Assembly: GCF_900105025.1 (NCBI RefSeq)
Contig: NZ_LT629759.1
Span: forward strand, 248,001 to 312,000
Length of the DNA: 64,000 nt
Direction of reading: 5' to 3'
Source of the DNA: Parafannyhessea umbonata
Lineage (GTDB): Bacteria; Actinomycetota; Coriobacteriia; Coriobacteriales; Atopobiaceae
The position numbers and the translations under genes were made by a program. Positions 1 to 64,000 of this stretch are shown here, piece by piece (position 1 is the stretch's first letter; each line of letters starts with the position of its first letter). The notes beneath the pieces are model-generated. The model was not told the origin of the DNA. It searched no databases and saw only the letters and a list, made by a program, of their open reading frames with translations.

Positions 1-541
1 GGTCCGCCATGGTCTCGATGATGAAGAGGTCCGCGCCCGCGGCGTCCGCCGCACGCACCTGCTGTGCAAACAGCTCGTACGCGTCGTCAAAGGGCAGCGT
101 GCCCATGGGCTCGAGGAGAGACCCCGTGGGGCCGATGTCCGCGGCGACGTAGCGCGCACCGGAGGCCTTTGCGCAGGCGACGGCTGCCGAGAAGACCTCC
201 TCCACCGTGGCCGCACTGCCGAGCTTGGGTGCGCTCGCGCCAAAGGTGTTTGTGGTGACGACCTCGGAGCCCGCTTGCACGTACGCCTGGTGGATCTGGG
301 TGATCTGCTGCGGGTTGGTGAGGCACAGGAGCTCCGGCACCTCGCCGGCCGCAAGGCCGCGCGCCTGCAGCTGCGTGCCCATGGCGCCGTCGAACAGCAG
401 GAAGTCCTCGCCCGCGAGCACGCGGCGCAGGTGGTCGTCCTTCACGCGAAGGGGACGGCGGTCGTACGTGCCAAAGTACTTGCGGGTGTCGATGGTGCCC
501 ACGCCCTTGCCGGCGGCCGTCTTGGTGGATGCATCAGTCAT
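1..541 (-). CDS. metH: Methionine synthase MetH, N-terminal part (cut by window edge)
   Basis: This is the first 180 codons of a B12-dependent methionine synthase, running off the left edge. The visible part is the homocysteine S-methyltransferase barrel: DGAMGTQL at residues 51-58, TNTFG at 97-101 and GPTG at 137-140. The domain would transfer the methyl group from cobalamin to homocysteine. The ATG at 541 overlaps the end of the upstream reactivation-domain gene by 8 bases, so translation is probably coupled. About 45 residues precede the barrel. Since a separate reactivation protein lies upstream, the full MetH may lack its own C-terminal activation domain; that part is outside the window. 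Confidence 0.9.
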   Translation of the reverse strand, partial: MTDASTKTAAGKGVGTIDTRKYFGTYDRRPLRVKDDHLRRVLAGEDFLLFDGAMGTQLQARGLAAGEVPELLCLTNPQQITQIHQAYVQAGSEVVTTNTFGASAPKLGSAATVEEVFSAAVACAKASGARYVAADIGPTGSLLEPMGTLPFDDAYELFAQQVRAADAAGADLFIIETMAD

Positions 542-1259
542 GGCAGGTCCTTCCTGTGGTGGCGCGAAGGTTGCAGAACGCGCGGCAGAAGCAGTCCGCG
601 CAGCTTGCGTGCGTGGAGGGCTGCGGGGCGTCGAACATGCCCACGACGGCCGTCACGCTCTTGGTGGGGGTCATGAGCAGCGTGGGGCTGAGCGTGATGC
701 CCAGGCGGCGGCGCGCGTCCAGCGCGTCGAGCAGCACGGGCTGCGTCTGCATGGGCATGTCGCCGTAGCCCGGCGAGAAGCGGAAGTTGGTGTAGAGCCC
801 CTCGCGCGCGGCCATGCCCACGAGCGTGGCCTCCGCCGCGTCCGCCGCGCGCTCCACCATGGTGGTGGCCGCGGCGTCAAACAGCACCTGGCCAAGGTGG
901 TCCGTGAGCGAGAGGCGCTTGAGCTCGCGCTCCACGCCCATGCCTATGGTGACGGCGAGCACGCCCACCTTGCGGGCGCCCGCCATGTGGCGCCGCATGG
1001 AGCTGCCCACGAGCGTGAGCGCGGTGTCCTCCAAGGCGATCTGCGGGGTGCCGTCGGGAAGATCTTCTCGCCCGGCGACTCTGTACACGGCGATGCTCGC
1101 GCGTGCACGCCCGATGGCAAGGCAGCGCGCGATGGCCTCGTCCAGGCGGCCGTCGAGCTCCGGCGTCACCTCTTGGCCGCGGTAGCCCAGGTAGCGCAGG
1201 ACCTCGTTGCGGTCCAGCGCATCTATCTGGTAGCTCGTGAGCGTTGGCGCGACGGGCAT
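534..1259 (-). CDS. Stand-alone MetH reactivation-domain protein
   Basis: This 241-residue protein matches the vitamin B12-dependent methionine synthase activation domain, which binds AdoMet and remethylates oxidised cob(II)alamin. The family signature FSPGYGD is at residues 161-167. A cysteine cluster, C220-x2-C-x-C-x3-C, sits near the C-terminus and is not part of classical fused MetH; it could bind a metal or Fe-S cluster (inference). The gene starts 3 bases after metF ends and overlaps metH by 8 bases, giving a metF-reactivase-metH operon. A detached activation domain fits the split-MetH arrangement known from several anaerobes. Confidence 0.85.
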   Translation of the reverse strand: MPVAPTLTSYQIDALDRNEVLRYLGYRGQEVTPELDGRLDEAIARCLAIGRARASIAVYRVAGREDLPDGTPQIALEDTALTLVGSSMRRHMAGARKVGVLAVTIGMGVERELKRLSLTDHLGQVLFDAAATTMVERAADAAEATLVGMAAREGLYTNFRFSPGYGDMPMQTQPVLLDALDARRRLGITLSPTLLMTPTKSVTAVVGMFDAPQPSTHASCADCFCRAFCNLRATTGRTCHD

Positions 1260-1262
1260 GGC

Positions 1263-2126
1263 CTAGGCCTCCACGTAGCCCGCCTGCAGCAGGCAGTCGT
1301 GCGTGGCGTTTGCGACGGACGGGCGGTTCATGGTATAGACGTGCAGGCCGTCCACGCCGTTGCGCGCAAGGTCCACCAGCTGCTCGCACGCGTACGCGAC
1401 GCCGGCGTCCTGCTGGGCCTGCTTGCTATCGCCGGCGGCGACCAGGCGCTTGATGACGGCGGCCGGGATGGACGCGCCGCAGGTGAACGCCATGCGCTGG
1501 ATCTGCTGCACGCTGGTGAACGGCATGATGCCGCACACGATTGGCACCTTGATGCGGGCGCGGCTGCAGCGCTCGCGGAAGCGGTAGAAGTCCTCGTTGT
1601 CGAAGAAGAGCTGCGTCACCAGGAAGTCCGCGCCGGCGTCGACCTTTGCCTTAAGGTGCTCGATGTCCGCCTTGGGCGAGGGGGACTCAAGGTGGCCCTC
1701 CGGGTAGCAGGCGGCGCCCACGCACAGGCCGGCCTGCTTGAGGTATGCCACCAGGTCAGACGCGTGCTCGAAGTCGATCACGTCGCGGCCGGGCGCACGG
1801 TCGCCGCGCAGCGCCAGCACGTTCTGGACGCCGGCCGCCTTGATCTTCTCTACGTATGCGTCCACGTCCGCCCGGGACGACCCCAGGCACGTAAGGTGCG
1901 CCAGCGCCTGCGTCTTGCCGGACGCCTGGATGGCCTTCGCCACGCTGACGGTGTTTTGCGAGTTGCCCGATCCGCCCGCGCTGAACGTGACCGATATCCA
2001 GTCCGGCGAGTTCTGCATGAGCCTCTCCGCGACGTCGGTGGCCTGCGCAACCGACATGTCCCCCTTGGGCGGGAAGATCTCGTACGAGAAGGTCTGCTTG
2101 CTCTTGAGGATGTCGGCTATGCGCAT
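1263..2126 (-). CDS. metF: 5,10-methylenetetrahydrofolate reductase MetF
   Basis: MetF reduces 5,10-methylene-THF to 5-methyl-THF, the methyl donor for the MetH encoded two genes downstream. The 287-residue protein has the family features in order: SYEIFPPKG near the start, the SVTFSAGGS strand, LALRGD, the FLVTQLFFD strand and VCGIMPF. The start at MRIADIL is preferred over an upstream ATG at 2162 because an AAGGGA site lies 6 bases before it and the homology begins there. It is the first gene of the methionine operon. About 155 bases of AT-richer leader separate it from pth2 upstream; no SAM or B12 riboswitch was recognised there. Confidence 0.93.
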   Translation of the reverse strand: MRIADILKSKQTFSYEIFPPKGDMSVAQATDVAERLMQNSPDWISVTFSAGGSGNSQNTVSVAKAIQASGKTQALAHLTCLGSSRADVDAYVEKIKAAGVQNVLALRGDRAPGRDVIDFEHASDLVAYLKQAGLCVGAACYPEGHLESPSPKADIEHLKAKVDAGADFLVTQLFFDNEDFYRFRERCSRARIKVPIVCGIMPFTSVQQIQRMAFTCGASIPAAVIKRLVAAGDSKQAQQDAGVAYACEQLVDLARNGVDGLHVYTMNRPSVANATHDCLLQAGYVEA

Positions 2127-2281
2127 GGTGTTCCCTTCGTGTTGCCCGGTGGCGCGGCGCACGGATGCGTCGAGCGTGGTCTACCCATGGTAGCGTTGGG
2201 GAGCGGGCGGCGCGAAAACGGAACCGTTCGGTAATAGTTGCGTATTCGATAACGCGCCATCGCGCGGCGCGATGGCCGCGG

Positions 2282-2734
2282 CTAGTACAGCGGCAGCTCG
2301 CCCGTGATGGGGTCGATGTCCTCCGCGCGCAGCGGCTCGAACGCGAGGCAGGTGTACGTGGCCTCGCCGTGGAACTCCGTCAGGCCGGCGTCGCGTATGA
2401 GCGCGACGGCAAAGCCGCGCTCGCGCCCCTGGTCCGCGATGTCAAGCAGCGCCTCCTCCGAGTCCACGTACACGCAGACCTTCGCGACGCCGGCGTCGAA
2501 CCAGTCGGAAAGCGCCGTGTGCGGCGTGCCGTCGGAATCCAGGTACACCCACGTGGGGCTCCCGTCCTCCGCGGTGGCAAGGCGCACCTGGTCAAGGCGC
2601 CTCTCGCGCGCCAGCGCCATGAGCACGGCCTCCACGCACGCGTGGCCGGCCTGCGCGGCGATCTTGCCCTTGCGCATCTTGAGGTCGCGCCTCATCACGA
2701 TCATCTGCTTGGCGAGGTAGGAAGAGCTTGGCAT
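2282..2734 (-). CDS. Peptidyl-tRNA hydrolase, Pth2 (archaeal/eukaryotic) family
   Basis: Pth2 enzymes release peptides from prematurely dropped peptidyl-tRNA. This 150-residue protein carries the Pth2 signature QMIVMRRDLKMRKGKIAAQ at residues 10-28 followed by the conserved AGHA helix, and the length suits the family. It is unrelated in fold to the usual bacterial Pth. A GGAGA site precedes the ATG. It could be an additional or a replacement hydrolase; a classical pth gene elsewhere cannot be excluded. Confidence 0.82.
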   Translation of the reverse strand: MPSSSYLAKQMIVMRRDLKMRKGKIAAQAGHACVEAVLMALARERRLDQVRLATAEDGSPTWVYLDSDGTPHTALSDWFDAGVAKVCVYVDSEEALLDIADQGRERGFAVALIRDAGLTEFHGEATYTCLAFEPLRAEDIDPITGELPLY

Positions 2735-2878
2735 GGGGTCTCCGCTTCGATTATGGGGGATGTGTTTCTCGCCTCACCACTATAGCGGCGCGGCACGCAA
2801 GGCGGTGGATCTTCTCGTATGATTGACGCACTCTGTTGGTTGGCCCCGCTTGCCGCGGGGCATGAGGTTGGGGGTGGC

Positions 2879-3160
2879 ATGGCGGACTTTGGTGGCGTAG
2901 ACGCGCACAAGCTGGCGATGGCCGTGATGATGGGCAGGTCGGACGAGGCGCTGGCCATGCTGAAGCAGCTGGATTTGGGCACGATCGCGGAGCTTGTGGA
3001 GCGGGCGGGGGTCTCTGCCAGTGCCGAGGAGCTGCACCGGGCAATCGCGGGATCTGCAGGCATGGGCGAGCTCCTGGACAAGGTCGAGAAGAGCACGGGC
3101 CTTGGCTTGAGCGACCTTGCGGGCCTTGCGAGCGGCCTCATGGGCGCAGGTAGGGGGTAG
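2879..3160 (+). CDS. Small hypothetical protein, helical
   Basis: I do not recognise this 93-residue protein. It is predicted to be helical, with a leucine/alanine-rich middle and a glycine-rich C-terminus (SDLAGLASGLMGAGRG). The start at MADFGG is chosen because a G-rich site (GAGGTTGGGGG) lies just upstream; an ATG at 2819 would add 20 unconvincing residues. It diverges from pth2. It has no signal peptide or membrane segment that I can see. Confidence 0.55.
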   Translation: MADFGGVDAHKLAMAVMMGRSDEALAMLKQLDLGTIAELVERAGVSASAEELHRAIAGSAGMGELLDKVEKSTGLGLSDLAGLASGLMGAGRG

Positions 3161-3283
3161 GGGAGCGACCGACGCCTACGGCCCGTCGCCCGGAGACCCT
3201 GACGCTACGCGAGCTTGTCGAGCTGCCCGATGGCCCAGAGCGGGACGTTGACGAGCCAGCTTATCTACCAGCTGATTTAAAGA

Positions 3284-3373
3284 CTCGCACGTTTTACCCT
3301 AGGAAAAAACGTGGCTGTCTCGCACATTTTACCCTAGGAAAAACGTGCGTGTCTCTCACATTTTCCAAGGGAA
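3284..3373. repeat. Three tandem copies of a 34-35-base palindromic unit
   Basis: Units begin at 3284, 3319 and 3353. Copies 1 and 2 are near identical and each contains a near-perfect inverted repeat centred on CCTAGG, with arms CACGTTTT and AAAACGTG in copy 1. Copy 3 is degenerate. The array lies between two convergent genes, so it is not an obvious promoter. A repeated protein-binding site is the simplest reading. Confidence 0.75.
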
Positions 3374-3487
3374 GTTGTTCCTTTGGCTTGCCTCGGGCCT
3401 GTCGTTGGCTTGCCTCGGGTCTGGCATCGGCGCCGCTTGGGTGGGCCCGTGCGGCGCCCTGGGCGTGCCCTGCATCCCCGCGGCAGC

Positions 3488-3521
3488 AAAAAGCCGCCCG
3501 CGTCCGTGGACGTAGGCGGCT
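3488..3521 (-). terminator. Rho-independent terminator after the FKBP gene
   Basis: On the minus strand, arms AGCCGCC and GGCGGCT, reinforced by an inner CGTCC/GGACG pair, are followed by TTTTT. It starts about 37 bases after the FKBP stop codon. Confidence 0.75.
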
Positions 3522-3557
3522 CAAGGTGGCACGCGCGCCAATGGCGTGACGGCCAGG

Positions 3558-3986
3558 CTAGTCCTCGACCTCGAGCAGGGTGATCTCGAAGTTCAGGGCC
3601 TTGCCCGCCATCTCGTGGTTGAGGTCAAACGTGATCGTGGACTCGTCCTTCTCGACCACCTGCGCGGGGAACGGGCGGCCGTCCATGCTAGATAGCATGA
3701 CCTTCGCGCCGGGCTCGAGCTCCTCCGCGCCGGGCAGCTGCGCCAGGGGGATGGTCTGAACCAGATCGTCGCGGTGCTCGCCGTACGCGTCCTTGGGCTC
3801 GAGGCGCACGTTGACCGTCTGGCCGGGCTCCATGTCCTTGACCGCGTTGTCGAAACCGGCGATCATCTGGCCTGCCATGCAGGTAAATGCTAGCGGCTCG
3901 TTGCGGTCGTACGAAGAGTCGAACTTGGTGCCGTCGTCGAGGGTGCCCGTGTAGTGGACCTTGACCTTCTTGCCTTCGTTGCTCAA
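3558..3986 (-). CDS. FKBP-type peptidyl-prolyl isomerase (SlyD-like)
   Basis: This 142-residue cytoplasmic isomerase/chaperone has the FKBP core (KVHYTGTLDDGTKFDSS near the N-terminus, MIAGFDNAV, AYGEHRDDLVQTIP) and the inserted flap typical of the SlyD group. The SlyD histidine/cysteine metal tail is absent. The start is taken as TTG at 3986 because AGGAG lies 6 bases upstream; a longer frame to 4094 has an N-terminus unlike the family. A terminator follows. The upstream gap is shared with the divergent murI. Confidence 0.88.
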   Translation of the reverse strand: MSNEGKKVKVHYTGTLDDGTKFDSSYDRNEPLAFTCMAGQMIAGFDNAVKDMEPGQTVNVRLEPKDAYGEHRDDLVQTIPLAQLPGAEELEPGAKVMLSSMDGRPFPAQVVEKDESTITFDLNHEMAGKALNFEITLLEVED

Positions 3987-4109
3987 GGAAAGCTCCTGTC
4001 TGTCGCTTGTGTGCGGATGGCACAAGGTTACCCAAAAGGCTCGCGCGCCATGCGGGCAAGGCGCCAGGCACGCCCCTGCCCACCGAGCCGCCACAAATGA
4101 CGGGGCATC

Positions 4110-4124
4110 GTCCTTCTCGCCCGG
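4110..4124 (+). repeat. Intergenic motif copy GTCCTTCTCGCCCGG
   Basis: This is one of the recurring motif copies described in the findings. It is in the plus orientation, 165 bases before murI. Confidence 0.5.
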
Positions 4125-4213
4125 CGCTCCCTGCGCGGCGCGTTTGCCGCGTGCCGTCCGCCGTCCAACGGGGCCGGTGCGGCCGGTGGCACATACAAGC
4201 TCGACAACGGTGC

Positions 4214-4228
4214 GGTAGACTATCTACC
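4214..4228. promoter_or_regulatory. 15-base palindrome upstream of murI
   Basis: GGTAGA-CTA-TCTACC is a perfect inverted repeat 61 bases before the murI start. The TAGACT inside it could be a -10 element, in which case the palindrome would overlap the promoter as an operator. Function is inferred from position only. Confidence 0.4.
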
Positions 4229-4289
4229 TGCGCCCGCGCGGGCGCACGGGCAGTGCGTCGCACCCGCGGCGCCGGGATGGAGGCACGTT

Positions 4290-5060
4290 TTGGGCAAAGA
4301 GGGTTGTGTCGGCGTCTTCGACTCCGGCGTCGGCGGCATCAGCGTCCTGCGCAGCATGGTCGCCGCGTTGCCGCACGAGGACTTCGTGTTCTTTGGCGAC
4401 TCGGCAAACGCGCCGTATGGCGAGAAGAGCACGGACGAGGTGCTGGGGCTCTCGCGCGCAAACGTGGAGCGCCTGCTGGCCGGCGGCGCCAAGGCCATCG
4501 TGATTGCGTGCAACACCGCGACGAGCGTCGCGGCCGCCCGCCTGCGCAGCGACTACCCTGAGCTTCCCATTGTGGGCGTTGAGCCCGCGCTCAAGCCGGC
4601 GACGCTTGCCCCCAAGCACGACCGCATCCTGGTCATGGCGACGCCCATCACCCTGAAGCTGGACAAGTTCCACAAGCTTGCGCAGGAGTGGGGGTCAGAC
4701 TCCACGGTCATTCCCGCGCCGTGTCCCGGCCTTGCCGCCCGCATCGAGCATGGCAACCTGGACGCGCCGGACCTCACGGAGCTGCTGCAGCGCCTGGTGG
4801 GCGAGTACCGCGGCAAGGTGGACAGCGTCGTCCTGGGCTGCACGCACTACCCGTTCGTGCGGCGCCAGATTCGCTCCGTGGTGGGCGATGTCCCGTTCTT
4901 CGATGGCGCCGAGGGCACGGCCCGCCGCCTGCAGAGCCTGCTTGCGGAGGCGGACCTCCTGAAGCCGGAGGACGAGCCCGGCTCCGTCACGTTCGAGACC
5001 AGCCTGAGCAAGCCGGGCGAGCTCGACCTGTACCAGTGGTTCTTCGACCAGGAGTGCTAG
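4290..5060 (+). CDS. murI: Glutamate racemase MurI
   Basis: MurI converts L- to D-glutamate for peptidoglycan. The 256-residue protein has both catalytic cysteines in their motifs, IACNTATS with C74 and LGCTHYPF with C184, plus the N-terminal FDSGVGG loop at 10-16. The start is TTG at 4290 with GGATGGAGG upstream. The gene converges with the degV-family gene, with 8 bases between stop codons. It stands alone. Confidence 0.95.
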   Translation: MGKEGCVGVFDSGVGGISVLRSMVAALPHEDFVFFGDSANAPYGEKSTDEVLGLSRANVERLLAGGAKAIVIACNTATSVAAARLRSDYPELPIVGVEPALKPATLAPKHDRILVMATPITLKLDKFHKLAQEWGSDSTVIPAPCPGLAARIEHGNLDAPDLTELLQRLVGEYRGKVDSVVLGCTHYPFVRRQIRSVVGDVPFFDGAEGTARRLQSLLAEADLLKPEDEPGSVTFETSLSKPGELDLYQWFFDQEC

Positions 5061-5068
5061 CCGCGCCA

Positions 5069-5971
5069 CTACCTTGCGGATGACTTCCTGCCGGCGGCAT
5101 CGCCCCAGAAGAACAGCGCCACGGTGCCCGGTCCCGTGTGGCAGCCGATGGTGGCGCCGATGTCGAACACCTGCGGCTTGCCATCCATCTGCGGAAACGC
5201 CTGCTCCGCCATCGCAGCGACGTCGCGCGCGTCGTTGGCGCACTCGGAGTTGCACAGGAAGACGCGGCCCGTATAGCCCTCGCCCCCAAACGCGGTCTCG
5301 CGCATGATGTCGACCACGCGCCTTTCGGCCTTCGCCTTCGTGCGGATCTTCTCGATCGCGGCAAGGCTGCCGTCCGGCGCCACGTCCATCACGGGGCAGA
5401 TGCGCAGCAGCCCGCCCGCGACGCCCGCGGCCCTGCCGATGCGCCCGCCGCGCACGAAAAACGTCAGGTCTGACGAGAAGAACCAGTGCTGCACCTCCAG
5501 ACGGTGCTGCCTGGCCCAGGCCGCAAGCTCCTCCAGACCCATGCCATCGCGTCTGAGGCCCGCGAGCCTGTCCATGAGCATGCCGTATCCGGAAGAGGCG
5601 CACAGCGAGTCCACCACCACGACCCTGCGCTCTGGGTACTCGTCCCTAAGCAGGTCGCGCGCCGTGCACGCGGAGTTGTACGTGCCAGAGATGCCTGAGG
5701 ACAGCGTCACGTGCAGCACGTCCTTGCCGGCGTCCAGAAACGGTCGCCAGAACTCCTGGTACTCGCCTACGGACACCTGGGACGTCACCACGTTCGCGCC
5801 GTCGAGCATACGCGCGTACAGTTGGGCGGGGGAGTTGGTGCGGCCAAAGTCGTCGCGGCAGGCCTCGCCGTCGATGTTGTAGTTGAAGTACACGTACTCG
5901 ATGTCGCGGCTGCGCAGAAAGTCCTCGGTCACGTCGACCGTGGAGCAGCAGCTCAGGATGTAGTCGCTCAA
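5069..5971 (-). CDS. DegV family fatty-acid-binding protein
   Basis: DegV proteins bind fatty acids and in Firmicutes some (FakB) present them to the kinase FakA. This 300-residue protein has the DegV landmarks: TSQVS near residue 84, the lipid-binding loop TLSSGISGTYNSA, VVDSLCASSG and FVRGGRIGRAAG. It stands alone, and no fakA-like kinase is in this window. ATG start, with the next ATG further in. It converges with murI. Confidence 0.88.
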   Translation of the reverse strand: MSDYILSCCSTVDVTEDFLRSRDIEYVYFNYNIDGEACRDDFGRTNSPAQLYARMLDGANVVTSQVSVGEYQEFWRPFLDAGKDVLHVTLSSGISGTYNSACTARDLLRDEYPERRVVVVDSLCASSGYGMLMDRLAGLRRDGMGLEELAAWARQHRLEVQHWFFSSDLTFFVRGGRIGRAAGVAGGLLRICPVMDVAPDGSLAAIEKIRTKAKAERRVVDIMRETAFGGEGYTGRVFLCNSECANDARDVAAMAEQAFPQMDGKPQVFDIGATIGCHTGPGTVALFFWGDAAGRKSSAR

Positions 5972-6032
5972 ACGGGCTCCTTACCGCGCCGCCGTCACGG
6001 GGCGCACGTGCAGGCTGCGGCCCTTGGCGGCC

Positions 6033-6047
6033 GTCCTTCTCGCCTGG
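6033..6047 (+). repeat. Intergenic motif copy GTCCTTCTCGCCTGG
   Basis: Recurring motif, plus orientation, in the gap between the DegV gene and the divergent aquaporin-family gene. Confidence 0.5.
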
Positions 6048-6152
6048 TTTTTAGACAGAGTACCCAATAAGTGTTGGAATTTTGTGGCACGTGGCGGAAT
6101 TTGCGGCGACATGACGCGGAATCGAGGGCATTCCCAATCACGCTGTGTTTAT

Positions 6153-6203
6153 TCGCGGAATTGTTCATCTTCATAACTCTGAAATAGTTCGCGTATTCCG
6201 CGA
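6153..6203. promoter_or_regulatory. Inverted repeat upstream of the aquaglyceroporin gene
   Basis: TCGCGGAAT (6153-6161) and ATTCCGCGA (6195-6203) are perfect 9-base arms about 33 bases apart, ending 85 bases before the start. Further CGGAAT copies lie at about 6085-6125. Together they look like an operator array for regulation of this gene. The rest of the 5972-6288 gap is AT-rich and probably holds the promoter. Confidence 0.45.
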
Positions 6204-6288
6204 GCGGTAAAATATTTTCCGTAGACGCCGCCTGCTCGCGGGGTGCAGCCGATCGCAGGTGGCAAAGCCCATGGCGTAAGGAGAAGTA

Positions 6289-7020
6289 ATGCCGTACAAC
6301 GTTCTGGCGGAGTTTGGGGCCACTGCCCTCATGATCGTGTTCGGTGTCGGGGTTCACTGCGACACCGTGCTCAAGGGCACCAAGTACCACGGCTCCGGCC
6401 ACATGTTCGCAATCACCACGTGGTCGTTTGGCATCTCCGTCGCGCTCTTCATCTTTGGCGGCGCCGTCTGCATGAACCCGGCCATGGTGCTTGCCCAGTG
6501 CATGATCGGCCTGGTGCCCTGGTCAAACTTCGTGCCGTACGTCGTGGCGGACATGCTGGGCGCGTTTGCCGGCGCGATTCTGGCGTGGTTCATGTACGCG
6601 GACGACTTCAAGGCGTCCGAGGGCGACCCCGAGGTCAGCGCCGTCGCAAAGCGCAATATCTTCAGCACCAACCCCGTGGTCCAGAACCTCCCGCGTGACT
6701 TCTTCTGCGAGGCCACCTGCACCTTCGTCTTCATCTCCGCCATCCTCGCCGCCGCCAGCCGCGCCGGCGACAACGTCCTGCTGCTTGCCATCGCCGTCGG
6801 CATCATCGTGTGGGCCGTGGGCATGGGCATGGGCGGCATCACCGGCTTTGCCATGAACCAGGCCCGCGACCTTGGCCCCCGCCTTGCCTACCAGCTGCTT
6901 CCCATCAAGGGCAAGTGCGACAACAACTGGAAGTACGGCCTGATCGTGCCGGGCATCGCCCCGTTTGTGGGCGCGGCGCTCGCGGCGCTCTTCGTCCACG
7001 GCTTCCTGGGCATGTTCTAG
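6289..7020 (+). CDS. MIP family channel (aquaporin / glycerol facilitator)
   Basis: This 243-residue membrane protein has the two half-helix signatures of the major intrinsic protein family. The first is a normal NPA at residues 63-65 (CMNPAMVLAQ). The second is NQA at 190-192 followed by RDLGPR, where glycerol facilitators have NPARD-GP. About six hydrophobic segments are present. It probably conducts glycerol or another small neutral solute; the R-D after the second motif favours the GlpF side. The altered second NPA may change selectivity. No glycerol kinase gene is adjacent. An AAGGAG site sits 7 bases before the ATG, and a terminator follows. Confidence 0.82.
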   Translation: MPYNVLAEFGATALMIVFGVGVHCDTVLKGTKYHGSGHMFAITTWSFGISVALFIFGGAVCMNPAMVLAQCMIGLVPWSNFVPYVVADMLGAFAGAILAWFMYADDFKASEGDPEVSAVAKRNIFSTNPVVQNLPRDFFCEATCTFVFISAILAAASRAGDNVLLLAIAVGIIVWAVGMGMGGITGFAMNQARDLGPRLAYQLLPIKGKCDNNWKYGLIVPGIAPFVGAALAALFVHGFLGMF

Positions 7021-7072
7021 GGCCTGGCGCGCGATGTCGCCTTCGGGCAACACGTCAACTTCGGTTTATTGC

Positions 7073-7104
7073 AAGGGCGCTCCCACGGGGGCGTCCCTTT
7101 TTTT
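7073..7104 (+). terminator. Rho-independent terminator after the MIP channel gene
   Basis: A GC-rich stem built from AGGGCGCTCCC and GGGCGTCCCT with small bulges is followed by seven T residues. Confidence 0.8.
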
Positions 7105-7155
7105 GTGGCGGGCATGCTGGCGGCGCTTCCCGCGACGCCTGCTGCGGGCATAAAA

Positions 7156-7170
7156 GTTTTTCTCGCCCGC
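7156..7170 (+). repeat. Intergenic motif copy GTTTTTCTCGCCCGC
   Basis: Recurring motif, plus orientation, 64 bases before the downstream hydrolase start. Confidence 0.45.
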
Positions 7171-7233
7171 GCGCTGCCGCGACGCGTCCGTGCTAGCCTG
7201 AGTCAATCCGAATGCGTTTTGAAGGGAGCTCGC

Positions 7234-8070
7234 ATGGGCAGACGCGGGGAGAAGAACGTCCCTCTTGGCGGAGGGCGGGGTCATGGGAGGCGCCATCGCG
7301 CGCGCAGGGTGCTGCTGGGGATAGCCGTGGCGCTTGTGGCGGCCGTGCTCGCCCTTGGCCTGGGAATCCACATCTACGCCGCAAGCTACAGCCATGCGAC
7401 GGCGACCGCGCGGGAGGCGCTTGCGACCTCTTCCGACGTGCGGGTGAAGCGGCTCGACAGCGGCGACGTGCTGTTTGTGCCGCAAGACGCGGGTCGCGTC
7501 AGCGCGGCGCTCGTGTTCTATCCCGGCGGCAAGGTGGAGGCGACCGCGTACGCGCCCCTGCTGCGGAGCCTTGCGGAGCGTGGCATCGCGTGCGCGCTCA
7601 CCCGGATGCCCGAGAACCTTGCGGTGCTTGCGCCAAACGCGGCGGACCGTAGCCGCGGCGAGCTTGAGGATGCGCTGAGGGCGGAAGGGCGCGACCCCCA
7701 GGACGTGCCATGGATGATGGGCGGCCACTCCCTGGGAGGCGCGATGGCCGCAAGCTATGCCGGGGACCACGCGAGCGAGTACCGGGGCCTTGCGCTGCTT
7801 GCGGCATACTCTTCCGGCGACATTTCCAAGAGCGGGCTTCGCGTCCTGCTTGTCTTGGGAACGCGCGATGGCGTGCTCAACCGCGACAAGTACAAGAGCT
7901 GCCTTGCGAACCTGCCGCAAGACTACCGCGAGGTTGAGATCAAGGGCGGAAACCACGCGGGGTTTGGCAGCTACGGCAGGCAGGACGGCGACGGTAAGGC
8001 CACGGTCTCTGGCGGGAAGCAGGTGGAGGCGACTGTCCAGGCAATCGTGAGCCTTGCGGAGACGCTGTAG
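7234..8070 (+). CDS. Membrane-anchored alpha/beta hydrolase
   Basis: This 278-residue protein has one N-terminal membrane segment (about 25-48) and an extracellular alpha/beta hydrolase domain. The nucleophile is in GGHSLGG (S166), with an acid at D212 (LGTRDG) and a histidine at H241 (GGNHAGFG). The substrate is unknown; the fold resembles small Firmicute/actinobacterial lipase-like hydrolases. The ATG at 7234 follows GAAGGGAG. Its first codons contain GGGGAGAAGAAC, a sequence that also overlaps the start of the DUF554 gene at 15736. Confidence 0.8.
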   Translation: MGRRGEKNVPLGGGRGHGRRHRARRVLLGIAVALVAAVLALGLGIHIYAASYSHATATAREALATSSDVRVKRLDSGDVLFVPQDAGRVSAALVFYPGGKVEATAYAPLLRSLAERGIACALTRMPENLAVLAPNAADRSRGELEDALRAEGRDPQDVPWMMGGHSLGGAMAASYAGDHASEYRGLALLAAYSSGDISKSGLRVLLVLGTRDGVLNRDKYKSCLANLPQDYREVEIKGGNHAGFGSYGRQDGDGKATVSGGKQVEATVQAIVSLAETL

Positions 8071-8137
8071 GTCAGGCGCCCCCAACGCCGGAAACCCGTA
8101 CCGGCATCGCGCCGAGCGTGCCGGGGCGAGGGGGCGC

Positions 8138-8154
8138 GGCTCTTCTCGCCCGCG
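8138..8154 (+). repeat. Intergenic motif copy GGCTCTTCTCGCCCGCG
   Basis: Recurring motif between two convergent genes, in the same sense as the hydrolase gene that ends 67 bases before it. Confidence 0.5.
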
Positions 8155-8175
8155 GCGCACGCATGCGCCATAAGA

Positions 8176-8206
8176 ATGGGGCCCGCCACAAGGTGACGGG
8201 CCCCAT
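8176..8206 (-). terminator. Terminator hairpin between convergent genes
   Basis: Perfect 10-base arms ATGGGGCCCG and CGGGCCCCAT flank an 11-base loop. On the minus strand it is followed by TCTTAT, so it mainly serves the GGGtGRT operon; it may work in both directions. Confidence 0.65.
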
Positions 8207-8227
8207 GCTGCTCTTGTGGGGCAAGCC

Positions 8228-9232
8228 TTACTTGGTGAGGGCTTCCTCGACGGCGACGGCGCACGCGACGGTGCAGCCGACCATGGGGTTGTTGCCCATG
8301 CCGATGAGGCCCATCATGTCAACGTGCGCAGGCACGGAGCTGGAGCCGGCGAACTGGGCGCTGGAGTGCATGCGGCCCATGGTGTCGGTCATGCCATAGG
8401 AGGCAGGGCCTGCGGCCATGTTGTCCGGGTGCAGCGTACGGCCGGTGCCGCCACCAGAGGCGACGGAGAAGTACTTCTTGCCGGCCAGGACGCGCTCCTT
8501 GAAGTAGGTGCCAGCGACGGGGTGCTGGAAGCGCGTGGGGTTGGTGGAGTTGCCGGTGATAGAGATGTCGACGTTCTCGTGCCACATGATGGCAACGCCC
8601 TCGCGGACGTCGTCGGCACCGTAGCACTTGACGGCGGCACGCGGGCCATCGGAGTAGGGGACCTCGCGCACGATCTCAAGCTCGCTGGTGTAGTAGTCGA
8701 ACTTGGTCTGGACGTAGGTGAAGCCGTTGATGCGGGCGATGATCTGGGCGGCGTCCTTGCCAAGGCCGTTCAGGATGACGCGCAGCGGCTTCTTGCGGGC
8801 CTTGTTGGCGTTGTTGGCGATGCCGATGGCGCCCTCGGCGGCCGCGAAGGACTCGTGACCGGCCAGGAACGCGAAGCACTCGGTGTCCTCGCCCAGCAGC
8901 ATGGCGCCCAGGTTGCCGTGGCCCAGGCCGACCTTGCGCTCCTCGGCAACGGAGCCGGGGACGCAGAACGCCTGCAGGCCGATGCCGATGGCGGCGGCAG
9001 CCTCGGACGCGGTCTTTACGCCCTTCTTGACGGCGATGGCGCAGCCAAGGACGTAGGCCCACTTTGCGTTCTCGAACGCGATGGACTGAATGCCCTCGGT
9101 GATCTGGTAGGGATCGAAGCCGAGGTCGGTGCAGATCTTGCGAGCTTCCTCAAGGTCAGCAATGCCGTACTCTGCGCAGGTCTTGTTGATCTTGTCGATG
9201 CGGCGCTCGTAGCCTTCGAACGTGATTGCCAT
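8228..9232 (-). CDS. GGGtGRT family protein (function unknown)
   Basis: This 334-residue protein belongs to the family named for its motif, seen here as GGGTGRT at residues 260-266. Other conserved-looking stretches are GLGHGNLGAMLLGEDTECF (about 102-120), ITGNSTNPTRFQHP and the C-terminal GMGNNPMVGC. Its biochemical role is not established. It is the second gene of a two-gene operon, 18 bases after an IscU-like scaffold gene; the two families are habitually adjacent in anaerobes. The single-gene start ATG at 9232 has a GGGAG site. A terminator follows. Confidence 0.85.
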   Translation of the reverse strand: MAITFEGYERRIDKINKTCAEYGIADLEEARKICTDLGFDPYQITEGIQSIAFENAKWAYVLGCAIAVKKGVKTASEAAAAIGIGLQAFCVPGSVAEERKVGLGHGNLGAMLLGEDTECFAFLAGHESFAAAEGAIGIANNANKARKKPLRVILNGLGKDAAQIIARINGFTYVQTKFDYYTSELEIVREVPYSDGPRAAVKCYGADDVREGVAIMWHENVDISITGNSTNPTRFQHPVAGTYFKERVLAGKKYFSVASGGGTGRTLHPDNMAAGPASYGMTDTMGRMHSSAQFAGSSSVPAHVDMMGLIGMGNNPMVGCTVACAVAVEEALTK

Positions 9233-9250
9233 GTGTATTCAGCTCCCTTC

Positions 9251-9943
9251 CTACTCTTCGCGAGGATCGATGACCTTGGCGGGGTTGTCCCACTGGCCGT
9301 AGCGGCCCATGGCGCCCTCGACGGCCTCCTTGGGATCGGTGCCGGACTTGATGGCGTCAGTGAACTTGCCGAGGTTAAGGAACTCGAAGCCGATGATCTC
9401 GTCGTCCTTGTTCAGGGCCATCTTGGTGATGTAGCCCTGGGTCAGCTCGAGGTAGCGGGCGCCCTTGGCCTTGGTGCCGTAGGTGGTGCCGACCATGGAG
9501 CGGAGACCCTTGCCAAGGTCGTCGAGGCCGGTGCCGACGGGCAGGCCGTCCTCGGAGAACGCGGTCTGGGTGCGGCCGTAGACGATCTGCAGGAAGAGCT
9601 CGCGCATGGCGACGTTGATGGCGTCGCAGACGAGGTCGGTGTTCAGCGCCTCGAGGATGGTCTTGCCGGGAAGGATCTCGGCAGCCATGGCAGCGGAGTG
9701 CGTCATGCCGGAGCAGCCGATCGTCTCGATCAGGCACTCCTCGATGACACCCTGCTTGACGTTGAGGCTGAGCTTGCAGGCGCCCTGCTGGGGTGCGCAC
9801 CAGCCTACACCGTGCGTGTAACCAGAGATGTCAGAGATCTCCTTGGCCTGGACCCACTTGCCCTCCTCGGGAATGGGCGCAGGACCGTGGTATGCGCCCT
9901 TGGCGACAGTGCACATACGCTCCACTTCTGCGGAATACTGCAT
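9251..9943 (-). CDS. IscU/NifU-like iron-sulfur scaffold protein
   Basis: This 230-residue protein resembles the IscU/NifU N-terminal scaffold fold. Candidate cluster ligands are C49, C56 and C77, the last in IETIGCSGMTHSAAMAAE, which parallels the IscU GCG..A.ASSS region. It is longer than IscU (about 130 residues), with an extra C-terminal region. The ATG at 9943 follows GAGGAGA; the longer frame to 9994 is not used. It pairs with the GGGtGRT gene downstream, and no cysteine desulfurase is nearby, so it may serve a specialised cluster or a different job. Confidence 0.78.
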   Translation of the reverse strand: MQYSAEVERMCTVAKGAYHGPAPIPEEGKWVQAKEISDISGYTHGVGWCAPQQGACKLSLNVKQGVIEECLIETIGCSGMTHSAAMAAEILPGKTILEALNTDLVCDAINVAMRELFLQIVYGRTQTAFSEDGLPVGTGLDDLGKGLRSMVGTTYGTKAKGARYLELTQGYITKMALNKDDEIIGFEFLNLGKFTDAIKSGTDPKEAVEGAMGRYGQWDNPAKVIDPREE

Positions 9944-10187
9944 GGTTCTCCTCTCCACCACATCAAGCGCGTCGGGCCTTGTCCCGCGCGCCACTGTCCG
10001 GTGTGTGACTGGCCCATGCGGCCGGTCAGACCCATTTTATGCCACGGCGTGTGTTTGTCGCCACAATACATTCAAGTTCGGTAGAAATATCGCTCGAGGC
10101 GTGACTTGACGCGGAAGAGTGGTCATTTGGTGCTGCGATTGGCGTCCGTCGTACCGCGTGGGTAAGGGCTTCGAGCCCGCGTGGCAC

Positions 10188-10202
10188 GTCCTTCTCGCCC
10201 GG
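10188..10202 (+). repeat. Intergenic motif copy GTCCTTCTCGCCCGG
   Basis: Recurring motif, identical over 15 bases to the copy at 4110. It lies 33 bases before the first EamA gene. Confidence 0.55.
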
Positions 10203-10234
10203 GGCGGCGCTGCCCATGCCATATAATCGGTGGG

Positions 10235-11164
10235 ATGAAGACTCCCCGTGACATACCAAGCTGGGCGTATGCCGTCGCCGTGGTGCTGACCACCGTGGCG
10301 TACGGCGCCTCGTACGTGGTCATCAAGGACGCGATGGAGGCCGTGGCCACGTCGTGGCTGCTCGCGATGCGCTTTGGGCTGGCGGCCATTGTGCTGGGAG
10401 TGGCGTTTAGGCGGCGCATCGCGCGGACGATCGACCTCAGCCACGTGCTGGCCGGCGTGGTGGTGGGCCTGCCGGAGGCACTGGGCTTTCTGCTGCAGAA
10501 CCTGGGGCTTACGCAGACCTCGCCCGGGCGCAACGCCTTCCTCACGGCGACGTACTGCGTGATGGTGCCGTTTCTGGCGTGGGCGGTGGAGCGCCGCCGG
10601 CCGGGTGCAAACAACGTGGTCGCGGCGGTGATGTGCCTGACCGGGGTCGGGCTGCTGTCGCTCACGGGACGCCAGAGCCTGAGCTTGGGCGCGGGCGACT
10701 GGCTCACGCTCTTCTCGGCGCTCATGTACGCGTCGAACATGGTGGCCGTCGGGCGTCTGGGGCGCGCGCACGACGCCGTGTGCCTGACGTTCTTGATGCT
10801 GGTGACGTGCGCGCTCGTGTGCATGGGGTGGGCGGTCGCGCTTGAGCCGGCGCCTTTGGCCTCCGCTTTCACGGCGGAGTTCGCCGCGCAGCTGGCATAC
10901 ATAACGATTGCGTCCACCGTCGTGGGGCTGCTCGTGCAGAACGTTGCGCAGCGGCACCTGCCGTCGTCCGAGGTTGCGCTCTTGCTCTCGTTCGAGAGCG
11001 TGTTTGCGGCGGTGTTTTCCGTCGCGTTCTATGGCGAGAAGATCACGCCCTCCCTGCTTGCGGGGTTTGCCCTCATCTTCGGGGCGGTCCTGGTGAGCCA
11101 GTTTGCGCCCGGCCGCCGACAGGCTGACGAGCTGAGGGCCGAGGCCAGGGAGGGAAGGCTGTAG
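10235..11164 (+). CDS. EamA/DMT superfamily transporter, copy 1
   Basis: This is a 309-residue, ten-helix drug/metabolite exporter with two EamA repeats. Its substrate is unknown; relatives export amino acids or other metabolites. The start at MKTPRDI (10235) has GGTGGG upstream. The stop overlaps the GTG start of the next gene by one base. The neighbour is a clear paralogue; both share LTATYCVMVPFL and a similar C-terminal EamA half. Confidence 0.85.
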   Translation: MKTPRDIPSWAYAVAVVLTTVAYGASYVVIKDAMEAVATSWLLAMRFGLAAIVLGVAFRRRIARTIDLSHVLAGVVVGLPEALGFLLQNLGLTQTSPGRNAFLTATYCVMVPFLAWAVERRRPGANNVVAAVMCLTGVGLLSLTGRQSLSLGAGDWLTLFSALMYASNMVAVGRLGRAHDAVCLTFLMLVTCALVCMGWAVALEPAPLASAFTAEFAAQLAYITIASTVVGLLVQNVAQRHLPSSEVALLLSFESVFAAVFSVAFYGEKITPSLLAGFALIFGAVLVSQFAPGRRQADELRAEAREGRL

Positions 11165-12144
11165 TGTCGAGGGAAGAGGTGCGTAAGTGCGCGCAGGAGC
11201 CGTTGCGGGAGGGCGCCGCCGCGGGCACGGCCGCCGCGGGTGCGCGCCGCGAGCCGCCGGTGTGGGTGTTCGAGCTGGGTCTGCTGCTTGCGGCCATCAT
11301 CTGGGGAGGCGCGTTCGTGGTCCTGAAGGACACGCTGGACGCCATGACCCCCATCTGGATCATCGCGGTGCGCTTCTGCCTGGCGACGCTCGTGATGATC
11401 GTCGTCTTCCACCGCAGGCTCGCGCGCTACCTGGACGCGAGCCACGTGCTGGCCGGCGTGGTGATTGGCCTTCCGGAGGCCATCGCGTTCATCATCCAGA
11501 ACGTGGGCCTCGCGGGCACCACCCCGGGGCGCAACGCGTTCCTCACGGCGACGTACTGCGTGATGGTGCCGTTTTTGAACTGGGCGTTCCTGCGCAGGCG
11601 GCCCGGCGCCAACAGCGTGGTGGCCGCGCTTTTGTGCCTGACGGGCGTGGGCTTTCTGGCGCTTTCCGGCGAGCGCGGCTTTGGCCTGGGGTTTGGCGAC
11701 GTGGTGACGCTGGTTTCGTCCCTGTTCTTCGCGCTCAACATCGTGGCCGTGGGCCGCTTTGGGCGCGCGCACGACGCCATGGTCATCACGACAGTGATGT
11801 TTGCACTCGCGGCCGTGCTGTGCACCGCCGTGGCGCTGGCGGCGGAGCCCCTGCCGAGCTTCGCCGCGCTGACGCCGCGCTTCTGGGGGTGCATGGCGTA
11901 CGTGGTGCTGGGCTCGACCGTGGCGGCCCTGCTGCTGCAGAACGTGGGCCAGCGCCACGTGCCGCCGGCGCAGGCGGCGCTCTTGCTTTCGCTCGAGAGT
12001 GTGTTTGCGGTGCTGTTCTCCATCGTGTTCTACGGCGAGAGGGTCACGCCGCCTCTGATGGCGGGCTTCGCCCTCATCTTCGTGGCGATCACCGTGAGCC
12101 AGTTTGGGCTGGGCCCGCTGGCGCGCGCGAAGGTGCGCGACTGA
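11164..12144 (+). CDS. EamA/DMT superfamily transporter, copy 2
   Basis: This 326-residue transporter is paralogous to the preceding gene, with an extra charged N-terminus of about 30 residues before the first helix. The GTG start overlaps the previous stop (TAG/GTG), so the two are co-translated. The nucleotide identity around 10530 and 11530 is high, pointing to tandem duplication. The pair could act as a heterodimer, as small DMT pairs do, although each is full length. Substrate unknown. Confidence 0.85.
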   Translation: MSREEVRKCAQEPLREGAAAGTAAAGARREPPVWVFELGLLLAAIIWGGAFVVLKDTLDAMTPIWIIAVRFCLATLVMIVVFHRRLARYLDASHVLAGVVIGLPEAIAFIIQNVGLAGTTPGRNAFLTATYCVMVPFLNWAFLRRRPGANSVVAALLCLTGVGFLALSGERGFGLGFGDVVTLVSSLFFALNIVAVGRFGRAHDAMVITTVMFALAAVLCTAVALAAEPLPSFAALTPRFWGCMAYVVLGSTVAALLLQNVGQRHVPPAQAALLLSLESVFAVLFSIVFYGERVTPPLMAGFALIFVAITVSQFGLGPLARAKVRD

Positions 12145-12272
12145 CGGCGCCATTTGGAGAAACACGCGTCCACCGCGTGCGAAACCCGCTACGCTAGAGA
12201 GATACGCGAGGCGCCCGTTTTTGCAACAATGGGAACGAAGTACCTATGTAGCGGTACCAACGACGGAAGCAC

Positions 12273-12287
12273 GTTCTTCTCGCCCAC
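12273..12287 (+). repeat. Intergenic motif copy GTTCTTCTCGCCCAC
   Basis: Recurring motif, 97 bases before the chosen helicase start. If the helicase started at 12154 this copy would be coding, so it also argues for the shorter gene. Confidence 0.45.
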
Positions 12288-12384
12288 GCGGGTCTGCGGG
12301 CGGCCCGCAGGGTCGTACGTCCGGGGTCGCTGCAGGCGGCGGAGGCGCGGCGTCGTGCAGGACAGGGGAACGGGAGGTCGCCGC

Positions 12385-15300
12385 TTGATATCAGAGAAGT
12401 CGCTGTCCAAGGTCTGCAGGCCGGCGGTGCTGGGGCGCGGGCGCATCATCGCGCAGCGCAGCGACCGCATATGGAACCGTACCTGCAGCTACAGCGGCTC
12501 TTGCACCAGCATCGAGGCGTGCGTTGACAGCTCGAGCGGCTACGAGGACCACTACCGCTGCGGCATCACCATAGACGAGGCCGCGGACGAGGTGGTCGAC
12601 TACCACTGCACCTGCCCGGCAGCGCGGCGCTACCCGGGGCCGTGCAAGCACAGCATCGCCCTGGCGCTGGACTTCAACCGAAACGCCGACGCGTACAGGG
12701 GCCACAGCCCGCAGAACCAGACGAGCACGTCGCGCGTGCTGGGCGACTACCTGGACCGCGCGTGCGCCCCGGCGCCGGTGCGCGTGGCCTCCGCGGCGGA
12801 CGCGACGCCCGGGACCGTTGGCCTGAAGGTGACGCTCGAGCGCGAGCACGACTGGTACCTGCGCCTGAGGATCTGGGGCCCGCGCGGTTCGTACGTGGTG
12901 CGCGACGTGGGCGAGCTTGCGCAGGACATCATGGCGGGCGCGTTTCACGAGTACGGCAAGAAGCTCGCGTTCGTGCACTCGCTCGACATGTTCGACGCGT
13001 CGTCGCGTCCCGTGGCGGAGCTTGTGGTGCGCGCCGTGCAGAACAGGCGCTCCTTTGCGTCCTCGCGCGTGGCGCCGCGCGTGTTTGGCATGCCGGGGCT
13101 GCAGACGCCCATAGGCCGCGAGCTGCGGCTTTCCCCGCCGGAGCTGGACGAGCTCATAGCGCTGCACGTTGGCCGCACGCTCGAGGTCGAGGTTGTGTCG
13201 GAGGGCGTGCAGCAGCCGGCGCGCGACGTGACCGTTGCGGACGGCGACCCCCAGGTGGGCCTGCGCATAAAGGAGGCGCGCCACGGCGCCTTTGACCTGG
13301 AGCGCGAGGGCGAGGCCGAGTTCTTCACGACGCCGGGCCACCTGTACGCGCTTACGCGGGACGCGCTCTTCCGCTGCACAAAGCGGCTGCTGGACGTGGC
13401 GCCGTTCCTTACGAGCGTGTATTCCAGCCACGCGACGCGCATGCTTCTGGGCGAGCGCGACGTGCCGCGCTTTGCGGCCGCGGTGCTGCCCCGCGTGGGC
13501 GAGGCCATGCACGTGGACGCGCCGCAGGAGGTGCTGGACCAGATGCCGCGGCCCCTGCGGCTGGACTTCTACCTGGACCACGCGCGCCAGGGCGTGACGT
13601 GCCGCGCGGAGGCCAGCTACGGCACGCGCCGCCTTTCCGTCCTCACGCGCGATCCGGACGCCGTGCCAGACTACGCGCGCGATGCCGCGGGTGAGGCCCG
13701 TGCGCGCCAGCTGGTGCAGCAGTACTTCAGGCTGCCGGCCGCGGGCGCCACGGTGGCGACCATAGGCGAGAAGGACACCCCCGCCATTGCGAGGCTGCTG
13801 CTGGACGGCATGGCCCGTCTTCGCGAGGCGGGCACCGTCCACGCGACGGACGCGTTCGACCGGATGCTGCGCCGCGAGGCGCCAAAGGTGCAGGTGGGGC
13901 TCTCCGTGCGGTCGAACCTCATCAACCTGAGGGTCTCTGCGGACGACCTGCCGCTGGACGAGCTGTTTGGCCTGCTTGCCAGCTACCGCCGCCACCAGCG
14001 CTTCCACCGGCTGCGCGATGGCTCGTTCGTGGACCTTGCCGGCGCGGACCTTTCGCAGGCGGCCGCCCTTGCGGAGGAGCTTGGCCTCACCGCGCGCGAC
14101 CTTGCGGCCGGCGAGGTGAGCATTCCCAGCTACAAGGCGTTCTTGCTCGACAACATCATGACGGACGAGCAGAAGGATGAGTCGTTCCGCGCGTACGTGG
14201 ACGGATTTCGCTCCGTGGACCCCACGCGCTTCGAGCCGCCCGCCTCCATCGCGGGGCGGCTGCGCCCGTACCAGCGCGCCGGCTTCCAGTGGCTCAGCGC
14301 GCTTGCGGCCATGGGCTTTGGCGGCATCCTCGCGGACGAGATGGGCCTGGGCAAGTCCGTGCAGATGATATCCTTCCTGCTCGCAAACCGCGGCAGGGGG
14401 ACGATCCTTCTGGTGTGCCCGTCATCCCTGGTGTACAACTGGGTGGCGGAGTTCCAGAAGTTCGCGCCCCAGATGGACGTGGCGCCCGTGGTCGGCACGG
14501 CGCCGGAGCGCGCCCGCATCCGTCGCGAGCGCGGCCACGAGGTGCTCGTTACCAGCTACGACCTGCTGCGCCGCGACATAGAGGCATATGCCCCCATGGA
14601 CTTCTGGTGCGAGGTCCTGGACGAGGCGCAGTACATAAAGAACCACGAGACGCTTTCCGCCCGTGCGGTGAAGGCTGTCACGGCGCGGCACCGCTTCGCG
14701 CTCACGGGCACCCCCATCGAAAACCGCCTGTCCGAGCTCTGGAGCATATTCGACTACCTTATGCCGGGGCTCCTGGGCAGCTACGACCGCTTTCGCGAGA
14801 GGTACGAGGACCCCATCCTCGCGGGCGACGCGGACTGCGCCAACAGGCTGCGCGCGGCCATAGGTCCGTTCGTGCTGCGCCGCCTGAAGCGCGACGTTCT
14901 GAGCGACCTGCCCGACAAGCTGGAGCAGGTGGTATATGCGCAGCTTTCCGGCGAGCAGCGCAGGCTGTACAGCGCGCACGAGCAGGCGCTGCGCCTCTCG
15001 CTTGCGTCCCAGTCCGACCAGGAGTTCACCCGCGGCAAGCTGCAGGTGCTCGCGGAGCTCATGCGCCTGCGCCAGCTGTGCTGCGACCCCCGCCTGGTGT
15101 ACGACGACTACGACGGGCCCTCGGCAAAGCTCGACACGATCTTCTCGCTCGTGGAGCGCGTGGTGGACGCCCGGGCAAAGGTGCTCGTGTTCTCGCAGTT
15201 CACAAGCTACCTGGACCTCATCGCGCGGCGTCTGGACGCTAGCGGCATCGCGCACTTCATGCTGACGGGCGCCACCCCCAAGAAGCGCCGCATCCAGCTG

Positions 15301-15636
15301 GTGGACGCGTTCAACCAGGATGACACGCCCGTGTTCCTGATATCGCTCAAGGCGGGCGGCACCGGCCTCAACCTCACGGGCGCCTCCGTGGTGGTGCACG
15401 CGGACCCGTGGTGGAACTCCGCCGCGCAGAACCAGGCCACGGACCGCGCCCACCGCATTGGCCAGACGCGCGAGGTCACGGTGTACAAGGTCATAGCGCG
15501 CGACACCGTGGAGGACAGGATCCTGGCGCTGCAGGAGGCCAAGAGCGAGCTTGCCGACCAGGTGGTGGGCGAGGGCGGCGGCGCGTCGCTCTCGAGCCTG
15601 CGCAAGGAGGACCTCGTGGACCTGCTGGGGCACTAG
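12385..15636 (+). CDS. SWIM zinc finger SNF2-family DNA translocase
   Basis: This 1083-residue protein carries an N-terminal SWIM zinc finger (C75, C77, C87, H89 in CTCPAARRYPGPCKH), a long middle region and a C-terminal SNF2/Rad54-type motor. Motor motifs are Walker A DEMGLGKS (K near 657), DEAQ near 746, LTGTPIENRLSELWS, GTGLNLTGA and DRAHRIGQ. Such bacterial proteins move on dsDNA and are thought to remodel nucleoprotein or transcription complexes. The start is TTG at 12385 because GGGAGG precedes it and the residues from an in-frame ATG at 12154 are low-complexity basic. It stands alone after the EamA pair. Confidence 0.9.
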   Translation: MISEKSLSKVCRPAVLGRGRIIAQRSDRIWNRTCSYSGSCTSIEACVDSSSGYEDHYRCGITIDEAADEVVDYHCTCPAARRYPGPCKHSIALALDFNRNADAYRGHSPQNQTSTSRVLGDYLDRACAPAPVRVASAADATPGTVGLKVTLEREHDWYLRLRIWGPRGSYVVRDVGELAQDIMAGAFHEYGKKLAFVHSLDMFDASSRPVAELVVRAVQNRRSFASSRVAPRVFGMPGLQTPIGRELRLSPPELDELIALHVGRTLEVEVVSEGVQQPARDVTVADGDPQVGLRIKEARHGAFDLEREGEAEFFTTPGHLYALTRDALFRCTKRLLDVAPFLTSVYSSHATRMLLGERDVPRFAAAVLPRVGEAMHVDAPQEVLDQMPRPLRLDFYLDHARQGVTCRAEASYGTRRLSVLTRDPDAVPDYARDAAGEARARQLVQQYFRLPAAGATVATIGEKDTPAIARLLLDGMARLREAGTVHATDAFDRMLRREAPKVQVGLSVRSNLINLRVSADDLPLDELFGLLASYRRHQRFHRLRDGSFVDLAGADLSQAAALAEELGLTARDLAAGEVSIPSYKAFLLDNIMTDEQKDESFRAYVDGFRSVDPTRFEPPASIAGRLRPYQRAGFQWLSALAAMGFGGILADEMGLGKSVQMISFLLANRGRGTILLVCPSSLVYNWVAEFQKFAPQMDVAPVVGTAPERARIRRERGHEVLVTSYDLLRRDIEAYAPMDFWCEVLDEAQYIKNHETLSARAVKAVTARHRFALTGTPIENRLSELWSIFDYLMPGLLGSYDRFRERYEDPILAGDADCANRLRAAIGPFVLRRLKRDVLSDLPDKLEQVVYAQLSGEQRRLYSAHEQALRLSLASQSDQEFTRGKLQVLAELMRLRQLCCDPRLVYDDYDGPSAKLDTIFSLVERVVDARAKVLVFSQFTSYLDLIARRLDASGIAHFMLTGATPKKRRIQLVDAFNQDDTPVFLISLKAGGTGLNLTGASVVVHADPWWNSAAQNQATDRAHRIGQTREVTVYKVIARDTVEDRILALQEAKSELADQVVGEGGGASLSSLRKEDLVDLLGH

Positions 15637-15735
15637 GCGCCGCAAGTGCCGCCGCGTTGCCGCACTTGGTGTACCATTCACTTCTGCATGTCGTTTCCGC
15701 AGGCCATCCGCCCTGCGCAATCAGGGGAGAAGAAC

Positions 15736-16458
15736 GTGGTGCTTTTTGGTGCGCTCATGAACGGTCTCGAGGCGTTCGTGGGCGGTGTGCTGGGGCTGCT
15801 GTTCAAGCGGCACGTCTCCGACGACTTGGGCGACTTCCTCCTGAAGGGCCAGGGCCTGTGCGTGGTGCTCGTGGCCGTGCAGGGCATGGTGGCCAAGGGC
15901 GGATCGGTCGCGGTGGTCACCACGGCCGTGGCCCTGGGCTCCGTCGTGGGCTACGCCATCGACCTGGACAAGTGGGTGCGACGCCTGGGAGACTGGGCGC
16001 AGGCCAGGCTTGACAGGCTGTTCAGCGGCAGCGAGCGCCTGGGCAACTTCAGCGAGGGCTTCGTCGCGTCCACCCTGTTCTGCTGCACCGGTGCTATGGC
16101 GATCCTGGGATCGATCTCCGCCGGCATCCAGCTCGACCCGTCCACCCTCATCGCAAAGGGCGTGATCGACCTCGTGGTGTGCCTGCCGCTTGCGGCCACC
16201 ATGGGCATCGGGGTTCCGTTCTGCGGCGTGAGCCTTGTGGTGTACGAGGGCATCCTCAGCGTGCTCGCAAGCCTGATGGGGCCGCTTTTGAGCGATGCCG
16301 TCATCCTGCAGATGGGCGTCACCGGCTCCGTCCTGCTGCTCGCCGTGGGCACCAACCTCATGGGCGTGACCAACCTCAAGGTGGCAAACATCCTTCCCGC
16401 CGCGTTTCTGCCCATCGTCCTCGTGCCGCTTGCGGGCGTGGTGGGCTCCATCCTGTAG
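15736..16458 (+). CDS. DUF554 family membrane protein
   Basis: This 240-residue integral membrane protein of the DUF554 (YdfK/YqgA) family has about seven helices and typical stretches GALMNGLEAFVGGVLG and TNLMGVTNLKVANILPA. Its function is unknown in all organisms. The start is taken as GTG at 15736 (or 15739), since AGGGGAG lies 6-9 bases upstream; in-frame ATGs further up have no ribosome-binding site. It stands alone between the helicase and VOC genes. Confidence 0.82.
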   Translation: MVLFGALMNGLEAFVGGVLGLLFKRHVSDDLGDFLLKGQGLCVVLVAVQGMVAKGGSVAVVTTAVALGSVVGYAIDLDKWVRRLGDWAQARLDRLFSGSERLGNFSEGFVASTLFCCTGAMAILGSISAGIQLDPSTLIAKGVIDLVVCLPLAATMGIGVPFCGVSLVVYEGILSVLASLMGPLLSDAVILQMGVTGSVLLLAVGTNLMGVTNLKVANILPAAFLPIVLVPLAGVVGSIL

Positions 16459-16625
16459 ACCTTATCGCGCGGCACGGGTGCACCTTCCGCATCGAGTGGG
16501 TAACGGTCGCATAATCGTCCGGCGAAGCCGGGCCTTTTGCATACAATGGGACAAGGCCGATTGGCGTTGCGTGCTTGGCGCCGGCAGGTCAATGGCAAGA
16601 CGGGAATGGCAAGGGGGACCTGAAG

Positions 16626-17012
16626 ATGGCGGACCAGACCAAGAGCGAGGACCCGCGCGAGCTGTTTGGCATGTACCTCGCGCACGTGGGCATCAATGCC
16701 GAGACCGAGGAAGACGTGGAGAAGATCGTGGGAGACTTCCAGCGCCTGATGGGACTTGCGCGCATGGAGATTGCCCCGGCGTCCCTCTTCGCGAGCGACT
16801 ACATCGAGGTCATGAGACCTGGTCGCGGGCGTGGGACGAAGGGTCACATCGGCTTCCATGTGGACGACATCGACGCGGCGGAGAAGTGGTTCGAGGCGCG
16901 TGGCTTCAAGATCAACGAGTCATCGCGCGTGCTGAAGGACGGAAAGACCTTCCTGGTCTACTTCCAGGAGGAGATCGCGGGGTTTGCCATCCACCTGACC
17001 GTCCAGAAGTAA
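16626..17012 (+). CDS. VOC (glyoxalase-fold) superfamily protein
   Basis: This 128-residue protein has a vicinal-oxygen-chelate-like module: GHIGFHVDDIDAAEKWFEAR about residues 72-91, followed by a strand with FQEEIAG and FAIHL. The enzymatic role is not assignable. The ATG at 16626 follows AAGGGGG. Its stop codon lies inside the first unit of a 17-base tandem repeat, and a strong terminator follows. Confidence 0.6.
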   Translation: MADQTKSEDPRELFGMYLAHVGINAETEEDVEKIVGDFQRLMGLARMEIAPASLFASDYIEVMRPGRGRGTKGHIGFHVDDIDAAEKWFEARGFKINESSRVLKDGKTFLVYFQEEIAGFAIHLTVQK

Positions 17013-17057
17013 CGAGCAACAAGAAGTAACGAGCAGCAAGAAGTAACGAGCAGTAAT
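17007..17057 (+). repeat. 17-base unit repeated three times across a stop codon
   Basis: The unit AAGTAACGAGCARCAAG occurs at 17007, 17024 and 17041 (the last copy degenerate at its end). The VOC stop codon TAA lies in unit 1. The period is not a multiple of three, so the repeat is not coding downstream. It reads like slippage expansion just before the terminator. Confidence 0.85.
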
Positions 17058-17061
17058 GAGA

Positions 17062-17097
17062 GGGGCGCCGCATCCACTGGATGCGGCGCCCCTTCTT
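17062..17097 (+). terminator. Strong Rho-independent terminator after the VOC gene
   Basis: Perfect 14-base arms GGGGCGCCGCATCC and GGATGCGGCGCCCC with a 3-base loop, then TTCTT. Confidence 0.8.
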
Positions 17098-17124
17098 GGG
17101 CGGTGTGCGTTGGGGTGGGAGGGT

Positions 17125-17140
17125 GCGTTCTTCTCGGCTG
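17125..17140 (+). repeat. Intergenic motif copy GCGTTCTTCTCGGCTG
   Basis: Recurring motif variant in a convergent gap, beyond the terminator of the VOC gene. Confidence 0.4.
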
Positions 17141-17178
17141 CGTTATGGTTCGTTGGTGTCACGGGTCACATAGCCTAA

Positions 17179-17208
17179 CACAAGCAGCGAAGCGCGGCCG
17201 AGCTTGTG
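17179..17208 (-). terminator. Hairpin downstream of the first amino-acid-binding lipoprotein
   Basis: Arms CACAAGC and GCTTGTG enclose a GC-rich inner stem. It starts about 33 bases after the stop on the minus strand and is followed by TTAGG, a weak T tail. Confidence 0.45.
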
Positions 17209-17240
17209 ACAGTGTCGCATATGCGCAGGTGGTTGAGTCG

Positions 17241-18083
17241 CTAGATTGTCGTGCCGAACCACTTCTGCTCGAGCGCGTCCATGGTGCCGTCGCTCTTGAG
17301 CTCCTTCAGGGCCTTGTTGATGGCCTTGGTGAGACCGGGATTCTTCTTGCTGACGACGATGCCGTACTGCTCGCCGGTCGGAATCTCGCCACCCTCGGGA
17401 ATCTGGAGGTCACCGTAGGCCTGCTTGATCTCGTAGCTGGTGACGGGGAGGTCTGCGACGCACGCGTTGTACAGGCCCGTCTGGACGCCGGTCATGGCCT
17501 GGATGATGTCGTCCAGGGGGACGACGGTGGCCTTGGGCAGGTTCTCCTGCGCCCAGGACTCGCCGGTGGTGCCGGACTGTACCGCGATTTGCATGCCCTT
17601 GGCGTTGAGCTGCTCCTGCGTGGTGGCTGTGGAGCCCTTCTTCACGACGATGGACTGGTTGGAGTCCAGGTACGGCTTGGTGAAGTCTATCTCCTTCTTG
17701 CGGTCGTCCGTGATGGTGATGGCGCCGATGGAGACGTCCGCCTTGCCGCCCTGCTTGATGGTGGGGACGATGGTATCGAACTGGACGGAGGGAAGGATCC
17801 GCGGCTTGAGCTTGAGCTTCTTGCAGATGGCCTTGTAGACGTCCACGTCGAAGCCCTCGAAGTCGCCGGTCTTCTCGTTCATGGAGACGAAGGGCGGGAA
17901 GTAGAAGTTGGAGATCATGGTGAGCTTGCCGGACTTGACCAGGGTGTAGCCGGAGCTGGACGTCGCGGACGAGGTGGTGCCGGAGGAGCCGCAGGCGGCA
18001 AGCGAGCCAGAGAGGGCTATGCCTGCGGCGCCGAGGCCGCAGAGCTGGACGAAGTCGCGACGAGACATGGTGTTGAGCTTCAT
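17241..18083 (-). CDS. Amino-acid ABC transporter substrate-binding lipoprotein
   Basis: This 280-residue family-3 solute-binding protein has an N-terminal signal with SRRDF, a hydrophobic stretch and lipobox LAAC, then a Ser/Gly linker. Family features: FPPF, EGFDVDVYKAICKKL, VPTIKQGGKADVSIGAITIT, FTKPYLDSNQS and VQSGTTGES. It should bind a polar amino acid outside the membrane. It is about half identical by eye to the next gene upstream, from which it is separated by 93 bases. No permease or ATPase gene is adjacent, so it must use a transporter encoded elsewhere. Confidence 0.88.
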   Translation of the reverse strand: MKLNTMSRRDFVQLCGLGAAGIALSGSLAACGSSGTTSSATSSSGYTLVKSGKLTMISNFYFPPFVSMNEKTGDFEGFDVDVYKAICKKLKLKPRILPSVQFDTIVPTIKQGGKADVSIGAITITDDRKKEIDFTKPYLDSNQSIVVKKGSTATTQEQLNAKGMQIAVQSGTTGESWAQENLPKATVVPLDDIIQAMTGVQTGLYNACVADLPVTSYEIKQAYGDLQIPEGGEIPTGEQYGIVVSKKNPGLTKAINKALKELKSDGTMDALEQKWFGTTI

Positions 18084-18176
18084 GCTCCTGTTCCTTCCTT
18101 TGGATGGTGCAGTCTGGGGTGGCCACCCGTGTGGACGGGCGACCGGGACGAGCGACGCGCTGTCGGTGTGGTGTGG

Positions 18177-19076
18177 CTACAGCGTGGTGCCAAACCACTT
18201 CTTCTGGAGCGTGTCCATGGTGCCGTCGTCCTTGAGCGCCTTGATGGCGGCGTCGAGGTCCTTGCGCAGCTTGACGTTCTTCTTGCTGACGACGATGCCG
18301 TACTGCTCGCCCGTGGCGATCTGGAGGTCGACCTGGAGATCGGTGTAGGACTTGGTGCACAGGTACGAAGCGACGGGAAGGTCGAGCACCGCCGCGTTGT
18401 AGAGGCCCGACTGGACGCCGGTCATGGCCTGGATCGCATCGTCCAGGGGAACGCACGTGGCCTTGGGGAGGTTCTCCTTCACCCACGACTCGCCGGTGGT
18501 GCCGGACTGGACCGCGACCTGCTTGTCCTTGGTGTTGAGCGCATCCTCGCTCACCTTGCCGTCCGCCTTGCGGTTGACGAGCCCCTGGTTGGAGTTGAGA
18601 TACGGTTTCGTGAAGTCGATCTCCTTCTTGCGGTCGTCCGTGATGGTGAACGCGGAGACGCCGACATCGGCCTTACCGCCCTGCTTGATGAGGGGGATGA
18701 TGGTGTCGAACTTTGTCGCGGGCAGCCACTCCATGGTGAGGCCGAGCTTCTTGGCGAGGGCGTCCATCATGTCGATCTCGAAGCCCTCGGGCTTGGTGCC
18801 GCCGTCGGGGATGGACTCAAGCGGGGGATAGGACATGTCCGACACGCCGATGAGGGTGCCCTTCTTGGCGAGGATGTACTCCTTGGTGCCTTTGGAGGAC
18901 GCGCTCGATGCGGATTCGGAGGAACCAGAGTCGGACTTGGGGCTGCCGCCACAGCCCGCGAGCAGGCTGATGGTGCCCATGCCAGCGATCCCGAGTCCAC
19001 AGAGGTTGACGAACTGGCGCCTTGACATGCCGTGGTCTGTAGCGGTTTCTGTGACGTTCTGGATCTTGTTCTGCAT
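18177..19076 (-). CDS. Amino-acid ABC transporter substrate-binding lipoprotein, paralogue
   Basis: This 299-residue family-3 binding protein has SRRQF in its signal sequence, lipobox LAGC and a Ser-rich linker. It keeps the same landmarks as its neighbour (PLIKQGGKADVGVSAFTIT, FTKPYLNSNQG, VQSGTTGESW). Differences around the ligand pocket suggest a different amino acid. The ATG at 19076 follows GGGACGGAG; upstream ATGs in frame have no such site. It is the first gene of the pair. The 360-base AT-rich gap upstream is shared with the divergent TetR gene. Confidence 0.87.
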   Translation of the reverse strand: MQNKIQNVTETATDHGMSRRQFVNLCGLGIAGMGTISLLAGCGGSPKSDSGSSESASSASSKGTKEYILAKKGTLIGVSDMSYPPLESIPDGGTKPEGFEIDMMDALAKKLGLTMEWLPATKFDTIIPLIKQGGKADVGVSAFTITDDRKKEIDFTKPYLNSNQGLVNRKADGKVSEDALNTKDKQVAVQSGTTGESWVKENLPKATCVPLDDAIQAMTGVQSGLYNAAVLDLPVASYLCTKSYTDLQVDLQIATGEQYGIVVSKKNVKLRKDLDAAIKALKDDGTMDTLQKKWFGTTL

Positions 19077-19468
19077 GATTGCTCCGTCCCTATTTACTTT
19101 CGCGGCGATCGTCTTTGTTGCCACGCTGGTAGCGCCCGGGGGTTGCTCCGTGCGTTGCACGAGAGTATCGACGTTTGCGCATCAACTGGCTCGCGAAACG
19201 GCACATTCGTAACAGGACGGTTATATTAGACGCCTTGAATTACATAAATACAGATTACTATTGCCGTTGGATTTCATATTAGTGCATGCATAGCGAACGA
19301 AAGCGTTATCCGCGCTTTACGTGGGGGCGATGGGCGGGCGAGATTCCGCATCGGCCTAACTGTGCCAGTTGCGTGATTGGCGCGAGGCGGAGGAACGGTT
19401 CTTCTCAGATTGTGTAATACTACACAAGCTGTGAAATATTGCGCACGTTGAGCAAGAATGTGAGGCAC
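19077..19468. other. AT-rich divergent promoter region
   Basis: This 392-base gap has no gene. It is AT-rich around 19210-19300, has a motif copy at 19395-19410 and the TetR palindrome at 19410-19427. Confidence 0.6.
19410..19427. promoter_or_regulatory. Perfect palindrome, probable TetR operator
   Basis: TTGTGTA-ATAC-TACACAA is an 18-base perfect inverted repeat 41 bases before the TetR ATG. Its size and symmetry suit a TetR dimer, so autoregulation of the TetR-dehydratase operon is likely. Confidence 0.7.
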
Positions 19469-20194
19469 ATGGGCAAGACCATCATGCATGGTGCCGCGAC
19501 GGGCAGGAGGACGCCCTCCGCAACGGTGGACCGCAGGTCCGCGCGGACGCGTCGGGCGCTGCGCGACGCGCTTGCGGCGGAGATCCAGGCGACGGGTGAC
19601 CTGTCGCAGGTGACCGTGACCGCCGTGACCGAGCGGGCGGACGTGACGAGGCGGACGTTCTACTCTCACTTTCGCGACATCCAGGACCTGGTGAACCAGA
19701 CCGAGGAGGAGACGATCGCCGACCTGCGCGGGCTGGTTGGGGACATTTCCCGCGTGGACCTTGAGCAGCTGGAGCGCGCCATCGCGGACATGGAGCCGTG
19801 CCCCGGCTCCGTCGAGCTGCTGCAGTACTTCAAGGACCGGGGCCTGTACCTGGGGGCGCTTCTGGGCAAGGGCGGCGACCCGGCGTTTGCGCAGCGCATC
19901 AAGGACATGGTGCGCAGCGTCGTGACGGATCGCGCGCTGGACGGCCTGGACGCCCGTGCCATGGGGTCGTTCTTCGACTACTACCTGACATTTGCGGTCA
20001 GCGCCGAGGTGGGCGTCCTCGTGGAGTGGCTCACCGGTGGCATGCGCGAGAGCGTGGGCGTGATGGCACGCCTGATGACGGCGCTCATGTTTGTGCGTCC
20101 CGGCGACCTGTACGGCCGTCCCATCGACTTTGACGTTCCGAAGTTCGCGATAGGCCTTGGCCTGTTGAATCTTAAGGAGAGAAACGATGACTAA
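19469..20194 (+). CDS. TetR/AcrR family transcriptional regulator
   Basis: This 241-residue regulator has an N-terminal helix-turn-helix of the TetR type (VTVTAVTERADVTRRTFYSHF) and a C-terminal ligand/dimer domain ending near residue 220. The start is uncertain: ATG at 19469 (GAGG just upstream) is preferred to TTG at 19439. Its last codons overlap the start of the huge dehydratase gene by 8 bases, so the two are co-expressed. It probably binds the palindrome at 19410-19427 and responds to an acyl-CoA or related ligand (inference). Confidence 0.85.
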   Translation: MGKTIMHGAATGRRTPSATVDRRSARTRRALRDALAAEIQATGDLSQVTVTAVTERADVTRRTFYSHFRDIQDLVNQTEEETIADLRGLVGDISRVDLEQLERAIADMEPCPGSVELLQYFKDRGLYLGALLGKGGDPAFAQRIKDMVRSVVTDRALDGLDARAMGSFFDYYLTFAVSAEVGVLVEWLTGGMRESVGVMARLMTALMFVRPGDLYGRPIDFDVPKFAIGLGLLNLKERNDD

Positions 20195-23100
20195 CACCGC
20201 AGATTCGAACGCCCGCCAGGCGGAGTCAAGGCAGGCCGTGGAGCTGAAGCAGGTAGACGCCGAGCTGAGCCCGAAAAACCCCATCGACCTTACGCACGCA
20301 CACCTGCGCCTGGGCATCGACGTGGGCTCGACCACGGTGAAGCTTGCCGTGATCGACGACAACGACAACCTGATCTACGCGAACTACGAGCGCCACCACA
20401 CCGACGTGAAGGCGACGGCGAAGCAGGTGTTCCAGAAGGCGGAGCGCGCCCTGGGCAACGTGCCCATGCGCGTGTCCATCACCGGATCCGGCGGCATGCT
20501 GCTGGCGCAGTGGCTGGGAGTGGAGTTTGTGCAGGAGGTCATCGCGTCGAAGCACGCCGTCGAGGCGCTTATTCCGCAGACGGACTGCGCCATCGAGCTC
20601 GGTGGCGAGGACGCGAAGATCATCTACTTCGACAACGGCATCGAGCAGCGCATGAACGGCACGTGCGCAGGCGGAACCGGCGCGTTCATCGACCAGATGG
20701 CATCCCTCATGGAGACGGACGCCACCGGCCTGAACGAGCTTGCGAAGGGCGCGACGCACATATACCCCATCGCGAGCCGTTGCGGCGTGTTCGCGAAGTC
20801 TGACGTGCAGCCGCTCCTGAACGAGGGCGCCGCGCGCGAGGACGTCGCGGCCTCCATCTTCCAGGCCGTCGCGAACCAGACCGTATCCGGCCTGGCGTGC
20901 GGACACCCCATACGTGGGTATGTGGCGTTTCTCGGCGGACCTTTGCAGTACCTCTCCGAACTGCGCAAGCGCTTCTATAAGACGCTGAAGCTGGACGAGG
21001 AGCACCGCATCGTGCCGAAAAACGCCCACCTCTTCGTGGCGACGGGCGCGGCGCTGGCCGGCGAGAGCGACAAGTACGTCACGTTCGAGAAGGTCATAAG
21101 CGACCTGGAGAACCTGGGCGACACGCAGGGCACCGAGGTTGCGCGCCTGGACCCCCTGTTTGCGACCGAGGACGACTACCGCGAGTTCAAGGAGCGCCAC
21201 GACAAGCAGGTGGTGCAGAAGGGCAGCCTGGCCGACTACCACGGCCGCGTGTTCATTGGTCTGGATGCCGGCTCCACCACGATGAAGGCCGCCGTGGTGG
21301 GCGAGGACGGCGAGCTGCTGTACACGTGGTACGACAACAACAACGGCGACGTGCTGGGTACGGCCCGCAAGATCATGGACGACATCTACGACCACCTGAA
21401 CGACGACTGCGTGGTTGGTCACGTGACGACGACGGGCTACGGCGAGGGCATCCTGATCGAGGCGCTGGGCGCGGACTCCGGCGAGATCGAGACGGTGGCG
21501 CACCTGCGCGGCGCCAAGGCCTTCGTGCCCGACGTGAACTTCATCCTGGACATTGGCGGCCAGGACATGAAGTGCCTACAGGTTCGCGGCGGCATCATCG
21601 AGCACATCAGCCTGAACGAGGCGTGCTCCTCTGGCTGCGGCAGCTTCATCGCGAACTTCGCGGACTCCATGGGCATGACCGTCCAGGAGTTTGCCGCCGC
21701 TGCCGTGAAGGGCGAGCACCCCGTTGACCTGGGCAGCCGCTGCACCGTGTTCATGAACTCTCGCGTGAAGCAGGCCCAGAAGGAGGGCGCTACCATAGGC
21801 GACGTGGCCGCCGGCCTTTCCTACTCCGTGATCAAGAATGCGCTCTTCAAGGTCATCAAGCTGCGCGACTACGACGAGATCGGCAAGTACGTGGTGGTGC
21901 AGGGCGGCACGTTCATGAGCGACGCGACGCTGCGCGCCTTCGAGCTGCTCACGGGCCGCGAGGTGATTAGGCCCGACATCGCCGGCACGATGGGCGCGTA
22001 CGGAGCGGCTCTTCTCGCCCGCGACCGCGCCGGTGCGGCGGGGACCTCCGGCCTGCTCTCGCGCGAGGAGATCGACAACCTGAAGGTGAAGCACACCAAC
22101 GCGCACTGCGGGCGCTGCTCCAACAACTGCCTGCTGACCATCAACAGCTTTGGCAACGGCCGCCGCTTCATCACGGGCAACCGCTGCGAGAAGGGCTCCG
22201 GCAAGCCCAGGAGCGAGCAGTCCAAGGCCCCGAACCTCTTCGAGTTCAAGAACCGCCTGCTGTTTGACCGCGAGAGCCTGCCGGCCGATGAGGCCCCGCG
22301 CGGCACCGTGGGCATCCCGCGCGCGCTGAACATGTACGAGAACTACCCGTTCTGGCACACGTTCTTCACGAAGCTGGGCTTCAGCGTGGTGCTGAGCGAC
22401 AAGACCACCCGCAAGACCTACGAGGCCGGCACGGAGTCCATGCCGTCCGAGTCCGTGTGCTACCCGGCGAAGCTTTCCCACGGCCACATCATGAACCTTC
22501 TTGAGAAGGACCCCGACTTCATCTGGATGCCGTGCATTCGCTGGGAGCGCCAGGAGGACGACACCGCAACGAACCACTACAACTGCCCGATCGTGATGAG
22601 CTACCCGCAGGCGCTGGGGCTGAACGTGGACGAGCTTTCCGCGCCCGGCGTGGAGTACCTGGACCCGTTCATCCCGTACGACGACAAGAGCGAGCTGAAG
22701 CGCAGGCTGTACGAGATCCTGCAGGTGGAGCGCAAGGAGGACGCCGAGGCGGGCAAGGGCCGCTTCAGGGGCCCGGACCTGACGCGCGCCGAGGTGGACG
22801 CCGCCGTGAACGCCGCCTGGGAGGAGGACCTCGCGTTCAAGGACGCGATGCACCGCAAGGGCGACGAGACCCTGAAGTGGATCGAGGACAACGACGCGCA
22901 TGGCATCGTGCTGGCGGGCCGCCCGTACCACAACGACGGCGAAATCAACCACGCCATCCCCGAGATGCTGCACGGCTTTGGCTTCGCGGTGCTGACGGAG
23001 GACTCCGTGGCGCACAAGATGTCGCCCGAGCGGCCCATCCGCGTGGTCGACCAGTGGATGTACCACAGCCGCCTGTACCGCGCCGCGCGCTTTGTGGCGA

Positions 23101-24980
23101 TGCGCAACGACCTTGACATGATCCAGCTGCAGAGCTTTGGCTGCGGACTGGACGCCCTCACGACCGACGAGGTGCAGGAGATCCTGGAGGCCTCGGGCAA
23201 GATCTACACCGTGCTCAAGATCGACGAGGTGTCCAACCTGGGCGCCGCGCGCATCCGCGTGCGCTCGCTCATGGCGGCGCTGAAGGAGGAGCGCGCAGAG
23301 CTGGAGCGCAAGACCGCTGCCGGCACGGCCGTCGAGGAGGCGCCGGTGGGCGTACACATGGCGGACGGCTCGCTCGAGCAGGCGCGCCAGACGGACCTGA
23401 GCCGTCGCACGCCCGTGTACCGCAAGGCCCAGAGCGCCGCGTTCAAGAAGGTGCGCTACACCAAGGAGATGCAGGCCGAGGGCTACACCATCCTCGCGCC
23501 GCAGATGAGCCCCATCCACTTCGAGATCGTGGAGCAGCTGCTTCGCTCCGCCGGCTACAACCTGGTGCTGCTGCCGTCCGTCGACCACAAGGCCGTCGAC
23601 ACGGGCCTTAAGTACGTGAACAACGACATCTGCTACCCGTCCATCCTGGTGACGGGCCAGATCATGGAGGCCGTGCTCTCTGGCAAGTACGACCTGAGCC
23701 GCACGGCGGTGCTCATTAGCCAGACCGGCGGCGGCTGCCGTGCCACCAACTACATCGCGCTCATCCGCAAGGCGCTGAAGGACTCCGGGCATGCGGACAT
23801 CCCCGTCATCTCGCTTTCCGTCGCGGGCGGACTCGACGAGGACAACCCGGGATGGAACATCCTGAAGCCGGGGCTGCTGAAGCGCGCGGTGTACGCCCTT
23901 CTCTACGGGGACCTTCTGATGAAGTGCCTGTATCGCACCCGACCGTACGAGGCGGAGAAGGGCGCGGCGGACCGCGAGTACGAGTTCTTCATGAGTCGCG
24001 TGAAGGCCGAGATCGGCGGCATGGGTCGTCGCGAGTTCTATCGCCTCTGCGAGGACACCATCCGCTCGTTCGACCGGCTGCCTTTGGTGAACGACCGCAG
24101 CAAGCCGCGCGTGGGCGTGGTGGGCGAGATCCTGGTGAAGTTCCACCCGACGGCGAACAACCAGGTGGTGAAGGTCATCGAGAACGAGGGTTGCGAGGCG
24201 GACGTGCCCGGCCTTGTGGACTTCTTCCTGTTTGGCGTCTCGAACCAGGTGAACATGAACCGCGAGCTTGGCACGAAGGCCGTGAGCCGCGTGACGCACA
24301 AGGGTGCCATCGACTTCTTGGAGGGCATGCGCAAGCCCATCAACAAGATGCTGGAGGCGTCCGAGCGCTTCGAGCCGTACGGCGGCATCTTCGAGCTTGC
24401 GGCGAAGGCGTCCGAGGTCCTGTCGCTGTGCAACACGATGGGCGAGGGCTGGCTCTTGACCGCCGAGATGTGCGACCTCATCGAGAGCGGCACGCCGAAC
24501 ATCATCGTGTGCTCGCCGTTTGCGTGCCTGCCGAACCACGTGGTGGGCAAGTCCGTCATTAAGCGCCTGCGCCAGATGCACCACGAGAGCAACATCGTGG
24601 CGGTCGACTACGACCCCGGTGCGTCCGAGGTGAACCAGCTTAACCGCATCAAGCTGATGATCAGCGTGGCGAAGGAGAACTTCAAGCAGGCTCAGGCCGC
24701 CGGTGATCCTAACGCAAAGTTCACGCTGACGAACGAGGACGACCCGACGAAGCGTGTGATCCCGAACTTCGAGGAGTACGGCCGCCTGCGCCGCAAGGGC
24801 GAGCTGGAGGACCACATCGTGAATGAGGGTGCTCCCGTGAGCGGCGGCTACGCGGCCTATGGCACGATGGTGGACGAGGACGGCGGCGTCACCGTGGGCA
24901 GGGGAGAGGGACGCATCCACCTTACCCGCGAGCAGTTGGACGCGATCGAGGACGCGAAGCGCCGCGCCGGTGTGAGGTAG
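20187..24980 (+). CDS. Giant 2-hydroxyacyl-CoA dehydratase activase/dehydratase fusion
   Basis: This 1597-residue protein fuses two ASKHA activase domains, a DUF2229 region and an HgdB-like dehydratase-type region. Activase 1 begins LGIDVGSTT (about 42) with cluster cysteines C160 (GTCAGGTGAF) and C199. Activase 2 begins FIGLDAGSTT (about 356) with C480/C484 and C519. A Cys-rich link (CGRCSNNC, then NRCEKGSG) lies near 645-675, followed by IPRALNMYENYPFW and the SESVCYPAKLSHGH stretch. The last third has NDICYPSILVTGQ and QTGGGCRATNY. Activases use ATP to drive very low-potential electrons from an Fe-S cluster into a partner; the substrate here is unknown. It lies in one operon with TetR and has AAGGAG before its ATG. 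Confidence 0.85.
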   Translation: MTNTADSNARQAESRQAVELKQVDAELSPKNPIDLTHAHLRLGIDVGSTTVKLAVIDDNDNLIYANYERHHTDVKATAKQVFQKAERALGNVPMRVSITGSGGMLLAQWLGVEFVQEVIASKHAVEALIPQTDCAIELGGEDAKIIYFDNGIEQRMNGTCAGGTGAFIDQMASLMETDATGLNELAKGATHIYPIASRCGVFAKSDVQPLLNEGAAREDVAASIFQAVANQTVSGLACGHPIRGYVAFLGGPLQYLSELRKRFYKTLKLDEEHRIVPKNAHLFVATGAALAGESDKYVTFEKVISDLENLGDTQGTEVARLDPLFATEDDYREFKERHDKQVVQKGSLADYHGRVFIGLDAGSTTMKAAVVGEDGELLYTWYDNNNGDVLGTARKIMDDIYDHLNDDCVVGHVTTTGYGEGILIEALGADSGEIETVAHLRGAKAFVPDVNFILDIGGQDMKCLQVRGGIIEHISLNEACSSGCGSFIANFADSMGMTVQEFAAAAVKGEHPVDLGSRCTVFMNSRVKQAQKEGATIGDVAAGLSYSVIKNALFKVIKLRDYDEIGKYVVVQGGTFMSDATLRAFELLTGREVIRPDIAGTMGAYGAALLARDRAGAAGTSGLLSREEIDNLKVKHTNAHCGRCSNNCLLTINSFGNGRRFITGNRCEKGSGKPRSEQSKAPNLFEFKNRLLFDRESLPADEAPRGTVGIPRALNMYENYPFWHTFFTKLGFSVVLSDKTTRKTYEAGTESMPSESVCYPAKLSHGHIMNLLEKDPDFIWMPCIRWERQEDDTATNHYNCPIVMSYPQALGLNVDELSAPGVEYLDPFIPYDDKSELKRRLYEILQVERKEDAEAGKGRFRGPDLTRAEVDAAVNAAWEEDLAFKDAMHRKGDETLKWIEDNDAHGIVLAGRPYHNDGEINHAIPEMLHGFGFAVLTEDSVAHKMSPERPIRVVDQWMYHSRLYRAARFVAMRNDLDMIQLQSFGCGLDALTTDEVQEILEASGKIYTVLKIDEVSNLGAARIRVRSLMAALKEERAELERKTAAGTAVEEAPVGVHMADGSLEQARQTDLSRRTPVYRKAQSAAFKKVRYTKEMQAEGYTILAPQMSPIHFEIVEQLLRSAGYNLVLLPSVDHKAVDTGLKYVNNDICYPSILVTGQIMEAVLSGKYDLSRTAVLISQTGGGCRATNYIALIRKALKDSGHADIPVISLSVAGGLDEDNPGWNILKPGLLKRAVYALLYGDLLMKCLYRTRPYEAEKGAADREYEFFMSRVKAEIGGMGRREFYRLCEDTIRSFDRLPLVNDRSKPRVGVVGEILVKFHPTANNQVVKVIENEGCEADVPGLVDFFLFGVSNQVNMNRELGTKAVSRVTHKGAIDFLEGMRKPINKMLEASERFEPYGGIFELAAKASEVLSLCNTMGEGWLLTAEMCDLIESGTPNIIVCSPFACLPNHVVGKSVIKRLRQMHHESNIVAVDYDPGASEVNQLNRIKLMISVAKENFKQAQAAGDPNAKFTLTNEDDPTKRVIPNFEEYGRLRRKGELEDHIVNEGAPVSGGYAAYGTMVDEDGGVTVGRGEGRIHLTREQLDAIEDAKRRAGVR

Positions 24981-25061
24981 CGGCGCAGCACCGCTGCGGG
25001 ACCGCCGTGGTGGCGCGGCGGAATCGTGCCGGGGCACCTCCGCGGGACCGTGGCGGCCTGT

Positions 25062-25145
25062 CTCAGGTGATGCAGCCAATTCCTCAGGCGACGTCGCCTG
25101 TGCCTCAGACGACGTTGCCTGAGCCGCAACCGACGTTGTCTGAGA
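25062..25145. repeat. Four 21-base tandem units containing palindromes
   Basis: Units start at 25062, 25083, 25104 and 25125. Unit 2 contains the perfect palindrome CAGGCGACGTCGCCTG (25085-25100); units 3 and 4 are imperfect versions. The same core recurs inside the hairpin at 25209-25244. Being 21 bases long, the unit would encode a seven-residue PQ-T repeat in one frame, but that frame has no ribosome-binding site. Confidence 0.8.
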
Positions 25146-25149
25146 TTGT

Positions 25150-25163
25150 GTCCTTCTCGGCTG
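25150..25163 (+). repeat. Intergenic motif copy GTCCTTCTCGGCTG
   Basis: Recurring motif variant in a convergent gap, in the sense of the dehydratase gene. Confidence 0.4.
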
Positions 25164-25208
25164 TTTTAGTGTGTTTACCTGCGGATACGTGGGAATGTGC
25201 GTGAAAGT

Positions 25209-25244
25209 GAGCCCTCCTCAGGCGACGTCGCTTGAGGAGGGCTC
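25209..25244. terminator. Long palindromic hairpin between convergent genes
   Basis: Two 18-base arms (GAGCCCTCCTCAGGCGAC and its complement with one G-T wobble) meet with no spacer. It lies between the dehydratase gene and a convergent membrane-protein gene and probably ends transcription in both directions. There is no long T tract. The centre copies the palindrome in the upstream 21-base repeats. Confidence 0.6.
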
Positions 25245-25328
25245 TGTGGTGTGAGGCGTGAGGTGGCGCGTGTGCCAAGCGCGCGTTCGCAAGGCCGCGT
25301 CGTGCGGGGAGTCGTGGCCGTGCGCGGC

Positions 25329-26276
25329 TCAGTCCTCCGCGGGGGCGCCGTCCTGTCCGGGGCGGATGCCGGGGAAGAGCCAGATGGCGCTGGCCACCCA
25401 CACGGCCGCACCGATTGCGGCCTCAGCGAAGTACAGCCACGGTCCCGGCCACGGCGCCAGAAGCGCCAGCAGGACGAGGGCGCCCGCCGGCGGCATCCAC
25501 ACGCGCATGCGGTCCCACACGAGGACGAGCGCCGCGTATGCGAGGGCCGCCGCGGCCCAGGTGGGAACGCCGAGCGCCTCGACGGCGTTTCTGGCGACGC
25601 AGCCGATGGCGGCTGCGAGCGCGAGCGTGCACCACGTGCGACGCGGGCGAAGGCGCAGCGTCATGTCCGGGCGCGTGAGCTCCGTGTACGCCACCAAAAG
25701 CGGCGGCACGGCCAGAAACGCGTTGCCGGTGGCGAAGGCCGGGCACGCCAGGACGCAGAACACCAGGAACCGGCGCCCCCAGCCGAGGAGGGTCTGACGC
25801 AGGGGGAGGCGGAAGGGACGGAAGTCGATCTTCTCGCGCAGGCCAAGGTGCTCGAGGGCCACCTGTCCCGCGCAGACGAGGCTCACGATCACCGCGACCG
25901 CGACGGGGTACGCCCACTCCCTGGTGCCGAGGACCATGGGCAGGATCGCCGCGGAGAGCACGGGCGTCATGTCCGCGCCGGCTACGTTCATGAGGGTCGC
26001 GCAGAACAGGAAGCCGAGGGGGGCGCGCAGCCACAGCGGCCAGGGCAGAAGCAGGTTCACGGCCGTGCCGAACACGGCGCCTGCGCACATGAGCGCGATC
26101 ATGCGGGGGCGGTTCACGTTCCAGGCCTGGTGAGGCTGGATCCACGCGCCGCAGAGGATGGCGGCCGTCTCGGGGAAGAGAACCTCTGGGCAGCGGAGCG
26201 CGCCCGCGGCGGCGACCATCGCCACCACGAACACTCCTGCGAGCAGGATGGGCAGCCAGCGTCGACGAAGTGACAT
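25329..26276 (-). CDS. Integral membrane protein, possibly HPP-like
   Basis: This 315-residue protein has about eight to nine hydrophobic segments and no enzymatic motif I recognise. A proline/glycine-rich stretch AGADMTPVLSAAILPMVLG in the middle and the helix pattern recall HPP-family membrane proteins, but this is weak. The ATG at 26276 follows AAGGAG. It diverges from pepT and does not form an operon. Confidence 0.6.
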   Translation of the reverse strand: MSLRRRWLPILLAGVFVVAMVAAAGALRCPEVLFPETAAILCGAWIQPHQAWNVNRPRMIALMCAGAVFGTAVNLLLPWPLWLRAPLGFLFCATLMNVAGADMTPVLSAAILPMVLGTREWAYPVAVAVIVSLVCAGQVALEHLGLREKIDFRPFRLPLRQTLLGWGRRFLVFCVLACPAFATGNAFLAVPPLLVAYTELTRPDMTLRLRPRRTWCTLALAAAIGCVARNAVEALGVPTWAAAALAYAALVLVWDRMRVWMPPAGALVLLALLAPWPGPWLYFAEAAIGAAVWVASAIWLFPGIRPGQDGAPAED

Positions 26277-26553
26277 GTGAGGGAGTCTCCTTGCAGCAGT
26301 CTTGCGCCCGCGTGGTGGCGGGCACGTGCGTTTGCGGTGTGCGCGGCGGTCGACGGGGCCCGTGACCTGCGCATGGTTTCCTAGCGTATCACTTTGGGGC
26401 CGCGCGGCCCCGGATGCGCGGGAATGGAGTGCGCCTCACGGGGTACCATACAAGGGTCAACAAGCGATACCGCTCGGCGGACACGCCGCCGGGACCGGCG
26501 TCCGTGCGGCCAAGGCCCGCGGAGGCACCGCCATCACGACAAGAGGAGACCCC

Positions 26554-27813
26554 ATGGCATACCAGCCCAAGCAGTCCGACGTGCTCGAGCGCTTCATGCG
26601 CTACGTGCAGGTGGACTCGCAGTCCAACCCCGACAACGAGGTCGAGACGCCCTCGACCCCCGCCCAGCACGACATGGCAAGGCTTCTGGGAGAAGAGCTT
26701 GCCGCCCTTGGCTGCGAGGACGTGCGCGTGGACGAGCACGCGTACGTGACCGCGAGCCTGCCGGCCTCCGCCGGTGCGGAGGAGCTGCCCGCGCTGGGGC
26801 TGTGCGCCCACATCGACACCTCGTTCGACGCGCCGGCGTCCGGCGTGAGGCCGCACGTGGTGCACTACGAGGGCGGCGACCTGGTGCACGGCTTCGTGGA
26901 CGGAAAGCCCGTCGTCACCACGACGGCCCAGGTTCCGGACCTGGCGGGCTTCGTGGGCCAGGACATTGTCGTGAGCGACGGAAGCACGCTCCTCTCGGCG
27001 GACGACAAGGCCGGCGTCGCGGAGATCTGCGCGCTGGTGGCGCGCCTTGCGGCGCATCCGGAGCTGCCGCACCCCACGCTGAAGGTCGCGTTTGTGCCGG
27101 ACGAGGAGATTGGCCACGGCGCGCGCCTGCTTGACCTTGACCGCTTTGGCGCGAAGTGGTGCTACACCGTGGACGGCGAGGCCCTGGGCGAGTTCAACTA
27201 CGAGTGCTTCAGCGCGGCGGAGGCCACCGTCACCGTGCGCGGCGTGATGGTGCACCCGGGCAGCGCGAAGGACATCATGGTGAACGCCATCACCGTGGCG
27301 AGCGAGTTTCAGCAGATGGTGCCCGCGGCGGAGCGCCCGGAGCACACGGAGGGCCGCGAGGGCTTCTATCACCCCATCGACGTGCGAGGCACCGCGAGCG
27401 AGGTGAAGCTTGGCTACATCATCCGCGACTTCGACGCCGACTCCTTCGCGCGCAGGCAGCAGGTGCTGCGGGACATAGCGGCGTTCCTGAACGCACGCTA
27501 CGGCGAGGGCACCGTCACCGTGGACATTCGCCAGCAGTACCGCAACATGGCGGAGCGCTTTGGCGACTGCCCGTTCTTGATCGATCACGCGCTGGAGGCG
27601 AACCGAGAGGTGGGGCTCGACCCGAAGGTCGTCGCGGTGCGCGGCGGAACCGACGGCGCGGAGCTCAGCTTCCGCGGGCTGCCGTGCCCCAACATTGCGA
27701 CGGGAGGCTACTCGTGTCACTCCGTGCGGGAGTTCGTGCCCGTGCGCAGCCTGGAGCTGACGGTGGACCTGCTTGAGCGCCTGGTCGCGAAGTTCGCCGT
27801 GCCCCAGGCATAG
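26554..27813 (+). CDS. pepT: Peptidase T (tripeptidase)
   Basis: PepT removes the N-terminal residue from tripeptides in the cytoplasm. The 419-residue protein shows the M20B zinc ligands and catalytic residues: AHIDTSFDAP (H86, D88), LLSADDKAG (D150/D151), VPDEEIGHG (E184/E185), the substrate loop VRGVMVHPGSAK and the last ligand in TGGYSCHSVREF. The ATG at 26554 follows AGAGGAG; an in-frame start at 26302 is unsupported. It stands alone. Confidence 0.93.
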   Translation: MAYQPKQSDVLERFMRYVQVDSQSNPDNEVETPSTPAQHDMARLLGEELAALGCEDVRVDEHAYVTASLPASAGAEELPALGLCAHIDTSFDAPASGVRPHVVHYEGGDLVHGFVDGKPVVTTTAQVPDLAGFVGQDIVVSDGSTLLSADDKAGVAEICALVARLAAHPELPHPTLKVAFVPDEEIGHGARLLDLDRFGAKWCYTVDGEALGEFNYECFSAAEATVTVRGVMVHPGSAKDIMVNAITVASEFQQMVPAAERPEHTEGREGFYHPIDVRGTASEVKLGYIIRDFDADSFARRQQVLRDIAAFLNARYGEGTVTVDIRQQYRNMAERFGDCPFLIDHALEANREVGLDPKVVAVRGGTDGAELSFRGLPCPNIATGGYSCHSVREFVPVRSLELTVDLLERLVAKFAVPQA

Positions 27814-27818
27814 CGCGC

Positions 27819-27857
27819 GGTGCCGCCCACGGCCCCGTTCGTGCCGCTGGGCGGTAC
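27819..27857 (+). terminator. Hairpin after pepT
   Basis: Arms GGTGCCGCCCA and TGGGCGGTACC pair with one G-T wobble around an 18-base loop, 5 bases after the stop. There is no T tract, so it may be Rho-dependent or mRNA-stabilising. Confidence 0.4.
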
Positions 27858-28024
27858 CATTACCGCAGGCGATGCCATGCGACCCGCATGCCAGAGCGTG
27901 GCGTGCGGGGCGCTATGGTGCGTCTATCCTGTAGGGGGTCGGTATCCGGAACAAGAGGAAGCGCAATGGGATTGAAGGGCATACGATGGCGCGCGTGCCG
28001 TCGTGGCGTGGGAGGCGAGGCCGC

Positions 28025-28588
28025 ATGAGCTGGCTTACCCTGTGCCTCGTGATGGTCGCCCTGCCCATCGTCGCCCTGGTGTGCCAGCGCGTGGCCGATT
28101 CCGGCATGGCAGAGCGGCACCACCGCCACCACGACACGTACGTGGTTCCCGTCATGCTGATGCGGACGCTCTCCGTCGTGATGCTGTTCATGGCGGTGCT
28201 GGGAGCGGCGCTCACGTGGCTGTGCTCGCTTGGCGCGTTCGCGGCCAGCCCGCTGGTGGTGCTCTCGTTCTTCCTCTCGTTCGTGGCGACCACGTTCTGC
28301 CTGTGGTTCGTGATGCGCCGCTACAGCGTGGTCACGTATCGCGACCGCATGGTGATCACGCCGTTCGTGGGGCGAAAGCGCACCATTCGCTACAGTGACA
28401 TCGAGCGCATGGAGTGGTCGCGCTCCATCATCGGCAGCCGCCAGAACGTGCGCGTCTACGTGCACGGCCAGAAGCGCGGCTCCACCATCTGGGGCACCCT
28501 CGACGTGCAGCAGATCCTCATGGGCGTCAACCGCTTCGACGTGCTGGACGCCTCCCCCGGGGCGGACAGGCCGGACGGCGGCCGCTAG
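28025..28588 (+). CDS. Membrane protein with PH-like C-terminal domain
   Basis: This 187-residue protein has an N-terminal helix, a His-rich charged loop, a helical pair at about 45-100 and a soluble end with YSVVTYRDRMVITPFVGRKRTIRYSDIERMEWS, which resembles the small membrane-linked PH-like domains of uncharacterised bacterial proteins. Its role is unknown. The start at MSWLTL is chosen for the GGGAGGCGAGG before it. The gene stands alone. Confidence 0.6.
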   Translation: MSWLTLCLVMVALPIVALVCQRVADSGMAERHHRHHDTYVVPVMLMRTLSVVMLFMAVLGAALTWLCSLGAFAASPLVVLSFFLSFVATTFCLWFVMRRYSVVTYRDRMVITPFVGRKRTIRYSDIERMEWSRSIIGSRQNVRVYVHGQKRGSTIWGTLDVQQILMGVNRFDVLDASPGADRPDGGR

Positions 28589-28616
28589 CGCCGCCGGTGC
28601 CGCGGCCGGTGCCGCC

Positions 28617-28643
28617 GCTTTTCTCGCCCAGGCGAGAAGGACC
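28617..28643. repeat. Inverted pair of the CTTCTCGCC motif
   Basis: TTCTCGCC and GGCGAGAA face each other across two bases, 29 bases after a plus-strand gene and 16 bases before the end of convergent plsY. This is the only copy arranged as a hairpin. Confidence 0.5.
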
Positions 28644-28658
28644 ACCCTCCGGGGAGCG

Positions 28659-29288
28659 CTACTTCCCGCGGCGCAACCTCTTCCAGAACGTGACGGAGAT
28701 GCTTGCGCGCGGCTGCGTGCCGCGGGCGGCCGCCACAAGAGCGCTCCAGTGCGCCCACAGCATGAGCGCGGCCAGAACGAGCGCATATGCGGCATACGCG
28801 CTGGTGGGACCGTACGCCACGCAGCACGCTAGCAAGAACGTGATCGTGATGGCCTCGGCGCCCACGCACAGGTAGCCGCTCAACAGCACCACCACGAGGC
28901 CCACCACGGCCGAGGCGATCCCCAGTGCCGGCGCGGCCAGGATGATGGCCGCGCACGTGGTGGTCACGCCCTTGCCGCCGCGGAAGCGGTGCCACGCGGG
29001 AAAGTTGTGCCCGATCGTGGCGCCCGTGGTGGCGGCAAGGCCGCACACCGCGGCGTTGGCGGGGAAGAGCGCCCGCGCCACCAGCCACGCGGCGAGCGTC
29101 TTGGCGATGTCTCCGGCAAGCACGAGCGCGGCCGCCTTCGTGCCCAGCTCGTGACCCACGTTCGCCATGCCGGGGTTGCCCACGCCCACCTGGAACACGG
29201 GTTTTCCCACCAAGCGACGACACACCACGTCCGCCGTCAGAAAGCAGCCAAACGCATAGCCTATCAAGAGCGAGAAGAACTGGTCCAT
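28659..29288 (-). CDS. plsY: Glycerol-3-phosphate acyltransferase PlsY
   Basis: PlsY transfers acyl groups from acyl-phosphate to glycerol-3-phosphate, the first step of phospholipid synthesis. The 209-residue membrane protein has the family motifs: motif 1 GCFLTADVVCRR, motif 2 GNPGMANVGHELGTKAA and motif 3 GHNFPAWHRFRGGKGVTT. Motif 2 has GM-N where many have GSTN/GATN. It has five hydrophobic segments. No plsX is adjacent. ATG start; ends close to the motif pair at 28617. Confidence 0.88.
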   Translation of the reverse strand: MDQFFSLLIGYAFGCFLTADVVCRRLVGKPVFQVGVGNPGMANVGHELGTKAAALVLAGDIAKTLAAWLVARALFPANAAVCGLAATTGATIGHNFPAWHRFRGGKGVTTTCAAIILAAPALGIASAVVGLVVVLLSGYLCVGAEAITITFLLACCVAYGPTSAYAAYALVLAALMLWAHWSALVAAARGTQPRASISVTFWKRLRRGK

Positions 29289-29345
29289 GGTGCCCTCATC
29301 CTTACGTTGGGTGACGGCGCACCGCGGCGGCGGGGCCGCGGGCGC

Positions 29346-31511
29346 CTAGCGTGCGTCCGCCTGCGTAGCCGCGTCCGCCTGGCGGGCAGCCTCTGCCAGA
29401 AGCGGCGACAGCGTGCCCTGCGACACCAGGTCCACGCGGTGCATCGCGCGCGAGACCGCCGTGTACAGGCGGCGTCGGGCAAGCGGCGTGTCCGGGTAGG
29501 CGTCCGCCTGGGCGTCCGGCACGATCACGTGGTCAAACTCCAGGCCCTTCGCAAGCGTCAGGTCCATCAGCACCACGCCGTCCTTTGGCAGCTCCTCCGA
29601 GCCCCTCATCGTCACCAGGGCCGGGCACTTCTCGCCCAGGCGCTTGGATAGCCACGCCACGCGGCGCCGGTCCGCGGCCACCACGGCCGTGAGCCCCTCC
29701 TCCGCCGCGGCGGCGTTCACGATCTGCGCCAGCGCGTCCAGGTACGCGTCCGGGTCATCCTGGCCGTTCGCCACCTGCGTGAAGCCGGGCGCCACGCCCT
29801 CGCGCTGCACGGAGGTCAGCTGCACGCGCTCGTCAGCATCCATGAGGCTCGCAAACAGGCGCGTGATCTCTGGGCTCGATCGGTAGCTCGTCAGCAGCTG
29901 GCACTCCTCCACGCTGCCGTGTGTGGACTCGAAGATCTGCCTGATCTGCGCAAACGTGGCCGTGCCCTCGTGGATGGCCTGGTTGCGGTCGCCCAGCAGC
30001 AGGAAGTGCGCACGGCCAAAGTAGCGCGCCAGCACCATGAGCTGCGTCTGGGTGTAGTCCTGCACCTCGTCTATCATCACGTAGCGCGCGTCGTCCGCGC
30101 CGTGGCCGGTCACGAGCATCTTCAGGAACAGCCACTCCGCCGCGCTCATGTTGGTCTTGCCCAGCATGCGGCAGCCCAGGCGGTCCAGGCGCAGCCACGT
30201 GAGGTTCTCGATGTCGTCGTGCGCCGGGGCAAAGCGCACCGCCAGCAGGCGCTTGGCGTACGCCAGGATCTCGTCGTCGTTCGACGGCGCGATGACCTCG
30301 CCAAACGCCTCGACCTGCTCGTCCACGTCCATGGCGAGCATCTGCTCCTGCAGCTCCTCGTCGTGGGCCATCGTCGCGATGCGGCGGTCAAGCCGGTCGT
30401 GCAGCTCGTCCTTAACCAGCGCCATCATGCGCGGCCCCACCCCAAAGCGCTCGAACTTGTGCACGGCGCTCGCCACCGATCCCGCGCGCAGCAGCACGGT
30501 GTCGCCCACGCGTACGTCGCGCAGGTCCGCCTCGTCAAGCGTCGCGCCCTCAAGGCCGCGCTCAAGGCGCGCCAGCGACTCCGGGCTGTCGTCTGCGCCG
30601 GTCGCGCGGTCGGCCAGGCCCATGCCCGCCAGAAAGTCGCGCCACGTGTACGTCTGCGGATTGGACTCGCCCAGGGTGGGGAGCACGGTGTCTATGTACT
30701 TCTCGAACACATTATTTGGCGTGAAGAGGTACACCTGGTCAGGCCTGAGGGTCTGCCGCTCGCGATAGAACAAAAACGCGATGCGCTGCAGCAGCACGGA
30801 CGTCTTGCCCGATCCCGCGATGCCGTCCACCAGAAGCACCGGGACGTCGTCGTGGCGCACCACGCGGTTCTGCTCGCGCTGGATGGTCGCCGTGATGGCC
30901 TGCAGCTTCTGCGAGTGGTGGCGTCTCAGCGCACCCAGAAGCAGCGAGTCCTCGATCGCGACCGTCGTGTCGAAGTACGCGTTCAGGTGGTCGCGCGTGA
31001 TGTCAAACTGGCGGCGCAGCTCCAGGTTCACCGTGCGCACGCGGCCGTCCACCTTGTACGAGGTGGGGCCCATCTCCTGGTTGTAGTACGTCTCGGCCAC
31101 GGGGTTGCGCCAGTCCACAATGAGCGGCATGCGGTTCTTGTCCGTCATGCCGGCCGAGCCAATGTACACGTCGCGTGCGGGCCGGCCGGGGCGCATCTGC
31201 AGGCGCACCTTCGCAAAGTACGGCTGCCGCAGGAGCATCATGCAGCGGCCCAGCTTCTCCACCTCGAAGTCGTGCTGCTGGTTGTAGGTGTCGATTACGG
31301 AGTTCAGCGTCTCGATCGCGGCCAGGGTCTCCATGGTCTCGTCCGCGCCGCCAAAGTCGATGCGCACCTCGTCCGAGAGGTCCTTCAGGTCCTTCGCGGC
31401 CTGCCTGTGCTTGACCTCGATCTCTTCCGTCAGGATGTCGCGCATCTCTTCCAGCTGCGCGTATATCTTCGTCAGGTGCTCCTGCTCTTGCGAGAAGATC
31501 TTGTCTTCCAT
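29346..31511 (-). CDS. HelD-like UvrD-family ATPase
   Basis: This 721-residue protein matches HelD, an SF1-type ATPase that frees stalled RNA polymerase from DNA. An N-terminal coiled coil (about 1-80, rich in QEQEHLTKIYAQLEEM) is followed by the HelD-specific beta region (VDWRNPVAETYYN), Walker A GIAGSGKTS (about 215), a Walker B in YVMIDEVQDYTQ and C-terminal helicase motifs (TSYRSSPEI, KGLEFDHVIVPDA). The start at MEDKIF is chosen because AGGAG precedes it; the longer frame overlaps the upstream lipoprotein gene. It lies 7 bases after that gene, so the two are in one transcript. Confidence 0.87.
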   Translation of the reverse strand: MEDKIFSQEQEHLTKIYAQLEEMRDILTEEIEVKHRQAAKDLKDLSDEVRIDFGGADETMETLAAIETLNSVIDTYNQQHDFEVEKLGRCMMLLRQPYFAKVRLQMRPGRPARDVYIGSAGMTDKNRMPLIVDWRNPVAETYYNQEMGPTSYKVDGRVRTVNLELRRQFDITRDHLNAYFDTTVAIEDSLLLGALRRHHSQKLQAITATIQREQNRVVRHDDVPVLLVDGIAGSGKTSVLLQRIAFLFYRERQTLRPDQVYLFTPNNVFEKYIDTVLPTLGESNPQTYTWRDFLAGMGLADRATGADDSPESLARLERGLEGATLDEADLRDVRVGDTVLLRAGSVASAVHKFERFGVGPRMMALVKDELHDRLDRRIATMAHDEELQEQMLAMDVDEQVEAFGEVIAPSNDDEILAYAKRLLAVRFAPAHDDIENLTWLRLDRLGCRMLGKTNMSAAEWLFLKMLVTGHGADDARYVMIDEVQDYTQTQLMVLARYFGRAHFLLLGDRNQAIHEGTATFAQIRQIFESTHGSVEECQLLTSYRSSPEITRLFASLMDADERVQLTSVQREGVAPGFTQVANGQDDPDAYLDALAQIVNAAAAEEGLTAVVAADRRRVAWLSKRLGEKCPALVTMRGSEELPKDGVVLMDLTLAKGLEFDHVIVPDAQADAYPDTPLARRRLYTAVSRAMHRVDLVSQGTLSPLLAEAARQADAATQADAR

Positions 31512-31518
31512 CGTGCTC

Positions 31519-32553
31519 CTATGCGTCAAGTGCGGAAAGGTCCACGCCAAGGGCCCCTGCCGCAGCCTCGTTCGTCACCGTCTTGCGGCTGGCTTCCTCG
31601 GGCTGCCACGCGGGAATGTCCCCGGGGAGCTCGCCCTCGCGCCAGATCCTCCGTACCATGCGCGCAGCCTGGCGGCCCACCTCCGCGTAGTCGTAGCCAC
31701 AGGTGGCAAGGCCACCTGCCTCCACCATGCCCGGCTCGCCGCAGATGATGGGCAGCCCCGCTGCCGTGGCCGCCTTCGCGTACGCCTTCATGCCCAGCGC
31801 CACGGTGTTGTCCGTGGGGGCGTAGCACACGTCCACCTTGCCCACCATCGAGCTCAGGGCCTCGCGCATGCCGTCCGCATTGCCCGCACAGAAGCGCGTG
31901 GCCTCCAGGTTGCGGCTGGCTGCCGCGTCCTCGGCCATGGACGCTTGGACCTCCGAGTTGGTCTCGGCCGTGCAGTACAGGATGCCAACGCGCCTGGCGG
32001 AGGGCAGCAGCCTCTGCAGCAGGTCAAACTGCGCCTCCACGGGAGTGAGGTCCATCGCGCCGGTCGCATTGCCGCCGGGCTTTTTGTTGCTGTTGGCGAC
32101 GCCCGCCGCGGCCAGGTCCGTGATCGCGGCGCCCACGACGGGCATCTGCGGCACGATGCTGGCAATTGCCTGTAGCGCCGGAGTGCCCAGCGCCACGGCG
32201 AGGTTGCACTTCTCCCTCGCAAAAGCCCCCGCGACGCCCTGGCAGAACAGCACGTCGTTGTTGGCGTGCTGCACGTCGAGCTTGTAGCGCATTCCCGAGG
32301 ACTTGAGCTCCTGCTCAAACCCCTTGCGCGCACTGTCGAGCGCCGCGTGGTCCGCAAGCTGCAGCACGCCAATCTTGCACGTGCCTTTGTGAGGCTTGCC
32401 AATGACCGCGGCTGCCCCGCCGCCGGAGCCCGAGCCGCCCTTTGAGCCGGCGTCGCAGCCGGCGAGCGCGAGGCCGGCCAGCCCCAGCGCCGAGCCGCCC
32501 AGCACCCTCAGGGCCCCTCGCCTTGTCACGCATCCGCTTGCGTACTTGCCCAT
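31519..32553 (-). CDS. ABC substrate-binding lipoprotein (TrpX/DUF534 type)
   Basis: This 344-residue protein has an N-terminal signal with TRRGALR and lipobox ALAGC, a Gly/Ser linker and two lobes of the ABC_sub_bind family (GTPALQAIASIVPQMPVVGAAITD; later YCTAETNSEVQ and CGYDYAEVGRQAARM). Relatives bind aromatic amino acids or other small ligands for a TrpXYZ-like importer. No permease or ATPase gene follows; instead helD lies 7 bases downstream. The ATG at 32553 follows CAGGAGGAAG. A motif copy lies 90 bases upstream. Confidence 0.82.
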   Translation of the reverse strand: MGKYASGCVTRRGALRVLGGSALGLAGLALAGCDAGSKGGSGSGGGAAAVIGKPHKGTCKIGVLQLADHAALDSARKGFEQELKSSGMRYKLDVQHANNDVLFCQGVAGAFAREKCNLAVALGTPALQAIASIVPQMPVVGAAITDLAAAGVANSNKKPGGNATGAMDLTPVEAQFDLLQRLLPSARRVGILYCTAETNSEVQASMAEDAAASRNLEATRFCAGNADGMREALSSMVGKVDVCYAPTDNTVALGMKAYAKAATAAGLPIICGEPGMVEAGGLATCGYDYAEVGRQAARMVRRIWREGELPGDIPAWQPEEASRKTVTNEAAAGALGVDLSALDA

Positions 32554-32642
32554 GCAGACTTCCTCCTGGTGGTGCGGTGGGTCCGCCGCCAGAGCGTCGG
32601 CCCCAGAATAAATCCCTCCCATTATCGCACGGGTGCCTCCCG

Positions 32643-32657
32643 CGGGCGAGAAGTACC
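32643..32657 (-). repeat. Intergenic motif copy (minus orientation)
   Basis: Reads GGTACTTCTCGCCCG on the minus strand, 90 bases before the lipoprotein start and in its sense. Confidence 0.45.
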
Positions 32658-32713
32658 ACGACCTTGCCCGATGCTACGGCCGGGGGAGTGGGGCGCAGGT
32701 GACGGAGCTGGTG

Positions 32714-32755
32714 GTGCCGTGGGCACAGCTGGCAGTGCCGTGGGCGCAGCTGGCA
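32714..32755. repeat. Two tandem 21-base units
   Basis: Units at 32714 and 32735 differ at one base; a partial third follows. The period equals that of the unrelated array at 25062. Confidence 0.8.
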
Positions 32756-32826
32756 GTGCTGGCGGCGGAGTCCGCGTCGGGTGGCGTGACGAATTGTGGA
32801 GATACCTTCACAAATCGAAGTCCTCC

Positions 32827-32854
32827 TTTACAGCGGTCAACCTTGTCCTTATAT
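32827..32854 (+). promoter_or_regulatory. Promoter of the initiator tRNA
   Basis: TTTACA (32827) and TTATAT (32849) are separated by 16 bases, 33 bases before the tRNA. Both fit sigma-70-type hexamers. Confidence 0.6.
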
Positions 32855-32886
32855 TTATTACTTGCGCACAGGGTGCGCCCAGACAT

Positions 32887-32963
32887 TGCGGGGTGGAGCA
32901 GTCTGGTAGCTCGCCGGGCTCATAACCCGGAGGTCGTTGGTTCAAATCCAGCCCCCGCGACCA
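32887..32963 (+). tRNA. Initiator tRNA-fMet (CAT)
   Basis: This is a 77-base cloverleaf with CAT anticodon, encoded CCA, D-stem GAGC/GCTC and T-loop TTCAAAT. Initiator features are three consecutive G-C pairs in the anticodon stem (CCGGG/CCCGG) and no Watson-Crick pair at 1:72; here it is U1-G72 rather than the common C1-A72. A promoter precedes it and a terminator follows. Confidence 0.92.
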
Positions 32964-32970
32964 AAACTTC

Positions 32971-33004
32971 AAGCCTGGCCTGCGAAAGTAGGTCAGGCTT
33001 TTTT
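32971..33004 (+). terminator. Rho-independent terminator of the tRNA
   Basis: AAGCCTG with extra CCT pairs with AGG and CAGGCTT, followed by six T residues, 7 bases after the tRNA. Confidence 0.85.
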
Positions 33005-33069
33005 GTGACCACTAGCTGACCGCCTTCGTGACCACTATTTGACCACCAAAAGTTTTTCTCGTAAGTCGA

Positions 33070-33322
33070 AAAGCGCGCAAAACCGAAGTCGGTGTCGTTC
33101 TCCAGAGACCTTTACTTTTCAACAACCGCCACAGCGGGAGGAGTCATCACGTTTTCCCAGGCGGGAAAAATCCTCCACGCATCGTACTCTAGGGCGCGCA
33201 GGCTTTTCGTGCTCTGCTGCGCCTGCGTGAGGGCCGGGGATGAAAGCAGATAGAGGGGCGTAGCCGGAAAGCCAGCGACGTAAAACGAAGAGCGGCGGTC
33301 CTTTCGGACTGCCGCTCTTTTT
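33070..33322 (+). ncRNA. Possible structured RNA ending at a strong terminator
   Basis: This 250-base plus-strand stretch has no credible gene but is rich in hairpins: GGAGGA/TCCTCC enclosing TTTCCC-aggc-GGGAAA (33138-33174), GCAGGC/GCCTGC (33197-33226), and finally the terminator at 33288-33322. A plus-strand terminator with no plus-strand gene before it suggests a transcript here. I do not recognise it as tmRNA, RNase P, SRP or 6S RNA. It could instead be a degenerate mobile repeat beside the tRNA. Confidence 0.35.
33288..33322 (+). terminator. Rho-independent terminator without an upstream gene
   Basis: Arms AGAGCGGCGGTCC and GGACTGCCGCTCT (one wobble) with a TTTC loop, then TTTTT. Confidence 0.75.
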
Positions 33323-33419
33323 CTCATTGTGAGGAAAAGTTGCAGGGTCGAGCTTTGGAGTCGTCGCGTTTCGGAGATTCCGTATCGTCCTGCCGAATCC
33401 CCTCGGCATGATGCGCGGA

Positions 33420-35153
33420 CTAGTCCTGTAGCAGCCCGTTGTCGCCAAGATAGTCCACGAACGAGCCAATGATCTTTGCCGTTCTGCACTCGATGTCCCG
33501 TTCGGTGAAATCCTCCATGGTTCGGGAAAGGTCTCTGAGCTCGACGACGGAAGTCCCGCTTCGCTCTTTGCCGTTTCCGTCGACGAAACCCTCGTAGTAC
33601 TTCTTCTTGTCTGAGAAGCGGTAGTCGGCCGCACGGATGTTTACGCGCTTCTCGAGAATTGCCTTGTTGCCGAGCGCCTCGAGGTTAGAACGCTTCGCGA
33701 GCGGCTCCACCTCGTTTCTCTTGCGGGCGTAGATATGCTCGATTTCAAGTGTGGTGTCGTTGTCGATCAGGGACTGGTCGGGATCGTTGAATGCCCACCA
33801 GGCGAGTATTGACTTCGTCACGGGGCGGCCGTTCGTGAATACGTACGACTGGAATCTCCCCGTGATGTCCGCCCGCTCGAAGCGGTGGTTCGAGAAGGAG
33901 ACCGGCCGGTGCTCGACGATGTTGATCATCTCGGGGTAGACCGGGGAGCGAAGCGCGTTCACGCCGGGCCGCTCGATAGCGTAGGCATAGATGAACGCGG
34001 TGATCAGGTTGAGGAACCGGTAGAGCTCCTCGTCGTCGAGCTCTCCCTCGGCGCTTCGGTTTGCCAGGAACCAGACGCTGAGCAGGTACGTCCACATGCC
34101 GTTCGGGGCGTAGCCGAGGACGAAGAGCCTGCGCAGGACCCTGTCGGAGAACCCGAACTGGCCGTCCACCTTCTTCCAGAACTCGAGCAGGCTCTCTAGG
34201 TCAGCGAGCGACTCCTCGCTTCTCAGCATCGCGTACTCGTCGCGGCTGAAGAAGTCTCGCAAGCTCTGGGTGGTGGTGTCCTTTATCCCCAGCTTCGCGC
34301 GGCGGTAATACATGTAGCGGGTGAACAGCTCGTCCATCGGGGTGCCCCGCAGGGGCTTGAAGATGGCGTTGGCGCCCGCCTCGAGGGATTTCCAGCGCGT
34401 GACGAACTCGTCTTTGCGGCCGAGGTCTGAGAAGTACTTGTAGAACTGGCTCTTGAAGATGTCGGCGTCCGAGAGCGGAAGCCCCCTGTCGTTGAGGGTG
34501 GAGAAGATTCTCAGGGCCGTGCTCTGCGACTCGGCTTCAATGGGGAGCAGGATGACGTTGTTCAGAATACGCGCAGCGAAGTACGCTATGTAACTCGGAT
34601 ATTCGTTCAGAAGCTTTTCGATGCTCTTCTGGAAGTACTGGAAGTTCCTGGCGTAGACGCTCCTCCACTCGCTTTCGACCTTCCCTGTGCGGAGGATGCT
34701 CAGGAACTCCTCCTTGTCGTCGTCGGATGCCACCTCCGAGTCTATCTTGAGGCGCCCCATGTCGGCGTCGCCGAACTCGTCGGTCTTCCAGACGCACTTG
34801 GAGATGTTCTCGTGCATCCGAGTAGAGTTCTTGTCCTTCATGTTCGCGAATCTGTCGTAGAACGCGCGCAGCAGGAGCATTATCGTGGTGAGCCTCTGCT
34901 GCCCGTCGATTATCTCCTGCCGGCCGTCTTCGTTCTTGAAGGTGACGATCGGGCCTAGGAAGTACTCATCGTTCTCGTCGAAGTTCTCGTAGTTGTCACC
35001 GGGAAAGGCGAACGCGAAAAGGTCGCTCCAGAGCGTCTCGCACTCGTCGGTCCCCCATGCGTAGGGTCTCTGGTAGTCGGGGATGAGGAAATCGGCCTTC
35101 TTGTCGGAGAGCAGCTCACCGATGGACTTCTGATCAATGTTCAGCTTCGACAT
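33420..35153 (-). CDS. DUF262-DUF1524 (GmrSD-like) defence protein
   Basis: This 577-residue protein joins an N-terminal DUF262 domain and a C-terminal DUF1524 nuclease domain, the layout of single-chain GmrSD type IV restriction enzymes that cut modified DNA. DUF262 shows IPDYQRPYAWG (24-34) and IIDGQQRLTTI (81-91, nucleotide-site motif). DUF1524 has EIEHIYARKRN with the likely catalytic H473, then LGNKAILEKRVN. The start at 35153 follows AAAGGCG. GC and codon use are lower than in neighbouring genes, and it sits next to a tRNA among gene remnants, which points to transfer. No methylase is nearby, as expected for type IV. Confidence 0.85.
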   Translation of the reverse strand: MSKLNIDQKSIGELLSDKKADFLIPDYQRPYAWGTDECETLWSDLFAFAFPGDNYENFDENDEYFLGPIVTFKNEDGRQEIIDGQQRLTTIMLLLRAFYDRFANMKDKNSTRMHENISKCVWKTDEFGDADMGRLKIDSEVASDDDKEEFLSILRTGKVESEWRSVYARNFQYFQKSIEKLLNEYPSYIAYFAARILNNVILLPIEAESQSTALRIFSTLNDRGLPLSDADIFKSQFYKYFSDLGRKDEFVTRWKSLEAGANAIFKPLRGTPMDELFTRYMYYRRAKLGIKDTTTQSLRDFFSRDEYAMLRSEESLADLESLLEFWKKVDGQFGFSDRVLRRLFVLGYAPNGMWTYLLSVWFLANRSAEGELDDEELYRFLNLITAFIYAYAIERPGVNALRSPVYPEMINIVEHRPVSFSNHRFERADITGRFQSYVFTNGRPVTKSILAWWAFNDPDQSLIDNDTTLEIEHIYARKRNEVEPLAKRSNLEALGNKAILEKRVNIRAADYRFSDKKKYYEGFVDGNGKERSGTSVVELRDLSRTMEDFTERDIECRTAKIIGSFVDYLGDNGLLQD

Positions 35154-35248
35154 GGGACGCCTTTCAAATGCCGGGGTTTGGAATTGCGTCACGGCAATTG
35201 TACTGCACGGCATCTGGAGCGCTGAAGCGTGCGGCATGGAATGGGCGC

Positions 35249-35440
35249 TCAGAACCGGTCGGGCCCCTGCGGTCTTGCGAGCTCGCCGTCGGCGTGGGCG
35301 ATGGCCTCGCGCCCGTGCTCGAGCCCCATCCGCTCGCCGGAGATGCACCACGGCGGATGACCTTCCATCGAGTAGGCCCAGTCTCGGCGTGCCGCCTTCG
35401 CGGAGTTGTCTGCGACCTCGGCGCCGATGGCGGATAGCAC
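35249..35440 (-). CDS. Small unknown protein upstream of the DUF262 gene
   Basis: This possible 63-residue acidic protein starts with GTG at 35440, 11 bases after GGAGGGAG, and reads in the same direction as the DUF262-DUF1524 gene 95 bases downstream. It is not recognised. It has a plausible amino-acid mix (SMEGHPPWCISGERMGLEHG) and could be an accessory protein or the end of a lost gene. Confidence 0.35.
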   Translation of the reverse strand: MLSAIGAEVADNSAKAARRDWAYSMEGHPPWCISGERMGLEHGREAIAHADGELARPQGPDRF

Positions 35441-35470
35441 GCTTCTGAACTCTCCCTCCAGCGGACTTGG

Positions 35471-35692
35471 ATGACGGCGATGGTGACTAATGCGACCAAC
35501 AAGCTCTCCCTCGATCACGACCATCTCATCCGAGAGTGGGAGGCAGCGGGGCTCGACAAGCCCTCCATCACCAGGATCGACCGCATCGCCGAAACTCCCC
35601 CAGGATACTTGGGCACCGCAGGTCGCATTGGACGTCTTGCGGAAGTCGACATCGAGGCGATCAGGGCAATCCTCTCGGAAATCGTCAGATAG
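35471..35692 (+). pseudogene. Truncated PemK/MazF-like toxin, C-terminal part
   Basis: This 73-residue frame resembles the last half of a PemK/MazF-family endoribonuclease toxin, ending TAGRIGRLAEVDIEAIRAIL, the kind of RIG-L--D---I helix found at their C-termini. The N-terminal half with the RNA-cutting core is missing, there is no ribosome-binding site and no antitoxin gene. Assignment is by pattern only. Confidence 0.4.
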
Positions 35693-35812
35693 CCAGCGCG
35701 TCTCGGGACTTGGCGATCGTTTTGCAACAGCGATGGTAAGGCCTTGCCGTCCCCTGATTCTGGTAGCCGTATAGTGGGCGTCATGCGTTATCAGAGTTTG
35801 GGGGGCGTTCTT

Positions 35813-36098
35813 ATGTCTGATGGAAATGCGGCTGGGACGACTGGGGCGGAAAAAAGGGGCCATCACACTCTTCCTCACGGTGGCCTTTGCGTTGGATTGG
35901 GCGTGTCGACTTGTCACGGGTTCGCGTTCGGGATGGGCGATCGAGGAGTTCAGTGGCGTCTGGGGGCTGCTGCTTGCCGTCTCGATGTTTGCGCCCCTGG
36001 CTGTCGCCGCTGCCAAGGCGCAGCTTCACATTGGCAGCGGCCAAGTGCCCACGCTGTCGGCGATATGGCTGCTCGTCCATGTGGCGGATGGCGCATAG
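35813..36098 (+). pseudogene. Frameshifted N-terminus of a membrane protein (CPBP-like)
   Basis: A start MSDGNAAGTTGAEK at 35813 runs out of frame at an A6G4 run near 35850; the +1 frame then continues GAITLFLTVAFALDW and a second helix before stopping at 36098. The two-helix start resembles CPBP (CAAX protease-like) proteins, but the conserved EE and H motifs are absent. It looks like a frameshifted, truncated remnant. Confidence 0.45.
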
Positions 36099-36109
36099 GC
36101 GATTGCAGG

Positions 36110-37969
36110 CTACCTGGCCTCCTTGTCAACGATGTCGACAACGGTCTTTGCCCATTCGCGATTGACGTAGAACGATTGCATGTTTGATGCCGCGCTATTG
36201 CGAAGACGCCGGGCGTATAGTTCATAGGCGCCGCGCGGGATGCTGGCTATGAGGCTCGCTCCTGTCTCGTCGTCAATTTCGAAGACAAGATTATCAAGGT
36301 TCGCGCCCTTAAAGAGGACCGTGTACTCGCATTGCGGGTCCACCTTGTTATCCAGCATCGCTTGTCCGGCTATGCCAAGTTTGAGAAGCTCGAGGACCCT
36401 GTCGTCAAGGCCTGTCGAAAGTGCAGCTACCTTGTCAGCAAGCTCTTCTCGGCTGAAGACAATGCGCCTCATGCTGCCACTTGGCCCGTCGATGCCGTCG
36501 TCGTCCTCGAGACTCTCGAACAGGCTTTCGACACCTTGTCGCATCTGATCGCCCTGAACGCTGTACACGCACGCCCTGTGTATGGGGTCGAGGTAGAGGC
36601 AGGGGTGCGACAGGTGTGCGGTGTAGCCGCAGGTTGGGCACGTGAACTCGCAGAAGCTACCGTCGACGATGCCCTTCGCAACCTCCGGGTCATCACGCCC
36701 ATTAACCTTTGTCCAAGCGTCGAAGGCTATCTGCGTGCCGCACTGGGGACAGGCAAACTCCACCCGGTCCCTCTCAGATTCACCCCAGGGGTCCTCCTTA
36801 GGGAGCATCGAGTACGATCCCTTGCGCTTTGCTCGTAGGCCTCTCTCGTGGGCCCATTGTTCGAGCTCGGTGTCGCCCATCTCCCAGAAGTCCACGGTTT
36901 CGGCTTCGCCGCCGAGCGCGCGGGCAGCCATTCCTGTAGGGTCATCAACGATTTCCCAGCGGGAGGGGTCGCACGGGTAGAGATACGAGGTAAACTCCTC
37001 GTCATCGATTACGCCCTCGTACTCTGGGTGCTCGGGCGAGCAGGGCCAATAGTAGCAACGTTGGGGAGTGAGCCCGTTTGGGCCAATCTTCTTGCGTCCC
37101 GTGTAGCGAACGACTGACCACCACTCCTTGTGATTTGCGTCCTTGAGAAGGTCGATGACAGTTTCAAAGGCATCGGCTAGGTCGGGATCACTTTCGCGAT
37201 AGCCTCTCTCGTAGCGTCTTAGCTTTGAGAAATACTCGGCATAGCTCTTGTAGCGACTGGGGTAGAGCCGCGTTCCGTTGTCCTTGGGAGCGCCTTCGCG
37301 CTCGGCCACCATATCTTCGAGCGCATCTAGCTCCTGTGGCCAGACGAAGACCTCGCCGCCGTCTTTGGTGGACCTGGGGAGAAGGCCGAGACCCACCTGC
37401 CATTCGGGGATATATGGCGAGTCGGTGATTCGCTCCTGATCCTCGCTGTGGGCAACTGCGCGCCGTATGTCCTCCCTGAGCTGGCCCGGTGGAACCTCTT
37501 CGTAGAGCTTTCTCGTGAGCTCCCCGTTCCTCAGGTAATTCTCAACGTCCGTCCACACCATCCAGAGGGGAGGGCGATACCCCTTGCTTCTGATATAGGC
37601 CGGGAGATCTCTCGCGGGCATGGACCGAGCAACCGGGTCCTCATCCCACTGGGGTACCTCGTCCTTGGATACGTGACCGACCTTATCGATGACGGAGAGC
37701 CCCACGAATGTCGTAAAGGCACATCCTATGGGACGGCACTCCGCGTCGCATTCGATGCCCTCGAGGAAGCACCCCTCGTGCTCCCATTCCACCGGGTCCT
37801 CCTCGCTGGTAATGAGGTACAGCTTTCCGTCGTCTTTTCTCACCACGTCCCATGTACGATAGCGTGCGTCTTGCCTGCGCCGTAGCTCTTCTGTGGGAAG
37901 CGAGCGATATCTGCCATGCGTGAACGGGTACTCTTCGTCTCTGGCGCCGTTCCACTCGTCCTCTGCCAC
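36110..37969 (-). CDS. CpXC-domain protein of unknown function
   Basis: This 619-residue protein contains a CpXC-type zinc-ribbon region with two CPxC knuckles (FACPQCGTQ near 404 and FTCPTCGYT near 441). The first 390 residues are charged and rich in Trp/Tyr; a helical C-terminal region follows. The first part is not recognised. The GTG at 37969 follows GGGAGG; upstream codons are unlike protein. GC is lower than in the flanking core genes, fitting the accessory islet. No partner gene is evident, so the role is open. Confidence 0.65.
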   Translation of the reverse strand: MAEDEWNGARDEEYPFTHGRYRSLPTEELRRRQDARYRTWDVVRKDDGKLYLITSEEDPVEWEHEGCFLEGIECDAECRPIGCAFTTFVGLSVIDKVGHVSKDEVPQWDEDPVARSMPARDLPAYIRSKGYRPPLWMVWTDVENYLRNGELTRKLYEEVPPGQLREDIRRAVAHSEDQERITDSPYIPEWQVGLGLLPRSTKDGGEVFVWPQELDALEDMVAEREGAPKDNGTRLYPSRYKSYAEYFSKLRRYERGYRESDPDLADAFETVIDLLKDANHKEWWSVVRYTGRKKIGPNGLTPQRCYYWPCSPEHPEYEGVIDDEEFTSYLYPCDPSRWEIVDDPTGMAARALGGEAETVDFWEMGDTELEQWAHERGLRAKRKGSYSMLPKEDPWGESERDRVEFACPQCGTQIAFDAWTKVNGRDDPEVAKGIVDGSFCEFTCPTCGYTAHLSHPCLYLDPIHRACVYSVQGDQMRQGVESLFESLEDDDGIDGPSGSMRRIVFSREELADKVAALSTGLDDRVLELLKLGIAGQAMLDNKVDPQCEYTVLFKGANLDNLVFEIDDETGASLIASIPRGAYELYARRLRNSAASNMQSFYVNREWAKTVVDIVDKEAR

Positions 37970-38176
37970 GGGAGCCTCCCTTGTGATGTCGCCACACGGT
38001 CTTGTTGCTCCTGATGATAGTGTCTCTGTGCGGATGGCATCACGATCTTGAGCGCCCGCGCCGCCGGGCTTGCAAACCACTCCCGTCTGCCTACGAGTTG
38101 GTGCCTCTGCCGTCCGGCGCGTCTAGCATCGACGCCAATCGATCAAATGCGGGGGGGGAACATGGAGGGGGAAGGC

Positions 38177-38635
38177 ATGATCGTTGCGACGCTTGGCCAC
38201 CTGGACACGAACGACCTTACCGGAAAGAGGTTCCGCAAGGCGTTCGACTGGATTGCGTCGCAGGACCTGGAGGCGCTTGCTCCCGGTCGTCACGACATCG
38301 ACGGTGACACCGTGTTCGCGAACGTGTTCGAGTTCGATACCGTCCCCGCGGACCAGAAGCACTACGAGGCCCACCGCAGGTACTACGACATACACTTCCT
38401 CATAAGCGGGGAGGAGAAGATCGGCGTTGCGCCCGTGGCAGAGCTTGAGCCGCTGCAGGAGTTTGACGACGAGAACGACTTCTGCCTCTACGGAGAGTCT
38501 GATCATGCCTCGTGGGTGGTCCTCCACCCCGGCGAGTTCTGCGTCACACCTCCCGAGGACGCGCACAAGCCCGGCTGCGCAACGGGGGAGCCGGCGCCAC
38601 TCAAGAAGATATGCCTGAAAGTCGCGGTTGAATAG
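38177..38635 (+). CDS. YhcH/YjgK/YiaL family protein (sialic acid anomerase-like)
   Basis: This 152-residue cupin of the YhcH (DUF386) family has the central HYEAHRRYYDIHFLISGEEKIGV block (about 60-82), which includes its metal/substrate-binding residues, and a C-terminal DAHKPG motif. In enterics the homologue NanQ speeds sialic acid mutarotation. The ATG at 38177 follows GGAGGGGGAAGG; another ATG is 15 bases earlier. The large sialic acid region starts 600 bases downstream in the same direction, so a role there is likely. Confidence 0.8.
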   Translation: MIVATLGHLDTNDLTGKRFRKAFDWIASQDLEALAPGRHDIDGDTVFANVFEFDTVPADQKHYEAHRRYYDIHFLISGEEKIGVAPVAELEPLQEFDDENDFCLYGESDHASWVVLHPGEFCVTPPEDAHKPGCATGEPAPLKKICLKVAVE

Positions 38636-39249
38636 CAACGACCAATCAGGGCGAATAAACATAAACAGTTAAATAAGAAACCCTACGTCGGCTCTAGGGG
38701 GAGCTGCGCGCTGCCGTCTTTTGCGACGGGGCGGCGCAAGGTCATTCCGCCTGTCCGGCATAGTGGCAGCCACGGTGTTTCTAATGTATATCGATTCGCG
38801 GTCATTCAATATTTAAAAACATTTACCACTGGCGCACTTTTGAGCTGAAACAGCTGGTTTGGAACTGGTTATAAACTGATTACTGGTATTAAAGGTGTGT
38901 ACCAGTAAATGTGCGATTACGTGGGTGTTTAGAATTAGTTCACAAATCACAAATAAACCACTTGACCAAATTTGAGGTCAGATTTACGCAAATTTTAAAT
39001 TTATAAATATAACTCATCTCCTCTTGTAGAGCAAGAGAAAAGAAAAACGAGACCGCCTATGCCAACAAGCCATAGCACTGGCCGAAACAGAATTGAGGTC
39101 GGATGTGCCCATGGTCTAGCGTGCGAGATAGACAAGACGAGACGCGCCGCAGGCGGCGATTATCCGTCGGTTGTCAGAGTGACGGTTCTGGTTAGTTTGC
39201 ATTTGGTGTCACAGGTCAAGACGGCTGAAATCGTAGGTGAGGAGTAGTA
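38636..39249. other. Long AT-rich regulatory region before the sialic acid importer
   Basis: These 614 bases have no gene and are far more AT-rich than the rest of the window, most strongly at 38790-39040. They contain the TGGTA/TACCA inverted repeat at 38880-38908, a second ACTGGTTATAAA half-site at about 38864, a short TGACC/GGTCA inverted repeat near 38964 and probably the promoter of the importer operon. Confidence 0.65.
38880..38908. promoter_or_regulatory. Inverted repeat, probable GntR/NagR operator
   Basis: TTACTGGTA and TACCAGTAA are perfect 9-base arms 11 bases apart. Similar TGGTA/TACCA sites lie before nagB (52150-52169) and before the GntR gene (52384-52402). The HutC/NagR group binds such sites. 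Confidence 0.6.
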
Positions 39250-40845
39250 ATGGAGAAGTACCTTTCGCGTCGTTCGTTCCTTGGTGTGAGTGCAAGTGCC
39301 GCGATGATGGCAACGCTCGCGGGCTGCGGTGGGTCTGGCAGCGATGACTCCGGAAGCGCCTCCGGATCTGGCAAGGAGGGTGGAGCCACCCTGAGCGTCG
39401 GCTCCGCGTACGCTCCCTCTTCCTACGACCCCGCCAACTGCTCCTCCGCCTTCTGCCTGAGTGCCAACAGCAACGTCATGGAGGGCCTGTACAACATCGA
39501 CCTCCACGACTACAGCGCCACGTATGGCCTGGCCGACAAGGACCCCGAGAAGGTCGACGACAAGACTTTCGAGGTCAAGCTCCGCAAGGGCGCCAAGTTC
39601 TCCGACGGCACCGACGTCACGGCTGACGACGTCGTCGAGTCCTTCAAGAAGGCCTCTGCCGAGGGCGGCATGTACGTCTCGTTCCTGTCCATGTTCGAGT
39701 CCATCGAGAAGAAGGACGACACGACCGTCACCGTCAAGGTGTCCATCCCGAACTTCTCGCTGCTCAAGGAGCGCCTGGCAATCATCAAGATCCAGCCGAA
39801 GGACATCACGACCGACGAGGCGTCCGCAAAGCCCGTGGGAACCGGTCCCTGGATGTACAAGGAGCTCTCCGACACGTCTGCGCACCTTGTCCCCAACAAG
39901 AAGTACAACGGGTCTCACCCCGCCAAGGACAAGAAGCTCCAGATTGACTCCCTCGTCGACGCCACTGCGCGCGTGACCGCACAGGAGGAGGGCTCCACCC
40001 TCATCTCCGAGTCCGTCCCGCCCGAGTCCATCGACCAGCTCAAGTCCGACGGCTGCAAGATCGACAAGGTCGAGGGCTTCGGCACCCGCTTCATCATGTT
40101 CGACCTCGACAAGGACCCCTGGAAGGACGTCAAGGTACGCCAGGCCGTCATGTACGCGCTCGACACCAAGAAGATGATCGAGAACGCGTTCTCCGGCCTC
40201 GCGAACATCCCCACCTCCTACCTGCCGAAGAGCTTCTCCTCCTATCACAAGGCCTCCGTCACCTACAAGCACGACCTCGACAAGGCGAAGCAGCTCATCA
40301 AGGAGTCCGGCATCACTCCGGGTAAGATTGTCCTTCGCACTACCGACAACGCGCAGGTCGTCGCAATGGGCACCCAGGCCCAGCAGGACCTGAAGGAGCT
40401 TGGCTTCGACGTCGAGCTGAAGAGCGACCAGTCCCCCGCGACCTACGCGGCCATCGACCAGATGGACTCCTCGTGGGACATCCTCATCGCCCCTGGTGAC
40501 CCCTCCTGCTTCGGCGGCGACACCGACCTGCTCCTCAACTGGTGGTTCGGTGACAACGTCTGGATGAAGACGCGCTGCCACTGGAACGAGAGCGCGGAGT
40601 GGAAGGAGCTCAACAAGCTCATGAACGAGGCCCTTGGCCAGTCTGGCTCCGAGCAGCAGAAGACCTGGAACAAGTGCTTCGACATCCTGGCCGAGAACGT
40701 CGTCCTCTACCCGGTGCTCCAGGTCATCACGCCGACGGCGTCCTGGTCCACCAACGCAACGAGCGATGGCTATGCCGTCAAGGGCTTCAAGGGCATCGGA
40801 ACCACCGGCGTCGATCTCACCGATGTGCGCACCGTCTCCAAGTAG
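39250..40845 (+). CDS. Family-5 ABC substrate-binding lipoprotein (SatA-like)
   Basis: This 531-residue dipeptide/nickel-type binding protein has a signal with SRRSFLG, lipobox LAGC and a Ser/Gly linker. Family-5 features include the NVMEGLYNIDLHDY stretch, VTADDVVESFKKA, KPVGTGPWMYKEL and VRQAVMYALDTKKM. Position ahead of nan genes suggests sialic acid binding, as in SatA of the SatABCD importer. GGTGAGGAG precedes the ATG. A perfect 16-base terminator separates it from the permease, which should raise its relative level. Codon use is rich in CTC/GTC/ATC. Confidence 0.85.
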   Translation: MEKYLSRRSFLGVSASAAMMATLAGCGGSGSDDSGSASGSGKEGGATLSVGSAYAPSSYDPANCSSAFCLSANSNVMEGLYNIDLHDYSATYGLADKDPEKVDDKTFEVKLRKGAKFSDGTDVTADDVVESFKKASAEGGMYVSFLSMFESIEKKDDTTVTVKVSIPNFSLLKERLAIIKIQPKDITTDEASAKPVGTGPWMYKELSDTSAHLVPNKKYNGSHPAKDKKLQIDSLVDATARVTAQEEGSTLISESVPPESIDQLKSDGCKIDKVEGFGTRFIMFDLDKDPWKDVKVRQAVMYALDTKKMIENAFSGLANIPTSYLPKSFSSYHKASVTYKHDLDKAKQLIKESGITPGKIVLRTTDNAQVVAMGTQAQQDLKELGFDVELKSDQSPATYAAIDQMDSSWDILIAPGDPSCFGGDTDLLLNWWFGDNVWMKTRCHWNESAEWKELNKLMNEALGQSGSEQQKTWNKCFDILAENVVLYPVLQVITPTASWSTNATSDGYAVKGFKGIGTTGVDLTDVRTVSK

Positions 40846-40880
40846 GGACGCAAATGCCGTGCCGATAGGGCGCGACTGAA

Positions 40881-40934
40881 GACGTAGGGACCTGAGATTG
40901 AGACCTTCGCTCAGGTCCCTACGTCTGATTTTTT
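40881..40934 (+). terminator. Partial terminator between binding protein and permease
   Basis: Perfect 16-base arms (40881-40896 and 40910-40925) are followed by TTTTTT. The permease genes start 38 bases later without another clear promoter, so readthrough is likely. Confidence 0.85.
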
Positions 40935-40971
40935 GAACAGGACTCAAGTCGCATGAGAGGGGAGAGTACGA

Positions 40972-41928
40972 ATGAATAATCTTTTGCGGCTCATCGGAAG
41001 ACGACTCATCGCGTTGCCCATCATGGCAATCGGCGTCACCTTCCTGGTCTTCTTCCTGATGTCGTTCTCGACGATCGACCCCGCGTACAAGGCGCTGGGC
41101 GAGAGCGCGACGCCGGAGCAGGTCGCCGAGTACCACAAGGAGTACGGACTGGACGATCCGTGGCCCGTCCGCTACGTCCGCTACATGGGCAACCTCCTTC
41201 ACGGGGACCTCGGCACCTACAGCGCCCGCCGCAGTTCCGTCGCGACGCGCATCTCCAAGGCGCTTCCCGTCACGATGCAGCTCACCTTCATAGGACTGCT
41301 CATCGGCGCGCTCGTCTCGTTCCTTCTCGGCGTCATCGCCGCGCTCTACAGGGACAAGTGGCCTGACCAGCTGATCAGGCTCCTCTCCATTGCCGGGCTG
41401 GCGACACCGTCGTTCTGGCTGGCGGTGCTCCTGATACTTCTGTTCTCGTCGAACCTGCACCTGCTGCCCGCGTCCGGCATGCTTCCCGATCCCGGCAAGA
41501 ACTTCGGCGCGTACATGGCGCGCATGATCATGCCGGCGATCTCGCTTGCGGTGCCCCTCACGGGACAGATGACCCGCATCGTGCGCACCGCCATGGTCGA
41601 GGAGCTCGACCGCGACTACGTCACCACCGCACGCGGCGCAGGCATCCCCGAGAAGGTCGTCATCGCGAAGAACGTCCTTCGCAACGCCCTCATCACGCCG
41701 GTCACGACCCTCGGCATGAAGATCGGTTACCTCATGGGCGGCGCGGTCGTCATCGAGGTCATCTTCAACCTCCCCGGCATGGGCATGTGCATCCAGGACG
41801 GCGTCTCGGGCAATGAGCCGAACCTCATCATGGGTGTCGTCATCGTCGTCGCACTTGCATTCATCGTCATCAACATCGTGGTTGACATGCTGTACCTGCT
41901 TATCAACCCGAGGATCAGGAGCGTGTAG
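40972..41928 (+). CDS. ABC importer permease (DppB/SatB-like)
   Basis: This 318-residue permease has six membrane segments and the EAA-type loop AARGAGIPEKVVIAKNVLRNALI, which contacts the ATPase. GLDDPWPVRYVRYMGNLLHGDLG is the typical DppB periplasmic loop. GAGAGGGGAG lies upstream of the ATG. It is followed after 2 bases by the permease-ATPase fusion. It is the first membrane subunit of the putative sialic acid importer. Confidence 0.88.
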   Translation: MNNLLRLIGRRLIALPIMAIGVTFLVFFLMSFSTIDPAYKALGESATPEQVAEYHKEYGLDDPWPVRYVRYMGNLLHGDLGTYSARRSSVATRISKALPVTMQLTFIGLLIGALVSFLLGVIAALYRDKWPDQLIRLLSIAGLATPSFWLAVLLILLFSSNLHLLPASGMLPDPGKNFGAYMARMIMPAISLAVPLTGQMTRIVRTAMVEELDRDYVTTARGAGIPEKVVIAKNVLRNALITPVTTLGMKIGYLMGGAVVIEVIFNLPGMGMCIQDGVSGNEPNLIMGVVIVVALAFIVINIVVDMLYLLINPRIRSV

Positions 41929-41930
41929 CC

Positions 41931-43985
41931 ATGCTGACAAGAAGAAAGGAAGGAGCCGAGGAGCTCGAGGCGCTGTCCGCCAAGAAGCCCAGCCTCAAGG
42001 GTCTTGGCAGCATGCGCACCAGCTCGAAGATTGCGCTCGGCATCCTCGCCGTCGTCGTGATCCTCTCGGTCCTGGCGTCCGTCATCGCGCCGTTCGACCC
42101 CTATGCCATCGACATAGCGCGCAAGGCCCCGACGGCGGCGCACGTCTTCGGAACCGACGACAAGGGCCGCGACATCCTGTCCCGTATGCTGTACGGCGGT
42201 CGCATCTCGCTCGTCATCGGCTTCGGCGCCACGCTGTTCGCGCTCGTAACCGGCTCCATCATCGGTGCCATCGCGGCCGTGTCCCGCAAGTGGGTGTCCG
42301 AGGTCATCATGCGCATCCTCGACATCATCATGTCCGTCCCCGGCATCGCCCTCGCGGCGGTCCTCGTCACCATCCTCGGCAAGTCCGTGCCGGCGATCAT
42401 CTTCTCGATCGGCTTCATGTACATGCCGCAGATCGCGCGCCTCGTTCGTGCGAACATCATGAGTGAGTACGGCGAGGACTACGTTCGCGCGGTCATCGTC
42501 TCGGGCGCCCGCGCCCCGTGGATCCTTGTGAAGCACGTCCTTCGCAACTGTGCCGCGCCGATCCTCGTGTTCACCGTCACGCTCGTCGCCGACGCCATCA
42601 TCTTCGAGGCGTCGCTCACCTTCCTGTCCGCGGGCATCGCGGAGCCGACGCCAACATGGGGCAACATCCTGGCCGACGCCCGCGCGGGCGTGCTGTCCGG
42701 ACGCTGGTGGCAGGCGCTCTTCCCGGGCATCGCGATCATGGTCACGTGCCTTGCGCTGAACATCCTCTCCGAGGGCATCACGGACGCCATGGCGGCGGCC
42801 CCTGCCGCGCCGGTTGACGCCGAGAACAGCGAGAGCCGTCGTGCGGACGACATCCTCGCCTCCGACCCCGTCCGCGCCTACAAGGAGCAGGCGGCCTCCC
42901 TCGAGCGCAGGCTCGGCGCCCTTCGGAAGGTGGAGCTCGCGCGCACGGACCGTCACGTCCCGGACCTGTCCGTCAAACCCATACTCTCTGTCAGGGACCT
43001 CTGCATCAGCTTCCCCTCGCATGGTGACGTGAACGTCGTGGACCACGTCTCGTTCGACGTCCGTCCCGGCCAGTGCATGGCGCTCGTGGGCGAGTCCGGA
43101 TGCGGCAAGTCCATCACCACGAAGTCGATCATGAACCTCCTGCCCAAGACGGCTAGGATCTCCGGCGAGATCGACTACAAGGGCACGGACCTTCTCAAGA
43201 TCAGCGACGAGGAGCACCGCAAGCTCCTTGGCACCGAGATGGCCATGGTCTATCAGGACGCCCTCTCGTCGCTTAACCCGTCCATGCTCATCTCCGCTCA
43301 GATGAAGCAGCTCACGAGCCGCGGCGGCACCCGCAGCGCGGAGGAGCTCCTCGAGCTCGTCGGCCTCGACCCCAAGCGCACGCTCGAGAGCTACCCGCAC
43401 GAGCTTTCCGGCGGCCAGCGCCAGCGCGTGCTCATCGCCATGGCGCTCACCCGCGACCCGTCCCTCGTCATCTGCGACGAGCCGACGACCGCCCTCGACG
43501 TGACCGTCCAGAAGCAGGTCATCAAGCTCCTGAACGACCTCCAGGCAAAGCTCGGCTTCGCCATGATCTTCGTGTCCCACGACCTCGCGCTCGTGGCGGA
43601 GGTCGCATCCGAGATCACCGTCATGTACGCCGGTCAGATCATCGAGCAGGCCCCCACAAAGGAGCTGCTCACGAACCCGATTCACGAGTACACGCGCGGT
43701 CTTCTGGGCTCGGTCCTCTCCATCGAGGAGGGCGCGAAGGATGGCTCCCGCCTGCACCAGGTGCCCGGCTCCGTGCCGTCGCCCGAGGACTTCCCGAAGG
43801 GCGACCGCTTCGCGCCGCGCTCCAGCCACCCCACGCTCGGCCTCGACGTGCACCCCGTCATCAAGGCCCTGCCGGGAGGCTCACACCACAAGTACTCCGA
43901 GCTGCCCGACGAGTACCTCGAGAAGAACGGCCTTCTTCCGTACCTCCAGAGGGCCGGCATTGCGACGGCAAAGGAGGTGAGGTAG
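41931..43985 (+). CDS. Fused ABC permease-ATPase (DppC-DppD type)
   Basis: This 684-residue protein joins a DppC-type permease (about 1-295; FGTDDKGRDILSR and the EAA loop VSGARAPWILVKHVLRN) to a DppD-type ATPase (about 346-684) through a charged linker. The ATPase has Walker A GESGCGKS (about 387), signature LSGGQRQR (about 492) and Walker B DEPTTALD. The oligopeptide-ATPase C-terminal extension follows. The ATG lies 2 bases after the previous stop and the stop abuts the next GTG. I recall SatC of Haemophilus ducreyi having the same fusion, supporting a sialic acid importer. Confidence 0.9.
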   Translation: MLTRRKEGAEELEALSAKKPSLKGLGSMRTSSKIALGILAVVVILSVLASVIAPFDPYAIDIARKAPTAAHVFGTDDKGRDILSRMLYGGRISLVIGFGATLFALVTGSIIGAIAAVSRKWVSEVIMRILDIIMSVPGIALAAVLVTILGKSVPAIIFSIGFMYMPQIARLVRANIMSEYGEDYVRAVIVSGARAPWILVKHVLRNCAAPILVFTVTLVADAIIFEASLTFLSAGIAEPTPTWGNILADARAGVLSGRWWQALFPGIAIMVTCLALNILSEGITDAMAAAPAAPVDAENSESRRADDILASDPVRAYKEQAASLERRLGALRKVELARTDRHVPDLSVKPILSVRDLCISFPSHGDVNVVDHVSFDVRPGQCMALVGESGCGKSITTKSIMNLLPKTARISGEIDYKGTDLLKISDEEHRKLLGTEMAMVYQDALSSLNPSMLISAQMKQLTSRGGTRSAEELLELVGLDPKRTLESYPHELSGGQRQRVLIAMALTRDPSLVICDEPTTALDVTVQKQVIKLLNDLQAKLGFAMIFVSHDLALVAEVASEITVMYAGQIIEQAPTKELLTNPIHEYTRGLLGSVLSIEEGAKDGSRLHQVPGSVPSPEDFPKGDRFAPRSSHPTLGLDVHPVIKALPGGSHHKYSELPDEYLEKNGLLPYLQRAGIATAKEVR

Positions 43986-44807
43986 GTGAGCGACGCCACG
44001 AAAGAGGAGCCCATCATCTTCCTCGACGACATCTCTGTGACGTTCAGGACCCGCACGGGCTCCATCCTGCACCCGAACCTCGTTCACGCCGTCCAGGGCG
44101 TAACCATCAAGCTCATGCCGGGCGAGACCGTGGGCATCGTGGGCGAGTCCGGCTGCGGCAAGTCCACCACGGCAAACGTCATGTGCGGCCTGCAGTCGCC
44201 CACGTCCGGTCACGTGTACTTCAAGGGGACGGACGTCACGAAGCGCACGGCGGACCTGCGCAAGAAGATCGGTCGCGTCGTCTCGGTCGTGTTCCAGGAC
44301 CCCGCGACCGCGCTCAACCCCCGCATGGTCGTCCACGACCAACTGCGCGATCCGCTCCTTGTGCACAAGGTCGGCACCGCGCAGGAGCAGGAGAGGCGCA
44401 TCAACGAGCTCATCGAACTCGTCGGCCTTCCCAAGAGCGCCCTGCGCGCCCTGCCGGGGCAGCTGTCCGGCGGACAGCGCCAGCGCGTCGCCATCGCGCG
44501 TGCCATGTCGCTGCAGCCTGACGCGATCATCGCGGACGAGCCCACCTCCGCGCTCGACGTGTCCGTCCGCGCGCAGATCCTGAACCTGCTGACGGACCTC
44601 AAGCGCGACCTCGGGCTGTCCATGATCTTCATCAGCCACGACATCCAGACCGTGCGCTACATATCCGACCGCATCATCGTGATGAACCACGGCCAGATCA
44701 TGGAGCAGGGTCCGGCGAAGCAGGTGTTCGAGCACCCGCAGGACGCCTACACGAAGACGCTTCTGGGCGCCGCGCCGTCGCTTCTGCACCCGAAGCTCGG
44801 CCAGTAG
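43986..44807 (+). CDS. ABC importer ATPase (DppF/SatD-like)
   Basis: This 273-residue ATPase has Walker A GESGCGKST (about 55-63), signature LSGGQRQRVAIARAM and Walker B DEPTSALD, and the switch histidine in ISHDIQT. It pairs with the ATPase half of the preceding fusion. The GTG start directly follows that stop codon, with AAGGAGGTGAG overlapping the end of the previous gene. A stem-loop follows before the esterase gene. Confidence 0.9.
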   Translation: MSDATKEEPIIFLDDISVTFRTRTGSILHPNLVHAVQGVTIKLMPGETVGIVGESGCGKSTTANVMCGLQSPTSGHVYFKGTDVTKRTADLRKKIGRVVSVVFQDPATALNPRMVVHDQLRDPLLVHKVGTAQEQERRINELIELVGLPKSALRALPGQLSGGQRQRVAIARAMSLQPDAIIADEPTSALDVSVRAQILNLLTDLKRDLGLSMIFISHDIQTVRYISDRIIVMNHGQIMEQGPAKQVFEHPQDAYTKTLLGAAPSLLHPKLGQ

Positions 44808-44820
44808 GGTAGTGGTGCTC

Positions 44821-44856
44821 GGCGCGCTGGCCCGGACGCTCGGGTTCCGGCGCGCC
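44821..44856 (+). other. Intercistronic stem-loop
   Basis: GGCGCGCTGG and CCGGCGCGCC pair with one wobble around a further CCCG/CGGG stem. There is no T tract. It sits where codon use changes and may be a processing or stability element. Confidence 0.5.
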
Positions 44857-44943
44857 GGCACGCCCCTGGAGGGCGGCATGGCAACGTGACGTCCCCCAGG
44901 AGCGTGCATGAGGCAAGGCCAACGTGAAGAAGGGGGTGGGACC

Positions 44944-45918
44944 ATGGTGAGCGAAACGGAGCTGGCAAGGCTCGAGGCGTATCGCGGCGCGAGCGCGATC
45001 CCGGACGACTTCGATGAGTTCTGGGACGAACGCATGGCGGAGGCCGATGCGGCGCCGCTTGACTTTGAGGTCGTACCCGCGGACGCGCCCAGCACGCCCA
45101 CGTGCCGCCTCAGCGACATCTGGTTTCGGGGCGTGCGGGGCGAGAAGGTCTACGCCCGCTACCTAAGGCCGCTCGGCCCTGCGGGCGACAGCCGGCCCGT
45201 GCCGCTGGTGCTGAGGTTCCACGGCTATCCCGGCCGCACGCGCAGCTGGTTCGAGAACTGCTCCTTCGCGGGCATGGGGTTCGCGGACATCACGATGGAC
45301 AACCCCGGCCAGGGCGGCCGCAGCCAGGACGTGGGCGCGTACGCCGGCACGACGGTCGCGGGCCACGTGGTCCTGGGGCTGGACGGCGACCCCAGGGACC
45401 TGTACTACGTGCGGCTGCACCAGAACGTGCGCGTGCTGTGCCGCATCGTGCGCGAGCTGCCGGGGATCGACCTTTCTCGCGTGTGCGTGTACGGGGACTC
45501 GCAGGGCGGCGGCGTGGGCCTTGCGACCTGCGCGCTGAACCCAGACCTCGTGAGCAGGGCCGCCATCCTGTATCCGTTTCTGAGCGACTTCCGCTCCGTG
45601 TGGGAGGACGGCGCGGACGAGGTTGCGTACGAGGGCATACGCTACTACTCGCGCTGGTTCGACGCGGACGGTTCGCGCGCGGACGAGTGGCTGGGGAGGC
45701 TCGGCTACATCGACACGCTGAGCTTCGCGCACCGGGTGCGCTGCGACGTGCTGTTTGGCACGGGCCTTGCGGACACTGTGTGCCCGCCGGAGACGCAGTT
45801 TGCGGTGTACAACGCGTTGACGTGCGAGAAGAGCCACATCCTGTACCCGGACTTTGGCCACGAGGAGATACCCGCCTTCGACGACGAGGTGCTCCGCTTC
45901 TTCTGGCAGGGGGCGTGA
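44944..45918 (+). CDS. CE7-type acetylesterase (acetyl xylan esterase-like)
   Basis: This 324-residue alpha/beta hydrolase of the CE7 family has the RGQGGR-like element (PGQGGRS, 121-127), nucleophile motif GDSQGG (S186), acid D277 in GTGLADTVCPP and H306 in FGHEE. CE7 enzymes deacetylate sugars. In this nan cluster the likely substrate is O-acetylated sialic acid, by context only. The ATG at 44944 follows AAGGGGGTGGG; the second CE7-like gene follows after one base. Confidence 0.83.
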   Translation: MVSETELARLEAYRGASAIPDDFDEFWDERMAEADAAPLDFEVVPADAPSTPTCRLSDIWFRGVRGEKVYARYLRPLGPAGDSRPVPLVLRFHGYPGRTRSWFENCSFAGMGFADITMDNPGQGGRSQDVGAYAGTTVAGHVVLGLDGDPRDLYYVRLHQNVRVLCRIVRELPGIDLSRVCVYGDSQGGGVGLATCALNPDLVSRAAILYPFLSDFRSVWEDGADEVAYEGIRYYSRWFDADGSRADEWLGRLGYIDTLSFAHRVRCDVLFGTGLADTVCPPETQFAVYNALTCEKSHILYPDFGHEEIPAFDDEVLRFFWQGA

Positions 45919-45919
45919 C

Positions 45920-46987
45920 ATGGGCGGTCTGACGCGGCAGATGCGCGTGTTCGAGGCATACGACGGCACGTCGACGGTGCCAGTGGACCTTGCGGGTTTC
46001 TGGCGCTGCCGCCTTGGTACGGCCGCGCCGCTTGCACCTGACGCCGTGCGCCGCGAGCCCGCCGGCTTCGACACGCCCGTCGCCACGTACGAGCGGCTGA
46101 CGTTTGCGGCGGCGGACGGCGCGGAGCTGCACGCGCGCTACGTGTGCCCCCGCGGCGCGGGCGGCGCGGACCGCGGCGGCGCTGTCGCGCCGCGCGTGCC
46201 CACGGTGGTGATGACGCACGACGTGACGTGCGGTCCGCGCGGCTGGCACCACCTGACCCGCTTTGCGGCCATAGGGCACGCCGTGGTCGAGCTGGAGCGC
46301 AGGCCGTGGTCGGGAAACGTGTGCGCCGGGTGGGAGCAGGGCCCCGCAGCCCTGCAGATGACGCGCCTGATAGAGGACATGGCGCGCACGGCCCAGGCCG
46401 CGGCGTCGCTTCCGCGCACGGACGTGGCGCACCTGTCCGCGTGGGGCGAGGGCCTTGCCGGCGCGCTCGCCATCGACGCGGCAGCCGCCCTGGACGCGTG
46501 CGATGGCACGGTTCGCCTGCGCCGCGTGGCCGCGCTCAACCCCATGCCGGCGGACGTGCGCGCCACGTGGGAGGCCGGCGGCTCCAGGCTCGTGTACGCA
46601 GCCGTCAGGAACCACTTCCGCGTGGAGGACCCCACCGCGGCGCGGGAGGCCGCGTTCTTCTCGGCGCTTGACTACGTGGACGCGGCTAACATGGCGACGC
46701 TGCTTCGCGCCCCGCTGCTTTTGGGCACGTCCATGATGGACGACGCGGCGCTTCCGCAGAGCCAGTACGCGGTCTTCAACCGCGTGACGGGCGAGAAGCG
46801 CCACCTGACGTACCCCAAGTGGGGCCACGAGCGCGTGAACGACTTCGAGGATGCGCTCATGGCGTACCTGGTGGCGCCGTGGGACGCGTGCTCCGGCGGG
46901 GACCGTGGCGGCGGAGAGCCCGGCGGGGGCGGTGGAGAAGCCCGTGGCGGCGAGGCTTGCGGCGGCGTTGCGGGAGGAATAGGTTAG
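45920..46987 (+). CDS. CE7-like protein lacking the catalytic serine
   Basis: This 355-residue paralogue of the preceding esterase keeps the fold landmarks (GFWRCRLG near the start, D274 in GTSMMDD, H303 in WGHERVNDF), but the nucleophile motif is replaced: YGDSQGG aligns with SAWGEGL, putting Gly176 where serine should be. It is probably a non-catalytic pseudoenzyme or a subunit of the active esterase. It ends in a Gly-rich, Cys-containing tail of about 35 residues. The start overlaps the upstream gene region with AGGGGG as its site. I infer loss of activity from the motif only. Confidence 0.7.
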   Translation: MGGLTRQMRVFEAYDGTSTVPVDLAGFWRCRLGTAAPLAPDAVRREPAGFDTPVATYERLTFAAADGAELHARYVCPRGAGGADRGGAVAPRVPTVVMTHDVTCGPRGWHHLTRFAAIGHAVVELERRPWSGNVCAGWEQGPAALQMTRLIEDMARTAQAAASLPRTDVAHLSAWGEGLAGALAIDAAAALDACDGTVRLRRVAALNPMPADVRATWEAGGSRLVYAAVRNHFRVEDPTAAREAAFFSALDYVDAANMATLLRAPLLLGTSMMDDAALPQSQYAVFNRVTGEKRHLTYPKWGHERVNDFEDALMAYLVAPWDACSGGDRGGGEPGGGGGEARGGEACGGVAGGIG

Positions 46988-47062
46988 ATGTCCGCCGGGC
47001 CGAGCGGCCCACGGATTGGATTGCTTGCAGTGTGGCCGCGTGGCCACGGATGAGGAGGAGAC

Positions 47063-47989
47063 ATGGCAGACTTCAAGATCAGGGGCGTCGTCCCGCCCGT
47101 CACCGTTCCGGACACGGACGACCACCAGCTGGACGTGCCCTCGTTCGAGCGCGTGATCAACAGGATGATCGACGCGGGCGTGGACGGCCTGTTCTTCCTG
47201 GGGTCCACGGGCGAGGTCGTGTTCTCCACGGACGAGCGCCGCGACCAGATCGTGCGCGAGGCCGTGCGGATCGTGGACCATCGCGTGCCCGTGCTCGTGG
47301 GCATCATCGACACGGAGACGGAGCGCATGCTTGAGCACGGCCGCCGCGCGCTTGCGCTGGGCGCGGACGCGCTCGTGGCGACGTGCCCGTTCTACGCGCT
47401 GCAGGGCATGACGGAGGTGGAGGAGCACTTCCGCATCCTGCACGAGGAGCTGGACGCACCGATCTTTGCGTACGACATCCCCGTGTGCGTGCACACGAAG
47501 CTGCCGTGGAAGCTTCTGGCCAGGCTGGGCGCGGAGGGCGTGCTCGCCGGCGTGAAGGACTCCTCCGGCGACGACGTGTCGTTCCGCTACCTGGTGCAGG
47601 AGAACGAGAAGAACGGCCACCCGCTGACGCTCCTGACCGGCCACGAGATCGTGGTGGACGGCGCGTACCTGGGCGGCGCGGACGGATCGGTCCCGGGGCT
47701 CGCGAACGTGATCCCCGTGCCGTACGTGGAGCAGTGGAAGGCGGCCGAGGCCGGCGACTGGGCCCGCGTGAAGGAGCTGCAGGACCAGATAAACGAGGTG
47801 TCGCACATATTTGACGTCACGTCCGGCGTGCAGGGCTACGCCGGCGGCGTCGGCGCGTTCAAGTGCGCCCTGAACCTCATGGGCGTGTTCGCTTCCAGCC
47901 AGATGCCGAGGCCCGTGAAGCCGCTCGAGGGCGCGAACCGCGAGGCCATCCGCAAGGTGCTGGTGGATACGGGCGTGCTCGAGGCGTAG
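47063..47989 (+). CDS. nanA: N-acetylneuraminate lyase NanA (DHDPS superfamily)
   Basis: NanA splits sialic acid into ManNAc and pyruvate. This 308-residue aldolase has the Schiff-base lysine K165 (GVKDSSGD), Tyr137 in FAYDIP and the GSTGE motif (47-51), matching the numbering of E. coli NanA. Dihydrodipicolinate synthase is excluded by context, since dapA is at 60471. GGAGGAG precedes the ATG. It is followed by nanK and nanE. Confidence 0.85.
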   Translation: MADFKIRGVVPPVTVPDTDDHQLDVPSFERVINRMIDAGVDGLFFLGSTGEVVFSTDERRDQIVREAVRIVDHRVPVLVGIIDTETERMLEHGRRALALGADALVATCPFYALQGMTEVEEHFRILHEELDAPIFAYDIPVCVHTKLPWKLLARLGAEGVLAGVKDSSGDDVSFRYLVQENEKNGHPLTLLTGHEIVVDGAYLGGADGSVPGLANVIPVPYVEQWKAAEAGDWARVKELQDQINEVSHIFDVTSGVQGYAGGVGAFKCALNLMGVFASSQMPRPVKPLEGANREAIRKVLVDTGVLEA

Positions 47990-48026
47990 GCGCGGGCGCG
48001 AGGCTTGCGAAGAGTTGGGAGAAGCG

Positions 48027-48992
48027 ATGGATGAGCTCAAGAGGGTAGTGGCCGTGGACGTGGGCGGCACGAAGGTCGCGGCGGCGCTCGTGACGCTGTC
48101 GGACGCGGGCGAGCCTGCGATCGAGCACTATGGCAAGGCGCCCACGGAGGCGAAGCTCGGCGGCAGGCACGTGCTGGAGGTCATCGTGGGCCAGGTGGAG
48201 CGCGTGCTGCGCGAGGCGGACCGCGAGGCGTGCGGCATCGGCGTCTCCACCGGCGGCGTGGTGGACCCCCTGACGGGTGACATCACGTACGCGAACGACA
48301 TGATGCCCGGCTGGGGCGGCACGCACCTGGGCGCGGAGCTCGAGGCGCGCTTTGGCCTGAAGGCACGCGTCATGAACGACGTGCACGCCCATGCGCTGGG
48401 CGAGGCCCGCTGGGGTGCTGGCAGGGGAGCGGAGTCCGTGTTCGTGTGCGCGGTGGGCACGGGCATCGGCGGCGCGTTCGTGGAGCGCGGCCACCTGCTG
48501 CTGGGCGCACACGGCGCCGCGACAAACATCGGCCACGTGACGTGCGTGGACGCGCGCGGAATCCCGTGCCAGTGCGGAGCCGTGGGCCACGTCGAGACCA
48601 TCGCGGCCGGCCCCGGCATCCTGGAGCGCTACCTGGAGCTGGGCGGTGCCAAGACGGACGAGAAGGGCGCCCCCGTGGACGGCGCGTATATCAGCCGTGC
48701 GGCGGAGGACGGCGACGAGGCCGCCGTCGCGGCCGAGACGCGCTCCGGGCGCGCGCTGGGCGAGGTGCTTGGCAACATGGTGAACCTGTTCGACCCGGAG
48801 TGCGTGGTGCTCTCCGGCTCCGTGGCCAAGTGCGGGCCGGTGTGGCACCGGGCGCTTCAGTCCGGCTGGGACGGCGCCGTCATGCCGCCGCAGGCGCACA
48901 CGCCCATACGCGACGGCCAGCTGGGCGACAACGCGCCGCTCGTGGGCGCGGCCGAGAACCTGGTGCGCTCCGCGTACGTCGGCCTCGAGTAG
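48027..48992 (+). CDS. nanK: ROK-family N-acetylmannosamine kinase NanK
   Basis: NanK phosphorylates ManNAc to ManNAc-6-P. This 321-residue ROK protein has the ATP motif DVGGTK (11-16), catalytic D118 in NDVHAHALGE and the zinc-site motif C181-x-C183-x4-H188 (usually C-x-C-x4-C). The kinase assignment over glucokinase rests on its place between nanA and nanE. The ATG at 48027 follows GGGAGAAG; the open frame starts 12 bases earlier. Confidence 0.82.
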   Translation: MDELKRVVAVDVGGTKVAAALVTLSDAGEPAIEHYGKAPTEAKLGGRHVLEVIVGQVERVLREADREACGIGVSTGGVVDPLTGDITYANDMMPGWGGTHLGAELEARFGLKARVMNDVHAHALGEARWGAGRGAESVFVCAVGTGIGGAFVERGHLLLGAHGAATNIGHVTCVDARGIPCQCGAVGHVETIAAGPGILERYLELGGAKTDEKGAPVDGAYISRAAEDGDEAAVAAETRSGRALGEVLGNMVNLFDPECVVLSGSVAKCGPVWHRALQSGWDGAVMPPQAHTPIRDGQLGDNAPLVGAAENLVRSAYVGLE

Positions 48993-49040
48993 CACGATTT
49001 CAGCCGCGGCCGCACGGCCGCCTAGGGGAAAGGTGAAGCA

Positions 49041-49730
49041 ATGGAAGTAGCTCCTCTCGTCCAGTCCCTCAAGGGCAAGCTCGTCGTGAGCGTGCAGGCG
49101 TATCCCGGCGAGCCGCTGCGCCACCCGGAGACCATGGCCCAGATGGCCCAGGCGTGCGAGGAGGGCGGCGCCGCGGCCATCCGCTGCCAGGGCCTGGCGG
49201 ACATCGCCGCGATCAAGGGCCGCGTGGAGGTGCCCGTGATCGGCCTGTGGAAGGAGGGGCACGAGGGCGTGTACATCACGCCGACGCTGCGTCATGCCGT
49301 CGCGTGCGTGAACGCCGGCGCGGACGTGGTCGCCATCGACGCGACGGCGCGGCCGAGGCCGGACGGGCGCACGTTTGCCCAGACCGTGCGCGACCTGCGC
49401 GCGCAGTGCGAGACGCTCGTGATGGCGGACTGCATGACGATCGAGGACATCAGGAACGCCGTCGCGTGCGGCTGCGACCTGGTGTCGACCACGCTCAGCC
49501 ACAACAAGCCCGCGATTCAGACCACGATGGACGAGGGCCCGGACCTGGACCTGCTGCGTCAGGCTACCAGCGAGTTCCCGGGGCTGCCCATCATCTGCGA
49601 GGGGCACGTGCACACGCCGGCGGACGCCGCGGCGGCCATGGGCGCCGGCGCGTGGGCCGTCGTGGTGGGCACGGGCATCACGCACCCAACGAGCCTGACG
49701 AAGTGGTTCTGCGCGGCGGTCGAGGGGTAG
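49041..49730 (+). CDS. nanE: ManNAc-6-phosphate 2-epimerase NanE
   Basis: NanE converts ManNAc-6-P to GlcNAc-6-P. This 229-residue TIM barrel has VVSVQAYPGEPL near the N-terminus, IRCQGLADIAAIK, the GLWKEG loop, VVAIDATARPRP and the phosphate-binding GEVHTP-like ICEGHVHTP. AGGGGAAAGG precedes the ATG. Its last 53 bases overlap the end of the convergent flavoprotein gene. Confidence 0.92.
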   Translation: MEVAPLVQSLKGKLVVSVQAYPGEPLRHPETMAQMAQACEEGGAAAIRCQGLADIAAIKGRVEVPVIGLWKEGHEGVYITPTLRHAVACVNAGADVVAIDATARPRPDGRTFAQTVRDLRAQCETLVMADCMTIEDIRNAVACGCDLVSTTLSHNKPAIQTTMDEGPDLDLLRQATSEFPGLPIICEGHVHTPADAAAAMGAGAWAVVVGTGITHPTSLTKWFCAAVEG

Positions 49731-51327
49731 CTTCCGGCACGCGCGCAATGCTGGCATGCGGGCCGCCGTCCCGCATGTCCACGAAGATGGGCGCCCCGTA
49801 CTCCCCGCGCTCGCGGGGGTGGTCGGCGCGATAGTGGGCGCCCCGGCTCTCGCGCCGCTCGAGCATCGCACGGGCGGCAGCGAGGGCCGACGTGGCGAGA
49901 AGCGCAAGCTGCCTTTCTCGCGCGGTGGCACGGATGCCCAGCAGCGTGTCGATGGCATGCGCAAGGCCGGGCTCGTCCCGCCGTACCAGGCAGTGCTCGC
50001 CCATGGTCCGGCGCAGCAGGGCCACGTCGGGCGCTGCGTCGTGGGACAAGCCGGCGACATCGGCCGCGCGCCAGGCGTGGTCGCGCGCCCAGCGGGGGAG
50101 CGCGGGCGCCGCCAAAGGCGCGGGCGCGGTGGACCCGGCGGCCTCGCTTCCGGCAATCTTCCCAAAGACAAGCGCGTTTGCGCTGGAAAGGCCGCCTATG
50201 CGGTCCGCGCCGTGCATGCCTCCCGTTAGCTCGCCGCACGCGAAGAGGCCCTGCGGTGCCCCCAGGCACCGCGCGTGCGCGTCAATCGCGACGCCGCCGT
50301 TCGAGGCGTGCGCAAAGTGGCAGATCCTGAGGCCGCGGGTCCAGCCGGGGCCAAGCGCCTGCTCCGCCCACCGCGCATACGTGCCCACGAAGTCCGGCAG
50401 CGGGCTGGGCAAATCTAGCTCCACGGAAGCGCCCGCCGCGCCCGCGGCCGCGATGGCCAGGTCGACGGCAAGGTCCGGAAGGCGTGCCGTCATGGGACCG
50501 TGGGCCGACCTCATGCGCAGCAGGTCCTCGTCCAGCGCAAGTCGTGTGCCGTCAGCCGCGCGCAGCCGTGCATAGCGAAACGTGCGCTCGTTGAAGACGA
50601 CGCCTCGCACCGGGGCGAGAAGACCGCACATGATCTGCTGGAACTCCACGTTCACGAGGCGCCCGCCGTGCTCGAGCACTATGGCGTGCGCGCACCCGCC
50701 AGCGTCTGGCCCGGCGAGCGTGCGGTCGAACAGGCCGCCGAGGCCGCCCGTCGCCAGGACCATGCTGCCGCACGGCGCATATGCCAGGTCGCCCGTCGCG
50801 CGGTCCAGAAAGACGCCGCCGCATACCCGGTCCGATGCCTCGAGCACGTCCAAAAGCTCGAGCCCGGCCGTGTGGGCGACGCCCTCCTCGCGCAGCAGCC
50901 GCCCGACGGCATGCACGTAGCCATCGCGCCGGATGCCGTGCCAGTCGCGCGTGGCGTGGTCAAAGCAGGGCACGTAGTCGAGCTCCTCCTCGCTTCCGGC
51001 CGTGGGGCGCGCAAGCTCGCAGCCCTGGGCGGCAAGTTCCCGTACCGCGCCGGGGATGCCGTGCACGAGCGTGCGCACAAGGGCCTCGTCCGCCATGCCT
51101 GCCCCCACGTGGCAGATCGTGCGAACGAGGTCCTCTGCGTCGTCCTCGTCGTGCGGTCCCACAAGCCCCAGCCCCCACGTGCCGGGAAAGAAGCTCGAGC
51201 CGGAAAACAGGGGGCCCGCGGACGCGATGCGCACGCGCGCGCCCTGGCGCGCCGCCGCAAGCGCCGCCTGCGTGCCGGCAAGCCCGGCACCCACCACCAG
51301 CACGTCGCAGCGCTCGAGCGTCCGCAT
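49678..51327 (-). CDS. FAD-dependent oxidoreductase (fumarate reductase/NadB-like)
   Basis: This 549-residue flavoprotein has an N-terminal FAD Rossmann motif VVVGAGLAGTQAALAA and a C-terminal FAD motif GLFACGELTGGMHGADRIGG, typical of the succinate dehydrogenase/L-aspartate oxidase group. Its substrate is unknown; no nad genes are adjacent. It is the last gene of a nagB-flavoprotein pair on the minus strand, 27 bases after nagB. The start is ATG at 51327 (or GTG at 51342). It overlaps nanE tail-to-tail by 53 bases. Confidence 0.75.
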   Translation of the reverse strand: MRTLERCDVLVVGAGLAGTQAALAAARQGARVRIASAGPLFSGSSFFPGTWGLGLVGPHDEDDAEDLVRTICHVGAGMADEALVRTLVHGIPGAVRELAAQGCELARPTAGSEEELDYVPCFDHATRDWHGIRRDGYVHAVGRLLREEGVAHTAGLELLDVLEASDRVCGGVFLDRATGDLAYAPCGSMVLATGGLGGLFDRTLAGPDAGGCAHAIVLEHGGRLVNVEFQQIMCGLLAPVRGVVFNERTFRYARLRAADGTRLALDEDLLRMRSAHGPMTARLPDLAVDLAIAAAGAAGASVELDLPSPLPDFVGTYARWAEQALGPGWTRGLRICHFAHASNGGVAIDAHARCLGAPQGLFACGELTGGMHGADRIGGLSSANALVFGKIAGSEAAGSTAPAPLAAPALPRWARDHAWRAADVAGLSHDAAPDVALLRRTMGEHCLVRRDEPGLAHAIDTLLGIRATARERQLALLATSALAAARAMLERRESRGAHYRADHPRERGEYGAPIFVDMRDGGPHASIARVPEATPRPPRRTTSSGSLGA

Positions 51328-51354
51328 GTCCCTAGGTCCCACGCGTGCCGCCGG

Positions 51355-52086
51355 CTACAGCGGGCACTTGCTGAGCGCGGCCTCGTCCGCGATCACGGTG
51401 CAGTTGGTGTGCAGCTGCAGGATCGAGGCGGGGCACTGCGGGTCCACCGGCCCAAAGCACATGGCGCGCACGGCGTCCGCCTTGTCCTCGCCGTTTGCGA
51501 CCACAAGGATGCTGCGCGCATACATGATGGTCTGGACGCCCATGGTGTACGCCTGGCGCGGCACCTCGTCCGGGCTGTCAAACAGGCGGCTGTTCGCGTC
51601 GATGGTGCTCTGCGTCAGGTTCACCATGTGGGTGCCCTTGCTGAACACGCTGTCAGGCTCGTTGAACCCAATGTGGCCGTTGCGCCCGATGCCCAGAAGC
51701 TGCAGGTCGGGGTAGCCCGCGTCCGCCACGATCCTGTCGTACTCCGCGCACGCGGCGTCGGAATCGGGGTTCGCCCCGTCCGGCACGTGGGTGTTGGCCA
51801 GGTCGATGTTGATGTGGTCGAAGAAGTTCTTGCGCATGAAGTAGTGGTAGCTCTGGACGTGGTCGTGCGAAAGCCCGCGGTACTCGTCCAGGTTGTACGT
51901 GCTCACGTGCGAGAAGTCGCAGTCGCCCTTCGCGCACCACTCCGCGAGCTGGCGGTACGTGCCGATGGGCGTGCTGCCGGTGGCAAGCCCCAGCACGGAG
52001 TCCGGCTTCAGTATCACCTGCGCAGAGATGATGTTCGCGGCCTTGCGGCTCATGTCCTTGTAGTCCGTCGTCCGAACGATCCTCAA
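51355..52086 (-). CDS. nagB: Glucosamine-6-phosphate deaminase NagB
   Basis: NagB converts glucosamine-6-P to fructose-6-P and ammonia. The 243-residue protein has LGLATGSTPIG (about 32-42), the catalytic D67 in YNLDEYRGL and GIGRNGHIGFNEP (about 132-144) with H138; GRNGH is the Gram-positive form. The start is TTG at 52086, with TTGGAGG before it; a longer frame to 52155 is not needed. A GntR-type operator lies at 52150-52169. No nagA was seen in this window. Confidence 0.92.
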   Translation of the reverse strand: MRIVRTTDYKDMSRKAANIISAQVILKPDSVLGLATGSTPIGTYRQLAEWCAKGDCDFSHVSTYNLDEYRGLSHDHVQSYHYFMRKNFFDHINIDLANTHVPDGANPDSDAACAEYDRIVADAGYPDLQLLGIGRNGHIGFNEPDSVFSKGTHMVNLTQSTIDANSRLFDSPDEVPRQAYTMGVQTIMYARSILVVANGEDKADAVRAMCFGPVDPQCPASILQLHTNCTVIADEAALSKCPL

Positions 52087-52149
52087 CTTTGGCCTCCAAG
52101 CTCTTCTCGGCACCTTGCCCCCATGGTGACGCCGTGCCCTGTACCCTTG

Positions 52150-52169
52150 TACCAAACGTTAATACCAGT
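52150..52169. promoter_or_regulatory. TACCA repeat, candidate operator of nagB
   Basis: TACCAAACGTTAATACCAGT has two direct TACCA half-sites and, on the minus strand, the same ACTGGTATTAA as the importer operator at 38883. It lies 64 bases upstream of nagB. Confidence 0.55.
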
Positions 52170-52383
52170 TGCGCATGACGCGGGCGAGAGGAACGTGCGC
52201 GCGTCGCAGTGTCACGCTGTGCAACGCGCTGTTCCCCTTTGTCCAAACCATGCGAACAGGTGCTTAACATTGTAGTCGCTAACAGCCATTTTTGTGACGG
52301 ATGGACCGCTTGGGTCGGCAAGTGGGCCACTTGTCGCCAACGTGCGGCCCCTGTGGCGAACCGCGGCCGCCCCCGTGTAGAAT

Positions 52384-52402
52384 TGGTATGTGGTAGTTAC
52401 CA
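52384..52402. promoter_or_regulatory. TGGTA/TACCA operator before the GntR gene
   Basis: TTGGTATGTGGTAGTTACCA has TGGTA and TACCA arms 9 bases apart and directly follows the possible -10 TAGAAT at 52378. Binding here would block the promoter, consistent with autorepression. Confidence 0.6.
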
Positions 52403-52432
52403 GTCCTGCGCGACGTCTAGGAGATGAGCCCG

Positions 52433-53158
52433 GTGGATTTGACTCGAAAGCAGCCCCTGTATGACCAGCTGTTCGACATCCTGAGGGACAAGATTCAGAA
52501 CGACATGGCGCCGGGCGACCTCTTGCCCTCGGAGCGCCAGCTCTCGCAGCAGTACGGGCTCTCGCGCACGACGGTCCGCCTGGCGCTCGACAGCCTAGAG
52601 AAGATGGGGCTCGTTACGCGTCGCCACGGCAAGGGCACCTACGTTTCCGACGCGCGCCACTCCGAGACCGACCTCGCGCTGTGCTACAGCTTCACCGAGG
52701 AGATGCGTCGCCTTGGAAAGACGCCCAAGACGCAGGTCCTGAGCTTCTCGCAGGAAGAGGCGAACAAGTCCGTGAGCTCCGCGCTCGGCCTGCACCTGGG
52801 CGCGACCGTGTGGCACCTGCACCGCCTGCGCCTTGCCGACGACGAGCCCATGCTCGTGGGCCACACCTATCTGCCGCTGGAGATGTTTGGGAGCCTTACG
52901 CACGAGAAGGTCAGCAACCATTCGCTGTACGACCTCCTCGAAAGCGAGTTTGGCCAGACCATCAAGACGGCGGAGGAAGAGGTCCGCGTGATGACGGCGC
53001 GCGCGGCCGACGCGGAGCTGCTGCTGATTCCGGAGGGGTCGCCCGTGCTGGAGATCTCGCGCCTGACGTACAACGCCGCTGGGCGCATCATCGAGTTCAC
53101 GCGGAGCTCGGCGCGCGTGGACAAGTTCAAGTACCACGTGATCCACAGCAGGGAGTAG
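52433..53158 (+). CDS. GntR family regulator (HutC/NagR type)
   Basis: This 241-residue regulator has an N-terminal winged helix (LPSERQLSQQYGLSRTTVRLALDSLE) and a UTRA ligand domain. Proteins of this type sense amino-sugar phosphates. The start is GTG at 52433, because AGGAG ends 9 bases before it; an ATG at 52424 would leave no spacing. It diverges from nagB, has an operator before it, and probably represses nagB and the sialic acid importer until GlcNAc-6-P or GlcN-6-P builds up (inference). Confidence 0.87.
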   Translation: MDLTRKQPLYDQLFDILRDKIQNDMAPGDLLPSERQLSQQYGLSRTTVRLALDSLEKMGLVTRRHGKGTYVSDARHSETDLALCYSFTEEMRRLGKTPKTQVLSFSQEEANKSVSSALGLHLGATVWHLHRLRLADDEPMLVGHTYLPLEMFGSLTHEKVSNHSLYDLLESEFGQTIKTAEEEVRVMTARAADAELLLIPEGSPVLEISRLTYNAAGRIIEFTRSSARVDKFKYHVIHSRE

Positions 53159-53188
53159 CCGCGGGGATAGCCGCGAAGGCTCCCGTGG

Positions 53189-53255
53189 CAGAAAAACGCC
53201 GCGGCTGGTCGCAGGCAGCCGACTGCGGCGGATCCGCTTTGTGCGGATTCGCCGC
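53189..53255. terminator. Overlapping hairpins between convergent genes
   Basis: GCGGCGGATCCGC and GCGGATTCGCCGC (53225-53255, one wobble) form one hairpin. A second, with CGGCTG/CAGCCG and CGCCG/CGGCG on the minus strand, is followed by TTTTT at 53192 and serves the EIIA gene. Confidence 0.65.
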
Positions 53256-53271
53256 GTGCGCGTGGGGGTCG

Positions 53272-53838
53272 CTACTTCGTGGTGACCACCAGGAGCGGGT
53301 CTCCCACCTTCACCAGGGGGTGTCCCGCGATCATGGTGTTGCTGTCGCTCACGTTGTCGACGCTGCCGTAGTCGGAGTAGTTGGTTATCACGATGGTCAC
53401 CACGTCGTCGTGGCCGGCCGCGCGGATGGCGTCAATGTCGAAGGTCAGAAGCGGCGTGCCGGCCTTGACCTTCTGGTTCGACTCGACAAGGCGCGTGAAG
53501 CCCTCGCCGTTCATCTCGACGGTGTCGATGCCTACGTGTATGAGGATGTCCACCCCGCCCGCCATGGTCATGCCGATGGCGTGATTCGTGACCGTCGTGG
53601 CGCCGATGCGCCCGCTCACGGGTGCGTACACGACGCCGACCTGGGGAACGATCCCTACGCCCTCGCCAAAGAATCCGCCGGATATCGCCTCGTCGTGAAC
53701 CTCGTCGAGGGTGACGACGGTTCCCGTCACCGGTGCGTATATCGTGCCGGGCGCGGTGACGAAGCTGGCGGGCGCGGGGGCCTCGGAGTTGCCGTCGGGC
53801 CTGAACATGGCATTCTTGATCTTCTCGACCAGTCCCAT
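53272..53838 (-). CDS. Glucose-type PTS EIIA component
   Basis: This 188-residue protein is a soluble EIIA of the glucose/GlcNAc type: APVTGTVV (35-42), both active-site histidines H86 (TNHAIGM) and H101 (LIHVGIDTVEM), with a 30-residue N-terminal extension. It passes phosphate from HPr to a sugar-specific EIIB. Position next to nagB and GntR fits GlcNAc transport, with the EIIBC encoded elsewhere. The ATG at 53838 follows GGAGG. Confidence 0.9.
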   Translation of the reverse strand: MGLVEKIKNAMFRPDGNSEAPAPASFVTAPGTIYAPVTGTVVTLDEVHDEAISGGFFGEGVGIVPQVGVVYAPVSGRIGATTVTNHAIGMTMAGGVDILIHVGIDTVEMNGEGFTRLVESNQKVKAGTPLLTFDIDAIRAAGHDDVVTIVITNYSDYGSVDNVSDSNTMIAGHPLVKVGDPLLVVTTK

Positions 53839-54108
53839 GGGGGTGCCTCCTCTGTGTGGGCGGATGGTGCGTCCAAACAATGTTCCTAACACGATTCTAG
53901 TGCCGCTTCCATGGCGTCTGACGTCGCGATATGCAAGGAAGTGGTTCGAAATTGTGAACCTAGGACTGTGCGTTCTGCGAATGTGCGCACGAGCGCCGCT
54001 ATAAGCCGCGTGACTGCAATGACTTGCATACGCCGTGGGCCATGAGGGAGAGCGAGGCTGATGTCGCGGCGGAGCAATGAGGGCTGGACGACGTAAGGCG
54101 CCAGGCCC

Positions 54109-54603
54109 CTATGCCACGAGCTCGTAGGCTAGGCGCGGGGAGTGGTCACGCACGTAGATGATGCCGCGGTATTGGAATCCCGCGCGAAGGATGGCGGCCT
54201 GCATCACCTTGTTGTCCGCGTGCGTGTCCACCCTCAGGTGTCTCCGGCGGCCAAGGGAGAAGTCCACGGCTTTCTGGAACACGCCGCGTACGCTTCCGTC
54301 GCTCGCGACCTGATGCAGCGTGCCGTACGGAGAGTCCGATTCCCAGCTGCCGCCCTCGATGCGCGCATATGTCGGGTCTGGTCCCAGGATGAGCGCGAAC
54401 GCAGCGTGTATGGCGCCTTCCTGCGCCAGGACGTACAGCTCGCCACGGCAGATTCTCCCGTCTATCAGCTCTCTTGGCGGAAAGTCGTCGCCCCACTGGG
54501 TGGGGTTGCCCGTCTCCTTCATGAACCTGCGCGCGGAGGCGTACACCTCCATCACGGGGTCCAGGTCGGCCTGCACCGCCTGTCTGATCACGACGTCCTG
54601 CAT
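54109..54603 (-). CDS. GNAT family N-acetyltransferase
   Basis: This 164-residue acetyltransferase has the GNAT pattern: VVIRQAVQADLDPVMEVYAS at the start, the strand YVLAQEGAIHAAFALI, an altered acetyl-CoA-binding region around GVFQKAVDFSLGR, and LRVDTHADNKVMQAAILRAGF near the end. Its target is unknown. The ATG follows GGAGG; the longer frame is rejected. A motif copy lies about 90 bases upstream. Confidence 0.82.
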   Translation of the reverse strand: MQDVVIRQAVQADLDPVMEVYASARRFMKETGNPTQWGDDFPPRELIDGRICRGELYVLAQEGAIHAAFALILGPDPTYARIEGGSWESDSPYGTLHQVASDGSVRGVFQKAVDFSLGRRRHLRVDTHADNKVMQAAILRAGFQYRGIIYVRDHSPRLAYELVA

Positions 54604-54692
54604 GCTGCCTCCGGCGCTCGCGCGAACGTTCTTGAGCCGCAAATGCTCCTGAGCCATTGTGGCATAAAGCCCACGGGCGGCACAGCCAAAAG

Positions 54693-54704
54693 ACGAGAAG
54701 GGCC
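54693..54704 (-). repeat. Intergenic motif copy (minus orientation)
   Basis: Reads GGCCCTTCTCGT on the minus strand, about 90 bases before the GNAT gene, in its sense. Confidence 0.4.
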
Positions 54705-54798
54705 CGCACTCCTGGCCCGGGCCCTCCCATGCGTCCCATGTCACCTTGCTCGCGTCGCCGTGCCGCGGGCGCGCGTCTTGCCGCGCGTTCCCCATCCC

Positions 54799-55374
54799 TT
54801 ACGCGAGCATCCCGCGATTGGCGGGCGCCGCAGCGTTCGCCGATCGCGCTCCGCGACCGTACATGCCGTCCATGTCGTCGCAATGCGCCTCGACCCAAGG
54901 CTCACTCTGCATCACGGCCGCTCGTACCAGCAGGGAAAGACGGATGGCAAGCGGTCCAACCAGCGGTGCCAGGGCAAACGTGGTGAGTGCGCCTGCCGTG
55001 GGCACTGCGCCCGCCGTCGCAAGGTGGGCCAGCGCGTCCCCTGCGCTCAACGCGAGGAACGCGAACAGGGTTGCGGGTGTCACCATGATGGCAGTGCACG
55101 TGCGAGACGCCTCGCGGCCCATGTGCCACGTGAGGATGACGGCGCAAGCCCAGACGGCTGCTGCGGGGGAGAGGCAGGCCATCGCGGCGGCGCGTCCCGC
55201 AAGGCTTCCGCCAAACAGGGCGTCCGCCGCGCCAATCGGTGACAGGACCGCTGCCGCGAGCGCGGCCTCGGCAAGCCCAGTCGCAGCCGCAAGTGACGCG
55301 CGGCCGGTCTTGGTCGCAACCATCTTGCGCAGGCACTTCTCGACATCGCACTCGTTTATGTGGCTTTCCGCCAT
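54799..55374 (-). CDS. Hypothetical membrane protein
   Basis: This 191-residue protein begins with a charged, cysteine-containing stretch (SHINECDVEKCLRKM) and then has about four Ala-rich hydrophobic segments, ending in a soluble tail with acidic CDDMDGMYG. I do not recognise it. AAAGGATG precedes the ATG. It is upstream of the GNAT gene in the same direction with a 195-base gap, and may or may not share a transcript. Confidence 0.6.
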   Translation of the reverse strand: MAESHINECDVEKCLRKMVATKTGRASLAAATGLAEAALAAAVLSPIGAADALFGGSLAGRAAAMACLSPAAAVWACAVILTWHMGREASRTCTAIMVTPATLFAFLALSAGDALAHLATAGAVPTAGALTTFALAPLVGPLAIRLSLLVRAAVMQSEPWVEAHCDDMDGMYGRGARSANAAAPANRGMLA

Positions 55375-55686
55375 GGCAGCATCCTTTCACCCGGGCCCGC
55401 ATGACCGTCTCACACGGCTCGCGGTTGCCCCTTCTCTTTCTTGTGGCTGCCTCCCATGGTTTCATAGTGCCGTCGCGTGCATGTCAGCGCAGTTTAAGGA
55501 AACGGTACGCTGTCGTTGGCGACGCATTATCTGCGCCGGGCAATCGGGGATGCATGCGTTGGTTCCTGTGCGTTGGTTCCAAAGTTGGGGTCGTTCGTCC
55601 GTTTCGCCCACGTGACCATCCAGGAGCGCTTGATGCGCTCTCCGTATAATGCAACCCAACGCTGGACGCACGTTGGGAGGCGGACC
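55375..55686. other. Divergent gap, nothing distinctive
   Basis: These 312 bases separate the hypothetical membrane protein from the divergent hydrolase. I see no repeat, hairpin or convincing promoter. An ATG at 55516 in frame with the hydrolase has no ribosome-binding site. Confidence 0.5.
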
Positions 55687-56445
55687 ATGGGCTACACGGA
55701 GTGCGAGCACTGGTGTCGGCGCGAGGACAAGAACATCTATGGCAAGCTGTTCCTTCCAGACGGCTGGCAGGAGCGTCCCCATGCGACGGCCATCTTCAGC
55801 CACGGCCTCAGCACCAACCACGGTGACATGGAGCCCTATGCGCGCACCGCGGCGGAACGCGGCATGGTCACGTACGTGTTCGACTTCTGCGGCGGCGGCA
55901 ACTACAGCCAAAGCGACTGGCAGGACAACATGTCGCTCTTCACGGAGCAGCACGACCTCGAGTCCGTGGCGTGGGAGCTCGCGCGCGAGCCCTTCGTGGA
56001 CGAGCACAACCTCTTCCTGTGCGGGGCGAGCCTCGGCGCGACGGTGGCCCTCATGGCGGCTCGCGCAAACGCGCAGATCATCAAGGGTTGCGCCCTGCTG
56101 TACCCCGCGTTCAACCTGCACGACGCCGTGCATGCCGCCTGCCCCAACCGCGACGGCATACCGGATTCCTTCCCGATCATGGGGATGAACGTAAGCGGCG
56201 ACTTCCTCCGCTCCTGCTATGACTACGATTTCTACGAGCACATCCCGGCATTTCCGCGCGACGTGCTGCTGTTCCATGGCGATGCGGACACGGCCGTGCC
56301 GCTACGTTACTCGCAGCGAGCGGCCGAGCTCTTCCCAAGCTGCGAGCTTCGCGTGATACCCGGCGGTCGCCACGGCTTCGAGGGCGACCAGTACTGGCAG
56401 GTGGTTGGCCAGGCGGCGGACTGGCTCCGCGCACACATTGGATAG
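55687..56445 (+). CDS. Cytoplasmic alpha/beta hydrolase
   Basis: This 252-residue serine hydrolase has the nucleophile S115 in CGASLG, D201 in HGDADTAVP and H229 in GGRHGFEG, with the oxyanion segment FSHGLSTN. The pattern is near that of cinnamoyl/feruloyl esterase-like and acyl-peptidase-like hydrolases; substrate unknown. The ATG at 55687 follows GGGAGG. It stands alone. Confidence 0.82.
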   Translation: MGYTECEHWCRREDKNIYGKLFLPDGWQERPHATAIFSHGLSTNHGDMEPYARTAAERGMVTYVFDFCGGGNYSQSDWQDNMSLFTEQHDLESVAWELAREPFVDEHNLFLCGASLGATVALMAARANAQIIKGCALLYPAFNLHDAVHAACPNRDGIPDSFPIMGMNVSGDFLRSCYDYDFYEHIPAFPRDVLLFHGDADTAVPLRYSQRAAELFPSCELRVIPGGRHGFEGDQYWQVVGQAADWLRAHIG

Positions 56446-56481
56446 CCGGCGGGGTATGGCCCCGGTTGGCAGGAGGCGCGC

Positions 56482-56514
56482 CGGGCGAGAAGGGCGGCCT
56501 CCGGCGAGAAGGGC
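56482..56514 (-). repeat. Two adjacent motif copies (minus orientation)
   Basis: GGGCGAGAAGGGC and CGGCGAGAAGGGC are 19 bases apart in a convergent gap, in the sense of the DUF3006 gene whose end lies 22 bases away. Confidence 0.5.
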
Positions 56515-56535
56515 GGCGTTACCGCTCGAAGGCCG

Positions 56536-56751
56536 CTACCACTTGAAAAGCTTGCTCATGAGGTCGGCGTTCTGTGCAAGACGGCGGCTCTTCTCGTCCT
56601 CGTTCGGGACCCACGACCCTGGCTCGCCGTCGAGCACGTCTCCCTCGCGGATGTTCTGGGGCAGCTCCGCCAGCGGAACGTCCACGTAGCGGTCTCCGTC
56701 CACCTCGAGCACGGCGACGTCGCCCTCGAGCCTGTCCACTATTGCGCGCAT
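56536..56751 (-). CDS. DUF3006 family protein
   Basis: This 71-residue small protein begins MRAIVDRLEGDVAVLEVDG, the DUF3006 signature of a compact beta fold. Its role is unknown. Family members habitually neighbour ComEC-like MBL genes, as here, 78 bases downstream of one. The ATG at 56751 follows AAGGAG. The pair may be an operon. Confidence 0.8.
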   Translation of the reverse strand: MRAIVDRLEGDVAVLEVDGDRYVDVPLAELPQNIREGDVLDGEPGSWVPNEDEKSRRLAQNADLMSKLFKW

Positions 56752-56829
56752 TTCAAGGGCTCCTTCCCGCATCAGACAACTGAAAGTGTTAGGCAACTGC
56801 AAGCGCCACCCGTGTCACCCGTGCAAGCG

Positions 56830-58362
56830 CTAACCTCCGCAGACCTTGCAGGCGGTGTAGCCTTGGGCCTCGGCCTGCGACCGCGGCATGCTCGTGACCA
56901 CCTTGCTGCGCGAGAGCGTGCGACAGCCCTTGGCGTGGTACTTCGTTCCCGAGGGTGCCACGTAGACCACTTCCTCCTGGTCACTGGGGGAGGAGGGCTG
57001 TGGCTGGGCCGCTTCCGTCTGGGCTGGGGCCGCCTGGCCTCCTGTGGTGCCACCCTCGTCGAGGGACGACGACCCCGCCCCCGCGTCCGTGCTCTGGGCC
57101 TGGACCGTACCCTGTCTCTCGGTCGAAACGCTCAGGTCGTGCTCGTCGGACGTGACCGTCACCGTGCCCTGCGCGCCCGTACCGTACACGGTCGCGCCCG
57201 CGGCAGCCAGCGCGTCTAGGACGGTCTGGGCGGGGTGTCCGTACGAGTTGCCCAGCCCATAGCTCAGGACGGCGATTCTTGGCGTGAGCCTTTGGGCAAG
57301 CGGGGCGTCGGTTCCGGACGCGGAGCCGTGGTGTGACGCCTTCAGCACGTCCACGTGGCCCGTGGCGCACTGCTCAAGGGCCTCGACCGGCGCGTCTCCC
57401 GTGAACAGGAACGTGTTCTGCCCGTACGTCACGAGGATCACGACGCTGTAGTCGTTGGAGTCGCTGTAGGTTGCGCCCTGCCTCGGCCATGTGACGTCGA
57501 TCGCGTAACCGTCTCCGGAGGCGATTTGCCGGCCGGCATACGCCTCGTCTATCTGCAGGTTCTTGGCGGCGACCGCCTCGAGGAAGCGCGTGTAGGCGTG
57601 CGTGGAGTGGTTGCATCGCGGCGCCCACACGGAGCCTATGTCGTTTGCTCGAATCACGTCGGGGAGGCCGCCGATGTGGTCCGCGTCAGGATGCGTCTCG
57701 ACGAGCCAGTCGATGCGCGTCCGTCCGTCCCTGGCGAGCGCGGAGCTCACCGTCTGTCCGCCCTCGCGGCCCGCATCGATGACCATGGTCTTGCCATCGG
57801 GAAACTCGACCATGGTGGCGTCGCCTTGGCCCACGTCCAGGTAGCGGACGACGAGCCGTCGCCCAGGGTCGTCGTCGCTCTTCTCGCCTGCGCCCTCGCC
57901 CGTCTCCTTGGCTGCGGCTCCAGACGCCTGCCTGTCAGATTTGTTCTTCTTCCCATTACCCTCGTGTCGACCTGCGGGTCGTTTGGCGGTCTTTGCACGC
58001 GCTTTTGCAGAGTCCTTGCTTGTCGCGGCGACCTTCGAGTTCGTGTCGACCCTTGCCGAGGTGGACGTGGGTGTGCCGAGGACGCTTGCGCTTGCAAGAA
58101 GGATGGCCAGGATGCCATAGGCCAGCGCCGCCATGGTCTTTCTCGCCCCCGGCGAGATGCGAAGCAGGCTCTGCACCACTGGTGCGTCCGGGTGGGCGTC
58201 TGCCGCTTGCCGCCATGCCCGGCGTGTGAGGAACCACATACCCGCGCAGAACGCAATCATGCCGATGACCGGCACGATCGTTATGAGTGCCGACAAGACG
58301 ACAAGGGCGAGAAAAACCGCGAGGCAACCCTTGAGACAGCCCTTTGACCCATGTCCTGCCAT
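56830..58362 (-). CDS. ComEC-like MBL-fold hydrolase, membrane-anchored
   Basis: This 510-residue protein has two N-terminal hydrophobic regions (about 14-45 and 77-95), a charged linker, a ComEC/Rec2-type metallo-beta-lactamase domain and a C-terminal Cys/His module. The MBL metal motif is THPDADHIGG (H224, D226, D228, H229) with LDVGQGDAT before it and LKASHHGSASGTD after. The tail YHAKGCRTL...YTACKVC is a small metal-binding knuckle found on extracellular nucleases. It lacks the ComEC channel, so it may be a surface nuclease or phosphodiesterase. The ATG at 58362 follows AAGGGTG. Confidence 0.8.
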   Translation of the reverse strand: MAGHGSKGCLKGCLAVFLALVVLSALITIVPVIGMIAFCAGMWFLTRRAWRQAADAHPDAPVVQSLLRISPGARKTMAALAYGILAILLASASVLGTPTSTSARVDTNSKVAATSKDSAKARAKTAKRPAGRHEGNGKKNKSDRQASGAAAKETGEGAGEKSDDDPGRRLVVRYLDVGQGDATMVEFPDGKTMVIDAGREGGQTVSSALARDGRTRIDWLVETHPDADHIGGLPDVIRANDIGSVWAPRCNHSTHAYTRFLEAVAAKNLQIDEAYAGRQIASGDGYAIDVTWPRQGATYSDSNDYSVVILVTYGQNTFLFTGDAPVEALEQCATGHVDVLKASHHGSASGTDAPLAQRLTPRIAVLSYGLGNSYGHPAQTVLDALAAAGATVYGTGAQGTVTVTSDEHDLSVSTERQGTVQAQSTDAGAGSSSLDEGGTTGGQAAPAQTEAAQPQPSSPSDQEEVVYVAPSGTKYHAKGCRTLSRSKVVTSMPRSQAEAQGYTACKVCGG

Positions 58363-58423
58363 GCGCGTCACCCTTCGATGCGGATTCGAGATTTCTTGTT
58401 ACGCCCGCGCCCTGGATTCAACC

Positions 58424-58780
58424 CTAAAGAAGGCAGGAGAGAAGCGTGAGGATGGCAAGCCCACCCTGTGTGAGGATGATCTTAGGGCTGCTCGTGACGC
58501 TGCCGTATGCGGCGACGGCTACGATGTAGAGCATCAGGGCCGCGACGGCGGGCTTGCTCGCGAAGCCAAAGACGGCAACGAGGACGAGGACGGCGATGAG
58601 TCCGTTGTAAACGCCCTGGTTCTTGAAGAGCGTGTTGACGGAGGGTCGGTTGAGCTCCGCCGTGGTCATGCCGAAGACCTTGGCCGTGCGGTCCGAAGTC
58701 GTGGCGATGGTCTCGAGGTAGAGGATGAAGAAGAACTCTGCCGCGACGAGGGTTGCGAGTATTGTTGTGACGATGCTCAT
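58424..58780 (-). CDS. DUF1304 family membrane protein
   Basis: This 118-residue protein has four hydrophobic segments and the DUF1304 pattern: VAAEFFFILYLE near the start and NRPSVNTLFKNQGVYNGLIA in the middle. Its function is unknown. The ATG at 58780 follows AAAGGAA. It stands alone upstream of the MBL gene. Confidence 0.82.
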   Translation of the reverse strand: MSIVTTILATLVAAEFFFILYLETIATTSDRTAKVFGMTTAELNRPSVNTLFKNQGVYNGLIAVLVLVAVFGFASKPAVAALMLYIVAVAAYGSVTSSPKIILTQGGLAILTLLSCLL

Positions 58781-58901
58781 GAGATTCCTTTCGCATATCT
58801 TCGCTTTCGAGGAAGAGTTTAGCTGAACGGGAGTCAAAGACATCCGAAAGGTATGCACGAAAACCGATTCTCATGCATCGTGGGCCGCTACCCCCGTGTA
58901 T

Positions 58902-58934
58902 ACAGAAGGCCCCCGCGCAGGCCGCGCGAGGGCC
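58902..58934 (-). terminator. Hairpin after dapH
   Basis: GGCCCTCGCGC and GCGCGGGGGCC pair with one mismatch on the minus strand, then TTCTGT. It ends the lysine operon 47 bases after dapH. Confidence 0.65.
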
Positions 58935-58980
58935 AGGTGAAAGATGCCTGCAAGTTGGTGGTCGTACTCAGTCAACCCGG

Positions 58981-59682
58981 CTAGAGCGAGCGGAGGGCGT
59001 CCACCAGAGCCGTCTTGCTTGCGGTCCTCTCGTCCTTCATCTTGATTACGCGGGCTGGGCAGCCAGCAACGACCGCCCCGGCAGGCACGTCCTCGGTCAC
59101 GACGGCGCCAGCCGCGACGACCGCGCCCTCGCCCACGCGGCAGCCCTCGATCACGACGGCGTTCGCACCAAGCATCACGTCGTCCTCGATTATGACGGGC
59201 GTAGCGCTTGCGGGTTCGACGACGCCAGCGAGCACCGTACCGGCACCCACATGGCAGTGCTTGCCGACGATGGCGCGTCCTCCGAGGACTGCGCCCATGT
59301 CGATCATGGTGCCCTCGCCTACGACGGCGCCGATGTTGATGATCGCACCCATCATGATGACGGCATTGTCACCGATGGAGACCTTTTCGCGGATGATGGC
59401 ACCCGGCTCGATTCGCGCGTTCACCCCACGGACGTCGAGCAGTGGAACGCCGGAGTTGCGTCGGTCGCACTCTACGACGACGTCCTCGATGTCGCTGGCG
59501 TTCTCCCGGAGGGCGGGCTCGATCTGCGACCAGTCGCCAAAGACGACCTTGCTTCCCGTTCCGAAGACGTGGGAGTCCGGACCGTAGTCGATCTGCGCGC
59601 CCTCACGCTCGCGAACGAAGACGCGAACGGGCGTCTTCTTGGGGGCACTTGCGATGTAGTCGATGATTTCCTGGGCGTCCAC
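58981..59682 (-). CDS. dapH: Tetrahydrodipicolinate N-acetyltransferase DapH
   Basis: DapH acetylates tetrahydrodipicolinate, committing lysine/diaminopimelate synthesis to the acetylase branch. The 233-residue protein has an N-terminal DapH domain and left-handed beta-helix hexapeptide repeats (from about 90: [16 protein letters not shown] onward, through [18 protein letters not shown]). It is the last gene of the lysA-dapA-dapB-dapH set and a terminator follows. The next enzymes needed are an aminotransferase and a deacetylase; an M20 deacetylase lies just beyond lysA. Confidence 0.93.
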
Positions 59683-59731
59683 TGGACCTCCTTGGTTGTG
59701 TTGGGGCGTTAGCTCGGATGGGGGCGCGATG

Positions 59732-60478
59732 CTAGTCCTCGAACATGAGCTGATCGAACGTATAGAATCCGGGCTCCCTTGTCATGAGGCGCCTTGCTGC
59801 GGCGACTGCTCCGTTCACGAAGATTTGGCGGCTCGTCGCCCTGTGGGTAAGGCAGAGCTCCTCGTCCGTGCCGAAGAAGTGCACCTCGTGCGTTCCGGCG
59901 ACGGTGCCGCCGCGCAGGCTGTGCATGCCGATCTGTCCCTTGGGACGTGCGCCGACCATGCCCTCGCGGCCGTAGGCAATATCGGCTTTGTGAGTGGGGT
60001 CGACGGCATCTAGCAGCAGGTTCGCGGTACCCGATGGGGCATCCGCCTTCTGGTTGTGGTGCGTCTCGACGATTTCGACGTCCCAGTCGGCAAGGGCGCG
60101 CGCGGCTTCCTGCGTTACGCGTCTGAGGACGGCGACACCCAGGGAGTAGTTTGCGGAGTGAATCACCGCGCTCTTCTCGCCAAGCGAGCGAATCTGGGCA
60201 AGCTCCGACTCGTCGTAGCCGGTGGTTCCGCTGAGTAGCGCGCACCCACAACGACGCACGTATGCAAGAGTGTGGGGGAGGGCGGCACGGTTGCTGAAGT
60301 CGATGGCGAGGTCGGCTGCCGGAGCCTGGCCGTCAAGCTGGTCGGCGCTATCGACATCATACGTGCCGATGACCTCGAAGCCGCCGTCAGCCTCGAGGGA
60401 CTGGGCGATGAGCGTTCCCATGCGACCGGCCCCGATGAGCGTCACAGTGTACGTGTGGTCCTGCGTGCTGCTAGTCAA
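59732..60478 (-). CDS. dapB: 4-hydroxy-tetrahydrodipicolinate reductase DapB
   Basis: DapB reduces the DapA product with NAD(P)H. The 248-residue protein has the GAGRMG cofactor motif (16-21), SGTTGYDE, the signature [18 protein letters not shown] with the catalytic histidines and lysine, and a C-terminal [10 protein letters not shown]. Its ATG overlaps the end of dapA by 8 bases, so translation is coupled. Confidence 0.95.
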
Positions 60479-61361
60479 TCAGACCAGCCTCCCTCATGGC
60501 CGCGTAGAGGCGCTCGCGACCGGCGTCGGAGATGGTGTACAGCGGGCTGCGGTAGGTCTCGCCGATCATGCCCATCTTTGCGAGTGCGGCCTTAACGGGT
60601 ATGGGGTTTACCTCGCAGAACAGCGAGTGGATGAGCTCGAGGTTCTCAAGCTGGGTCGCGAGGGCGGCCTGGGTGTTGCCGGCGAACCAGTTCGCGCACA
60701 TGTCGTGAACCACCTGCGGGCAGACGTCAGCCCAGACGCTGATGACGCCGGAGCCGCCGAGCGAGAGGATGGGCACGACCATGTCATCGTTGCCGGAGAG
60801 CATGCGGAAGTCGTCGCTCAGGTAGCGCGCTACCGTCGTGGCATACGATATGTTGCCGGACGCCTCCTTGATGCCCCACGCGTTGGGGTGCTTGCTCAAG
60901 CGCGCGACGTTGCGCTCGGAGATGGAGCAGCCGGTACGGCCGGGGATGTTGTAGAGGATGCATGGGACGTCCACCGCGTCGAGCACTGTGGTGAAGTGAC
61001 GGTAGATGCCCTCCTCGTTCGACTTGTTGTAGTACGGGGTGATGAGCAGGAGGCCGTCAATCCCCAGCTTCTGCAGGCCAAGGCTCTTGTTGAGGCTCTC
61101 TGCCGTCGCGTTCGACCCCGAGCCGCCGATGACGGGAACGCGGCCGGCGACACGGTCGATGACGCACTTTGCGACCGCGAAGTCCTCCTCGTCGGTCATG
61201 GTTGACGACTCGCCCGTGGTGCCCAGGACGAGGATGCCGTCCGTCCCGTTGGCGAGGTGGAAGTCGACAAGGCGTTCGAGCGCGTCGAAGTCCACGCTCT
61301 GGTCCTCGTTGAAGGGGGTGACGAGTGCGACGATCGATCCGCGGAGGTTGGTCATGTCCAT
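60471..61361 (-). CDS. dapA: 4-hydroxy-tetrahydrodipicolinate synthase DapA
   Basis: DapA condenses pyruvate and aspartate semialdehyde. The 296-residue aldolase has GTTGES (47-52), Y137 in ILYNIPGRTG with R142, and Schiff-base K165 in GIKEASGN. The GRTG arginine and dap neighbours separate it from nanA at 47063. GGAG precedes the start. It lies 107 bases after lysA. Confidence 0.95.
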   Translation of the reverse strand: MDMTNLRGSIVALVTPFNEDQSVDFDALERLVDFHLANGTDGILVLGTTGESSTMTDEEDFAVAKCVIDRVAGRVPVIGGSGSNATAESLNKSLGLQKLGIDGLLLITPYYNKSNEEGIYRHFTTVLDAVDVPCILYNIPGRTGCSISERNVARLSKHPNAWGIKEASGNISYATTVARYLSDDFRMLSGNDDMVVPILSLGGSGVISVWADVCPQVVHDMCANWFAGNTQAALATQLENLELIHSLFCEVNPIPVKAALAKMGMIGETYRSPLYTISDAGRERLYAAMREAGLID

Positions 61362-61381
61362 TGAAAGCTCCTTTGCGATGC

Positions 61382-61401
61382 CGGCGGTTTCGTGACCGCC
61401 G
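61382..61401 (-). other. Stem-loop between lysA and dapA
   Basis: CGGCGGT and ACCGCCG flank a 6-base loop in the 107-base gap. On the minus strand there is no T tract, so it is more likely an mRNA stability element than a terminator. Confidence 0.4.
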
Positions 61402-61468
61402 TTTTAAGGTGTTCGAGAAGATCTTGGGCCAGCCAGTCGCGGGCGCGACCGCGTCAGCTCGGCGCCCC

Positions 61469-62773
61469 TTAAGGACGCGCGGGCTTGGCCTTGCCCGCCG
61501 ACTTCGCGGCGGGCGCTCCCCATCCCTCCAGAACATCGAGGGTCGCAAAGTAGTCTTCCGGGGTCTCGGCACGACGAATCATTTCCACCGAGCCATCCTC
61601 GTGCAGCAGGAGCTCCGCATGGCGGAGCCTGCCGTTGTAGTTGTAGCCCATACAGTGTCCGTGTGCGCCCGTGTCGTGAATAAAGAGCAGGTCGCCAGGA
61701 TGGCACTCGGGAAGGGGCCTTGCGTTCGCGAGCCTGTCTGAGTTCTCGCAGAGCGCACCCGTGACGTCGTACACGTGGTCGGCCGGTTCTCCCTCGTGGC
61801 CGACGACCGTGATGTGGTGATAGGCGTCGTAGAGCATCGGGCGCATGAGGTCGGAGGCACAGGCGTCGACGCCCAGATAGTCGTGGTAGATGTGCTTCTC
61901 GTGGATGACGCGTGTCACGAGGGCGCCATGCGGTCCCGTGATGAAGCGACCCATCTCCGTGTATACGGAGACATCTCCCATTCCCGCGGGTGCGAGGACG
62001 TCCTCGTATGCCCTGCGGACACCCTCCGCAATGGCGAAGATGTCGTTCGGCCGCTCCTCCGGACGGTAGTCGATTCCGACGCCACCCGAGAGGTTGACGA
62101 ACGTCACGTGGGCACCCAGCTTTTCGTGAAGTCTGGCAGCAACGTCGAACAGCGTGCGTGCGAGGGTGGGGTAGTACTCGTTAGTCACCGTGTTCGAGGC
62201 AAGGAGCGCGTGGATGCCGAAGTCGCGCACGCCCAGTCCCATGAGGCGACGCACGGCATCGAACAGCTGCTCTTCTGTCATACCGAACTTTGCCTCCGAC
62301 GGTTTGCCGAAGATACCGTTCGCGAAGGGGAACTCGCCGGGATTGAGCCTGAGGCTCACGGTCCGGGAAACCTCGTCCACCGCGTCGAGCAGGGTGTCGA
62401 TGTGCGTGACGTCATCCAGGTTAATGGTGGCTCCCAGTCGTGCGGCGTGGGCGAACTCCTGGGAGGGGGTGTCGTTTGAGGAGAACATGATCTTCTCGCC
62501 TCGGACACCGAGCCTTTCAGCCATCTGAAGCTCGCATTCCGACGAGACGTCGAGGCCGAAGCCCATGTCGAGGAGCATCTGGATGATCCTGGGGTTGGGA
62601 CACGCTTTTACGGCGTAGAACTCACGATAGCCGGGGTTCCAGCCGAACGCGTCCAGCACCGACTGTGCGGTGGAGCGGATGCCCGCCTCGTCGTAAAGGT
62701 AGAACGGCGTGGGGTACGTGGAGGCAATGTCCTCCAGCTGTCGTGCCGTTGCGAAGGGAGTCTTGCGTCCCAT
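61469..62773 (-). CDS. lysA: Diaminopimelate decarboxylase LysA
   Basis: LysA makes lysine from meso-diaminopimelate with PLP. The 434-residue protein has the cofactor lysine K56 in YAVKACPNP, the phosphate loop region LSGGVGIDYRPEE, and HDTGAHGHCMGYNYNGR. It is the first gene of lysA-dapA-dapB-dapH. The ATG follows GTAGGAGG. A lysine riboswitch lies in its 5-prime leader and may hide the ribosome-binding site. Confidence 0.93.
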   Translation of the reverse strand: MGRKTPFATARQLEDIASTYPTPFYLYDEAGIRSTAQSVLDAFGWNPGYREFYAVKACPNPRIIQMLLDMGFGLDVSSECELQMAERLGVRGEKIMFSSNDTPSQEFAHAARLGATINLDDVTHIDTLLDAVDEVSRTVSLRLNPGEFPFANGIFGKPSEAKFGMTEEQLFDAVRRLMGLGVRDFGIHALLASNTVTNEYYPTLARTLFDVAARLHEKLGAHVTFVNLSGGVGIDYRPEERPNDIFAIAEGVRRAYEDVLAPAGMGDVSVYTEMGRFITGPHGALVTRVIHEKHIYHDYLGVDACASDLMRPMLYDAYHHITVVGHEGEPADHVYDVTGALCENSDRLANARPLPECHPGDLLFIHDTGAHGHCMGYNYNGRLRHAELLLHEDGSVEMIRRAETPEDYFATLDVLEGWGAPAAKSAGKAKPARP

Positions 62774-62827
62774 GTATCCTCCTACGCGGCCATCCTTTGC
62801 GACGGCCCCTTGGCCGCGGTCGCGTGG

Positions 62828-62986
62828 GGATAGCGCACCTGACTTTTGCCAGACAGTCCCCGGGGTATTTCCCCGGGTCCCACCCCGCCTATGTGCCCAT
62901 CAGCGGGGTTCGGCGGATTTGGCCTCCCTTGGGGATCTATGCCTGCCGGCTAGCCCCAAGCTCTTCGTGTCCGCGCCTCTATCGTT
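62828..62986 (-). promoter_or_regulatory. Lysine riboswitch (L box) in the lysA leader
   Basis: On the minus strand the leader reads GATAGAGGCGCGGACACGAA, close to the conserved 5-prime element of B. subtilis lysC, then CCGCCGAA, GGTGGGA, ACTGTC and the closing P1 strand GCGCTATC. Downstream, CGCGGCC can pair either with a local GGCC or with GGCCGCG right before the AGGAGG site, suggesting control of translation. Confidence 0.85.
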
Positions 62987-63106
62987 GGGGCAAGTGTAGC
63001 GGGTGTCCCACGTAAGCGCACGATTGGCCACGGCTTTGCCACACTCCGTTAACATTTACGCGTCGCCTATGAGGAGCCGGCATCGCCTGCTTCCGATTCG
63101 TTTCCC

Positions 63107-63138
63107 TTGCGGCACACTGCGATCTCGTGCGATAGAAT
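63107..63138 (+). promoter_or_regulatory. Possible promoter of the M20 deacetylase gene
   Basis: TTGCGG (63107) and TAGAAT (63133) are 20 bases apart, longer than ideal, 49 bases before the start. The rest of the 62987-63106 gap holds nothing else recognised. Confidence 0.35.
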
Positions 63139-63186
63139 GCGCGTTGCTGTTGGCTAAGGGGCCCTGGCGCTCGGACGGGAGGAAAA

Positions 63187-64000
63187 ATGGCTGGCATCGA
63201 GACGCTTAGGAAGTGGCGCCGAGACCTTCACGAGGTTCCGGAGTGCGACTTCGACCTGCCCCAGACGCTTGCCTATGTTAAGGAGCAGCTTGAGCCCATG
63301 GCTGCACGCTGCGACTGCATGTCGGTCTTCTCTCCCGCCCGTTCCACCGTGTGCGCCTTCTTCGACCGCGGAGGCTCTGCGGCGACGGCGCTCCGGACCG
63401 ACATGGACGCCCTCCCCGTTCGCGAGGAGACGGGGGCGCCCTACTCGTCTCGTCACGACGGACGCATGCATGCGTGCGGGCATGACGGGCACATGGCCAT
63501 GGCCCTGGGAGCATGCGACTGGATGGCAAGCAATCCCGACCGACTTGCCCGCAGCGTCCTGGTGGTGTTCCAGCCGGCGGAGGAGACCACGGGAGGTGCG
63601 CGACAGGTCTGCCAGAGTGGCGTGTTCGAGCGCTTGGGCGTCGATCGCATCTTCGGGTTTCATCTTTGGCCGGACCTCCCATCGGCTTGCGTGGCGACTC
63701 GCTCTGGCGCGCTGCTTGCGGCAAGCAACGAGACAACCGTGGAGTTTCGCGGACGCGCATCCCACATCGCAAAGTCTCGACAGGGGAGGGATGCACTCCT
63801 TGCTGCGTGTATGTTCGTTCCCGAGGCATACCGCTTCATGGACGAGCGGTCCCAGGAGGAGCCGTGCCTGCTGAAGTTCGGGCACATGGAAGCCGGTGAG
63901 GTTCGCAACCAAATAGCGGCGTCCGCCCGCGTCGAGGGAAGCCTCCGGACGTTCTCTGCCGAGATGGGAAGACGTTGCCGAGACGAGCTTCCTCGCATTG
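63187..64000 (+). CDS. M20 family amidohydrolase, likely N-acetyl-diaminopimelate deacetylase (cut by window edge)
   Basis: This open frame of 271 codons runs off the right edge. It has the M20D metal and catalytic motifs: HEVPE (15-19), TDMDALPV (71-78), HACGHDGH (95-102), AEETTGG (131-137) and H159 in GFHLWPDLPS. Other members hydrolyse N-acyl amino acids. It diverges from the lysA operon, which contains dapH, so the deacetylase of the acetylase pathway is the best guess. GGGAGG lies 4 bases before the ATG. Hippurate-type or other acyl-amino-acid hydrolysis cannot be excluded. Confidence 0.8.
   Translation, partial: MAGIETLRKWRRDLHEVPECDFDLPQTLAYVKEQLEPMAARCDCMSVFSPARSTVCAFFDRGGSAATALRTDMDALPVREETGAPYSSRHDGRMHACGHDGHMAMALGACDWMASNPDRLARSVLVVFQPAEETTGGARQVCQSGVFERLGVDRIFGFHLWPDLPSACVATRSGALLAASNETTVEFRGRASHIAKSRQGRDALLAACMFVPEAYRFMDERSQEEPCLLKFGHMEAGEVRNQIAASARVEGSLRTFSAEMGRRCRDELPRI

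Follow-up and report, generated by a model that had tools for sequence, protein, structure and literature searches.

Two CE7 paralogues in a sialic acid operon

The window, a 64,000-nucleotide stretch of the Parafannyhessea umbonata genome, carries two consecutive plus-strand genes, here called A (324 residues) and B (355 residues plus stop), which encode homologous CE7-type proteins and are separated by 1 nt. B has glycine at the position of the catalytic serine, which raises the question of what such a paralogue does beside an esterase with a complete triad. The initial annotation described the first protein as a CE7 enzyme with GDSQGG, an acid and a histidine, and the second as keeping the acid and the histidine with Gly in place of Ser. 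Both descriptions hold: A contains GDSQGG together with Asp277 and His306, and in B the elbow reads WGEGLAG, where Gly178 occupies the nucleophile column, while Asp274 and His303 are retained. The change in B was, however, understated, as the oxyanion Tyr, the Gln following the nucleophile and the β-interface loop are gone as well, the loop after the RGQ position being nearly absent. Scores against the Pfam AXE1 profile are 282.9 bits for A and 119 bits for B; since the cut-off is 21 bits, a chance likeness of B to AXE1 was ruled out and B is a true homologue. No NCBIfam model was found for either protein, and an AlphaFold2 prediction of B, made from an alignment of four rows only, had a mean pLDDT of 30.4.

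Along almost their entire length, A and B are homologous to the CE7 acetyl xylan esterases/cephalosporin C deacetylases (AXE1; 3fcy, 6fkx, 1l7a, 1vlq and 6agq), 3fcy and 6fkx being the best solved relatives of both. A shares with these enzymes the Ser, the acid, the His, the GxSQG and HE motifs, the N-terminal extension, the β-interface loop and the three-helix insertion, and differs from them in having PGQ instead of RGQ. B belongs to the family by its AXE1 profile match and its HE motif, whereas the catalytic Ser in GxSQG and the β-interface loop are missing.

Both genes lie in an operon with transport and sialic acid catabolism genes (Table 1). In the longer loci the order is solute-binding protein, permease, permease-ATPase, ATPase, A, B, NanA, NanK and NanE, and the order A-B-NanA-NanK is found in 21/21 loci (3.9–19.5 kb), where NanA and NanK were identified by family and gene order and the B of one locus (L098) was recognized by profile. 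In L035, a locus from a relative within the genus, A and B are 95–99% identical to those of the window.

Table 1 Features of the operon, with positions in the window
Feature	Position	Strand	Evidence
Solute-binding protein of ABC transporter (SBP_bac_5)	39250..40845	+	Pfam, synteny
ABC permease (DppB-like)	40972..41928	+	Pfam, synteny
Fused ABC permease-ATPase (DppC+DppD-like)	41931..43985	+	BPD_transp_1, ABC_tran and oligo_HPY in one ORF; synteny
ABC ATPase (DppF-like)	43986..44807	+	Pfam, synteny
A: CE7-type (AXE1) esterase, Ser186/Asp277/His306	44944..45918	+	Translation, Pfam, alignment of 60 A proteins
B: AXE1 paralogue without Ser, GEG elbow, Gly178/Asp274/His303, HER	45920..46987	+	Translation, Pfam, orthologues
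Gly-rich C-terminal tail of B, two Cys	46886..46984	+	C-termini of 38 B proteins compared
NanA-like aldolase (DHDPS family)	47063..47989	+	Pfam; NCBIfam below cut-off only (N-acetylneuraminate lyase, DapA)
ROK kinase (NanK-like)	48015..48992	+	Pfam, synteny
NanE, putative N-acetylmannosamine-6-phosphate 2-epimerase	49041..49730	+	Pfam; NCBIfam NF002231 over cut-off

The operon context, the solo CE7 genes of other sialic acid clusters and the pneumococcal literature support A as a putative cytoplasmic sialate O-acetylesterase. In the cited sections of the report on pneumococcal Axe (PMC5352144), this Ser-His-Asp acetyl-xylan esterase is intracellular, frees acetate from bovine submaxillary mucin in a manner that requires Ser181 and boosts sialidase action; it is presented there as a single enzyme, with no mention of an inactive partner in those sections, unlike the A and B pair. 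On the plasmids of Lactobacillus intestinalis and Cetobacterium somerae, a CE7 gene adjoins NanE, or SiaP and NanA; each cluster has one CE7, which keeps the Arg of RGQ, and no B was present in the 11-kb stretches scanned. A search of the window's genome for a BNR_2 sialidase was negative, in keeping with scavenging of free sialic acid.

RGQ is a named motif of the CE7 family (PMC6282417, cited in part). In A its Arg is replaced by Pro in 59/60 proteins, the remaining one having a gap (59/59 readable), and it is kept in 13/14 other actinobacterial CE7 proteins (Lys in one) and in 4/4 plasmid CE7 proteins. The solo CE7 enzymes of other sialic acid clusters thus differ at this position from the A proteins partnered by a B. 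Since the replacement probably reflects one evolutionary event, it offers at most a hint that A changed along with B. On the basis of its profile score and triad, A is classed as a relative of the CE7 enzymes that is predicted to work as they do, although one motif is missed under the strict three-motif definition. A complementary idea, that B generally retains the Arg lost by A, looked plausible at 38/46 proteins, yet the full set gave 38/61 and it was dropped.

Several further features of the operon were observed. The 684-residue DppC/DppD-like permease-ATPase gave one continuous tblastn match of about 2 kb in each of the 20 related operons that reach it, so this fusion looks conserved. A fumarate-reductase-like FAD oxidoreductase gene (49678–51342, minus strand) lies between NanE and NagB, and among the loci compared it occurs at this place elsewhere only in L035, of the same genus. 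In another locus (L100:9099–10023) the NanA match is in two pieces (78% and 76% identity), perhaps owing to a frameshift or an assembly error.

Glycine replaces the nucleophile throughout the B proteins

Of 140 genomes of the window's family (Atopobiaceae) searched with PF05448, 38 have a strong A-type gene, and reading of these loci showed a B at every one. A profile built from the 38 B proteins was then run against 395 genomes of the order Coriobacteriales, in which A and B are adjacent in all 61 carrier genomes, 38 of the window's own family and 23 of a second one; weak partial profile matches in two genomes (G275 and G375) were left out. No B without an adjacent A was detected among the 395 genomes. 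Both their profile scores and their Ser mark all 14 matches fetched from elsewhere in the phylum as catalytic CE7 proteins, with no B among them. A scan of viral contigs for B gave nothing, and of the 23 plasmid records matching B, the four CE7 loci that were read are ordinary catalytic CE7.

Conservation of the glycine in orthologues had been set as one check on the proposed pairing. The nucleophile column holds Gly in 61/61 B proteins, and Ser in 60/60 A partners (an A fragment, G079, was excluded from the alignment) and in 14/14 other actinobacterial CE7 proteins used as a control; the possibility that B orthologues retain Ser therefore falls away. In the A proteins, Ser, Gln, Asp and His are each present in 60/60. 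The stress laid on the acid and the histidine of the second protein is justified in that most B proteins keep them, but neither is invariant (acid 56/61, His 58/61). Three proteins (L013, L014 and L032) have lost both, which makes the retained pair less important for B. The pairing of a paralogue lacking Ser with an esterase that has a complete triad is thus borne out by the fixed Gly, the obligate adjacency and the natural fusions described below. The Gly/Cys-rich tail originally described is present in the window's B, where it is Gly-rich with two Cys, but a general role does not follow, as it is confined to the two B-carrying genomes of the window's genus, in two different versions. Among the 38 B proteins compared, the others stop 0–11 residues past the core, one of them running off its contig, and the importance of the tail was accordingly dropped.

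A 42-protein tree groups A with B as sister lineages (99/96) and places the B sequences in one clade (100/100); the A/B group branches within CE7 proteins from Firmicutes and Fusobacteria. B is therefore a duplicate of the operon's own esterase, and unless the two families exchanged the operon, the duplication predates their divergence. The B gene changes faster than A: of ten pairs of related genomes, one (L019/L026) was set aside because it had too few changes, and the nine informative pairs gave dN/dS values of 0.12–0.40 for B and 0.04–0.12 for A, calculated from stop-to-stop frames that include short non-coding or overlapping 5′ stretches. These values indicate that B is constrained, less tightly than A. 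The B frame is open in 61/61 genomes of two families, which, with dN/dS below 1, rules out a recent pseudogene. On sequence grounds, B is a pseudoenzyme in the sense that a residue essential for catalysis has been lost throughout while the gene stays under purifying selection.

Rebuilt pocket and reduced interface elements of B

The core segments of B have the same length as in A. The parts that are shortened are the N-terminal extension, the β-interface loop and the three-helix insertion, which are the inter-subunit elements of CE7 proteins (PMC6209228, cited in part) and are full-length in the 42 A proteins measured. In the separate B proteins of the window's family (n = 25), the β-interface loop has a median of 10 of 25 residues, and in those of the second family (n = 8) the medians are 7 of 25 for the loop and 5 of 46 for the three-helix insertion. 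The fused B domains (n = 13) are stripped furthest, with medians of 2 of 46 for the N-terminal extension, 0 of 25 for the loop and 5 of 46 for the insertion. A few separate B proteins have insertions at the β-interface loop (range to 61). As subunit-contact elements are deleted in many B proteins, B could not simply occupy the canonical seat in the CE7 hexamer. A CE7 protein of Thermotoga that lacks the β-interface loop can still form hexamers.

The former active site has been changed in a consistent manner. Pocket counts were taken from 61 B, 60 A and 14 other CE7 proteins, and the pocket residues of PbAcE (from the cited part of PMC6209228) were mapped onto A and B by their spacing from the triad, not by superposition. 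Relative to A, the replacements in B are Gly to Asp101, Ser to Arg114, Ser to Gly178, Glu to Arg305 and Gln to Asn307, accompanied by Glu to His111 (59/61), Tyr to Asn207 (59/61) and Asp to Glu310 (60/61, with one gap). Asp101, Arg114, Arg305 and Asn307 are fixed only in B, each in 61/61 proteins, at or beside pocket elements; together with Glu304 (61/61), they are invariant residues that the initial annotation did not mention. The residue preceding the nucleophile-column Gly is acidic in 61/61 (Glu177 in 59/61, Asp in two). Next to the His column, the Glu of the HE motif and the Arg two positions past the His column are both present in 61/61, against 58/61 for the His itself. The oxyanion Tyr and the Gln are not among the common residues of their columns in the 61 B proteins. 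The retention of this fixed set of replacements even in the stripped fused B domains points to a pocket that is in use.

Linkage and natural fusion of A and B

Of the 38 pairs in the window's own family, 25 consist of separate genes, and in the other 13 A is followed by B in a single reading frame, one of the 13 being split by a contig break. The gaps in 33 separate pairs range from −22 to +6 nt, measured from the A stop to the nearest B start codon. The joints of the fusions are short, about 0–30 residues, and in several of them the last helix of A leads into the first strand of B without a linker. All fused B domains belong to one clade (SH-aLRT 97), so that a single fusion event is the simplest history.

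Genes of one operon can come to lie next to each other because they are regulated together, even if their products never touch; the natural fusions imply that A and B would associate physically. After removal of the mean of five operon proteins, the residual distances of A and B correlate at 0.56 across 20 related loci, the highest value of six protein pairs (the other five −0.25 to 0.40, with B and NanK also reaching 0.40), these coefficients standing without a permutation test.

Proposed role of B

We consider that B is probably a dedicated non-hydrolytic partner of A, acting through its rebuilt pocket. A would deacetylate imported O-acetylated sialic acid in the cytoplasm and so make it usable by NanA, NanK and NanE. 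B, an ancient duplicate of A, would have given up ester hydrolysis with the Ser to Gly change and the loss of the oxyanion Tyr, the Gln and the β-interface loop. It may dock on A near the C-terminal helix of the latter, as the natural fusions imply, and its polar pocket would most likely hold a sialate or acetyl ligand, by which B may activate, stabilize or feed A. In the simplest form, B would be an activator or substrate holder resembling a prozyme. The A–B complex, the ligand of B and the activating or presenting effect are what we infer from these data. Against a partner role stand the pneumococcal esterase, which functions with no B, and the plasmid CE7 proteins, which are found with none, as well as the faster evolution of B and the possibility that the fusion happened only once.

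Other explanations of the conserved pocket were weighed. B might be an enzyme in its own right, with a novel activity in sialate catabolism that needs no serine, and joined to A only in a bifunctional arrangement. The pocket appears rebuilt rather than worn, with five residues invariant and Glu177 and His111 nearly so, and the fused domains kept it despite losing the three interface elements; enzyme fusions, moreover, often link consecutive steps. We nevertheless regard this as unlikely, as the loss of both His and acid in three B proteins means that a His-Asp base is not essential, and no B occurs away from A in the 395 genomes searched. A somewhat less likely explanation is a purely structural subunit that helps A to fold or assemble and whose pocket is empty. 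Fusion, gene closeness and the loss of catalytic parts agree with it, and some of the conserved pocket residues could support the fold, but the invariant residues lie mostly at the former active site and it is the known CE7 contact elements that are being lost. More improbable still, B could be a serine-free sialate-handling domain that passes its product directly to the esterase site of A, which would now depend on it. The Ser to Gly change would here have opened the pocket, and the gained Arg114 and Arg305 would hold the sialate carboxylate while, for example, an O-acetyl group is moved from C7/C8 to C9, or a lactone or anomer is opened.

The two remaining explanations are nearly excluded. 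An ester hydrolase with another nucleophile would account for the frequent retention of acid and His, but the oxyanion Tyr and the Gln are missing, and a substitute at the elbow was rejected because the seven residues at the elbow include neither Ser nor Cys in any of 46 B proteins, three of which have Thr at +1. Decay of a functionless duplicate, if anything the more remote of the two, would agree with a dN/dS above that of A and with shortening in several lineages; it is contradicted by the open frames in 61 genomes, dN/dS values well under 1, the invariant new residues and the persistence in two families.

Relation to known systems

Most known cases of an inactive paralogue regulating an active sister are eukaryotic. 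The A/B pair would add a bacterial example, in which the inactivation is fixed, the duplication is clean and both separate and naturally fused forms exist. The closest parallel in kind comes from AdoMetDC of Trypanosoma brucei, whose prozyme is an inactive paralogue that forms a pair with the active enzyme, as proposed here for B; protein and pathway are unrelated, and complex and activation are proven in that system according to the cited part of PMC5201418, whereas for A and B they are deduced. In the open-licence PMC literature, neither a CE7 enzyme with a serine-less partner nor B in work on sialate esterases of Coriobacteriia was found. The findings suggest that O-acetylated sialic acids are processed by a two-part enzyme in members of the Coriobacteriales, and the sialic acid operon should yield a testable growth phenotype. 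The label "acetylxylan esterase", if transferred to B by homology, would be wrong.

Other features of the window and genome

The window also contains a gene for a GmrSD-type restriction endonuclease (33420–35351, minus strand; Pfam GmrSD_N and GmrSD_C). Elsewhere in the same genome, three copies of a sequence of at least 3.1 kb (L003, 1819–4974; L004, 7093–10248; L005, 2335422–2338577) are 99.7–99.9% identical; they lie near contig ends and each contains a hydrolase-like open reading frame.
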